NCBI GenBank assembly: GCA_013288305.1
Contig: JABDCD010000009.1
Location: 1 to 38,789, forward strand
Direction of reading: 5' to 3'
DNA length: 38,789 nucleotides
Source: Alphaproteobacteria bacterium
GTDB taxonomy: Bacteria > Pseudomonadota > Alphaproteobacteria > Rickettsiales > SXRF01
The notes beneath the pieces were generated by a model. That model was not told where the DNA came from and did no database searches. It worked only from the letters and a program-made list of their open reading frames with translations. Numbering within the stretch: the first letter of the stretch is position 1; each line of letters starts with the position of its first letter. Shown one piece after another: positions 1 to 38,789 of the stretch. A program made the translations under genes and the position numbers.

Positions 1-318
1 ACATCTATTGCTAATGCTGTTGGAGACTTATTTAGTGATGTGGATAAAGGCACAAAAGAAGCACTCATTCGGTCGGCTGCGGCAGTCGCAGAAGCCCGAG
101 GAGAAGACAGCGGATTAAGCTTCGCCGGAAAAGGCAGGGATTCGATCCTTTATGGCTCTATTGTGAAATTGGGCGGTATTTCTAACAACGATGTGGAACA
201 CGCCGAAGACTATCTTAGGAAGGTATTGGACGATCGCAAAGCACAAAGCAATGAAAAGTCCAGCTCTCATTTCCGTGAACTGGTAACTAAAACGCGCGGC
301 AGCGAAATCAAAAAATAA
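1..318 (+). CDS. Hypothetical protein, 3' part only (gene begins before the window)
   Basis: The reading frame is open from base 1 to the TAA at 316-318, so the gene probably starts outside the window. A GTG at 40 could start a 92-residue product, but no clear ribosome binding site precedes it. The visible product is hydrophilic, rich in Ala, Lys and Glu, with no signal peptide, membrane segment or family motif that I recognise. Its stop codon overlaps the ATG of the M48 protease (TAATG), so the two are almost certainly co-translated. That suggests a partner, substrate or regulator of the protease, but this is inference from position only. Confidence 0.6.
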   Translation, partial: TSIANAVGDLFSDVDKGTKEALIRSAAAVAEARGEDSGLSFAGKGRDSILYGSIVKLGGISNNDVEHAEDYLRKVLDDRKAQSNEKSSSHFRELVTKTRGSEIKK

Positions 319-1151
319 TGCCCAATCTTTCAAAATTTATAGAAGAATTCAAAAAAACGATCCTTGTGCCTATCAAGGATACCGTCACAGCGCATAGTCA
401 TCCCGAACTGCACCAAAAGGTAGGCGAGCTTTGCAAACAGGCAAACATTGCGATCCCTAATCGTATTCTCATCATAGAAGAGGCGTTTGGTATGCCGAAC
501 GCCATGATGACCCACAATCGCGAGCTTATGTTGGGAGAAAATTTATTGAAGACTTTTGGCTACAACGAGGGAACATCTACCATCACAAAAGAATTGGAAG
601 CAATTATAGGGCATGAGCTTGGGCATAGTACCCGCATAGGTAAGGATTTGACGATGATTTATGGTTCCCTCATGGGAGCGCCGCTTTTGCTTTATGCCGG
701 GTATAAATTGTATCAATACGCCAAGCATCGTAAGGATGAAAAGGGGCATGGCGGCATACAGCAGCATATTGAAATAACCGCTAAAGAAGTGGAAAAAGGC
801 GTGGACAAGGCCATTAACGAGACGGCGCCGCCGGAGGAGACAGGTTTTCTACATAAGGTAAAAAAATGGACGCTTAGTGGCGTTAAAGAAATGGCAATTT
901 ATACCGCGGCCAGTATAGCGTCTATACCCATTGTTAAATTAGCCGGTCGGCATGTCGAATTTGCCGCTGATGCTTATGGGGCAAAGCTGGTCGGGAAAGA
1001 GCACATGGCAAGCGCCCTGAAAACACTTGAGCAAAAAGGCGCTGAAATCATGCATTCCTGGGGCGTTCCCAAGTTTCTGCAAAAAGCAATACAACTTATG
1101 GACTATCATCCTTCTATGGCATCGCGCATTGCCCACCTGACCCATCTATAA
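318..1151 (+). CDS. M48-family (HtpX/Oma1-like) membrane zinc metalloprotease
   Basis: The 277-residue protein has the zincin motif HELGH at residues 99-103. A second motif, EFAADAYGA, begins with Glu214, which fits the third zinc ligand of the M48 family. Two hydrophobic stretches (about 111-133 and 191-208) lie between these motifs, the usual layout of HtpX-type membrane proteases, which degrade damaged membrane proteins. It is coupled by one base to the gene upstream and converges on ctpA 12 bases downstream. The C-terminal part (after about 220) keeps the helical pattern and the HPSMASRI-type ending typical of M48. The family call is firm. I cannot tell which subfamily or substrate, and I would not name it htpX without an alignment. 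Confidence 0.85.
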   Translation: MPNLSKFIEEFKKTILVPIKDTVTAHSHPELHQKVGELCKQANIAIPNRILIIEEAFGMPNAMMTHNRELMLGENLLKTFGYNEGTSTITKELEAIIGHELGHSTRIGKDLTMIYGSLMGAPLLLYAGYKLYQYAKHRKDEKGHGGIQQHIEITAKEVEKGVDKAINETAPPEETGFLHKVKKWTLSGVKEMAIYTAASIASIPIVKLAGRHVEFAADAYGAKLVGKEHMASALKTLEQKGAEIMHSWGVPKFLQKAIQLMDYHPSMASRIAHLTHL

Positions 1152-1163
1152 CGACGAAAGTTG

Positions 1164-2531
1164 TTATTTCTCCGGCGACACCTGGTTATAGACGCTGACG
1201 GCGCGCAGCAGATCCAGCGCGCGCTGCAGCTGGAAATCCTCCGTCGCGGCGATTTCTTCGCCAGTGAGCTTTTTCTTGCCCTCTTTTTCCTTGTCCTTGT
1301 CTTTTACAGGCGCAGGCGCAGGTTTCGCTTCGGGCTTATCCTCGCCCTCCCCGGCTTTTTTCTCCTGCGCTTTCTTTTCCTGCAGGTTTTCAAGCCGCTT
1401 GCGCAGATCGGCCTCGCTGCGCATTTTATCGTTGCTCTTGATCGGCTCGATCTTGGCTTGCTCGACGACGATGTCGGGAATGATGCCCTTGGCCTGGATC
1501 GACCGCCCCGACGGCGTGTAATACCGCGCCGTGGTCAGGCGGATGGCGCCGTGGTCGGTCAGCGGAATCACCGTCTGCACCGAGCCTTTGCCGAAGGTTT
1601 TCGTGCCGAGAATGATCGCCCGCTTGTGATCCTGCAGCGCACCGGAAACGATTTCCGAAGCCGAGGCCGAACCGTTATTGACCAGCACCACCATCGGAAC
1701 ATTGTCGTCGACCAGCTCGTCGCCGGCATGGGCGCTGTAGCGCTTGGTTTTACCCGGATCGCGCTCGCGCGTCGACACGATTTCGCCCTGCGTCAGGAAG
1801 GCGTCGGACACCGAGATCGCCTGTTCGAGCAGGCCGCCGGGGTTATTGCGCAGATCGAGCACGACGCCGCGCAGATGCGGCAGGTCTTTCTTGACGTGCT
1901 TGAATTCCTCGCGCATGAGGTCGGTGGTCTGCTCGGTAAAGGAGGTGACGCGGATATAGGCGATGTCATCGCCCTCGGCATGTTCCTTCACCGATTTGAT
2001 TTTAATCTCGGCGCGCACCAGCGTCAGTTCCAGCGGCTCGGTGGCGTCCTCGCGCAGCACCGTGAGCTTGACCTTGGAATCGACCGGTCCGCGCATTTTA
2101 TCGACGGCTTCCGACAAGGTAAGCCCCATCACCGCCTCATCGTTGATGTAGCTGATGTAATCGCCGGGCTTTATGCCGGCCTTGGCCGCGGGGGTATCGT
2201 CAATCGGGGAAACCACTTTCACCAGCCCGTTTTCCATCGTCACCTCGATGCCGAGCCCGCCGAATTCACCCTTGGTCTGCACCTGCATTTCCTTGAAGGC
2301 TTTTTCGTTCATGTAGCCCGAATGCGGGTCGAGCGAGGTCAACATGCCGTTGATGGCGGCCTCGATCAGGTCGGCATCCTTGACCGGCTCGACATAATCG
2401 GCGCGCACGCGCTCGAACACCTCGCCGAAGAGGTCGAGCATCTGCAGCGTATCGCTCTTATCGGCAACGGCAATGACGGGAACGGCGAGGATCAATCCTC
2501 CGACGAGGCACAACTTGGAAAAACGGCGCAT
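1164..2531 (-). CDS. ctpA: S41-family carboxyl-terminal processing protease with PDZ domain
   Basis: A 455-residue periplasmic serine protease of the CtpA/Prc type, which trims or degrades envelope proteins from their C-termini. The N-terminus has a signal peptide ending near VIAVA (about residue 23). A PDZ domain follows (about 88-160, with GLGIEV and GIKPGDYI). The S41 catalytic core contains the NNGSASASEIV segment (catalytic Ser near 289) and TFGKGSVQT (catalytic Lys near 314). The last ~90 residues are Lys/Glu/Pro-rich and then helical. An AGGAGAA ribosome binding site lies just before the ATG. It is last in the phoU-gpmI-envC-ctpA series and is separated from envC by a 73-base double-hairpin repeat. 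The gpmI-envC-ctpA order is familiar in Alphaproteobacteria. Confidence 0.95.
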   Translation of the reverse strand: MRRFSKLCLVGGLILAVPVIAVADKSDTLQMLDLFGEVFERVRADYVEPVKDADLIEAAINGMLTSLDPHSGYMNEKAFKEMQVQTKGEFGGLGIEVTMENGLVKVVSPIDDTPAAKAGIKPGDYISYINDEAVMGLTLSEAVDKMRGPVDSKVKLTVLREDATEPLELTLVRAEIKIKSVKEHAEGDDIAYIRVTSFTEQTTDLMREEFKHVKKDLPHLRGVVLDLRNNPGGLLEQAISVSDAFLTQGEIVSTRERDPGKTKRYSAHAGDELVDDNVPMVVLVNNGSASASEIVSGALQDHKRAIILGTKTFGKGSVQTVIPLTDHGAIRLTTARYYTPSGRSIQAKGIIPDIVVEQAKIEPIKSNDKMRSEADLRKRLENLQEKKAQEKKAGEGEDKPEAKPAPAPVKDKDKEKEGKKKLTGEEIAATEDFQLQRALDLLRAVSVYNQVSPEK

Positions 2532-2547
2532 AATTCTCCTTTATTCA

Positions 2548-2620
2548 ATCCTGTGAGCGCAAAGCGCTGTACAGGATCATTGTTAAGATCCTGCGCAATC
2601 GCTATCGCGATTCGCAGGAT
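2548..2620. repeat. Dispersed double-hairpin element, copy 1
   Basis: Two adjacent palindromes fill the envC-ctpA gap. Hairpin 1 (2548-2577) is ATCCTGTG-AGCGC-AAA-GCGCT-G-TACAGGAT. Hairpin 2 (2588-2620) is ATCCTGCG-C-AATCGC-TATC-GCGATT-CGCAGGAT, a perfect 8+6 base-pair stem. It abuts the envC stop codon exactly and leaves the ctpA ribosome binding site free. The same outer arms recur at 7068-7152 and 10155-10183, so this is a repeat family and not a one-off terminator. Neither hairpin is followed by a strong T-run. Confidence 0.8.
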
Positions 2621-3841
2621 TTACTTATTCAACCCACGTATCCACGGCGCAGGATCGACCGGCTGGTTGTTTTTGCGCAGCTCGACATACAATCGTTTGC
2701 CCGTTTCACCCTCTCCCATAGCACCAATCGGTTCTCCTTCCAATAGAAACTCGCCGGGTGAGGCATCGATTTTTGCAAGTCCGGCCAGCAGTGTGTGAAA
2801 ATCGTCGCTATGGCGGATGATGACCATCCGGCCATAATTAAGGAATGTCCCGGCATAGACCACCTCGCCGTCGTAAGGCGCCATGACCTGCGTATGGGCG
2901 CGCGTGACGATGACGATACCCTTGCTGGTTTCGTTATGCCCGCCTCCGTCGCCGAACAGCTGCACGACGCGGCCGGCGGCGGGCGGACGGATATGGCCTT
3001 TGGCGTCGGTAAAGGAGCGCAGGCGGCCTTTTTTGCCCTGCGGCGCATCTTCGTCGGGCGCAAGTTCGGCGGCATGGCGCGTATGTTTTTCCCCCGGCTC
3101 TTCCTTGCGCAGCGACGACATCAGTCCCTGCAGGCTTTCGGCTTTTTCGGCCAGATGGGACAGGGTTTGCCCTTCTTCCTGCTGCTGGCGGCCGAGCCTG
3201 GCCTGCACCGCCGTGCGCTCCACCAGCTGGCGCTCAAGCGCCAGGCGCTGCTTATCGAGGGCGGCCTGCTTGCGGTTCAGCTCGTCGCGCCCCTTGCTCA
3301 CTCTCTCCTTAAGCTCCTGCAGTTCGGTGATCTGCAGGCCGATGCTTTCGCTTTCCTGCCGGATGCTGTCCGACACCATCCTGAGCGCCCGCGCCGCCTG
3401 CAGGGTTTCCAGCGAATCGCCCGGCATCATGATCATGGCTTCCGGCGGCGTGCGGCTCAAGGCCAGCGCCGCCTGCATGAGTGCCGCCAGGTCTTTGCGC
3501 CGCGCTTTGAGCGCTGCATTTTTCGCCTGCAATTGCTCGTTCAGGATGCGCAGCTTGTCCTCGGAAGCGGACAGATCGGCCTCGCCGTCCTGAATGGCTT
3601 CGGCCGTCTGCACCAGTTTTTCCTGGATGTCCTTCAGCTCCCCCTGCAGCTTGCGGCTCTGCTCGGCCAGCGCCGCCTGCCGGGCGTGCGCCTGTTCCAT
3701 TTCCTGCTGGGTCTGGTCGAGGTCGTCTTTGGGGGAGGCAAGGGCGGGAGATGAGAGGATGAGGAGATGAGAGGATGAGGAGATAAAAAGGAATAATAAG
3801 AACATAGGAATAATGAATTGTCTTTTCTTATCTCTTCTCAT
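2621..3841 (-). CDS. envC: EnvC-like murein hydrolase activator (coiled coil plus degenerate LytM/M23 domain)
   Basis: The 406-residue protein has an N-terminal signal/anchor (about residues 11-35, ending ALAS). A long coiled coil runs from about 40 to 245, rich in Gln, Glu, Leu and Arg. The C-terminal LytM domain is at about 285-400 (GRVVQLFG, MAPYDGEVVYAG, NYGRMVIIRH). The zinc-binding residues of active M23 peptidases appear missing: the first HxxxD region reads ETSKGIVI and the HxH region reads LYVELR. EnvC-type proteins have such inactive domains and act by activating cell-wall amidases at division. The gene begins 20 bases after gpmI. The signal peptide is encoded by a 16-base tandem repeat that is complementary to the DNA around the start codon. 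Confidence 0.88.
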   Translation of the reverse strand: MRRDKKRQFIIPMFLLFLFISSSSHLLILSSPALASPKDDLDQTQQEMEQAHARQAALAEQSRKLQGELKDIQEKLVQTAEAIQDGEADLSASEDKLRILNEQLQAKNAALKARRKDLAALMQAALALSRTPPEAMIMMPGDSLETLQAARALRMVSDSIRQESESIGLQITELQELKERVSKGRDELNRKQAALDKQRLALERQLVERTAVQARLGRQQQEEGQTLSHLAEKAESLQGLMSSLRKEEPGEKHTRHAAELAPDEDAPQGKKGRLRSFTDAKGHIRPPAAGRVVQLFGDGGGHNETSKGIVIVTRAHTQVMAPYDGEVVYAGTFLNYGRMVIIRHSDDFHTLLAGLAKIDASPGEFLLEGEPIGAMGEGETGKRLYVELRKNNQPVDPAPWIRGLNK

Positions 3842-3868
3842 CTTCTTATCCTCTCATCTTCTCATCTA
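3748..3868. repeat. Tandem repeat and long imperfect inverted repeat around the envC start
   Basis: At 3748-3784 there are about 2.3 copies of the 16-mer GAGATGAGAGGATGAG. At 3822-3868 lies a pyrimidine-rich arm whose complement closely matches it, with a few indels. The arms flank a ~32-base loop. Read on the minus strand, the first arm covers the end of gpmI, the envC ribosome binding site and its ATG. The second arm covers signal-peptide codons (Ser/His/Leu/Ile run). A folded mRNA could hide the envC start; this is inference. Confidence 0.65.
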
Positions 3869-5385
3869 TCGCTGCGAAGCAGCGACCGCCCCGTCATCTC
3901 CGCCGGCTGGGGCAGCCCAAGCCATTGCAGCAGGGTGGGTGCGACGTCGGATAGCTTGCCCTCCGGCAGACGCGGGTTTTTCCCCTTGAAGCGCTCGGTG
4001 ACGAGTATGACTGGAACGAGATTCAGCGTGTGCGCCGTGTGCGGCTGCTGGGTAGCATCGTCGAACATCATTTCGGCATTGCCGTGATCGGCGGTAATCA
4101 GCAGCGCACCGCCCCTGGCCAGCGTTGCTTCGACCAATTTTCCCAGGCAACCGTCCACCGCCTCGACGGCCTTGGCGGCGGCTTCGATATTGCCGGTATG
4201 CCCCACCATATCGGTGTTGGCGTAATTAACGACGATGACGTCGAACCGCTCCGCTGCTATCGCTTCCAGTAACTTATCCGTGATTTCCGGCGCCGACATT
4301 TCCGGCTTCAGATCATAGGTCGCCACTTTGGGCGACGGCACCAGGATGCGCTCCTCGCCGGGAAATTCCCGCTCGCGCCCGCCGTTGAAGAAAAACGTCA
4401 CATGCGCATATTTTTCCGTCTCCGCGATGCGCAGTTGCTTTAATCCCGCCTTGGAAATGATTTCTCCGAAAATATTCGTGAGCGGCTGCGGCGCAAACAG
4501 GGCGGGCATGAATTCACTCAAGCGTTCGCTATACTCGACCATGCCCAGTGCGGCGGAAAACCTTATTTTTTTACATGGGAATTCCTTGAATTCCGGATCG
4601 AGCAAGGCCGTCAATATTTCGCGCGCGCGGTCGGCGCGAAAATTCACCATCAGCAACCCGTCGCCGTCTTTCATTCCCGCATAATCGCCGATGGCGCAGG
4701 GAAGCACGAATTCATCAGTGATGCTATTTTTATAGCTTTGCTCAATCGCAGCGGCGGCGCTGGCGAAACGCTCGCCCGTTGCAGCAGTCATCGTATCGTA
4801 CGCCTTCCGCACGCGCTCCCAGCGCTGATCGCGGTCCATGGCGTAATAACGGCCGGAGATGGTTGCAGGTTGCAAGATGCAAGATGCAAGATGCTCCAAC
4901 GCGCTTTTGGGCGGCGTGTCGCGCCCGTCGAGGAAGGCGTGAACCTTCACCGCAATGCCCTGAGCCGTCAGCAGGTTCGCCAGCGCCATCATATGGTTTT
5001 GATGAGAATGCACACCTCCGTCCGACAGCAATCCCAGCAGATGCACGATGCCGGTTTTTTGTTTCACCTGCGTAATGAAATCTTTCAGAAGCGGATTCTT
5101 TGCCAGCGCCCCCCCCTCAATCGCCGCGTCGATCCTGGGCAGATCCTGCATCAGCACGCGGCCCGAGCCGATATTCATGTGGCCGACTTCGGAATTGCCC
5201 ATCTGGCCGGAAGGCAGCCCGACATGGCGTTCCGAAGCGTTGATGAGGCCGTGCGGATAATCGCGCATCAGGCCGTCCCACACCGGCGTCCGCGCGCGGG
5301 CAATGGCGTTATACGCCAGCTCCTCGCGATGGCCCCAGCCATCGAGGATTACTAATACTACCGGTTTGGGACGCTGTGAGGACAC
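3862..5385 (-). CDS. gpmI: 2,3-bisphosphoglycerate-independent phosphoglycerate mutase
   Basis: A 507-residue cytosolic Mn-dependent enzyme that interconverts 3- and 2-phosphoglycerate in glycolysis. The sequence shows the family throughout: VILDGWG (Asp15 metal ligand), MGNSEVGHMNIG with the catalytic Ser65, the loop HSHQNH, FLDGRDTPP, GRYYAMDRDQRW, NFRADRARE, YANTDMVGHTGN and LITADHGNAE. The start is GTG, overlapping the phoU stop codon by one base (TAGTG), so it is translationally coupled to phoU. Length is normal for the family (about 510). One oddity is a heptamer repeat at 4862-4896 that encodes a Leu-Ala-Ser-Cys-Ile-Leu-Gln stretch just before GRYYAMDRD, a position where family members are variable. 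Confidence 0.97.
   Translation of the reverse strand: MSSQRPKPVVLVILDGWGHREELAYNAIARARTPVWDGLMRDYPHGLINASERHVGLPSGQMGNSEVGHMNIGSGRVLMQDLPRIDAAIEGGALAKNPLLKDFITQVKQKTGIVHLLGLLSDGGVHSHQNHMMALANLLTAQGIAVKVHAFLDGRDTPPKSALEHLASCILQPATISGRYYAMDRDQRWERVRKAYDTMTAATGERFASAAAAIEQSYKNSITDEFVLPCAIGDYAGMKDGDGLLMVNFRADRAREILTALLDPEFKEFPCKKIRFSAALGMVEYSERLSEFMPALFAPQPLTNIFGEIISKAGLKQLRIAETEKYAHVTFFFNGGREREFPGEERILVPSPKVATYDLKPEMSAPEITDKLLEAIAAERFDVIVVNYANTDMVGHTGNIEAAAKAVEAVDGCLGKLVEATLARGGALLITADHGNAEMMFDDATQQPHTAHTLNLVPVILVTERFKGKNPRLPEGKLSDVAPTLLQWLGLPQPAEMTGRSLLRSDR
4862..4896. repeat. Heptanucleotide tandem repeat inside gpmI
   Basis: Five consecutive 7-base units read GTTGCAG, GTTGCAA, GATGCAA, GATGCAA, GATGCTC. 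Three units make 21 bases, so gain or loss of three units keeps the frame. The repeat lies between the domain-linking region and the conserved GRYYAMDRD motif of phosphoglycerate mutase. Confidence 0.75.
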
Positions 5386-6083
5386 TAGGTTGACGATTCG
5401 TCGGATTGCCGGAGCATGGCCTTATCGGCGCGCTTGCCCGAGGCGACGTAATACACGGTTTTGGCCAGATTGGTCGTATAATCGGCGACGCGCTCCAGGT
5501 TCTTGGCGGCGAACACCACCTGCGTACAGGCCGCCGCATCGGCCGGCGAGGCGGACATTTCCTTCTGCATGGCGGCAAAAACCTCATGATAGAGATCGTC
5601 GATTTCCTGGTCGCGTTTCCATACCTCGGTTGCTTTCTGCATGTCTTTTTCGTTAAAGGCCCGGAGCGCGTCATCGAGCATTCCGACGATGATGTCGGCC
5701 ATCGACTCCAGTTTTTTAATGACCGGTTCCGGCGCGAAGGTGCCCATCTTGACGCTGCGCTTGACGGTGTTTTTGGCGAGGTCGCCGGCGCGCTCCAGCA
5801 TCCCGGTGATTTTGAGCACCGAGGTGACGAAGCGCAAATCGATGGCCAGCGGATTCTGCAGCGCCAGCACGATGGTCGCCTCCTCCTCGATCTGCACGTC
5901 GAGTTCGTTGATGTGCTTGTCGGCGGCCTTGGCCTCGGCGACGCGGCTTTCATCACGCGAGCGGAAGGATTGCTTCGCCGCCAGCACCATCTTGCGCACC
6001 TCGCCGCCCATGTCGAGGATGAGCTGCATCAGGTGCTGCAACTGCTTGTCATATGAACGTAGCGTATGCTGGCTTAAATTCAT
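5385..6083 (-). CDS. phoU: Phosphate signalling / transport regulator PhoU
   Basis: A 232-residue all-helical protein with the two tandem three-helix PhoU repeats. Recognisable segments are LMQLILDMGGEVRKMV, EEEATIVLALQNPLAIDLRFV, KITGMLERAGDLAKN and, in the second half, AKNLERVADYTTNLAK. PhoU links the Pst phosphate transporter to the PhoR-PhoB two-component system and represses it when phosphate is plentiful. Here it stands apart from pst or pho genes and is joined to gpmI by a one-base overlap, so phosphate status and glycolysis may be co-expressed. An AAGGAG site 6 bases before the ATG supports the start. The 100-base gap to the divergent beta-barrel gene is AT-rich and should hold both promoters. 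Confidence 0.95.
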   Translation of the reverse strand: MNLSQHTLRSYDKQLQHLMQLILDMGGEVRKMVLAAKQSFRSRDESRVAEAKAADKHINELDVQIEEEATIVLALQNPLAIDLRFVTSVLKITGMLERAGDLAKNTVKRSVKMGTFAPEPVIKKLESMADIIVGMLDDALRAFNEKDMQKATEVWKRDQEIDDLYHEVFAAMQKEMSASPADAAACTQVVFAAKNLERVADYTTNLAKTVYYVASGKRADKAMLRQSDESST

Positions 6084-6186
6084 GGCTCCGGCTCCTTAAT
6101 AATCCATATTACTCTATATGATGATGGTTTTACAGGAGTTTTTATCATTAGGATATTTTTAATGAATAGCTGTTATGGGTGACGGT

Positions 6187-6984
6187 ATGAAATCCGTGAC
6201 ACGATGCCTGTGGGTGCTATGCGTCATCGGCGGTTTTGCCGCCACCGATGCGCGAGCCGACAATAGCTATAGCATAGGCATCGAAGGATTCCGCGATAGC
6301 TATAAGGAATATTTCATCGATGCGGTTGCCGGAGTGGATCCGCATGTCGACGTCCATACCGACTACGGCTCGGTGACGGCAAACTACCAACACAGTGCCA
6401 ACGGTTATTTCACCGCCGTCGACGGCCGCTATTCCCAGGGCAATTCCAATTATAAATCGCTGAGCGGCGTCGCCAACCATATTCCCGACAAGGAAGGTGA
6501 AGCGCGGCTGCGTTTCGGCGAGAGCATCGTCGTATGGCATGGCATCGTGATGCCCTATATCGGCCTCGGCGCGCGCCTGTTCTACGATAAATTCAAGGAA
6601 GCAGGGCCGGGAGGGTATGACCGGCACATCGCGCAGCTCTACGCCCCGATCGGCGCCACCTATCAATTCAACTGGAGAGGATGGATGTTCCGGCCCAACG
6701 TCGAAATCGACCCGCTGTTCTGGGGCAGGGTAACCTCGAAGCTGGGAGAAATTCCCGGTTACGGCGATGTCACCAATGCCCAGCATGGCGGCGTGGGACT
6801 CCGCGGCGAATTCATGGCCGGACAGCAATATAAATCTTTCGGCTGGGAAGTCGGGCCGTTCGTGCGCTACTGGCATGTCGATACGTCGGATATCGCTCCT
6901 CTCCCCGGCGCTCCCGGCGTAGGAGTGGTGGAACCCAAAAACGCCCGGCTCCAGGCCGGCGGTGCGCTGCGCGTCAATTTTTAG
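6187..6984 (+). CDS. Outer-membrane beta-barrel protein, unknown substrate
   Basis: A 265-residue exported protein. The signal peptide (MKSV... to about ATDARA) fits a start at the ATG at 6187, which has a GGGTGA-like site before it. An in-frame ATG at 6175 would add four residues and has no such site. The mature part has alternating hydrophobic/aromatic strands (SYSIGIEGF, VTANYQHSANGYFTAVDGRY, GIVMPYIGLGARLFYD, FGWEVGPFVRYWHV) and ends in Phe preceded by LRVN, a typical C-terminal sorting signal for barrel insertion. No plug, TonB box or named family is evident. It stands alone, divergent from phoU and upstream of the zinc locus, with no visible Zur box of its own. Confidence 0.75.
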   Translation: MKSVTRCLWVLCVIGGFAATDARADNSYSIGIEGFRDSYKEYFIDAVAGVDPHVDVHTDYGSVTANYQHSANGYFTAVDGRYSQGNSNYKSLSGVANHIPDKEGEARLRFGESIVVWHGIVMPYIGLGARLFYDKFKEAGPGGYDRHIAQLYAPIGATYQFNWRGWMFRPNVEIDPLFWGRVTSKLGEIPGYGDVTNAQHGGVGLRGEFMAGQQYKSFGWEVGPFVRYWHVDTSDIAPLPGAPGVGVVEPKNARLQAGGALRVNF

Positions 6985-7024
6985 CTAGCGGCTACTCCTT
7001 CCAAAGAATTGCTTGCGCGGAAAA

Positions 7025-7041
7025 ATGTTATAATATAACAT
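7025..7041. promoter_or_regulatory. Probable Zur box upstream of zur-znuCB
   Basis: ATGTTATA-A-TATAACAT is a perfect 8+1+8 palindrome, followed by a further AAC. It resembles the AT-rich Zur operators known from Alphaproteobacteria and contains a TATAAT (7029-7034) that could be a -10 element, so binding would block transcription. The same motif in diverged form lies before the histidine-rich gene and znuA (9314-9342). Its position 129 bases before zur, the first gene of the operon, implies autoregulation. Confidence 0.7.
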
Positions 7042-7066
7042 AACTTCTCTGGAAGCCTTAAGTATG

Positions 7067-7153
7067 AATCCTGTGAGCCGTGTAAACGGCTGCACAGGAT
7101 CCTGCCAGAACAGTAAATGGATCCTGCGCAATCGCTTCGCGCTTCGCAGGATT
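7067..7153. repeat. Dispersed double-hairpin element, copy 2
   Basis: Hairpin 1 (7068-7100) is ATCCTGTG-AGCCGT-GTAA-ACGGCT-G-CACAGGAT, a perfect 8+6 stem. Hairpin 2 (7121-7152) has outer arms ATCCTGCG and CGCAGGAT with a decayed inner stem. The two outer stems match copy 1 at 2548-2620. It lies in the probable 5' untranslated region of zur, between the Zur box and the zur ribosome binding site. Confidence 0.8.
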
Positions 7154-7169
7154 TGCCAGGGAAGTTTTT

Positions 7170-7580
7170 ATGCGCATGAAAAATACGCCGTTATCCCGCC
7201 ATAGCCAGAAAGTGCTGGCGCTGCTTTCCAAAAGCGCCACGCCGCTGACCGCCTACGACTTGCTGGATCGGATGCGCGCGTCCGGCGTCAAGGCGCCGCC
7301 GACGGTATACCGCGCGCTCGATGCGCTGATCGAGCGCGGGCTGGTACACCGCATCGAGTCGCTGGGGGCGTTCGTCGCCTGCCACCGCTGCGAAGAAGAT
7401 CATGCGGCGGCGGCGCAATTCGCCGTGTGCCGTTCGTGCGGTACGGCGGTGGAAATTCTCGATCGCCGGCTCACCGCGCTGATTCAAAAAATCGGCAAGA
7501 CCATGAAATTCCACATCGAGCGTGAAATGCTGGAAGTGCTCGGCCTATGCGCGCGCTGCGGCGGGAAAGCGCGGGCCTGA
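7170..7580 (+). CDS. zur: Zinc uptake regulator, Fur family (Zur)
   Basis: A 136-residue Fur-family repressor. The N-terminal winged helix (about 8-65) includes TPLTAYDLLDRM and PPTVYRALDALIERGLVHRIES, the recognition-helix region of the family. The C-terminal part has the metal-site segment CHRCEEDH and two CxxC motifs, CRSC and CARC, typical of the structural zinc site. An AGGGAAG site lies 5 bases before the ATG. The gene heads an operon with znuC and znuB, and a strong palindrome upstream matches an expected operator. This context favours Zur over Fur. With zinc bound it should repress znu genes; under zinc shortage it releases them. Confidence 0.92.
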   Translation: MRMKNTPLSRHSQKVLALLSKSATPLTAYDLLDRMRASGVKAPPTVYRALDALIERGLVHRIESLGAFVACHRCEEDHAAAAQFAVCRSCGTAVEILDRRLTALIQKIGKTMKFHIEREMLEVLGLCARCGGKARA

Positions 7581-7582
7581 AC

Positions 7583-7672
7583 ATGTTCTATTGGAGCGCG
7601 GCACGGCGCATGGGGCTTTCCGCGATGATATTGCTGGCACTGTGGGGCCTGGCGCTATGGGCGATGGGATAG
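7583..7672 (+). CDS. Putative 29-residue single-span membrane microprotein between zur and znuC
   Basis: Two bases after the zur stop an ATG opens a 29-codon frame ending in TAG at 7670-7672, two bases before the znuC ATG. The product begins MFYWSAARRMG and continues as an almost unbroken hydrophobic stretch (AMILLALWGLALWAMG). The positive residues come before the stretch, so it would span the inner membrane once. The exact fit between two genes suggests a real coding unit, or at least a translational bridge that couples znuC to zur. No strong ribosome binding site precedes it. Nothing in the sequence shows a function; a small subunit or regulator of the ZnuBC transporter is a guess. Confidence 0.5.
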   Translation: MFYWSAARRMGLSAMILLALWGLALWAMG

Positions 7673-7674
7673 CG

Positions 7675-8415
7675 ATGAGCGCCGCCGTCACCCTCGATAA
7701 TGTCACCATCAGCTATAACCGTCACCCGGCCGTGCATCACGTAAGCGGCACGTTCGAGGCCGGATCGCTGACGGCCGTCGCCGGTCCCAACGGGGCGGGT
7801 AAAAGCACATTGCTCAAAGGCATTGCCGGGATTTTATCGCCCGACGAGGGGCATATAAGCATCAAAGGCGCGACGCGCAAACGCATCGCCTACCTGCCGC
7901 AGGCCGCCGAATTGCAGCGCGATTTCCCGATGACGGTGCTGCACATGATCGTCACCGGCTATTGGCAGAAAACCGGCGGAACCGGCGCCATCACCGCGGC
8001 GATGAGGGAGCAAGCGTCGGAGGCGCTGGCCGCCGTCGGCTTGCGCGGATTCGAGAAACGCCCGCTGTCCGGCCTGTCGGCGGGGCAGTTCCAGCGCGCG
8101 CTGTTTGCGCGGCTGTTGCTGCAGGACGCGGCGCTGATGTTGCTCGATGAGCCGTTCGCCGCCATCGACGCCGACACCACGGCGCAGCTGATGGACATCA
8201 TCCTGCGCTGGCACCAGGAAAACCGCACCGTCATCTGCGTGCTGCACGATTTCGAACAGATAAAAAAATATTTTCCGCAATGCCTCCTGCTCGCGCGCGA
8301 ATGCATCGCCTGGGACAGCTCCGCTAAAGCATTGCAACCCGAACATCTGCTGGGTGCACGTTTCTTCCATGATAACTGGAACGCCGCTCCCAACCTGTGT
8401 GAGCGCGCCGTATGA
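7675..8415 (+). CDS. znuC: Zinc ABC transporter ATP-binding protein ZnuC
   Basis: A 246-residue cytoplasmic ATPase energising high-affinity zinc import. Walker A is GPNGAGKST, the Q-loop lies at YLPQAAE, the signature is LSAGQFQRALFARLLLQ, Walker B is LMLLDEPFAAID, and the H-loop is VICVLHD. The frame extends upstream to 7522 inside zur, but the ATG at 7675 (MSAAVTLDNV) matches where ABC ATPases normally begin and follows the microprotein stop by two bases. It overlaps znuB by four bases (ATGA). The zinc assignment rests on the adjacent zur, znuB and znuA. Confidence 0.93.
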   Translation: MSAAVTLDNVTISYNRHPAVHHVSGTFEAGSLTAVAGPNGAGKSTLLKGIAGILSPDEGHISIKGATRKRIAYLPQAAELQRDFPMTVLHMIVTGYWQKTGGTGAITAAMREQASEALAAVGLRGFEKRPLSGLSAGQFQRALFARLLLQDAALMLLDEPFAAIDADTTAQLMDIILRWHQENRTVICVLHDFEQIKKYFPQCLLLARECIAWDSSAKALQPEHLLGARFFHDNWNAAPNLCERAV

Positions 8416-9284
8416 TGTTATATGAATACGCCCTCCAGCCCTTCGTCGATTACGGCTTCATGCGCCGGGCGCTGGCGGCATGCGCGGCGCTGGCCGTCGG
8501 CGGCGCGCCGCTGGGAGTCTTCCTGGTATTGCGCCGCATGGCGCTGGCCGGCGACGCCATGTCGCACGCCATCCTGCCCGGCGTGTCGCTGGCCTTCCTG
8601 TGTTTCGGATTGTCGCTGGAGGCGATGACGCTGGGCGGCCTACTCGCAGGACTGGCGGTGGCCTTCGCCGCCGGAGCCGTCACCCGCCTCACGCCGCTGA
8701 AAGAAGACGCCAGCTTCACCGGTACCTATCTGCTGTCGCTGGCGGCCGGCGTGTTGATTATTTCCGTGCATGGCAGCAGCATCGATCTGATGCATGTGCT
8801 GTTCGGCAACGTGCTGGCAGTGGGCCGGGAATCGTTGCTGCTGGTCACGTCCATCGCCACCGTCTCGCTGCTAACGCTGGCCGCGATGTACCGCAGCCTC
8901 ATCGTCGAATGTTTCGATCCGGGATACCTGCGCGCCGCCGGGGGCAACGGCGCGGCGATGCACCAGCTGTTTCTCGGGCTGGTGGTGCTCAATCTCGTCG
9001 CGGCATTCCAGGCGCTGGGCACGCTGATGGCGCTGGGCATCATGGTCTTGCCCGCCATCGCCTCGCGCTTGTGGAGCCGCGACATCGACGGCGCCATCGC
9101 GCTTTCCATCTTCTTTGGCCTGTGCTCGGCCACGATCGGGTTGCTGTTGTCGTATCATTACGGCCTGCCCTCCGGCCCGGCCATCGTGCTGGTGGCGGGA
9201 TTGCTCTATGTCATCTCCGTCCTGTTCGGACGGCAGGGCGGCATCGCCGGGCGCTTTTTCCGCGAGCGGCATTATGCAGCTTAA
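8412..9284 (+). CDS. znuB: Zinc ABC transporter permease ZnuB
   Basis: A 290-residue inner-membrane permease of the ABC-3 family with about eight or nine hydrophobic segments. Family hallmarks are PLGVFLVLRRMALAGDAMSHAILPG near residues 33-58, with the conserved SHA..PG, and the later ALGTLMALGIMVLPAIASRLW, the coupling region that contacts the ATPase. It overlaps znuC by four bases, so translation is coupled. The gene ends 75 bases before the next start, and that gap holds a second Zur-box-like sequence, so the zinc locus is probably two transcription units. Confidence 0.94.
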   Translation: MMLYEYALQPFVDYGFMRRALAACAALAVGGAPLGVFLVLRRMALAGDAMSHAILPGVSLAFLCFGLSLEAMTLGGLLAGLAVAFAAGAVTRLTPLKEDASFTGTYLLSLAAGVLIISVHGSSIDLMHVLFGNVLAVGRESLLLVTSIATVSLLTLAAMYRSLIVECFDPGYLRAAGGNGAAMHQLFLGLVVLNLVAAFQALGTLMALGIMVLPAIASRLWSRDIDGAIALSIFFGLCSATIGLLLSYHYGLPSGPAIVLVAGLLYVISVLFGRQGGIAGRFFRERHYAA

Positions 9285-9313
9285 GCACCGTTTTCTCTTG
9301 CATCAGGAATAAT

Positions 9314-9342
9314 ATGTTATAACATTACATATGATATAACAT
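9314..9342. promoter_or_regulatory. Probable Zur box(es) upstream of the histidine-rich gene and znuA
   Basis: ATGTTATA-A-CATTACAT (9314-9330) has one arm identical to the 7025 box and a second arm matching at 6 of 8 bases; its core ATGTTATAACAT is a perfect 12-base palindrome. A further half site TATAACAT lies at 9335-9342. A TTGCAT at 9298-9303 may be part of a promoter. The site begins 45 bases before the ATG at 9359, an ordinary operator position. Confidence 0.65.
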
Positions 9343-9358
9343 AACTGCTACGGAAACC

Positions 9359-10195
9359 ATGACCGCCGAATCCGACAAAACCACCGAAGACCGCGCCGAG
9401 GACATCGCCTACACCATCAACCATGCACTCGCCTGCACGGCGACGGATGCGCTGGAGCCTTACGTCGATAACTGGTTTCAGAAAAAGCTCGGCTTTCGCT
9501 TTCCGCTCGGCTGCGGCCACGATCACGGCGAAGAGCATAAACACAAGCATGGTCCCGGTTGCGCCCATCCCCACCACGAAGGCAATCTGTGGCGCTGGTA
9601 CGCCGGCGAGCTGGTCGGCGATTTCGGAGCGGTGCCGCTCACCATTGCCGCGCAGCGTTATGCGCCGTCTTTCATGAACGGCCTGCGTCGGGTCATAGAG
9701 CCGGTACTGGGTCCCGTTTTCACCATCGGCGCACGATGGTCAGCGCAGTCGTGGGCAAAGCGGCAAGGGGTCGGCATGGATTCAAAAGAGTGCAGGGAAA
9801 AACAGCAACAGATTTACGCGCATGAAGTGAGCCACCTGCCGCAGGCGCTGCTGTGGACGGCATCGTCCATCACGCTCAACCTGTGCACGCAAAAGTGGTT
9901 GGGAAACAAAGCTCCTTTGTGGCAGATGGGCGCGGCCAAGGCCATGGGGGCGAGCCTGAACACGGCGCTGGTAGTGGGCGGGCGCGCCTTGGCCCCGCAA
10001 ACGGCGCGGTCATGGGACAAATTCACCAGCCGGAATATTTTTCTTCCGGCGACGAAAACCATCGGAAAAATTTTCGGCGTCGACAAAACAACCGTCGACC
10101 GCATGGGCAAAAAAGAAGATAATCTTAAAAATAATGGCTGGACGGAACGGATTAATCCTGTGAGCCGTCAGGCTGCACAGGATCAGGAAAGATGA
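9359..10195 (+). CDS. Histidine-rich protein of unknown function in the Zur/Znu locus
   Basis: A 278-residue protein that I do not recognise. Near residues 57-79 it has a dense metal-binding-like cluster (GCGHDHGEEHKHKHGPGC, then AHPHHEG) with about nine His and two Cys. A second candidate metal motif, HEVSH, lies near 159-163. Hydrophobic or amphipathic stretches (about 80-105, 165-185 and 195-220) suggest membrane association, but there is no classical signal peptide. It has its own probable Zur box and overlaps znuA by four bases (ATGA), so it is expected to be made with the zinc-binding protein under zinc shortage. The last ~13 codons (INPVSRQAAQDQ...) are written by a half copy of the dispersed hairpin element, so the C-terminus may be recently altered. 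A zinc-handling role is inferred from context and composition. Confidence 0.75.
   Translation: MTAESDKTTEDRAEDIAYTINHALACTATDALEPYVDNWFQKKLGFRFPLGCGHDHGEEHKHKHGPGCAHPHHEGNLWRWYAGELVGDFGAVPLTIAAQRYAPSFMNGLRRVIEPVLGPVFTIGARWSAQSWAKRQGVGMDSKECREKQQQIYAHEVSHLPQALLWTASSITLNLCTQKWLGNKAPLWQMGAAKAMGASLNTALVVGGRALAPQTARSWDKFTSRNIFLPATKTIGKIFGVDKTTVDRMGKKEDNLKNNGWTERINPVSRQAAQDQER
10155..10183. repeat. Dispersed hairpin element, copy 3 (first hairpin only)
   Basis: ATCCTGTG-AGCC-GTCA-GGCT-G-CACAGGAT matches hairpin 1 of the copies at 2548 and 7068 in outer arms and design. Here it is inside a coding region, encoding the last residues of the histidine-rich protein, and ends 8 bases before the znuA ATG. 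The second hairpin is absent. Confidence 0.75.
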
Positions 10196-11070
10196 TTATG
10201 TTCCGATTATTATTTGCCGTATTTTTATTATTCCCCGCCTCCGCCCATGCCGAAAAGCTCAAGTTGGTGGCGAGTTTCAGCATCCTGGGCGACATGGCGC
10301 AGCTGGTGGGCGGCGATGATGTCGATGTCAAAACGCTGGTCGGACCCGACGGCGACGCGCATGTCTACGAGCCGTCCCCCGCCGACGCCAAAACTATCGT
10401 CTCAGCCAATTTGGTCATCGTCAACGGGCTGGGTTTCGAGGGCTGGATGGAAAGGCTGATCGCTTCTTCCGGCTACGCCGGGCCGGTCGTCGTCGCCTCG
10501 CACGGCATCGAGCCGCTGGCATTTTCGGGCGAAGGATTGACGCAGGATCCGCACGCCTGGCAGAGTTTAGCCAACGGCAGAATCTATGTCGCCAACATCC
10601 GCGACGCGCTGATTGCAGCCGACGGCGAACATGCGGATAAATACCGCGCCAACGCCGCGCATTACCTGAAACAGATCGATGCGCTGGATAGATGGGTCAA
10701 AAACGAAATCGCCACCGTTCCTGCCGGAAAACGCAAGGTCATCACCTCGCACGACGCCTTCCAGTATTTTGCCAGACGCTATGGCGTGCAGTTCATCGCG
10801 CCGCTGGGCGTCAGCACGGAAAGCGAGGCCTCGGCCGCCGACATCGCCCGCCTCATCGACCAGATCCGCGCCGGCAAAGTCCGTGCCGTCTTCATGGAAA
10901 ACATCACCGATGCGCGGCTGATCCGCCAGCTTGAAAGCGACGGCGGCGCCTATGTCGGCGGCACGCTGTATTCGGACGCATTATCCTCTGCGGGCGGCCC
11001 CGCCGCCACCTACCTCGCCATGTTCAGGCATAACGTGATACAACTGGTGGAGGGGATGGAGTATAATTAG
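10192..11070 (+). CDS. znuA: Zinc ABC transporter periplasmic substrate-binding protein ZnuA
   Basis: A 292-residue cluster A-I (TroA/ZnuA) binding protein with a signal peptide ending SAHA (about residue 20). Candidate zinc ligands are the His in GDAHVYEPSP, the His in DPHAWQS, the His in TSHDAFQYFARRYG and the Asp in YSDALSS. It captures zinc in the periplasm and delivers it to ZnuBC. The His/Asp-rich flexible loop that many ZnuA proteins carry between the first two ligands is not present; the His-rich sequence is instead in the gene immediately upstream, whose stop overlaps this start. It converges on the diguanylate cyclase gene with a 10-base gap. Confidence 0.93.
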   Translation: MIMFRLLFAVFLLFPASAHAEKLKLVASFSILGDMAQLVGGDDVDVKTLVGPDGDAHVYEPSPADAKTIVSANLVIVNGLGFEGWMERLIASSGYAGPVVVASHGIEPLAFSGEGLTQDPHAWQSLANGRIYVANIRDALIAADGEHADKYRANAAHYLKQIDALDRWVKNEIATVPAGKRKVITSHDAFQYFARRYGVQFIAPLGVSTESEASAADIARLIDQIRAGKVRAVFMENITDARLIRQLESDGGAYVGGTLYSDALSSAGGPAATYLAMFRHNVIQLVEGMEYN

Positions 11071-11080
11071 GAGGAGGATT

Positions 11081-12145
11081 TTACTCCCCCGCTTCGCGCG
11101 TAACGCGATTCCTCCCGTGGCGCTTCGACTGGTACAGCGCATCGTCGGCGCGTTTGATCAATGTCGGCAGCGTATCGCTGTCGGGGCGGAAGCGGGCGAC
11201 GCCGGCCGAGATGGTGATGGTGCCGAAATGTTCGCCGGTGTCCTTGCGTTTTAATTCCTTGCCGGCGATGGCGGTGCGGATCATGTCGGCGACTTTCATG
11301 GCGCCTTCGATCGGCGTTTCCGGCAGCACGACGACGAATTCCTCGCCGCCGAAACGCGCCACCGTGTCGCGGCCTTTGAGCAGCTCGGTCAGCGTGCGCG
11401 CGACGGTTTTCAGCACCTCGTCGCCCAATAAATGCCCGAAGCGATCGTTGAACGTCTTGAAATGATCGATGTCGATCATGAGCAGGCAAAGGTCCTTGCC
11501 GCTGGCTTTGGCGGCCAGCATCTGCTCGTCAGTAAACTGCTCGAAGCTTTTGCGGTTGAACGCGCCGGTCAGGAAATCGCGCTGCGCCTCGGTCGTCACC
11601 TGCTGGAGATTTTTTTTGAGGCTGGTGATTTCCTGCGTCGACTCCTCCAGCTTGCGGGTGATTTTTTCGCCGCTCTGCTTCATGGTCGAGGTGACTTCGA
11701 TCAACTCCTTGAAGATTTTCTTGACGCTCTCATCCTGGAATTCCCGGTCGATGTGATTCATGTACTGGTCGATGCCTTTATTATAGCTTTGCGTCTCGCC
11801 GGAAAATTCATTGATGACGCGCAGCACCTCCATCAGCACCTTCTGCCCGCCCATCGCCGCCTCATCGAGCATTTTCTGCTGACGGTTGCCCAGCACGTAT
11901 TTATTATAAAGATAGGTGCAGGTTTCCGGCGTGAATTGCAGGGAATTACTGACGATATTGTCGACTTCGCGCGCCAGTTCCTTGTTTTTGCCGGCGGCAT
12001 AATGAAACCACACCGCGTAATTCTCCGGTGTGGCTACGATGCGGTAACGCTCAAGGAACGCCATCGCCTGCTTGGCGCAAGCGGCTTCGTTCTCAGGCGG
12101 CGGAAGAGACGGTGCAGGATTGGGCATACCCTCAGCATAGCGCAT
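11081..12145 (-). CDS. GGDEF-domain diguanylate cyclase
   Basis: A 354-residue protein predicted to make cyclic di-GMP from two GTP. The C-terminal GGDEF domain (about 185-350) has RDFLTGAFNRKSFEQ, LMIDIDHFKTFNDRFGHLLGDEVL and the active-site GGEEF near residue 266, so it should be catalytically competent. The product-inhibition RxxD motif is not intact (the position reads KGRD). The N-terminal ~120 residues contain the FLERYRIVATPENYAVWFHYAAG-type segment common to cytosolic proteobacterial cyclases, followed by a helical linker (EEITRKLEES region). No membrane segment is visible. An in-frame ATG at 12127 is an alternative start. It is separated from ubiD by a probable terminator. Confidence 0.9.
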   Translation of the reverse strand: MRYAEGMPNPAPSLPPPENEAACAKQAMAFLERYRIVATPENYAVWFHYAAGKNKELAREVDNIVSNSLQFTPETCTYLYNKYVLGNRQQKMLDEAAMGGQKVLMEVLRVINEFSGETQSYNKGIDQYMNHIDREFQDESVKKIFKELIEVTSTMKQSGEKITRKLEESTQEITSLKKNLQQVTTEAQRDFLTGAFNRKSFEQFTDEQMLAAKASGKDLCLLMIDIDHFKTFNDRFGHLLGDEVLKTVARTLTELLKGRDTVARFGGEEFVVVLPETPIEGAMKVADMIRTAIAGKELKRKDTGEHFGTITISAGVARFRPDSDTLPTLIKRADDALYQSKRHGRNRVTREAGE

Positions 12146-12155
12146 CCGGGTTAAT

Positions 12156-12180
12156 AAAAAATTTCGCCGCGGCGGTTTTT
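12156..12180 (-). terminator. Possible intrinsic terminator after ubiD
   Basis: Read on the minus strand, a GC-rich palindrome (CGCCGCGGCG) is followed by AAATTTTTT, and it is preceded by a run of A on that strand. It lies between the ubiD stop codon and the diguanylate cyclase start. The stem is short, so this is only plausible. Confidence 0.35.
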
Positions 12181-12183
12181 AGG

Positions 12184-13713
12184 TTACGGCAAACCCATTT
12201 TAGCCCACATCTGCGTCATCTTATCGATAATTTCCTGTTTCATAACGATTTTCTCTCCCCATGCCCGGCTGGTTTCCGGCGGCCATTTGTTGGTGGCGTC
12301 GAGACCGGTCTTACCGCCCAACCCCGCTTCCGGCGAAGCGAAATCGAGGTAATCGATGGGGGTATTTTCGATTAAGGTCAAATCGCGCACCGGGTCCATG
12401 CGCGTCGATACCGCCCAGATGACATCCTTCCAGTCGCGGATATTGATGTCGTCATCGACGACGATGACCCATTTGGTATAGACGAACTGGCGCAAAAACG
12501 ACCAGATGCCCATCATGATGCGCTTGGCGTGCCCGGGGTAGGCTTTTTTGATGGAGACGACGGCGACGCGGTACGAGCAGCCCTCTGGCGGCAGGTAAAA
12601 ATCGACGATCTCCGGGAATTGTTGTTGCAGAAGCGGAATGAAAATCTCGTTCAGCGCAACGCCCAGCACGGACGGCTCATCGGGCGGACGCCCCGTATAC
12701 GTCGTCAGGTAAATCGGGTTCTGCCGCATGGTGATGGCAGTGATGGTGAAAACGGGAAATTTTTCCACCGCGTTGTAATAGCCGGTATGGTCGCCGAACG
12801 GGCCTTCGTCGCCGTATTCATCCAAACTTACATAACCTTCGAGCACGATCTCGGCCTGTGCCGGAACTTTGAGCGGCACCGTCTTGCAATCCACCAGTTC
12901 CACTTTTGCGCCGCGCAGTAGCCCCGCGAACTGGTATTCCGACAGCGTATCGGGCAGCGGCGTCACTGCCGCCAGTATCGTCGCCGGATCGCAGCCGATG
13001 ACGGCAGCGGCGGGAAACGGCTCGCGCTTCTCTTTGACCCAGCGCGCATGATGCTGCGCCCCGCCGCGATGCTTGAGCCAGCGCATCAAAGTCTGATTGC
13101 GATTAAGAACCTGCATTCTATAGATGCCTAGGTTGTAGTTATCAGTTGGCAGTTGGCAGTTGGCAGTTGAAGAATCCTTACTGCCAACTGCAGACTGCAA
13201 ACCACCAAAGGCCGAAGGCCCCTTGGTAACCACCAGCGGCCAGGTAATCAGCGGCCCCGCGTCGCCCGGCCAGCAGGTTTGAATCGGCAGCATCCCCAGG
13301 TCGATGTCATCGCCGGTCAGCACAATCTCCTGGCACGGCGCCTTGCCCACGGTTTTCGGCTTCATCGCCATCGCAGTTTTCAGCAGCGGCAGCATCCCAA
13401 GCGCTTCCTTCCAGCCGCCCGGCGGTTCCGGTTGTTTTAAAAACGCCAGCGTTTCCCCGATTTCGCGCAATTGGTCCGGCTCGCGCCCCATGCCCCAGGC
13501 GACGCGCTCTGTGGTGCCGAAGAGGTTGATGAGGACGGGGATGTTCGAGGATGCGACATTTTCAAAAAGAACCGCCGGCCCCCCCTGCGCAATCAGCCTC
13601 GTGCCGATCTCCGTCATCTCCAGACAGGGCGATACCGGCTCGCGCACGCGCACCAGCCGCCCGGTTTTTTCGAGCTTCTCCATGAAATCGCGCAAAGATT
13701 GGTAGGCCGTCAT
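12184..13713 (-). CDS. ubiD: UbiD-family prenyl-FMN-dependent 4-hydroxy-3-polyprenylbenzoate decarboxylase
   Basis: A 509-residue decarboxylase of the ubiquinone pathway using prenylated FMN supplied by UbiX. Family segments include [93 protein letters not shown] (catalytic Glu region) and TRMDPVRD. Between TKGP and NLGIYRMQ, where relatives have only a few residues, this protein has about 25 extra ones (residues ~165-190). They are encoded by heptamer repeats and an inverted repeat at 13145-13200. The insertion keeps the frame, so the protein is probably still made. It is divergent from the pilus-type operon. Confidence 0.93.
13145..13200. repeat. In-frame heptamer repeat and palindrome inserted in ubiD
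   Basis: Three perfect units of GTTGGCA (13145-13165) and a partial fourth are followed after 15 bases by the inverse ACTGCCAACTGC (13180-13191) and a small TGCAGACTGCA palindrome. On the coding strand this gives the Gln/Ser/Ala/Asn/Cys-rich insertion in UbiD. Next to it (to about 13221) is GGCCGAAGGCC, another small palindrome. Confidence 0.75.
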
Positions 13714-13894
13714 AGATGCAAGCTTAGGAAGTTAAAACTCATTGTTCAATCAATTAAAACAAACGTAACATCTGCCATTCATTAAAAATTAATGACGTTC
13801 AACATGTTAACTGAATATCAATCTTTTTTGTCTATAAATAGGAAGATGCGTGACGTGTGCGCGTGAAACCTTTTGACCGTATTTTTTCATCCCT
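13714..13894. promoter_or_regulatory. Divergent promoter region with an AT-rich inverted repeat
   Basis: The 181 bases between ubiD and the pilB-like gene are clearly AT-rich compared with their neighbours. TCATTAA-AAA-TTAATGA at 13779-13795 is a perfect 7+3+7 inverted repeat that could be an operator. TATAAA near 13834 could be a -10 element for the plus-strand operon. No gene was seen in it. The promoter assignment is inferred from layout and base composition. Confidence 0.4.
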
Positions 13895-15742
13895 ATGCCA
13901 ATCAACCAGCTCAACCCTGTTCCGCCGGATAAAACGCCCGCTCCAAGCAGCATGGTGCCTGTGGAACCGGTCGGCGCGACCAACCTGCCTGCCGCCGATG
14001 CGGCGGCGTCGGCAATGGAAGCGACGGCTGGAGCTGGTGGAGCGGCCGCCAGCCCGGCGGGAAAAACCCTGCGCCTCGGCGACAAGCTGGTGCAGCTCGG
14101 CCTGATTTCGCCCGATCAGTTGCAGATCGTGTTGACCGAGCAGAAAAACACCAAGAAGATGATCGGCACCATCCTGGTGGAGATGGGATTCGTCACCGAA
14201 AGCGCGCTGGGCGAAGTGCTGGCCGAATCGTCGGGCACGCAGAAATTCGACCCCAAATCGACCATGCTCGATTCGACGGTCGTCCGCCGCATCCCCAAGG
14301 AAATCGCGGCGCGGCATAAAGTCATCCCGGTATCGTACGAAGACGGCGTCCTGCAGCTGGCCATGGCCGACGTCTATAACGTGCTCGCCATCGACCAGGT
14401 GCGCCGCCACGTGCCGAAAAACACCAAGATCGTCCCCATCTACTGCACCGATTCGGAAATCCTCGAGCTCATCGACCAGTATTACGATTACGAAATTTCG
14501 GTGGACGGCATCCTGCGCGAAATCGAAACCGGCATCCGCGACAACACCAAGCTCGACGGCCGCCAGGAAGGCTACGTCAACCCGACGGTGCGCCTGGTCA
14601 ATGCGCTGCTGGTCGACGCCATCAAAAGCGGCGCGTCGGACATCCATTTCGAGCCGGAAGGCTCCTTCCTGCGCCTGCGCTACCGCATCGACGGACAGAT
14701 GATGCAGGTGCGATCGTTCCACCGCGACTACTGGTCGGCGATGGTGGTGCGCATCAAGATCATGTCCGGCATGAACATCGCCGAAACGCGCAACCCGCAG
14801 GACGGCCGCATTTCCTACAACGTGCTCGGCCGCGAGGTCGATTTCCGCGTGGCGACGCAGCCGACGGTGCACGGCGAGAATATCGTCATGCGCCTGCTCG
14901 ACAAAACCAAATCGCTGGTGCCCCTGGAAAACCTCGGCTTCTCCGAACACAACATCGCCGTGCTCAAAAAACTGATCAAGCGCCCGGAAGGCATCATCAT
15001 CGTCACCGGCCCGACCGGCAGCGGCAAAACCACCACGCTGTACTCGATCCTGAACTACATCAACGACATCAACACCAACATCATGACGCTGGAAGACCCG
15101 GTCGAATACCAGCTGCCGCTGATCCGCCAGAGCAACGTGCGCGAAGGCACCGGGCTCGACTGGCTGTCGGGCATCAAATCGCTGATGCGCCAGGACCCTG
15201 ACATCATCTTCGTCGGCGAAGTGCGCGACGAGGACACGGCGCTGATGGCGGTGCGCGCCGCGCTGACCGGCCACCAGGTCTACACCACCCTGCATACCAA
15301 CGACGCGCTGGGCGCCATCCCGCGCCTGGGCGACATCGGCGTGCCGGCGCACCTGCTGGCCAATTCGCTGATCGGCTGCCTGGCGCAGCGCCTGGCGCGC
15401 AAACTGTGCCAGAATTGCAAAAAAGAGCACAAGGCCACTGAGGAAGAATGCAAGATCCTCGGGGTGAGCGCCGCCAAGTCCCCTACCATTTATGAACCGG
15501 GCGGCTGCGAGAAATGCAATGGCAAAGGCCACAAGGGGCGTACCGGCATCGTCGAGATACTGCGCGTCGACAAAGGCCTGGAGGAGATGATCGCCACCCA
15601 TGCCACGCGCCGCGCCATGCTGGAGTATGCGCTGAAGAACGATTTCGTTTCGATGCAGGAAGACGGCGTCAGGAAAGTGCTGGCCGGCGAAATCAGCCTG
15701 AGCGAACTCATCAACACCATCGACATCACCGACAGGCTGTAG
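13895..15742 (+). CDS. PilB/GspE-type assembly ATPase of a type IV pilus or type II secretion-like system
   Basis: A 615-residue hexameric ATPase that powers pilin or pseudopilin assembly from the cytoplasm. After a Pro/Ala-rich leader (1-60) comes a GspE N-terminal domain (about 65-200, LGDKLVQLGLISPDQLQIVLTE type). The ATPase core shows ASDIHFEPEGSFLRLRYRIDG, Walker A GPTGSGKTTT near 371-380, the Asp box, Walker B DPDIIFVGEVRDEDTA near 433-448, and a His box. Four cysteines (CQNC near 505 and CEKC near 538) form the zinc finger typical of PilB/GspE and absent from PilT. It is first of a five-gene platform cluster; pilC/gspF follows after 9 bases. No obvious ribosome binding site precedes the ATG, so the exact start is uncertain. 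Confidence 0.93.
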   Translation: MPINQLNPVPPDKTPAPSSMVPVEPVGATNLPAADAAASAMEATAGAGGAAASPAGKTLRLGDKLVQLGLISPDQLQIVLTEQKNTKKMIGTILVEMGFVTESALGEVLAESSGTQKFDPKSTMLDSTVVRRIPKEIAARHKVIPVSYEDGVLQLAMADVYNVLAIDQVRRHVPKNTKIVPIYCTDSEILELIDQYYDYEISVDGILREIETGIRDNTKLDGRQEGYVNPTVRLVNALLVDAIKSGASDIHFEPEGSFLRLRYRIDGQMMQVRSFHRDYWSAMVVRIKIMSGMNIAETRNPQDGRISYNVLGREVDFRVATQPTVHGENIVMRLLDKTKSLVPLENLGFSEHNIAVLKKLIKRPEGIIIVTGPTGSGKTTTLYSILNYINDINTNIMTLEDPVEYQLPLIRQSNVREGTGLDWLSGIKSLMRQDPDIIFVGEVRDEDTALMAVRAALTGHQVYTTLHTNDALGAIPRLGDIGVPAHLLANSLIGCLAQRLARKLCQNCKKEHKATEEECKILGVSAAKSPTIYEPGGCEKCNGKGHKGRTGIVEILRVDKGLEEMIATHATRRAMLEYALKNDFVSMQEDGVRKVLAGEISLSELINTIDITDRL

Positions 15743-15751
15743 GGAACAGGC

Positions 15752-16954
15752 ATGGCTTCTTATCATTATTCGGCAATCAACGACATGGGACGCACCATCC
15801 GCGGCGTGGTGGTGGCGGATAACGAGCTCGACCTCGAAGCGCGCTTGAAGCAGATAGGGCTCGACCTGATCTCCGCCAAAGAAGCCAGGGCGAAAAAATC
15901 ATCGGGGAGCAGCAGGATCAGCGTCAAGAACCTGATCGTGCTGTGTATGCACCTGGAGCAGCTCGACAAAGCCGGCGTGCCGCTGCACGACGCGCTGGCC
16001 GACGTGCGCGACTCCAGCGATTCGGCAAAATTGCGCGACGTGCTGACCGGCGTCTATGAATCGGTGAAAAACGGCAACATGCTGTCCAAGGCGCTGTCCG
16101 CTTACCCGCGGGTGTTCAACGACGTCTTCGTCGGGCTGGTCGCCGCCGGCGAGAAGACCGGCAATCTCTCCGCCTCCTTCGCGCACCTGAACGAGCATTT
16201 GAAATGGACGGCGGAAATCCGCCGCAAGATCAAGAAGGCCACCCGCTATCCTATGGTGCTGCTGGCGGTGATCGCGCTCGTTATCACCATCATGATGACA
16301 AAAGTAGTGCCCAAACTGGTCGATTTCATCACCTCCCAGGGATTTGACCTTCCCTGGCATACGCGGGCGCTGATCGCCGTCTCGTATGGTTTTGAGAATT
16401 ACTGGTACCTCATCCTGGGGATACCTGTGTTGATTATTACCGGGACGATCGTGATGTACCGCACCTCTCCCGCCTTCGCCTACAAGATGGATGCGTTCAC
16501 CCTGAAAGTTCCCCTGATCGGGCCGGTCGTCCGCAAGATCGACATGGCGCGCTTCACCCATTTCTTTTCGGTCATGTTCAACAGCGGCATCGACGTGCTC
16601 GATTCCCTGGAAGCGGCCAAAGGCGTCGTGCAGAACCGCGTACTCAAAGATTCCGTGGACCTGGTCAAAACCAACGTCACCGAGGGCAGTTCGCTGACTT
16701 CTTCCCTGCGCCTCTCCAACCAGTTTCCGACCCTGGTCATCCGCATGTTTAAAGTCGGCGAGGACAGCGGCAACATGGGGGAAGCGCTGGAAAACATCAA
16801 CTTTTTCTATAACCGCGAAGTCAACGACGGGGTGGACGCCATGGTCGGCGCCATTCAGCCGATATTGACCGTTATCATGGGCTTGTTGATTTTCTGGATT
16901 ATTGCGGCCATGTTCGGTCCGCTGTATGAATCATTCAGCAAGATGAAATTTTAG
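15752..16954 (+). CDS. PilC/GspF-type inner-membrane platform protein
   Basis: A 400-residue polytopic protein of the GspF/PilC family, which sits in the inner membrane and couples the ATPase to fibre assembly. It begins YHYSAINDMGRTIRGVVVADN, a typical family start. It has two repeated GspF cytoplasmic domains (about 60-185 and 255-380), each with a VGEKTGNL- or VGEDSGNMGEAL-type motif. Hydrophobic spans lie near 165-190, 210-235 and 370-395. A GGGAACAGG site precedes the ATG. It follows the ATPase after 9 bases and precedes the PilM-like fusion by 5 bases. Confidence 0.93.
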   Translation: MASYHYSAINDMGRTIRGVVVADNELDLEARLKQIGLDLISAKEARAKKSSGSSRISVKNLIVLCMHLEQLDKAGVPLHDALADVRDSSDSAKLRDVLTGVYESVKNGNMLSKALSAYPRVFNDVFVGLVAAGEKTGNLSASFAHLNEHLKWTAEIRRKIKKATRYPMVLLAVIALVITIMMTKVVPKLVDFITSQGFDLPWHTRALIAVSYGFENYWYLILGIPVLIITGTIVMYRTSPAFAYKMDAFTLKVPLIGPVVRKIDMARFTHFFSVMFNSGIDVLDSLEAAKGVVQNRVLKDSVDLVKTNVTEGSSLTSSLRLSNQFPTLVIRMFKVGEDSGNMGEALENINFFYNREVNDGVDAMVGAIQPILTVIMGLLIFWIIAAMFGPLYESFSKMKF

Positions 16955-16959
16955 AGCGA

Positions 16960-18672
16960 ATGAAACCTAATCTCCAGATAGCGAATCTCAAGGCGGCAAG
17001 TTTCAAAGTGCCGCGCTTTAAAATACCCTCCAAAGGGGAGCCCGCCGACGCCGCAGCCAAGCGCAAACCTGCCGGCAAGCTGCTTAAAGCCTCGCCCAGT
17101 TCGAAATTCGTGCTCTTCATCGGCGACGAGGGCGCCATCCTCGTCTATATCAAAGAGAATACGGTGCAAAGCCGCCAGTTCGTTTCCGACGGCGACGCCA
17201 ACAATTTGCAGGAATTAAAAACAAGCCTGGCGCAGGATACCAAGGCGCCCGTCCTGCTGGTGATAGACAGCATGGACCAATCCTACGTGCAGCAGACCCT
17301 GCCGCCGGTCAGCCCCCTTTCCATCAATAAACTGATCAAGCGCCGCCTCGACCGCGATTTCGGCGCCAACGACATCAAGGGGGCGATCGTGCTCGGGCGC
17401 GAGAAATCCGGCAGGAAAGACTGGAACTTCCTGATGGTAGCGCTCGAAAAAAGCCCGCAGCTTTCGATATGGATCGATTTCGTGTCGGAGCTGCCCAACC
17501 GTTTCCAGGGCATCTACCTGGTGTCGGTCGAAGCGGAGATGATCGTCAAAAACCTGGAGCGCGCCATGGGCGTGCCCAAGGAAGGCACCGGCTCGGAATG
17601 GAAATTCTTCGTCAGCCATAACAAGGTGGGGGGATTCCGCCAGGTCATCCTGCGCAACGGCCGCCTCATTTTCACGCGCATGGCACAGCCGATCGGCGAA
17701 TCCACCCCGGAAGTCATCGCCGGCAACATTGAGCAGGAAATGCTCAGTACCATCGAGTACATGCGCCGCCTCTCCTTTACTCCCCAGGCCGGTCTCGACA
17801 TCTACATCATCGCCTCGGCGGCCTTGAAGCCCCTCATCGACCCATCGAAATTCGAAGCCAGCGCCATGCATATACTGACGCCCTACGAGACGGCGCAGTA
17901 TCTGGGCATCGAAGGCGCGACGCAGCCCGCCGACCAGTTCGGCGACGTCATCCTGGCCGCCAGCATCGGCTGCAGCCGGAAACACGTGCTTACCCTCACC
18001 ACGCCGCAATCCCGGCAATTCGACAAGCTCTACCAGCTCATGCTCTATCAGCGCGCCGCAGCGGCGCTGGTCGGTCTTGGCATTATACTCTACGCCGGCA
18101 ACCTGACCTATGGTGTCTACGGCACGTTTGCAAAGAACGAAGAGCTGGAGCACACCCGGGCATCCCGCCAGAAAAGCCTGGAATCGTTGCGGGAAGAGAT
18201 CAAAAAATCCAACCTGGACGTCGAAAAAACCGGCGACCTGATCGATCTTTATCAGCAACTGCAGAAAGAAAAATTCACGCCGCTTCCCTTCATCTCCAAG
18301 ATAGGCGCGATCATCAAGCCGCCCATCGTAGTCAAAGCGGTCAGCTGGTCGGTGGAAGACAAGCCGGCGGGTCCCATTGCCAAGATGACCGCCGTTTTTA
18401 CGCTGGAATTTCCGGGTGTAGGCTCGCTGGATGCCTTCAAGGTCGTTTCCAAAAAGGTGCAGACCGACCTCAGGGAGGCGTTCAAGGGATATGACGTAGC
18501 CTATACCAAAGTGCCGCCTAAATTTTCGGAAAGCGAAAAGCTGGATATGACCTTCAATAACAATCAGCCCGCAGCGGAAGCGGGAGATAGCGGCCAGTCC
18601 GAAGTGGAATTGACCATCAAGGGAGACGTCATGGCGCCTTCCACCGCCTCGCAACCCACGCCGTCGCCATGA
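16960..18672 (+). CDS. GspL/PilM-PilN-like platform protein (actin-like domain, membrane span, periplasmic domain)
   Basis: A 570-residue protein with a basic N-terminal tail (1-45) and a soluble domain to about 355. Segments such as FVLFIGDEGAILVYIKEN, INKLIKRRLDRDFG and LDIYIIASAAL recall the actin-like fold of PilM/GspL. One membrane span is near 363-385 (ALVGLGIILYAGNLTYG). A coiled coil (about 395-430) and a periplasmic PilN-like domain (about 435-530) follow, with a Ser/Pro/Ala-rich end. Family assignment is by architecture and neighbours; primary similarity is weak. In type IV pilus systems PilM and PilN are usually separate, so this would be a fusion, as in GspL. It probably holds the ATPase at the membrane. 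Confidence 0.65.
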   Translation: MKPNLQIANLKAASFKVPRFKIPSKGEPADAAAKRKPAGKLLKASPSSKFVLFIGDEGAILVYIKENTVQSRQFVSDGDANNLQELKTSLAQDTKAPVLLVIDSMDQSYVQQTLPPVSPLSINKLIKRRLDRDFGANDIKGAIVLGREKSGRKDWNFLMVALEKSPQLSIWIDFVSELPNRFQGIYLVSVEAEMIVKNLERAMGVPKEGTGSEWKFFVSHNKVGGFRQVILRNGRLIFTRMAQPIGESTPEVIAGNIEQEMLSTIEYMRRLSFTPQAGLDIYIIASAALKPLIDPSKFEASAMHILTPYETAQYLGIEGATQPADQFGDVILAASIGCSRKHVLTLTTPQSRQFDKLYQLMLYQRAAAALVGLGIILYAGNLTYGVYGTFAKNEELEHTRASRQKSLESLREEIKKSNLDVEKTGDLIDLYQQLQKEKFTPLPFISKIGAIIKPPIVVKAVSWSVEDKPAGPIAKMTAVFTLEFPGVGSLDAFKVVSKKVQTDLREAFKGYDVAYTKVPPKFSESEKLDMTFNNNQPAAEAGDSGQSEVELTIKGDVMAPSTASQPTPSP

Positions 18673-18681
18673 GATGATCCC

Positions 18682-19344
18682 GTGAAATACCAGCAACTCA
18701 AAAAACGATTATTAGTGGAAAGCGGCGTTATCGCCTCGGTTCTCGTCGTGCTGGGCGGCGGGGCGTTTTTCCTCGGCAGCTTCAGCGACGATTATGAAAG
18801 GGAAAGTCAGACTCTGGAAAGCGGGGTGAACGGCATCGCCGCTTCCACCAATTCGTTGCGAAGCAAATACGACAAAATCCAAAAAAACGAGGCGTTATAC
18901 CAGGAAGTCCTGCAGCTCAAATCCGAGGACGGGCTTAACATCAACCAGCAGGTGGCGAAGAACCGCTTCAACCGGTTCAAGGATCAATATTACCTGAGCG
19001 ATTTGCATCTCAGCATGTCGCCCGTCACGGAAATGAAGGATGCCAACCACCGCCGCGACGCGTATATTGTCGTCTCCAGTGAAGTGAACGTCGATTTTGA
19101 AGCATTATCGGACGAATATGCCTATGGTCTGATGAATGCCATACAACGGGAATTGTCGGGAAGCAGCAGTATCAGCAAGATCACGCTGACGCGTCAGGGG
19201 GCAATCACGGAAGAAGCCCTGCGCGCCATCAGCGAGAACGGGAGCTATCCGCTGGTCAGAAGCGAGATGAAATTTATATGGTTTGGCATTAAACCGGTAG
19301 AATCCAACGATAGCAGCGCCAATGCGTCAAAAAACAAACAATAG
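18682..19344 (+). CDS. PilO/GspM-like bitopic membrane protein
   Basis: A 220-residue protein starting at GTG 10 bases after the previous gene. It has a short basic cytoplasmic tail, one membrane span (about 13-33, VIASVLVVLGGGAFFLG), a coiled coil (about 38-75) and a small alpha/beta periplasmic domain (about 100-205). This is the PilO/GspM layout. Position after the PilM-PilN-like gene supports a role in the same inner-membrane platform. I see no sequence signature strong enough to prove the family. Its 3' end overlaps the next gene by 23 bases. Confidence 0.6.
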   Translation: MKYQQLKKRLLVESGVIASVLVVLGGGAFFLGSFSDDYERESQTLESGVNGIAASTNSLRSKYDKIQKNEALYQEVLQLKSEDGLNINQQVAKNRFNRFKDQYYLSDLHLSMSPVTEMKDANHRRDAYIVVSSEVNVDFEALSDEYAYGLMNAIQRELSGSSSISKITLTRQGAITEEALRAISENGSYPLVRSEMKFIWFGIKPVESNDSSANASKNKQ

Positions 19345-20242
19345 TTCCCTGGCAAAAGACCGGTGCGCCTGTATCCTCGGGGTCATCACGGTGCTGTTTG
19401 GCGTGCAGGCGTTGGCGCAGCCGCTTCTGGCGCCGGACGGTTCCATGCCTGCCGAAGCCCCAACGGCGGCAGACAGCGAGGTATCGGTAGGTACGGTCGG
19501 GACCAAATCCAAAGACGCCTCGTCGCCGGAAGCATCCCCCCATGCGGCGGATGCCGCAACCTTAAAAAGCCTGTTTTTTACCCAGGAGGAAATGGCCGCC
19601 CTGCATCGCGCCATCGCCATCTATGGCAAATATGCGGTACGGCAGCATAACACCCACGAGGGGGAGGATTTTTTAAAGCAGCTGGAAGGAAAAGTAACGC
19701 TCGGCAGCACCGTCCATCCGAAAAAAAATTATACCTATCCGCAATTCTTCCTGGAATCGCTGGCCTATCATTCGCCTCATGATTGGATCGTCCAGCTTAA
19801 CCGGCAAAGGATTACGCCGCAGACGACGCCGACGGCATTGGGCAACATTCGCGTGCGTGAGATAGATAAGGACAAGGTATCGATCGAATGGAAACCCGAC
19901 GAGGCGGACATGGATAAAATCAACGCGCTGACGGATACCACGCCCGACGAAGGCATCGATATCGACCGCACCAACGGCATCATCATCTTTACGCTGTATG
20001 CCAACCAGACATTCTCCTCCTATGCCCTGCAGGTGCTGGAAGGCAAAGTGCAGCCGGTAACCGTTGCAAATGTCGCGCCGGGTGATGGCAATAAAATAAC
20101 CCGGCCGGTACCGGTAGTGGAAAAAGCGCCGCCGCCTGCGCCGTCAAAAGATCCTGCGCCTGCGCCGGCAGGTCCCCATGAGAGCGGCCTGGGCGGGCTG
20201 ATCGGCGCTTATAAAAACCTGGACCAGGAGAATACGCCGTGA
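19322..20242 (+). CDS. Exported PilP/GspC-like candidate, unknown
   Basis: A 306-residue protein with an N-terminal hydrophobic segment (about 16-34, ILGVITVLFGVQALAQ) that is either a signal peptide or an anchor. A central domain (about 85-250) includes YHSPHDWIVQLN and IRVREIDKDKVSIEWKP, a short beta-rich pattern of the kind seen in GspC/PilP homology regions. The tail is Pro/Ala-rich (about 260-290), followed by GLGGLIGAYKNL. It overlaps the PilO-like gene by 23 bases and the ABC ATPase by four (GTGA). A periplasmic link between platform and secretin is a reasonable guess; no secretin gene is in the window. Confidence 0.55.
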   Translation: MRQKTNNSSLAKDRCACILGVITVLFGVQALAQPLLAPDGSMPAEAPTAADSEVSVGTVGTKSKDASSPEASPHAADAATLKSLFFTQEEMAALHRAIAIYGKYAVRQHNTHEGEDFLKQLEGKVTLGSTVHPKKNYTYPQFFLESLAYHSPHDWIVQLNRQRITPQTTPTALGNIRVREIDKDKVSIEWKPDEADMDKINALTDTTPDEGIDIDRTNGIIIFTLYANQTFSSYALQVLEGKVQPVTVANVAPGDGNKITRPVPVVEKAPPPAPSKDPAPAPAGPHESGLGGLIGAYKNLDQENTP

Positions 20243-20994
20243 CAACGATCCCCTTATGCGTTGAAAACACATACAAAACCTATGATAACCGCCAGGTGCT
20301 GGAGGATATCGGCTTCGCGCTGGCGCCGGGCGAGATATTCGGGCTGATCGGCCTCAACGGCGCCGGTAAGACGACGCTGATAAAAATCCTGCTCGACCTC
20401 ATCGACGCCGACCGCGGCACCGCGCGGATTTTCGGCATCGACGCCACCAACCTGAAAGCGCGCCGGCATCTGTCCTACCTGCCGGAGAAATTTCAGCCGT
20501 CGCGCTATCTCAAGGGCATGGAATATCTCGACCTGGCGTTATCCTATTACGGCAAGAAGCTGGACGTGAAGCAAGCCAGGAATTACGCCGCCGCACTCGA
20601 CCTGGATCCCGGCGTTCTCGATGCCCGGGTCGGTTCCTATTCCAAGGGCATGGGACAGAAATTGGGGCTGCTGGGAGCGTTCCTGGTCGATGCAAAGCTG
20701 CTGCTGCTCGACGAGCCGATGAGCGGCCTCGACCCCAGCGCGCGCATCAAGCTCAAGGAGATGCTCATGAACTGCCGCGCGCAGGGAAAAACGATTTTCT
20801 TCAGCTCGCACATCCTCTCCGACCTCGACGACATCTGCGACCGCATCGGCGTCATCCACGAAGGGCGGCTGTTCTTCATCGGCACACCGTCCGCCTTCAA
20901 GGCGCATTACGACGAATCCTCGCTGGAAAAAGCCTTCCTGCGCTCCATCGAGGGGCCAAAAACCCCCGCCGCCCGCTACGTCCATGCCGGATAG
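20239..20994 (+). CDS. ABC transporter ATP-binding protein, coupled to the pilus-type platform operon
   Basis: A 251-residue ATPase of the CcmA/drug-export class. Walker A is GLNGAGKTT, the Q-loop lies at YLPEKFQPS, the signature reads YSKGMGQKLGLLGAFL, Walker B is LLLLDEPMSGLDP, and the H-loop is FFSSHIL. The start is GTG, overlapping the preceding gene by four bases, so it is translated with the platform genes. No permease gene follows: 28 bases later the tRNA-Phe island begins. The partner permease must be elsewhere, or the ATPase serves an unusual purpose. Confidence 0.88.
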   Translation: MTTIPLCVENTYKTYDNRQVLEDIGFALAPGEIFGLIGLNGAGKTTLIKILLDLIDADRGTARIFGIDATNLKARRHLSYLPEKFQPSRYLKGMEYLDLALSYYGKKLDVKQARNYAAALDLDPGVLDARVGSYSKGMGQKLGLLGAFLVDAKLLLLDEPMSGLDPSARIKLKEMLMNCRAQGKTIFFSSHILSDLDDICDRIGVIHEGRLFFIGTPSAFKAHYDESSLEKAFLRSIEGPKTPAARYVHAG

Positions 20995-21021
20995 CGGCAC
21001 CACGCGAAACCGAATGCAAAG

Positions 21022-21037
21022 TATGGTGCCGGAGCCG
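21022..21037 (+). other. Distal attachment site of the tRNA-Phe island
   Basis: TATGGTGCCGGAGCCG repeats the tRNA-Phe end TATGGTGCCCGGAGCCGG with one C missing and in the same orientation. It is 28 bases after the ABC ATPase stop. A 7-base inverted pair, GAATGCA (21012-21018) and TGCATTC (21053-21059), flanks it. Confidence 0.65.
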
Positions 21038-21098
21038 CTAACGAATAGGAGCTGCATTCATTTGTTAAACATAAAATTTTTCTCATTCGACTTTCAGA

Positions 21099-21120
21099 GA
21101 TACCCCCAAAGGTACCCCGT
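21099..21120 (+). other. Putative integrase arm-binding motif, left end
   Basis: GATACCCCCAAAGGTACCCC here corresponds to GATACCCCTAAAAGTACCCC at 25346-25365 in the same orientation. Such pairs inside both ends of an integrated element suggest arm-type sites for the integrase or its excision factor. This one ends at the methyltransferase stop codon. Confidence 0.5.
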
Positions 21121-21935
21121 CAGTCTCTATCTTGGGCTTTTGCCACCATTGATATTGGAGCAGCACTATAATCGCTACCACTCGTTCTTTTGTGTGGAGC
21201 ATAAACTTTTGCCGGTCGCTTTTTCCCACCATCCTGTGGCAATCGGTCGCCATGATCTCCGTTCCATAAAATACCAGGGCGGGGGATACGATAATAGTTG
21301 GATTCTGCCGCTGGATCAGAAACTGATTTCTCATAAACGCCACGTACAAAGCGACCCATAGCACCTTTTAGATATTCTTCTGAAAGCTCTATACACTGCC
21401 AATGACGTTTCAGGCGTTGGCAAACCTCGCCTGTAATGCAACTTCCGCCGAAGGGATCAATTACAATGTCGCCCGAATCAGTAAGCATACGAATGAAATA
21501 TTCAGGTAACTCAGCAGGAAATCTTGCTGGATGCACTGGCAAGTTGTTTTCCTGACAATAGCGGATGTAATAACTATTGCTTTCAGTGTGTGGAATGGCA
21601 ATCAAATTAGGCGGAATGGCTGCCCCATTATTTTGCCCAAATTTATTGCTAATATCATGGCCAGATGGTCGTCGCTTGGCTTTATAACCACTGGCTAACA
21701 GATTCATCATGCTTGGACTATAGGGTTGTAATACACGTCGATTGCTCGCTTTTGGCCAAGGTGTTTTTGATAACCACCATACAGTGTTAATGGCATCTTT
21801 CACGCGCACGCGTCGCACTGTCACCCACTCAGCGGGACTGGGCAACTTCGACGGGTTCCACCAATAAAATTCTTGTGCTAGATGGAACCCATATTCCTCG
21901 CACAGCATAATAAGCAACTTAAAATGATAAAGGCT
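21120..21935 (-). pseudogene. 5'-truncated beta-class DNA methyltransferase
   Basis: The product has segments characteristic of a site-specific DNA methyltransferase: QEFYWWNPSKLPSPAEWV, AINTVWWLSKTPWPK, SGHDISNKFGQNNGAAIPPNLI, PAELPEYFIRMLTD and the SAM-binding motif DPFGGSCITGEVCQRL near its C-terminus. In beta-class enzymes the catalytic SPPY/DPPY motif comes first, roughly 100 residues before this point; it is missing. The frame stays open to an ATG at 22040, but those extra codons (22040 to about 21936) are the antisense of the helicase gene, so the homology ends at about 21935. The gene has lost its 5' part and should be inactive as a methylase. The break coincides with the truncated 5' end of the helicase. 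Confidence 0.75.
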
Positions 21936-21963
21936 GCGGGTAATTGCGCCGCAAACGGAGATT

Positions 21964-24021
21964 ATGCTTGAAGTCAAAATTAATGGCACGCTCCCGGAAG
22001 ACAGAGCAGAACGCCGCAAAATTTTCGTCGATGCCGCCACGCAGGCGGCCTACCAGCTTTATCAGGACTATGAAGACCCTGACTCTAAAATCCGGCTGAT
22101 GGGCAAGCCCTTCATCGCCTATACGCGCGATACCGCCCATGCCAGATCGCTGCGCAGCTATTTCAGCGAGCAGATAGGAAAAGCCTTGGATGACGACCCA
22201 AGCATTTTGCAGAGAAAAAAATACGAGCATTTTGCGGAGGCGATTAGCGGCAAGGAATCGGATAAGATTCAAGACGCGGTTCTTGAACGGCTCAGGAGCG
22301 GTAAAACGTTAGGTGTGGGAAATGCGGAATTATGGCGGGAAGGCGCGGATATACCGGCAGTAAAGGTAGTCATTTCTAACCCGACCGCTTCCCGCGTAAA
22401 GAAGATCCAAACAGTGGGCCGCGGTGGGCGCATGATCCAAGATTTACCGAAAAATGACCCAAGGCAACATGCCTATGTGGTTAGCCTCTTTTTCCGGGTA
22501 AACGGCAAAATTGTCGGCAAGCCGGTGTTCTACCACCAACTGGTGGATGCCGCCGAGCTTGGGCAGTTGGTGAGTACTACTATCGACCTCGGCGGCACTA
22601 CGGGTGTGGGGGGAAACACAAGAGGCAGAAATGGAGGTGAAGATTTAGGTGGAGATATTGACATTGACGTGGAAGGAGGCAACGGCGGAAACGGAAATGA
22701 GCCTGTACGCCCCCCAAAAATTCCGGTTAAAAAACTGCCGCTGGTTATTTCGAGCAATATTGAGGATGTAAGAAGGATTGATGATGAAGTTGCTGGTGCG
22801 CTTTATCCAGAAAAAACGGATAAAAATTATCTGAGCAATAGTATTTTTTCAAAATTGATTGGAGAATATAAAACTATTGGTGACGTAGGGTCTACTCCAG
22901 CTTTCTCAGAAATATGGTCAAGGATAGAGGCTGCTTATCAAAAAGACCCTAATAATCCGGTAGTTGATGGACACAAGGTAAATTGCGGACTTTTCTCAAG
23001 TGATGGAAAAATAAATTTTTATGTACATAGCGATGAGCAAAATTGGTATAAGGCAAAACTGGGTAAGAAGTTAATTACCGTAATAGGTGATAAAAATAAT
23101 AATCCTGATGTACTGGGAAAAACAGAATTTGCAAGGTTAGTAGGAGGTGCTACTGGAAAAGTTGGTTACTTTACCCCTGCATTTGAGAATTTATGGTCAG
23201 AAATTGGGAATGCATGTTGTGAGAATCTCCAAGCCCCAGAAATTGAAGGACACAAAATTAAAGCGGGGTATTATAGAAATGGCAGGCATATTATTTTATG
23301 TGTGGATAAGATAGAAGAAGGCTGGGGCAGAAAATGCCTAGGAACGGAATTAAAAACTGAAAATTTATTGACGAAAAGACAATTTGCTGACCTTGTCGGT
23401 GGAGTGATAAGAGAAGGCTCAAAAGTTTCTTATACTAAAAATTTCGAAGCACTCTGGGCAAGCATAGAAAGTGCTTACGAGAAAGATCCCGATAATCCTA
23501 TCGTGGATGGATATAGGGTTAAATGTGCTTTTAAGAGAAGCGGTGGCCCGCATTCTCATTTGTATATTGATAAGAGCGAACAGGTCTGGGCAGAAAAAAA
23601 ATTGGGCACTGAAAAAGCCACTAAGGAACATAAAATAAAGAAAGATTTTGCCAAACTTATTGGCCAGTATAAATACATTGGAGGAGAAAAAAGAGAATAC
23701 ACTCCAGAATTTGAAGAATTATGGTCAAAAGCTCAGGCGGCCCATCAGAAAGATGCCAATAATCCCATTGTAGACGGGCATAAGGTTCATTGCAGAACTT
23801 ATAGGCCATATGCTTTTCGTATTCATCAGGATGAAGTTGATTGGGCAAAACAATGGATTGCCGAAAAAATAAAAGCGCGAAAGCAGGGCATAGAACCGGC
23901 GGAAGATGATGCGGAAGACGATAGGGCGCATCTCAAAAAACCCCGCCCAAACCAAAAAACAGACATTTCTCGCGGCAGCGCCCATATCGCCGACCGTTCC
24001 GGGCGCTCGCGCAAAAAATGA
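21964..24021 (+). CDS. Truncated SF2 helicase C-terminal half fused to four copies of an unknown ~88-residue domain
   Basis: A 685-residue frame. Residues 1-205 look like the second RecA domain of an SF2/ResIII-type helicase: MGKPFIAYTRDTAHARSL, VGNAELWREGADIPAVKVVI (motif V region) and QTVGRGGRM at 149-157 (motif VI, arginine finger). Walker A and the DEAD/DEAH box are absent, so the N-terminal half has been lost and it cannot be a complete helicase. A Gly/Asn/Asp-rich linker (206-250) leads to four tandem domains (about 291-383, 384-469, 470-558, 559-640) and a basic tail. An in-frame TAA at 21928 closes the frame upstream, and GGAG before the ATG at 21964 could allow expression. The lost half probably went with the 5' end of the adjoining methyltransferase in one rearrangement. 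Confidence 0.75.
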   Translation: MLEVKINGTLPEDRAERRKIFVDAATQAAYQLYQDYEDPDSKIRLMGKPFIAYTRDTAHARSLRSYFSEQIGKALDDDPSILQRKKYEHFAEAISGKESDKIQDAVLERLRSGKTLGVGNAELWREGADIPAVKVVISNPTASRVKKIQTVGRGGRMIQDLPKNDPRQHAYVVSLFFRVNGKIVGKPVFYHQLVDAAELGQLVSTTIDLGGTTGVGGNTRGRNGGEDLGGDIDIDVEGGNGGNGNEPVRPPKIPVKKLPLVISSNIEDVRRIDDEVAGALYPEKTDKNYLSNSIFSKLIGEYKTIGDVGSTPAFSEIWSRIEAAYQKDPNNPVVDGHKVNCGLFSSDGKINFYVHSDEQNWYKAKLGKKLITVIGDKNNNPDVLGKTEFARLVGGATGKVGYFTPAFENLWSEIGNACCENLQAPEIEGHKIKAGYYRNGRHIILCVDKIEEGWGRKCLGTELKTENLLTKRQFADLVGGVIREGSKVSYTKNFEALWASIESAYEKDPDNPIVDGYRVKCAFKRSGGPHSHLYIDKSEQVWAEKKLGTEKATKEHKIKKDFAKLIGQYKYIGGEKREYTPEFEELWSKAQAAHQKDANNPIVDGHKVHCRTYRPYAFRIHQDEVDWAKQWIAEKIKARKQGIEPAEDDAEDDRAHLKKPRPNQKTDISRGSAHIADRSGRSRKK
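22834..23880 (+). repeat. Four tandem coding repeats (~88 residues each)
   Basis: Copies start near 22834, 23114, 23371 and 23638. The shared pattern is F-x-x-L-[IV]-G-G, then [YF]T-x-x-F-x-x-LW-S-x-[IA], then A-x-x-K-D-x-[ND]-NP-[IV]-VDGH-[KR]-V-x-C, then an aromatic/Ile strand, then D-[KE]-x-E-x-x-W-x-x-K-x-LGTE. Copy 2 is the most diverged (ENLQAPEIEGHKI in place of the KDPNNP...VDGHKV segment). The DNA copies are not identical, so the array is old. I do not recognise the domain. Confidence 0.8.
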
Positions 24022-24023
24022 TG

Positions 24024-24040
24024 AAGGCTATCAAAGCCTT
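24024..24040 (+). terminator. Small hairpin after the helicase gene, weak terminator candidate
   Basis: AAGGCT-ATCAA-AGCCTT forms a perfect 6-base stem two bases after the stop codon. There is no strong T-run behind it (TTCGG follows), so termination is uncertain. The remaining ~60 bases to the convergent integrase gene hold nothing else that I can name. Confidence 0.3.
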
Positions 24041-24104
24041 TCGGAGTCAGCCTAGCCGCGCCCTCTAATATAGCGATTTTACTTACTGATTTTCAAGGTT
24101 TTAC

Positions 24105-25322
24105 TTAGCGGTTTTTCTTGAAGTTTCCAGTAATTACTTTCTCCTCACGAGCCGCCTTATCTAGATAATCACCCCATTTCTGCATCATGTCGCGGCGCTG
24201 GGGCAGATATTCGGCGCGGTTATAAGCCGCGCGTACCTTATTACGTTCCATATGGGCAAGCTGGCGCTCTATGACATCCGGCGGAAAACCCATTTCATTG
24301 AGAGTGGTGGAAGCCAGGGCGCGGAAGCCATGTCCTACCAGCTTGTCCCTATATCCCATCTTTCGCAGTACATGATTGATGGTGTTTTCGCTCATCATGG
24401 CATGGCGGCGGCGTTGCTGTGAGGGAAAGAGTAATGCGCCTTCGCCGGTCAGGTGTTTCAAATCCTCAAGCAGTTTGATGGTTTGTTTGGCTAAGGGGAC
24501 AATATGCAGGTCACGCATTTTGGTAGTATGGGCTGGTAAGCGCCATTCTTTGGCCTTAAAGTCTATGTCTTCCCATTTGGCTTGCCGCAGTTCGCCTTGC
24601 CTGACAAAAGAAAGCATAAGCAACCGGATTGCCAGTTTATTAAGTTCGGTGGTTTCTACGGCTTCTAACTGCTTAAAGAAGTCCGGCAGTGCCTTCGCCT
24701 CTATGGTGGGATGACTTTCCGCCTTGTGAGGCATCAATGCGCCTTTCAAGTCCTGAGTGGGGTTATACTGGATTCTGCCGGTCAGCACGGCATAACGGAA
24801 GATAACGCCGCAGGTTTGCAAGAGCCGGTGGGAGGTTTCGGTAGTGCCGCGTTTTTCGATCTTTCGCAGGGCATCAAGTAAATCCAAAGCCTTTACCTCT
24901 GCAATCGGGCGGTCGCCAATTTCCGGTATCATGTGCAGATCAAGTCGCCGCCAGAGCCTTTCCGCGTGGTCAGGCGTCCATTTTGGCTTGTTTGTATCAA
25001 ACCATTCCTTGGCTACTACCTGAAAACTGTTTTCAACATTGTAGGCTTTCCGGCGCTTCTCTTCTTTTTTCTTACCGCTGGGGTCAGCACCATTGGTCAG
25101 CAACTTACGGGCAGCACGCCGTTTATCTCTGGCTTCCTCTAAGGTAACTTCGGGGTATGTGCCCAGCGCCAACAGCTTTTCCTTGCCAACATAACGGTAT
25201 TTAAGCCGCCAGTATTTCCCGCCATTAGGCTTGATAAGCAGATACAGCCCATCACCATCGGCCAGTTTATAGGGCTTTTCCTTGGGCTTTGCGTTCTTTA
25301 TGGCGGTATTGGTAAGCAACAT
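24105..25322 (-). CDS. P4-type tyrosine recombinase / integrase
   Basis: A 405-residue site-specific recombinase. The N-terminus is an arm-binding domain (DUF4102 type: LTNTAIKNAKPKEKPYKLADGDGLYL, LALGTYPEVTLEEARDKR). The core-binding domain is at about 100-190. The catalytic domain shows SFVRQGELRQAKW (Arg near 241), HGFRALAS (His/Arg near 331-334) and AAYNRAEYLPQRR with the nucleophile Tyr near 367. All expected catalytic residues appear present, so the protein may be active. It lies next to tRNA-Phe, which fits its role in inserting the island at the tRNA 3' end. The 158-base gap between them holds the arm motif. Confidence 0.94.
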   Translation of the reverse strand: MLLTNTAIKNAKPKEKPYKLADGDGLYLLIKPNGGKYWRLKYRYVGKEKLLALGTYPEVTLEEARDKRRAARKLLTNGADPSGKKKEEKRRKAYNVENSFQVVAKEWFDTNKPKWTPDHAERLWRRLDLHMIPEIGDRPIAEVKALDLLDALRKIEKRGTTETSHRLLQTCGVIFRYAVLTGRIQYNPTQDLKGALMPHKAESHPTIEAKALPDFFKQLEAVETTELNKLAIRLLMLSFVRQGELRQAKWEDIDFKAKEWRLPAHTTKMRDLHIVPLAKQTIKLLEDLKHLTGEGALLFPSQQRRRHAMMSENTINHVLRKMGYRDKLVGHGFRALASTTLNEMGFPPDVIERQLAHMERNKVRAAYNRAEYLPQRRDMMQKWGDYLDKAAREEKVITGNFKKNR

Positions 25323-25345
25323 GGGACACCTCCGGGACAGTTATT

Positions 25346-25376
25346 GATACCCCTAAAAGTACCCCCAGATACCCCG
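25346..25376 (+). other. Putative integrase arm-binding motifs, right end
   Basis: GATACCCCTAAAAGTACCCC followed by CAGATACCCCG gives two or three copies of a TACCCC-type motif upstream of the integrase gene. The first part matches the motif at 21099-21118 with two mismatches. Because it is just upstream of the integrase start, it may also affect integrase expression. Confidence 0.5.
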
Positions 25377-25478
25377 ACTGTCACTAAAATAATGCGAATG
25401 ACGGCGAATAATAAATACGCCATTATCCTTGTATTTATTTATGTTTTTTGAATAATGGCGAACAATGGCGGGGAAGGA

Positions 25479-25496
25479 TATGGTGCCCGGAGCCGG
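25479..25496 (+). other. Attachment site at the tRNA-Phe end of the island
   Basis: TATGGTGCCCGGAGCCGG covers the CCA end and acceptor/T-stem side of tRNA-Phe and is repeated, with one base lost, at 21022-21037. Confidence 0.65.
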
Positions 25497-25556
25497 AATC
25501 GAACCAGCGACACAGGGATTTTCAGTCCCTTGCTCTACCAACTGAGCTATCCGGGC
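25481..25556 (-). tRNA. tRNA-Phe (anticodon GAA)
   Basis: The minus strand gives a 76-base cloverleaf: acceptor GCCCGGA pairs with TCCGGGC, followed by A and an encoded CCA end. The D-arm reads GCTCAGTTGGTAGAGC. The anticodon stem-loop GGGACTGAAAATCCC holds GAA, and the T-loop is GGTTCGATTCC. The gene is intact, because the island has restored its 3' end. Confidence 0.97.
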
Positions 25557-25610
25557 ATGGGCGGGAAATACAAAAGGAGTAGGGGTTATAAAAGATGAAA
25601 CCGCCTTTGT

Positions 25611-26225
25611 CTAGGGCATGTGCGCTTCCCCGCACCGGTAATCGCTCATCCGTGAAGGTTCCCGGAAGGGATCGGTCAGGTCGCTGGAATAGGTGCCCAT
25701 CAGCAGGCGATGCTGGGGGAGCATATGCTGGCGGTACCAGCGCGTCATCGAGGCAATCACCTGCCCTCGCCCGGTGAGGGTGACGCAGCCGCCAGCGATG
25801 GCGATGGTGCCGGATTCCAGCTGCTCGGTGAGCCGGGCGTCGCTCAGGCGGTGCTCGCGCATGAATTCCTCGACGATGGCGCCGTCGAACGCCGATTGGC
25901 GTATGCCGCCGTCATTCTGTTGCAGCTTTTCCAGAATATACAGCGAGAAGGAGCGGTCGATAACCGTCGGCACGGTGATGGCAAAAATATACCCCAGCAG
26001 GGTAAAAATGACCAGCAATTGCGCGAATATAATGGATGAAATATTCCCGCGAAAAATAACGTACCAACCGGCCAACCCGGAGATAATGACGGAAATCGCC
26101 ACATCGATCAGCGCGCCATAGAGCACGACGTTGACCGGAAACGCCCTGAAATGAATGTAATTCACGGCGGCGAGCGTGACGACGAATAAAACGGCGGAGA
26201 GAAAAATGTTAGCGGCGAGTGTCAT
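25611..26225 (-). CDS. Hypothetical inner-membrane protein next to a GT2 glycosyltransferase
   Basis: A 204-residue protein with four hydrophobic segments in the first ~95 residues (about 5-22, 30-55, 55-65 and 66-90) and a soluble C-terminal half. That half contains IAIAGGCVTLTGRGQVIASMTRWYRQHMLPQ and is probably cytoplasmic. No family is recognised. It overlaps the glycosyltransferase gene upstream by 17 bases, so it is translated with it. A helper for polysaccharide assembly is likely from position only. Confidence 0.65.
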   Translation of the reverse strand: MTLAANIFLSAVLFVVTLAAVNYIHFRAFPVNVVLYGALIDVAISVIISGLAGWYVIFRGNISSIIFAQLLVIFTLLGYIFAITVPTVIDRSFSLYILEKLQQNDGGIRQSAFDGAIVEEFMREHRLSDARLTEQLESGTIAIAGGCVTLTGRGQVIASMTRWYRQHMLPQHRLLMGTYSSDLTDPFREPSRMSDYRCGEAHMP

Positions 26226-27141
26226 AGACCGCTTTCACAAAATAACGGTAATCGGGCGGCACGTTCAGGACGCCTTTCATCACGCCGGTCAGCAGCAGCG
26301 TCGTCAGCGTCAGGATGCCGGTCTGGAACATGATCAAAAGCAACATGCCGATGATGACGGAGAACCAGCCGGGCGTCGACAGGCCGATGAGTTTGAGGAA
26401 CACCGCCGTGGCAATGCCAAGCATCGCCAGCGCGGCAATCGCGCCGCAGGCGATGCCCACGCGCACCAGCACGTCCTCGGCAAACACCATCAGGCCGCGA
26501 AACCCATGCAGCACCAGCCCGACGAAATTCATTTTACTCTGTCCCGCATAGCGCCGTCCGCGGTCGAGCGGCACGTGGCGGACACGCAGCTTGGAACTGA
26601 GCACGGTGGCGGCGACGTGAATCCACAATTCCGCCATCCTCGACAGCCGGGCGACCGCCGCGGGGCTGTATAAGGCAAAATTCCCGAAATTGATGGCGTG
26701 GCCGCTCAGCAGCTTGAAAAGTTTTTTATAGACCTCGTATAAAAATTTAAACTGGCGCGTCTCGACCCGGCTTTTACGCTGGGCGACGATGACATCGGCC
26801 TTGCCGTCCATCGCAGCCAAGAGCGCATGGATCGTCGACGGAACATCCTCGCCGTCCGAATCCATCGTCACCAGCGGCAGATTGGGGAAATGCTCGGCGA
26901 CGTAGCACATCCCCACTGCAATGGCTCTCTGATGCCCGACATTGCGCGCCAGCGTGATGACGGCGCCCGGCAGCCCGGCCTCCGCCAGCCAGGACGCGTC
27001 CGCCGGCTCGCGTACCGAGCCGTCATCGACGACCACCGCATACATATTCTGTCCGAATTCAGCCGCGAGTTCCCCAAGCAGCTGCCGGGCGGCGGCTTTA
27101 TCCTCGTAGACCGGCGTCACCACGATGAACGGATCAGCCAT
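26209..27141 (-). CDS. GT2 family glycosyltransferase, polyprenyl-phosphate type (GtrB/DPM1-like)
   Basis: A 310-residue membrane-anchored glycosyltransferase. The GT-A domain (1-215) begins [12 protein letters not shown] and has [22 protein letters not shown] and MDSDGED, the nucleotide-sugar and metal-binding motifs of the family. Two membrane spans (about 225-250 and 262-290) follow, as in enzymes that load a sugar onto undecaprenyl phosphate. The frame could start at 27165, but the ATG at 27141 (MADPFIVV) is preferred because the family motif follows at once. This start overlaps the decarboxylase stop by eight bases. It probably modifies a surface polysaccharide. Confidence 0.88.
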
Positions 27142-28081
27142 GTTTTCCCCGCAGCAATTCTTCAAAATAAGCGATGGTATTCATCAACCCCACCTTAAGT
27201 TCCGTTTTCGGTTCCCAGTCCAGGCGCTTTTTGGCTTCGGCAATGTCGGGGCAGCGGCGCAGCGGATCGTCGCTGGGCAGAGGCTTTTCGATGAGCTTCG
27301 ATTTGGCGCCGGTCAGCGCGATGATCTGCTCAGCCAGTTCCCGGATGGTGATTTCGGCGGGATTGCCGAGATTGAGCGGCCCCGGCCCGCAACTTTCCGA
27401 ATCCATCATGCGCACCATCGCATCGACCAGATCGTCGACATAACAGAATGAGCGGGTCTGCGAACCGCTGCCGTAAATGGTCACATCTTCGCCGCGCAGC
27501 GCCTGCAGGATGAAATTGGAGACGACGCGGCCATCATTGGGGTGCATGTGCGGGCCGTAGGTATTGAAAATCCGGCCGACGCGGATGTCGACCCCGTGCT
27601 GGCGGTGATAATCGAAGAACAGGGTTTCGGCGCAGCGTTTTCCCTCATCGTAGCAGGAACGTATCCCGATCGGATTGACATGCCCCCAATATTCTTCCTT
27701 CTGCGGGTGATGTTCCGGATCGCCATATACCTCGCTGGTCGACGCCTGGAAAATGCGCGCTTTGGTACGTTTCGCCAGGCCCAGCATGTTGATGGCGCCG
27801 TGGACGGAAGTCTTGACCGTCTGCACCGGGTCGTTCTGGTAATGGATGGGGCTGGCCGGGCAGGCGAGGTTGAAGATCCTGTCCACTTCCATATAAAGCG
27901 GAAACGTCACGTCATGGCGGATGAACTCAAAATTTTTATCGTCCCGCAGGGCGCTGATATTCTGCTTCGAACCGGTAAAAAAATTATCGGCGCAGACCAC
28001 CTCGTGGCCGTCCTGCAGTAGCCTGCGGCACAGATGCGAACCAAGAAATCCGGCGCCGCCGGTGACAAGAACGCTTTTCAT
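27134..28081 (-). CDS. UDP-glucuronate decarboxylase (UDP-xylose synthase), SDR family
   Basis: A 315-residue NAD-dependent enzyme converting UDP-glucuronate to UDP-xylose. The NAD-binding motif is [12 protein letters not shown] at 7-18. The UXS-specific segments are very clear: [71 protein letters not shown] with the catalytic Tyr-Lys pair, and [20 protein letters not shown]. The product would supply xylose or a derivative for a surface glycan. It is coupled to the GT2 gene downstream and follows the polytopic membrane protein gene by three bases. Confidence 0.93.
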
Positions 28082-28084
28082 AGG

Positions 28085-29716
28085 CTATGGTTTTTCAAAA
28101 TATTTGTAGCCATCATACTCTCCCATTACCGGCCTGTCATCCGGACCGCAATATTTTTCGAGAAAACACTCGCAATCCGGCCCCGAGCGGATGCCGAAAT
28201 GCTTGTCCGGCCTGGTATCCACCGCCGCCGGAACCGCCAGCATATCGAAGGGTTTGATGATATGCCGAAGCGGCGCGCCGAACACGCCGAATTTTACCGC
28301 CAGTAGCATGACCAGGATAGTCCCCGGCGCCTGCTTCATTCCGTTTCGCTCAATGAATTGCCCTATCGCGCCCATTCTATCCGGTATTTTATCGCGCCAC
28401 GACCTTAATGTTTTTTCGTCGATGCGGCGTAGTCCAAACAAACTCAGGGCAACCGTTATCGGCAGGATGATAAACACGCCGATGCCGAAACGCGGTGTCG
28501 GCGCCTTGATGAACCACACCGCAAGCGCCATCAGGGCAAACACCAGCGCCGGAACAACGATGCCGGGGCGTTCGGGCAGTTTTTCCCGGAAATAATAGCG
28601 ATAGAGGGCGGCCACGGCAACACTATGGGCCAGCACCGCCAGGATAAAAACCGCATAATGCGGCAGCCACCATACGGTAAACCAGGCGGTCATATCGTCC
28701 GTCGCCGGGTGGCGCGCATGGTTGGTAATCCCTATGGAATTCTCTATCGCCTTGTCCGTGGCCACCCAGGGAACATCGATGCAGCTTTGCGCCACCGGAT
28801 AGAGCAGGCAGCCGCTGATGATAACGCCCCGCACCAGCCAGACCATCACCAAAACGGCAGGGATGATCGCACTCGGCATTAAATCCCTCCATGCCATGCG
28901 CCGCGCCCGCAGCTGCGTGGCCACAACGAACATGACCCACAAAAACATCAGCGCGCCGCTGACTTTCAGCATAAAGCAGAAAGCGGCGCAGAGAAAAAAC
29001 ACGGCAAGCTTTGTCCGCCCCGGCGGCGCGTCATCCCACAGCAGTTGCAGCCCGTAAAAAAAAGCAAGCGCGAACATGATGCCCGTCGGGGTATCGGTGG
29101 AGGTATAGGAAAATTCAAAATAATGGCTGTAGATGATCAGGCTGGCGGTAATCAGCAGGCCGACCGCTGCCGTCTGCACCTGCGCCGACCGTGCCGCCTG
29201 CAAAAGAAACAGCAGCAACATCAGGGGAAACACCGCGGCGGCATAGGAAACCAGCTTGAAATGATCGCCCACCCACAACGGCGCGCCGATATATTCCATA
29301 AACGAGCTGAAACCGTAACGGCTGTGAAAATTCGCCAGCCCGAACACGATTTTTTCTTCCCTGATCCACAGCTGGTGCGGCAGATGATACAGCCCGGCAT
29401 CCGACCCCGGAAGCATCCCCGACGCCAGCGGCGTCAACATAATGCCCAGCGGGATAAATTCCGGGAAATCCGCCCGGCGAATATTTCTCAGCCCCAAAAC
29501 GCACAGAAGAATAACCATCACATAGAATGCCGGCGAGGCCGCGCCCGAAAAAAAATTGACCATGAGCGAGGTAAACCCCACCGCCAGCAACCCGGCGGCA
29601 AAATAAAACCAAAGCGGATAAACATCCGGTTTCCCCTGCCCGATAACCAGCACCCCCGCCCCGATGCCATAGATAAAACACAGGAAAAGCGGGAATAGCA
29701 GCAGGTCGATCATCAT
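28085..29716 (-). CDS. Polytopic membrane protein of a surface-glycan operon (GT-C-like or LIC_10190-like)
   Basis: A 543-residue protein with about 11-12 hydrophobic spans and a soluble C-terminal ~90 residues. A loop after the third or fourth span reads SGMLPGSDAGLYHLPHQLWIREEK, with acidic residues in the first large periplasmic loop as in GT-C enzymes that use lipid-linked sugars. It may belong to the family called LIC_10190, but I cannot confirm this by eye. Its start overlaps the hexapeptide acyltransferase stop by four bases. A transferase or polymerase role in O-antigen-like synthesis is inferred. Confidence 0.65.
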   Translation of the reverse strand: MMIDLLLFPLFLCFIYGIGAGVLVIGQGKPDVYPLWFYFAAGLLAVGFTSLMVNFFSGAASPAFYVMVILLCVLGLRNIRRADFPEFIPLGIMLTPLASGMLPGSDAGLYHLPHQLWIREEKIVFGLANFHSRYGFSSFMEYIGAPLWVGDHFKLVSYAAAVFPLMLLLFLLQAARSAQVQTAAVGLLITASLIIYSHYFEFSYTSTDTPTGIMFALAFFYGLQLLWDDAPPGRTKLAVFFLCAAFCFMLKVSGALMFLWVMFVVATQLRARRMAWRDLMPSAIIPAVLVMVWLVRGVIISGCLLYPVAQSCIDVPWVATDKAIENSIGITNHARHPATDDMTAWFTVWWLPHYAVFILAVLAHSVAVAALYRYYFREKLPERPGIVVPALVFALMALAVWFIKAPTPRFGIGVFIILPITVALSLFGLRRIDEKTLRSWRDKIPDRMGAIGQFIERNGMKQAPGTILVMLLAVKFGVFGAPLRHIIKPFDMLAVPAAVDTRPDKHFGIRSGPDCECFLEKYCGPDDRPVMGEYDGYKYFEKP

Positions 29717-30783
29717 AACGAATCAACCACGGAAAACCGCACGCCGTAGCGGGTGAGGAAATTGCGCAACTCCGCCCACAGCGGGTGGGAAACGAGTTTG
29801 CATTCGCGCGCGGCGATATCGAACCAGCCCTGAAGCCCCCTGCGCCCGGTTTCGCCGATGGCGGCCAGCGATACCAGTATATCCGCTTTAACGTTGGCTG
29901 TTGCCGATGCCTGCCGCCGGTAAACGATGACAAACTCCCGCCCGCCCGGCTGCGCCACACGCACTACGGCTCCACTATCATCGTGGGTAAATGCCACACG
30001 ACGGCCCAGATAAGTCAGGAAATCCGCGAACTCCCCGAACCAGCGCAGCAGCAGCGCGTGCCGTTCCCCCTCATCGAGGGTACGGATATAGTCGGCGGCT
30101 TGTTTCACCGGTTTGGCGGGCGCACCCAGCGCCAGCGTGCGCGCCGGAACGTCCCGCGTCACTACCGAACCGGCGCCGACGGTCGCCTCTTCGCCGATGG
30201 TGACGTTCGGCATGATAAAACTGCGCCACGCCACCCACGCCCCGCTTTTCACCGTCACCGGGCCGAAGCTTCCCGGAAATCCGTCCAGCATCGACTGCCA
30301 AGTGCCGTGGGTAAAGATATAATTCCCGCCGCCGATGCACACTTCGTCGCCGATGGTGACCGGCTCGGTGGGATTGATAAAGCTGTAGGAAAAAATCTTG
30401 GTGCGATGGCCGATGGTCAGCGCCGAGCGCGGCGTCAGCAATCCGCCGACCACCACCTGCTCGCCGATGGCGGAATCCTCGCCCATCGTAAAGGCGCCGG
30501 TATCGATGGCGGTAAAGGCATGAATGGCGCTGCGCGCGCCGATGCGGCAGCTGCGGGTGCGGATAAAAGTGAAGGGGGCGATCGAGACGCCATCCGCCAA
30601 AACAATCTCCGGGCTTTGAATATAGCTGAACAGGCCCAGCGCCACGTTTCTGCCGATAGTCGCGCCACGCCAGCGGTACCAGGCGCGTTTCAGCGGCGAC
30701 GGCAGGCACCCGACCAGCGCCATGCCGGCAAAAGGTACCCCGCTGCCGCGCAGGCGTGGGCGTTTCAGGGGTTCAGGCAACAT
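29713..30783 (-). CDS. Left-handed beta-helix (hexapeptide) acyltransferase with extra C-terminal domain
   Basis: A 356-residue protein. Residues ~38-215 are hexapeptide repeats ([IVL]Gxxxx; for example ATIGRNVALG, CRIGARSAIH, VTIGDEVCIGGG, VTIGEEATVGAGSVV and VTRDVPARTLALGAPAKPV). This is the fold of CoA-dependent O- or N-acetyltransferases of sugars. FTHGTW near 165 contains the likely catalytic His. After ~220 comes a further domain of about 135 residues (YIRTLDEGERHALLLRWFGEF... to VRFSVVDSL) that ordinary WbbJ-type enzymes lack and that I do not recognise. It is first of the minus-strand sugar operon, divergent from the OafA-like gene. Confidence 0.85.
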   Translation of the reverse strand: MLPEPLKRPRLRGSGVPFAGMALVGCLPSPLKRAWYRWRGATIGRNVALGLFSYIQSPEIVLADGVSIAPFTFIRTRSCRIGARSAIHAFTAIDTGAFTMGEDSAIGEQVVVGGLLTPRSALTIGHRTKIFSYSFINPTEPVTIGDEVCIGGGNYIFTHGTWQSMLDGFPGSFGPVTVKSGAWVAWRSFIMPNVTIGEEATVGAGSVVTRDVPARTLALGAPAKPVKQAADYIRTLDEGERHALLLRWFGEFADFLTYLGRRVAFTHDDSGAVVRVAQPGGREFVIVYRRQASATANVKADILVSLAAIGETGRRGLQGWFDIAARECKLVSHPLWAELRNFLTRYGVRFSVVDSL

Positions 30784-30895
30784 GGTTCCTCTTAAGGCAA
30801 TAAAGCGGGCGACAGGACACGGAGTATAATAATATCCTGTTTGAAAACCATAAAAAGTTTTTCGGTTGGGCAGTATCCTGTGTTATGAGAGCATT
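30784..30895. promoter_or_regulatory. Divergent promoter region of the two sugar operons
   Basis: The 112 bases between the two divergent acyltransferase genes are AT-rich, with a TATAAT at 30825-30830 that could be a -10 element for the plus strand. No good -35 sequence is evident. The sequence ATCCTGT occurs twice (30834 and 30876 regions), without a clear palindrome. Confidence 0.3.
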
Positions 30896-32785
30896 ATGAA
30901 CCATAAAGACTACAGGCCGGATATCGACGGGCTACGGGCGCTGGCCGTGCTTTGCGTCGTGTTTTTCCATGCCGGGTTTCCCGCATTTGGCGGCGGCTTT
31001 ACCGGCGTCGATGTTTTTTTCGTCATCAGCGGGTTTCTGATCACCCGGCTCATCCGGGACGAATTCGACCGGGGTGCCTTCTCGTTTTCCCATTTTTACG
31101 TGCGCCGCGCCCGCCGCTTGCTGCCCGCCTTGTTTTTCATCTATGTCCTCTGCTTCATCTGCGCGTATATATTGCTCATTCCCGAACATTTCGAGCGTTT
31201 CGGAAAAGAATTGCTGTCCTCCGTATTGTCCGTCTCCAACATCTATTTCTGGAGCGAAGCCGATTATTTCGACATCGAGTCCATTTTCAAGCCGCTGCTC
31301 CATACCTGGTCGCTCAGCGTGGAGGAGCAATTCTACCTGCTATGGCCGGTGACGTTCATTTATCTGCTCAAAAAAAGAAAAGCCGGGCTGGCGCCGCTGG
31401 CCATAATAATCGCCGGCATGGCCAGCCTCGCCTTAAACCAAGTGTTCATCGAAAAACATGCCGCCATTTTTTATCTCATCCCGTTTCGGGTATTTGAATT
31501 CTGCATCGGCGCCTTGATGGTCTGGCTCGTCGCCGCACCGCCCCGGAAAAAAATCCTCCTGGAGCCGTTGATGCTGCTCGGCCTTGCCCTGATTATGTAT
31601 GCCGCCACGACCTACTCGAAGGGCATGGCTTTCCCGGGATTCAGTGCCCTTGTACCCTGTCTGGGCACGGCGCTGGTCATTTACAGCGGCACGGCGCGCT
31701 ATAGCGGCCGGCTCCTGAACAACCGCCTCATGGTGTTTATCGGCCTGATCAGCTACTCGCTGTACCTCACCCACTGGCCGATGATCGTGTTCTACAAATA
31801 TTACCGCTTCGAGGACATCGGCCTGTACGAGACGTGGGGCGTGCTGACCCTGTCGTTCCTGCTGTCGGTCGCCATGTATTATTTTATAGAGCTCCCCTGC
31901 CGGAAGGGCAGCTGGATCGCGAGGCTTCCGGCGCGGCAACTGGGAGCCTGCTGTCTGGGCATAGCCCTGGTTATTGCGTTTGGGGGTGCCGTGGTGTCGG
32001 CTAAACACGGTTTGCCCCGTCGGATAAACCATCCCATGGTTTCGGCAGAATTTACGCGGTTAACGCAGTACAAATCCTGCGACAACGGCTACGGTATTTG
32101 TCAGCCGGACGATAATACGGAATTAAAGAATCCGGACTTCGTCATGATCGGCGACAGCCACACTAACCGCATGGTGTATTTGTTCGGGGCCATTGCCGCC
32201 AGCCACGGCCTGACCGTGGAGAAGCACACCACGCTGGCCTGCCTTCCCATCTATGACAGCGGCCTGGCCTGCGCCAATGAAATCAACAACATGTTCGATG
32301 CGCTGATCAAAAGGAAAATCAGGAATATCATCCTGGTCAGTTCCTGGAATCCGCTGACCCAGAGCTACCAGCCCGATTTCCTGTTCGGGAAAATGAAGCG
32401 CACCATCGCCACATTAAAAGCGGCGGGGATGAACGTCTATGTCTACGGCAGTATGCCGTTCATGCACCGCGATCCCGCCAGCTGTTTTAAACGGCCCATG
32501 ACTTCCTCCTGCACGGAATTTATGCCGCCGCCCGAATACGAACAGCAGGCGGCTTTCAACCGGCAATTAAAAACCATTGTCCTGGAAAACGGCGCGAAGT
32601 ATTTTGATTTGTTCGCCGTGCTGTGCGATGCGGGGCGCTGCCGGGTGGCATACGAAGGACTGAGCCTCTATGGCGACAGGTTCCACCTGGATAACCTTAA
32701 CTTTGGGGCCTATGTTTTTATGACGCGCGCCGATCCCAAAACGCTTGATTTCGACGGCCTGTTCAACGCCCAGCCAACCCCATGA
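30896..32785 (+). CDS. OafA/YrhL-type membrane O-acyltransferase with C-terminal SGNH domain
   Basis: A 629-residue two-domain enzyme that moves an acyl group across the inner membrane and onto a glycan. The N-terminal Acyltransferase_3 domain (1-~375) begins YRPDIDGLRALAVLCVVFFHAG with the catalytic His, then GGFTGVDVFFVISGFLIT, and HTWSLSVEEQFYLLWP, with about ten or eleven spans. The periplasmic SGNH domain has MIGDSHTNRM (Ser near 421) and GDRFHLDNLN (Asp594, His597). A TTG at 30866 could start ten residues earlier, but the ATG at 30896 gives the normal family N-terminus. The stop overlaps the aminotransferase start by four bases. Confidence 0.92.
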   Translation: MNHKDYRPDIDGLRALAVLCVVFFHAGFPAFGGGFTGVDVFFVISGFLITRLIRDEFDRGAFSFSHFYVRRARRLLPALFFIYVLCFICAYILLIPEHFERFGKELLSSVLSVSNIYFWSEADYFDIESIFKPLLHTWSLSVEEQFYLLWPVTFIYLLKKRKAGLAPLAIIIAGMASLALNQVFIEKHAAIFYLIPFRVFEFCIGALMVWLVAAPPRKKILLEPLMLLGLALIMYAATTYSKGMAFPGFSALVPCLGTALVIYSGTARYSGRLLNNRLMVFIGLISYSLYLTHWPMIVFYKYYRFEDIGLYETWGVLTLSFLLSVAMYYFIELPCRKGSWIARLPARQLGACCLGIALVIAFGGAVVSAKHGLPRRINHPMVSAEFTRLTQYKSCDNGYGICQPDDNTELKNPDFVMIGDSHTNRMVYLFGAIAASHGLTVEKHTTLACLPIYDSGLACANEINNMFDALIKRKIRNIILVSSWNPLTQSYQPDFLFGKMKRTIATLKAAGMNVYVYGSMPFMHRDPASCFKRPMTSSCTEFMPPPEYEQQAAFNRQLKTIVLENGAKYFDLFAVLCDAGRCRVAYEGLSLYGDRFHLDNLNFGAYVFMTRADPKTLDFDGLFNAQPTP

Positions 32786-34017
32786 TGCCCATGCTCACCC
32801 CCCGCCTCCGCCTCTATACCAAAAACATCTCCTACCTGCGTATGCTGCAGGGCGCCTTGAAGCTGTGCGCTCCCGGCGCGGTCGAACGCACCGAGAACAT
32901 CATCGCTTCCTACACCAAATCGCGCCATGCCGTCCTCACCTCGATGGGGCGCATGGCCATCTTCGAGGGCTTGCGGGCGCTGAATCGCCGCGGTGAAATC
33001 ATCGTCTCGCCGATTACCGTACCCGAGGTGATCAGCCTGGTGCACCTGGCCGGATTCACGCCGGTCTTCTGCGACATAAAGCCGGGGACATGGAACATGG
33101 ACGTGGCGCTGGCCGAGCGCCTCATCACCGATAAAACCGTGGCGATCATGGCCACGCATTTCTACGGCAACATGAACACCACCCTCCCCGTGCGCGCCCT
33201 GTGCGACAAGCACAAGCTGGTCATGGTCGAGGACGCGGCGCAGGCCATCGGCGCCTGGCAGAACGGCCGTCATGCCGGCACCATCGGCGATTTCGGCATC
33301 CTCAGTTTCAGCTATCCCAAAAACGTAACGTCTTTTTACGGCGGCTGCCTGATCACAAACGATGACGGCATCGCCGCCCGCGTGCGCAGCGCCATTGCCG
33401 CTTATCCGCCCGCCGATACACGCTGGCTCTATAAAAAAGCGCTGGCCTGCGCGGTCAAGGACGCCGGCACTTTCGGCCCGGTATTCCAGCTTTCCTCGCG
33501 CATCATCCGCTACGGTTATAAGCACCATATCCGTTCGATTATCAATATCGTGTCGCAGGATCTGAACCCGGCTTTTTTTGGGGCAATCCCGCCGGAATAT
33601 GTGACCCGGATTTCCCCAGAGCAGGCCTGCGCCATCGCCGACAAATGGAAAGAGGTGGATGAGGATGTCCGCCATCGCATCCGCTGCGCCGAAATATACT
33701 ACAATCAACTCAAAGGTATCGACGGGCTGATCTGCCCGGAATTTGTGGGCGACGGATCTCACACCTATCTCTATTTCCCGGTGCAGGTCGCGGATAAATA
33801 TGCATTGCAGCGTTACATGATAGACCGTTATTGCGACGTTGCCGTGCAACACGCGCCCAATTGCGCCGACCTGCCTTCCTACAAGCAATATTACCGCGAT
33901 TGCCCTGAGGCGCGGGCGGCTTACGGCGGAACGCTGATGCTACCCGCCTACCGCGGATTCCCGCTTGAGCAAGCCCGGCGCTACGCCGAAACCATCAGGA
34001 GTTTTTTTAAGCAATGA
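32782..34017 (+). CDS. DegT/DnrJ/EryC1/StrS-family PLP-dependent aminotransferase
   Basis: A 411-residue PLP enzyme of the sugar aminotransferase family. It shows TSMGRMAIFEGLRALN, VSPITVPEVISLVHLAGFTPVFCDI, MATHFYGN, VEDAAQAIGAWQNGRHAGTIGDFGILSFSYPKNVTSFYGG (shown here only as adjoining landmarks) with the PLP lysine at Lys180. The partner enzyme of such proteins is usually a 4-keto sugar dehydratase; none is in the window. The C-terminal part is more diverged than in the classic sugar enzymes. It sits between an O-acyltransferase and an FAD oxidoreductase, coupled to both by four-base overlaps, so it works in the same glycan or glycan-linked pathway. The exact substrate is unknown. Confidence 0.88.
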   Translation: MMPMLTPRLRLYTKNISYLRMLQGALKLCAPGAVERTENIIASYTKSRHAVLTSMGRMAIFEGLRALNRRGEIIVSPITVPEVISLVHLAGFTPVFCDIKPGTWNMDVALAERLITDKTVAIMATHFYGNMNTTLPVRALCDKHKLVMVEDAAQAIGAWQNGRHAGTIGDFGILSFSYPKNVTSFYGGCLITNDDGIAARVRSAIAAYPPADTRWLYKKALACAVKDAGTFGPVFQLSSRIIRYGYKHHIRSIINIVSQDLNPAFFGAIPPEYVTRISPEQACAIADKWKEVDEDVRHRIRCAEIYYNQLKGIDGLICPEFVGDGSHTYLYFPVQVADKYALQRYMIDRYCDVAVQHAPNCADLPSYKQYYRDCPEARAAYGGTLMLPAYRGFPLEQARRYAETIRSFFKQ

Positions 34018-35519
34018 CCATACTGGTCGCAGGTTCCGGACCGGCAGGGGCGTTCGCCGCCCTGGGCGCGCTGCAGGCCGGAGCCAGCGTAGTGATGATC
34101 GATCCGGGGTTGGCAGCGGAGCAAAATGCACGGCAACTGAAAGAAAAACTGGGCGCACGGCCTTGGCAATCCTGGACGCCGGAAGAGCGTTCCGCGCTTA
34201 AGGGAACGTCCACCCTGTCGCGCCGGCAGGCGTTCGGTTCGGATTTTCCGACCAGACCGGCACATGCCGCTACTATTCAGGAAAAAAACTGCCGCATCAT
34301 GCAATCGAACGCGCTGGGCGGTTTGTCCAACATCTGGGGACGCGGCATCGAGCCGCCGTACGGCGCGGAATGCGACCAGTGGAATTTCAAGGAAGGCTTT
34401 ATCGAATCCATGCGCGAAGTGCTGAAGCACATTCCGCTCAGCGCCGAAGCGGATAATCTGGCGGAAGTGATGCCGCTTCATACGGAAAATATCACGCCGC
34501 ACCGTATTACAAAAGAATCGGAAACGCTGCTTCAAAAATGGAACCGGCACAAAACCTCCCTCAATCAAAGCGGTGTTCATTTCGGCAAAACGCGCCTGGC
34601 CATGCGGCCGCAACAATGCCAGCTGTGCGGCATGTGTTTTTACGGCTGCCCTTACGGCGCGATGTTCGACAGCGGCGAGATTATCTCCGCCTTGCTGCGG
34701 CAATACCCCGCTTTTTCCTACCGGCCGGGATTGCGCGTAAAAACTTTCGCCGCCGCCGGTGATAATGTCGATGTGCGGGTGGAAAACATCGAAGACCGCA
34801 CTTGTGAAACCTTGCAGGGTAAAAAGCTGATACTCGCCGCCGGAGCGGCGCAAACCACCGCCATCGTCATGCGCAGCCTGGGCGTCCGGCAGGCGACGCT
34901 TAAGAACAGCGACCTGATCAAAATTCCATTGTTTAAAATATTCGGCCGGTCACAGCCGGAGGTTGGCTACCATGCATTAAGCCAGTTGACGCTCACCGTT
35001 GACCATCGGAAAATCACCCGCAAAGCTATCGTCATCCATCTGTTCGGAAAAAACCCGGCCATCCGTGACGCGATAGTGTCCCCATTCCCGCGCCGCTGTC
35101 ATGCCCTGCTCGAAAAAATCCTCGCTCCGCTTTTTTCACGCCTGTTTATAGGCATGTGCTTTCTCCACTCGGACGATTCGGCGGAAATAGAGGTCACCGA
35201 CGATGGAAAAATGACCACTTTCAGCGGCAGGCGAAAGCCCGGTGCATGGGGTATATACTGGCAACTCCTGTTATTTTTCCTGATGCATATGAGAAAACTC
35301 GGCCTGCTGCCCCTCCCCGGCAGCCTCGGCCTGCCCGGCAGCTCGGTGCATTACGGCGCGTCGGTTGCCGCAGACGATGCGGGACAACTCACCGCCGCTT
35401 CTTCGGTCTACGTAGCCGACGCCGCGTCGCTACCCTGCATACCGGCGGGATCGTATACCCTGTCGATCATGGCCAATGCCCACCGGATTGGAAAAATCGT
35501 GGGCGCTATTTCGCTTTGA
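34014..35519 (+). CDS. GMC-like FAD oxidoreductase with four-cysteine motif
   Basis: A 501-residue flavoprotein. The N-terminal dinucleotide fold is VAGSGPAGAFAALGALQ (5-21) with the acidic MID end. The C-terminal segment YVADAASLPCIPAGSYTLSIMANAHRIGKIV is the FAD-binding closing motif of GMC and related enzymes. At residues 202-212 CQLCGMCFYGCP gives Cys202, Cys205, Cys208 and Cys212, spaced like a ferredoxin 4Fe-4S ligand set; a similar cluster is known in some bacterial GMC proteins. NALGGLSNIWGRGIE near 100 is the substrate-side segment. It may oxidise a sugar or polyol to feed the aminotransferase it is coupled to. Its 3' end overlaps the convergent GT2 gene by 14 bases. Confidence 0.8.
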   Translation: MTILVAGSGPAGAFAALGALQAGASVVMIDPGLAAEQNARQLKEKLGARPWQSWTPEERSALKGTSTLSRRQAFGSDFPTRPAHAATIQEKNCRIMQSNALGGLSNIWGRGIEPPYGAECDQWNFKEGFIESMREVLKHIPLSAEADNLAEVMPLHTENITPHRITKESETLLQKWNRHKTSLNQSGVHFGKTRLAMRPQQCQLCGMCFYGCPYGAMFDSGEIISALLRQYPAFSYRPGLRVKTFAAAGDNVDVRVENIEDRTCETLQGKKLILAAGAAQTTAIVMRSLGVRQATLKNSDLIKIPLFKIFGRSQPEVGYHALSQLTLTVDHRKITRKAIVIHLFGKNPAIRDAIVSPFPRRCHALLEKILAPLFSRLFIGMCFLHSDDSAEIEVTDDGKMTTFSGRRKPGAWGIYWQLLLFFLMHMRKLGLLPLPGSLGLPGSSVHYGASVAADDAGQLTAASSVYVADAASLPCIPAGSYTLSIMANAHRIGKIVGAISL

Positions 35520-36441
35520 CGTTGGGATTATTCTGCATATCCACCGTCAGGAAAAAAAGCAGGAATTGCACTGAAAATATGAGACTGAGCGCCGTCAGCA
35601 TGACGGTGCCCGACGATCGCGCCACGCCGGTTTCAAAAGTCTGCCACCAGCTGCCGGCGCCATAGACAAACCCAAGCCCGCCCAGCGCCAGCGCCAGCAG
35701 CAGCGCCAGCGACCCGGCATTGAAATCGCGCACGAAATAGGTATAGAGGATGCGGCGAAACATGTTTCGCATATGCTTGGCAAAAAACGGCAGAAGAACG
35801 AGCCACGGCCTGAGGCCGCTATGTTCGCCGTCATAGCGCGCCTTCATCGGATATTCCCTGACCACCGTATTGAGCAGGTACAGCTTGCACAGCATGTCGG
35901 ACTCGAAAAAATAGCGGTTGTCGATCTCGTCCAGCTCCAGCTCCTCCAGCTTGCCGCGCGCGATGGCGGTGAAGCCGTTGGTCGGGTCCATCAGGTCCCA
36001 ATAGCCGGAGGAAAGCTTGGTAAAAAACGACAGGCCGGTATTGCCCACCAGCCTTTTCATGGGCATCCCCTTAAGGTAGCGCAGGTAATAAAAGCGGTTG
36101 CCCTTCACATATTCGGCGCGGCCATCCTTGATCGGCTGAATAAGCTCGCCGATTTTTTGTCCGGGCATCTGGCCGTCGCCGTCGATTTTCACCACGATCT
36201 GCGCATCGCTATTATCCAGGGCATGTTTGTAGCCCGCCTTGACCGCGCCGCCCACGCCCAGATTTTTCTCATTATAAATCACCGTGACGTTGCTTAAGCC
36301 TAGCGTCTCCACATGGTGGCCCGTCGCCTCCGGGCAGCCATCGTCCACGCACACCACGGCGATGGCCGGGTCGATGCCGGCCAGCACGCTTTGTATTTTC
36401 GCCTTGACCTTATAACAGGGAACGATGGCGAGGATTTTCAT
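35506..36441 (-). CDS. GT2 family glycosyltransferase, dolichyl/undecaprenyl-phosphate type
   Basis: A 311-residue protein with an N-terminal GT-A domain: ILAIVPCYKVKAKI, VCVDDGCPEATG, NEKNLGVGGAVKAGY and VKIDGDGQMP are the classic motifs. DPTNGFTAI and RYFFESDML are typical of the DPM1-like branch. Two hydrophobic spans at the C-terminus (about 245-265 and 280-303) anchor it. It probably transfers a hexose from a nucleotide sugar to a polyprenyl phosphate or a growing glycan. It is last of a minus-strand operon, 12 bases after the methyltransferase gene. Its stop lies inside the convergent oxidoreductase gene. Confidence 0.9.
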   Translation of the reverse strand: MKILAIVPCYKVKAKIQSVLAGIDPAIAVVCVDDGCPEATGHHVETLGLSNVTVIYNEKNLGVGGAVKAGYKHALDNSDAQIVVKIDGDGQMPGQKIGELIQPIKDGRAEYVKGNRFYYLRYLKGMPMKRLVGNTGLSFFTKLSSGYWDLMDPTNGFTAIARGKLEELELDEIDNRYFFESDMLCKLYLLNTVVREYPMKARYDGEHSGLRPWLVLLPFFAKHMRNMFRRILYTYFVRDFNAGSLALLLALALGGLGFVYGAGSWWQTFETGVARSSGTVMLTALSLIFSVQFLLFFLTVDMQNNPNVKAK

Positions 36442-36453
36442 AGCACGTCCGCA

Positions 36454-37158
36454 TCAGAGATTTTCAACATAGTACCAGTCCCCCGCCAGTTTCGTCAAAG
36501 AGGCATTGGGGATTTTTCCGAACCACGCGTAGATGGCGCTGGCATAAGGGAAAAAATGGATATGAAGATTGAACGAGTGGCGGTACGGCCGCTCGCACGG
36601 CAGCACGACGATCAGCCGCTTGCGGCATACGCGGCGAAGCTGTGCGATGGAGGTATACAGGTCGCGCACATGCTCAAGCGTATGCGCGCATACCACGGTG
36701 TCGAACGAGCGGTCGGCGAACGGCAGCTTCTCGGCAGCGCATTCGAGATAGGTGATGCCCGAATCCGGCCGCGTCAGCTTGGGGTCCAGGGCGACATCGG
36801 TGGCCGTGACATGCGCATGATGCGCAAGTTTTTCCGCCAGGAAGCCCCGGCCACAGCCCACTTCCAGGATTTCCGGGCCTGCCGCGTCGCGCAGGATGGC
36901 GTGTACACAGGCGTCATTAAGGTCGGTCGGGCGGTCGATAATGGCATCGTGAAGATCGGCATATATTTCGGCGAATTCCTCATCGGTCAGGCCATAGGCG
37001 CGCTCGCGGAAATCCATCAGTAATCCGGCTTTTTTCCCGCACGCCAGGCGCAGCATGGGCGATAGCAGCCAGGTTCGGTCGCGCAATACCGGCGGCAGGC
37101 AGTCATTTAAAAGAAAATTAAGCCAGAGATCCGTCCGGCGCGATGTTCTGAGCTTCAT
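36454..37158 (-). CDS. Class I SAM-dependent methyltransferase
   Basis: A 234-residue cytosolic methyltransferase. Motif I is ILEVGCGRGFLAEKL (about 103-117); motif II is around VTATDVALD; the later AEKLPFADRSFDTVVCAHTLEHVRD (here a landmark near 148-172) is the Methyltransf_11 pattern. The N-terminal ~70 residues are basic and then acidic, without a signal peptide. Located between a GT2 gene and a polytopic glycan gene with gaps of 12 and 1 bases, it probably methylates a sugar or lipid intermediate. The substrate cannot be read from the sequence. Confidence 0.88.
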   Translation of the reverse strand: MKLRTSRRTDLWLNFLLNDCLPPVLRDRTWLLSPMLRLACGKKAGLLMDFRERAYGLTDEEFAEIYADLHDAIIDRPTDLNDACVHAILRDAAGPEILEVGCGRGFLAEKLAHHAHVTATDVALDPKLTRPDSGITYLECAAEKLPFADRSFDTVVCAHTLEHVRDLYTSIAQLRRVCRKRLIVVLPCERPYRHSFNLHIHFFPYASAIYAWFGKIPNASLTKLAGDWYYVENL

Positions 37159-37159
37159 C

Positions 37160-38789
37160 CTATACTCCTTGGAAGCATGATTCCATGGTTCCGATAGACC
37201 AGGTCAGCGCCCCGCCCCTTCGCCGCAGGCACAATCCGTCATGAGCGGCGCCGTCATTACTATGAATGAAATAGCGCGTCTCACCCTGCAATGCAAACTC
37301 ACGGATAGCATATTTCGCGCCTAAAGACCGTACCCATTCCCGCGGATTTTTTGCCGGGGGATAAAATTGTATCTCAAAGGTTTCCGCCGACGCGGGCGTT
37401 TTCGGCGTTTTGTTCATGTAAAACGAGGTGGGGACCCGGTTGCCGAAATGGTCGGTCACCGGCCCCATGAAAACGAAATCGCCGCGCGAAGAAGGAATCG
37501 GCACAATCCAATCATTGTCATGCCAGTTGGTTTTGGCCGAATATTCATTCGGCAGCGCCAGGATATTGGTGGCACCCGGCACGATTTCCTTTTTCAGCGA
37601 CACGTCTTTCGAGGGGATGATGCGAAGCAAAATGGAAAATGGCATCACGTCGTTGAAATAGATATTGGCTTTTCCTTCCACCGTTTTCAGGGCGGGCACG
37701 ATGCCTTCCACCGGCGCCGCCTGGAGATCGCCATGCGCAAAAACATAGGGGATCCGGCTCAGGCTGACGTCCGAGCGAACGGCGATCATCATGGCAGGTA
37801 GTAGGACAACGCCCACCGCCAGAGCATAGAAAACGGTGCCGAACCGGCCGCGGATCGCCTCCAATGAAATAAGAAACGCCGGCAGCAGCGCCAGGAAGCC
37901 GACCATGAAATACCGGCCGGTGCCCCACCAATAGGTAACCCGGAAACAGAATACGGCCACGGCTGCCAGAAACGATACTAACGAAATGACCGCGACGCGC
38001 CGGTTGCACCCGCCCACAAAAAAAATACCAAGGAGAGACAACGGCAACAGCGCTCCGAACTGGGTGGTTTCCCTGGTGTTCTCAAAGGAACAGCCCTGGG
38101 GAAGAAAATCATATGCCGGCATCAGCGGCGAAATATTCATATGGAAAAGATTGAGCAGGGTTCTGGGAATGTCGAATAAAAACTCGCAGAGGCTGAGCAG
38201 GAAATGCGGAAGGCCGCAGGAAAGCGTCGACCGCGTGTGGTACTGGGATAGCTTGTGTAACTGGTCGAAGTAACCGATCCCGCGGTTGGCATCGATCACG
38301 ACATCGGGAATCAGCATGACCAATAAAATGGGGACCAGGAAAAGCATCGCGGTCAGCACTGTTTTCGGCTGCAGCCATTGGCGCAGGCGCTCGGTGCCGC
38401 CGAAATACAGGGCCAGCGCCGGCAGCGCAAAGGGCAGGAAAATGGCCGCGGCATATTTAACCCCCGCGGCGAAGGCGGCGCTGAGCACGCCGAAGAAAAT
38501 CGTTTTCGGGGAGAGCGGTCTCGCGATAAGCCAGGCGGCGGCGCTGGTGCTTAAGAAAAACATCAATGCATCTTCATGTTCGGAAAAGGCGGCAAACAAA
38601 AACTGCGGCGCCGCCAGGAACAACACCAGCGGGAACAGTGTTTTTACCGAGCGCTGCGCGCCATATAACAGTAACAGGTTCAGTAACGAGCCAATCATTA
38701 ACGCAGTGTTAAAAATGGAGTAAAACCGGTCCGGCAGGTGCAGTGCCTCGATCGGAGTAAAAATAAAGTAATAAACAGCGGGTATCAGG
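37160..38789 (-). CDS. Polytopic GT-C-like glycosyltransferase or related membrane protein, 5' end outside window
   Basis: The frame is open from the stop at 37160 to the end of the window, so the N-terminus lies beyond it; the ATG at 38698 is internal because residues such as TPIEALHLPDRFYS continue in frame upstream. The visible ~543 residues have about nine hydrophobic spans, with segments such as FLAAPQFLFAAFSEHEDALMFFLS and AAFAAGVKYAAAIFLPFALPALALYF that resemble GT-C family membrane enzymes. A soluble periplasmic-like domain follows (about the last 200 residues). It is one base from the methyltransferase start. A role in glycan transfer is inferred from layout and context. Confidence 0.65.
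   Translation of the reverse strand, partial: LIPAVYYFIFTPIEALHLPDRFYSIFNTALMIGSLLNLLLLYGAQRSVKTLFPLVLFLAAPQFLFAAFSEHEDALMFFLSTSAAAWLIARPLSPKTIFFGVLSAAFAAGVKYAAAIFLPFALPALALYFGGTERLRQWLQPKTVLTAMLFLVPILLVMLIPDVVIDANRGIGYFDQLHKLSQYHTRSTLSCGLPHFLLSLCEFLFDIPRTLLNLFHMNISPLMPAYDFLPQGCSFENTRETTQFGALLPLSLLGIFFVGGCNRRVAVISLVSFLAAVAVFCFRVTYWWGTGRYFMVGFLALLPAFLISLEAIRGRFGTVFYALAVGVVLLPAMMIAVRSDVSLSRIPYVFAHGDLQAAPVEGIVPALKTVEGKANIYFNDVMPFSILLRIIPSKDVSLKKEIVPGATNILALPNEYSAKTNWHDNDWIVPIPSSRGDFVFMGPVTDHFGNRVPTSFYMNKTPKTPASAETFEIQFYPPAKNPREWVRSLGAKYAIREFALQGETRYFIHSNDGAAHDGLCLRRRGGALTWSIGTMESCFQGV

Follow-up and report, generated by a model that had tools for sequence, protein, structure and literature searches.

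Organization of the locus

The window, meaning the whole 38,789-nucleotide stretch of DNA that was analysed, contains an open reading frame of 685 residues that encodes, in one uninterrupted frame, half of a helicase, a linker, four tandem repeats and a basic tail (Table 1). Residues 1–200 correspond to the second RecA domain of a superfamily 2 (SF2) helicase. The phrog_16 DNA helicase profile matched this ORF at 2.7e-8 and Helicase_C matched it at 3e-4, just under the Pfam cut-off, and the helicase half is 35% identical to residues 271–472 of a helicase from the same order that has an intact N terminus (genome G125). Neither a Walker A nor a DExH motif was found within the ORF; both occur in the first RecA domain of its relatives, whose intact helicase core is of the ResIII/DEAD type. 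The missing half was not found elsewhere in the source genome assembly, which is 55% complete. Divergent from the closest helicase relative lies a gene for an uncharacterized 246-residue protein; the contig there stops before the expected repeats.

The repeat unit spans approximately 86 residues. When each copy was scored with a hidden Markov model (HMM) of the other three, copies 1 to 4 gave 86.0, 56.0, 78.5 and 76.4 bits, against maxima of 9.0, 4.1, 5.9 and 8.1 bits among 1,000 shuffled sequences per copy. The four repeats are real. Their pairwise identity averages 35% and reaches 44% at most, with copy 2 being the most divergent. The earlier note on this DNA had described four tandem copies of about 88 residues in an AT-rich array, marked by the landmarks F-x-x-L-[IV]-G, T-x-x-F-x-x-LW, NP-[IV]-VDGH-[KR]-V-x-C and W-x-x-K-x-LGTE. 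The copies were borne out by the scores above, the landmarks are present, diverging most in copy 2 (where one of them reads APEIEGHKIKA), and the G+C content is 34–40% per copy compared with 56% for the whole window.

The same note had placed the array behind a helicase remnant, on a mobile island and beside a DNA methyltransferase remnant, and all three descriptions hold. A putative tyrosine integrase, identified by reading its sequence, adjoins a tRNA-Phe gene, the end of which is imperfectly repeated at the far edge; these are features of a tRNA-integrated island. TACCCC-rich, similar repeats can be read just inside both ends, and as the att-like copy and the end repeats mark the limits, the island measures approximately 4.5 kb. 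The methyltransferase remnant matched PDLC03323 at 6.9e-83 over profile positions 90–296 of 330 and is 57% identical to an Ensifer protein, with clear homology from about Ensifer residue 160; the TSPP motif of this full-length relative falls in the N-terminal part that the window gene lacks. A second methyltransferase of the same family (59% identity over 217 residues), apparently complete and with TSPP present, is encoded on contig 29 of the same genome.

Homology to the methyltransferase reaches its limit near 21950, and homology to the helicase begins at 21928–21931. The window gene is a remnant: the motor half of the helicase and the catalytic end of the methyltransferase are both absent at one shared junction. 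One deletion that joined two divergent genes, fusing the 5′-truncated helicase to the 5′-truncated methyltransferase of the same island, would explain this junction; an assembly join could also have produced it. Because the ATP-binding half of the motor is lost, the helicase encoded in the window is probably inactive.

Table 1 Features of the window and of related loci (positions without a locus prefix are those of the window)
Feature	Position	Strand	Basis or remark
Left att-like copy of tRNA-Phe 3′ end, TGGTGCC-GGAGCCG, one base short	21024..21037	+	~0.02 one-deletion copies expected per shuffled window
Left arm-like repeat GATACCCCCAAAGGTACCCCG	21095..21118	+	Direct reading; resembles right-end sequence about 25345-25385
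Beta-class DNA methyltransferase remnant, 5′ end (TSPP motif) missing	21120..21950	-	PDLC03323, Ensifer alignment
Junction, helicase homology start abuts or overlaps methyltransferase homology	21928..21963	+	Homology limits
ORF, helicase half to basic tail	21964..24021	+	
SF2 helicase, second RecA domain only (motifs IV-VI)	21964..22563	+	Helicase_C, phrog_16, G125 alignment
Gly/Asp-rich linker	22564..22818	+	Sequence; net charge -5
Repeat array	22822..23880	+	
Repeat 1	22822..23082	+	Profile match and leave-one-out score; predicted MerR-like winged-HTH-type domain
Repeat 2	23104..23361	+	Profile match and leave-one-out score; AlphaFold pLDDT 89.5
Repeat 3	23362..23625	+	Profile match and leave-one-out score; AlphaFold pLDDT 86.5
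Repeat 4	23623..23880	+	Profile match and leave-one-out score
Lys/Arg-rich C-terminal tail	23881..24021	+	10 K/R against 2 D/E in last 30 residues
Putative tyrosine integrase, 405 aa	24105..25322	-	ORF; identity by sequence reading
tRNA-Phe (gaa), integration site	25481..25556	-	tRNA call
Large protein and helicase-array gene	L042:10353-16502 and 7847-10384	-	
Large protein and helicase-array gene	L016:7705-11961 and 4880-7717	-	
Large protein and helicase-array gene	L011:9742-12294 and 7321-9708	-	
Two adjacent paralogues (G005)	L016:984-4289	+	
One-copy protein, 290 aa (G007)	L012:10586-11458	+	
SF2 helicase with repeats of no detectable relation, 813 aa (G053)	L026:4445-6886	-	
Protein next to closest helicase relative, 246 aa	L025:3703-4443	-	
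SMC-type ATPase and SIR2_2 protein (Methylobacterium aquaticum plasmid)	L029:12733-17008	-	
Second methyltransferase (window genome, contig 29)	L046:4102-5091	+	

A rare domain family linked to helicases

We searched for the repeat in domain libraries and in genomes. No model in Pfam, PHROGs, NCBIfam or PADLOC scored over its threshold on the repeat. The window repeats by themselves found nothing in phage, viral and plasmid sequences, and a scan of the genome contigs with the repeat alignment was equally empty. In 263 genomes of the order, the four-copy model found two proteins, both in genome G007: the C-terminal part of a 795-residue SF2 helicase and a 290-residue protein with one copy, recovered blind at 4e-9 and 5.5e-8. 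A six-copy model added no members across 385 genomes of the class. Searching with a helicase relative led to two plasmid proteins, one from Bosea sp. ANAM02 (WP_173050389.1) and one encoded by an unannotated 1181-residue ORF of Methylobacterium aquaticum. The six-copy profile, built from the order only, scored 48.8 bits on the Methylobacterium C terminus and 18.2 bits on that of the Bosea protein, and none of 1,000 shuffles scored as high for either. An iterated model counted four Bosea and six Methylobacterium copies, a count that is circular, as the model already contained those copies; a split-half comparison of profiles (window and G007 copies versus Bosea and Methylobacterium copies) gave 97.9% probability over 75 columns. 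The resulting 16-copy model recovered one more member in the order genomes, a helicase in G058 (6.4e-6), to which a helicase in G005 is related over nearly its full length. In a sequence search of the PDB the same profile matched designed and unrelated proteins only.

The family is rare, occurring in two to four genomes per 200–263 of the order, and, among 384 other genomes in the class, the helicase was found in one. No member of the repeat family was present in 234 genomes across the phylum, the phage and viral collections contained no close relatives of the protein, and our literature search, mostly of freely accessible papers, found no description of the repeats. Every multi-copy array found (window, G007, G058, G005, Bosea and Methylobacterium) sits C-terminal to an SF2 helicase, and the sole case lacking a helicase is the G007 protein with its single copy, which is encoded among peptide-transport genes and followed by a phosphoribosyltransferase-like gene. 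Both claims of the earlier note on this point, that the domain belongs to no well-described family and that the array is linked to helicases, were thus supported; the repeats form a domain family that is rare, absent from the catalogues and associated with helicases. Arrays seem to expand within lineages, because the window copies are closer to one another (35% on average) than to copies elsewhere (14–25%).

Several candidates were rejected. Ribosomal protein S24e (PF01282) scored 19.7–22.7 bits against a gathering cut-off of 24.5, and on one of 16 copies only. A profile match on contig 18 of G000 (E 4e-4) fell on a gene for sulfite reductase that is read in a different frame, and in G462 the helicase is related, with marginal matches only for the repeats. 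Genome G053 encodes an SF2 helicase that adjoins a tyrosine integrase and ends in four tandem repeats of about 86 residues, 49–72% identical to one another and with no detectable relation to the window repeat (hhalign probability 0.3; 65 of 1,000 shuffles scored equally high). We treated this array as an analogue, perhaps a parallel instance of this design. Basic tails like that of the window ORF are found in the G007 helicase, the G007 290-residue protein and the G053 protein.

Predicted fold and conservation of the repeat

A MerR/excisionase-type winged helix–turn–helix (HTH) had been proposed from the sequence pattern before the structure searches began. AlphaFold models of copy 3 (pTM 0.76) and, as a replicate, copy 2 (pTM 0.79; pLDDT values in Table 1) share one topology, in which two helices are followed by a β-hairpin, the presumptive wing, and a third helix; the model of copy 3 has an extra short hairpin between helices 1 and 2. 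The Bosea and Methylobacterium copies are shorter in this stretch, like a canonical HTH. Both models had the MerR regulator CvkR as their top VIA-align match (Z 5.7, rmsd 3.4, 64 aligned residues for one model; Z 4.4, rmsd 4.9, 63 aligned for the other), and the further matches were HiNmlR, RacA, CarH, SoxR, Rad14/XPA, BldC and Xis, so that the best solved structures are of the MerR, XPA and Xis types. These Z-scores are low (4–6) and may mean a common arrangement only. Foldseek returned no significant match in the PDB or among viral models, and many of its weak viral matches were HTH, Cox or PrtN-like proteins. MerR-type Pfam models matched none of the 16 copies, and no PDB sequence match was obtained. 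Taken together, the models make it probable that the repeat adopts a MerR/excisionase-type winged-HTH fold.

Conserved across the 16 copies are the hydrophobic core, the glycines and one tryptophan of helix 2 (15 of 16), and the exposed positions of helix 2 are variable. In the wing, position 61 is lysine or arginine in 11 of the 16 copies and acidic in none, and position 54 is lysine or arginine in 60%. If the models are right, this pattern suits a wing that grips the DNA backbone and variable reading heads. The net charge is −1 to +4 per copy and −10 for the Bosea array, unlike that of typical DNA-binding modules, and the window copies have a somewhat acidic helix 2. The near-neutral copies and the charge of the Bosea array leave room for protein binding.

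Gene neighbourhoods

On the Methylobacterium plasmid, the helicase-array gene has as neighbours an ORF for a PolB-like exonuclease, an SMC-type ATPase resembling LmuB (1.4e-31) and, at 5e-5 and marginally under the Pfam cut-off, a SIR2_2 protein. The ATPase, which has a CPLC motif, and the SIR2_2 protein form a Lamassu-like pair; SIR2 is listed among the effector domains of Lamassu systems (PMC10586767), and the pair thus fits the published composition. The Bosea neighbours are a RecD2-like protein, a 1010-residue protein and an MmeI-type IIG enzyme (1.6e-155), the last separated by two other genes. A defence-like setting at two of two plasmid loci, a raw count, is suggestive. A methyltransferase as general partner of the array, as might be expected from the window, did not hold up: the window has a remnant, and two other genes separate the Bosea MmeI-type gene from the array.

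In G007, G005 and G058 the neighbours are chromosomal, and the gene immediately upstream of the helicase array codes for a large uncharacterized protein (850 to 2049 residues); two of these three proteins share a 64-residue similarity (37%, 3e-5). Beside the G005 helicase-array gene lie two adjacent, uncharacterized paralogues of 546 and 554 residues that are 27% identical. Chromosomal genes, read from the sequence and including an lpxC-like gene, also surround the G462 helicase. At least four related loci (G007, G005, G058 and G462) have ordinary chromosomal surroundings, which give no hint of a defence island. Nor was the helicase seen to carry a fused nuclease or other effector.

A possible DNA-gripping array on a helicase motor

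The overall reading that we put forward, in which we place about even confidence, is that a MerR-like winged-HTH array on an SF2 helicase grips DNA and so holds the motor on its target. About three to six modules at the C terminus of an SF2 (ResIII/RadD-like) DNA helicase would bind an extended DNA site, with basic wing residues contacting the backbone and variable helix-2 residues providing preference. The array would keep the ATP-driven motor on this target, and the enzyme might then translocate along the DNA or remodel it. On the predicted fold, tethering of the helicase to DNA is the most likely role of the array. A defence role for the family is plausible, and mobile versions might, more tentatively, act against phages or plasmids. 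The earlier note had suggested that the repeats may recognise DNA or another invading target for a helicase-based defence system, with specificity set by copy number and divergence. This suggestion is partly supported: the lack of a library match, the link to helicases, the predicted fold and the defence-type genes next to the two plasmid relatives speak for it, and DNA binding, defence and a specificity set by the copies are conjectural. We think it improbable that the family forms a class of counter-invader helicases in which diverging MerR-like modules read an extended DNA address and duplication and divergence shift the invader that is targeted.

The array might instead be an adaptor that binds protein and docks the helicase on a partner or a phage protein. 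The near-neutral or negative charge of the arrays is consistent with this, the structural matches include MerR-like CbpM bound to a J-domain (3ucs, Z 2.9), and the upstream genes of G007, G005 and G058, two of them with products that share a short similarity, could supply the partner. However, the better structural matches are mostly DNA-binding domains, the basic wing positions are conserved and the plasmid members have no large partner, and we regard an adaptor as rather unlikely.

Two other readings also place the array on DNA. An integrase adjoins both the window gene and the G053 helicase with its own four-copy array, and the helicase domain is nearest to the phage DNA helicases of phrog_16, as would fit a replication or maintenance helicase encoded by the element, the array binding the element's origin in the manner of an SF2 origin-binding helicase. 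Yet a search for iteron-like repeats around the window gene found none, several members lie on chromosomes, where no integrase was seen in their vicinity, and the phage and viral collections lack close relatives; we give this reading little credence. A host RadD-like helicase for repair or fork remodelling, in which the array binds particular DNA structures, would be in keeping with the match of the RadD model to the G053 helicase (4.3e-13), the chromosomal position of G007, G005, G058 and G462, and the XPA/Rad14 repair domains among the structural matches. Its extreme rarity in the order and class and its patchy, partly mobile contexts argue against such a function, which seems quite unlikely. 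The DNA-gripping array remains the reading that we prefer.

Relation to known systems

The repeat family amounts to a protein domain overlooked by the main family libraries, and it is tied to an alphaproteobacterial helicase family with arrays of variable length. Should the array read DNA sequence, the motor would carry a modular device for recognition, and the intact Bosea and Methylobacterium proteins allow a direct test.

Because comparisons at the sequence level fell short in each case, we do not assign the family to MerR, RadD or PADLOC systems. MerR, excisionase and XPA domains (CvkR, SoxR, RacA, BldC and Xis) resemble the repeat in the predicted order of HTH, hairpin wing and C-terminal helix, but share no sequence-level similarity with it; the repeat has a long helix 2, the window copies have extra residues between helices 1 and 2, and the repeats form tandem arrays on a helicase, whereas MerR-type domains occur as a dimer with an effector domain. 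RadD-like/ResIII SF2 helicases (phrog_16 in phages) have the same helicase core as the intact relatives, but all score far under the RadD cut-off and the array lies outside those models. In PADLOC-DB 2.0.0 the whole protein matched no system component, with a weak similarity to mREase_IV confined to the helicase region. DndG-like proteins, BrxA, BrxC and PglW contain two to four tandem winged-HTH domains, which evolve fast and have been proposed as extended interfaces between defence complexes and DNA (PMC10853773, PMC12839542). By description these BREX and Dnd arrays resemble the repeat array, at most as an analogy, and the term MerR is absent from both papers. They differ from it in having another type of ATPase; no BREX or Dnd genes were recognised near the array, and the repeat itself had no PADLOC match.
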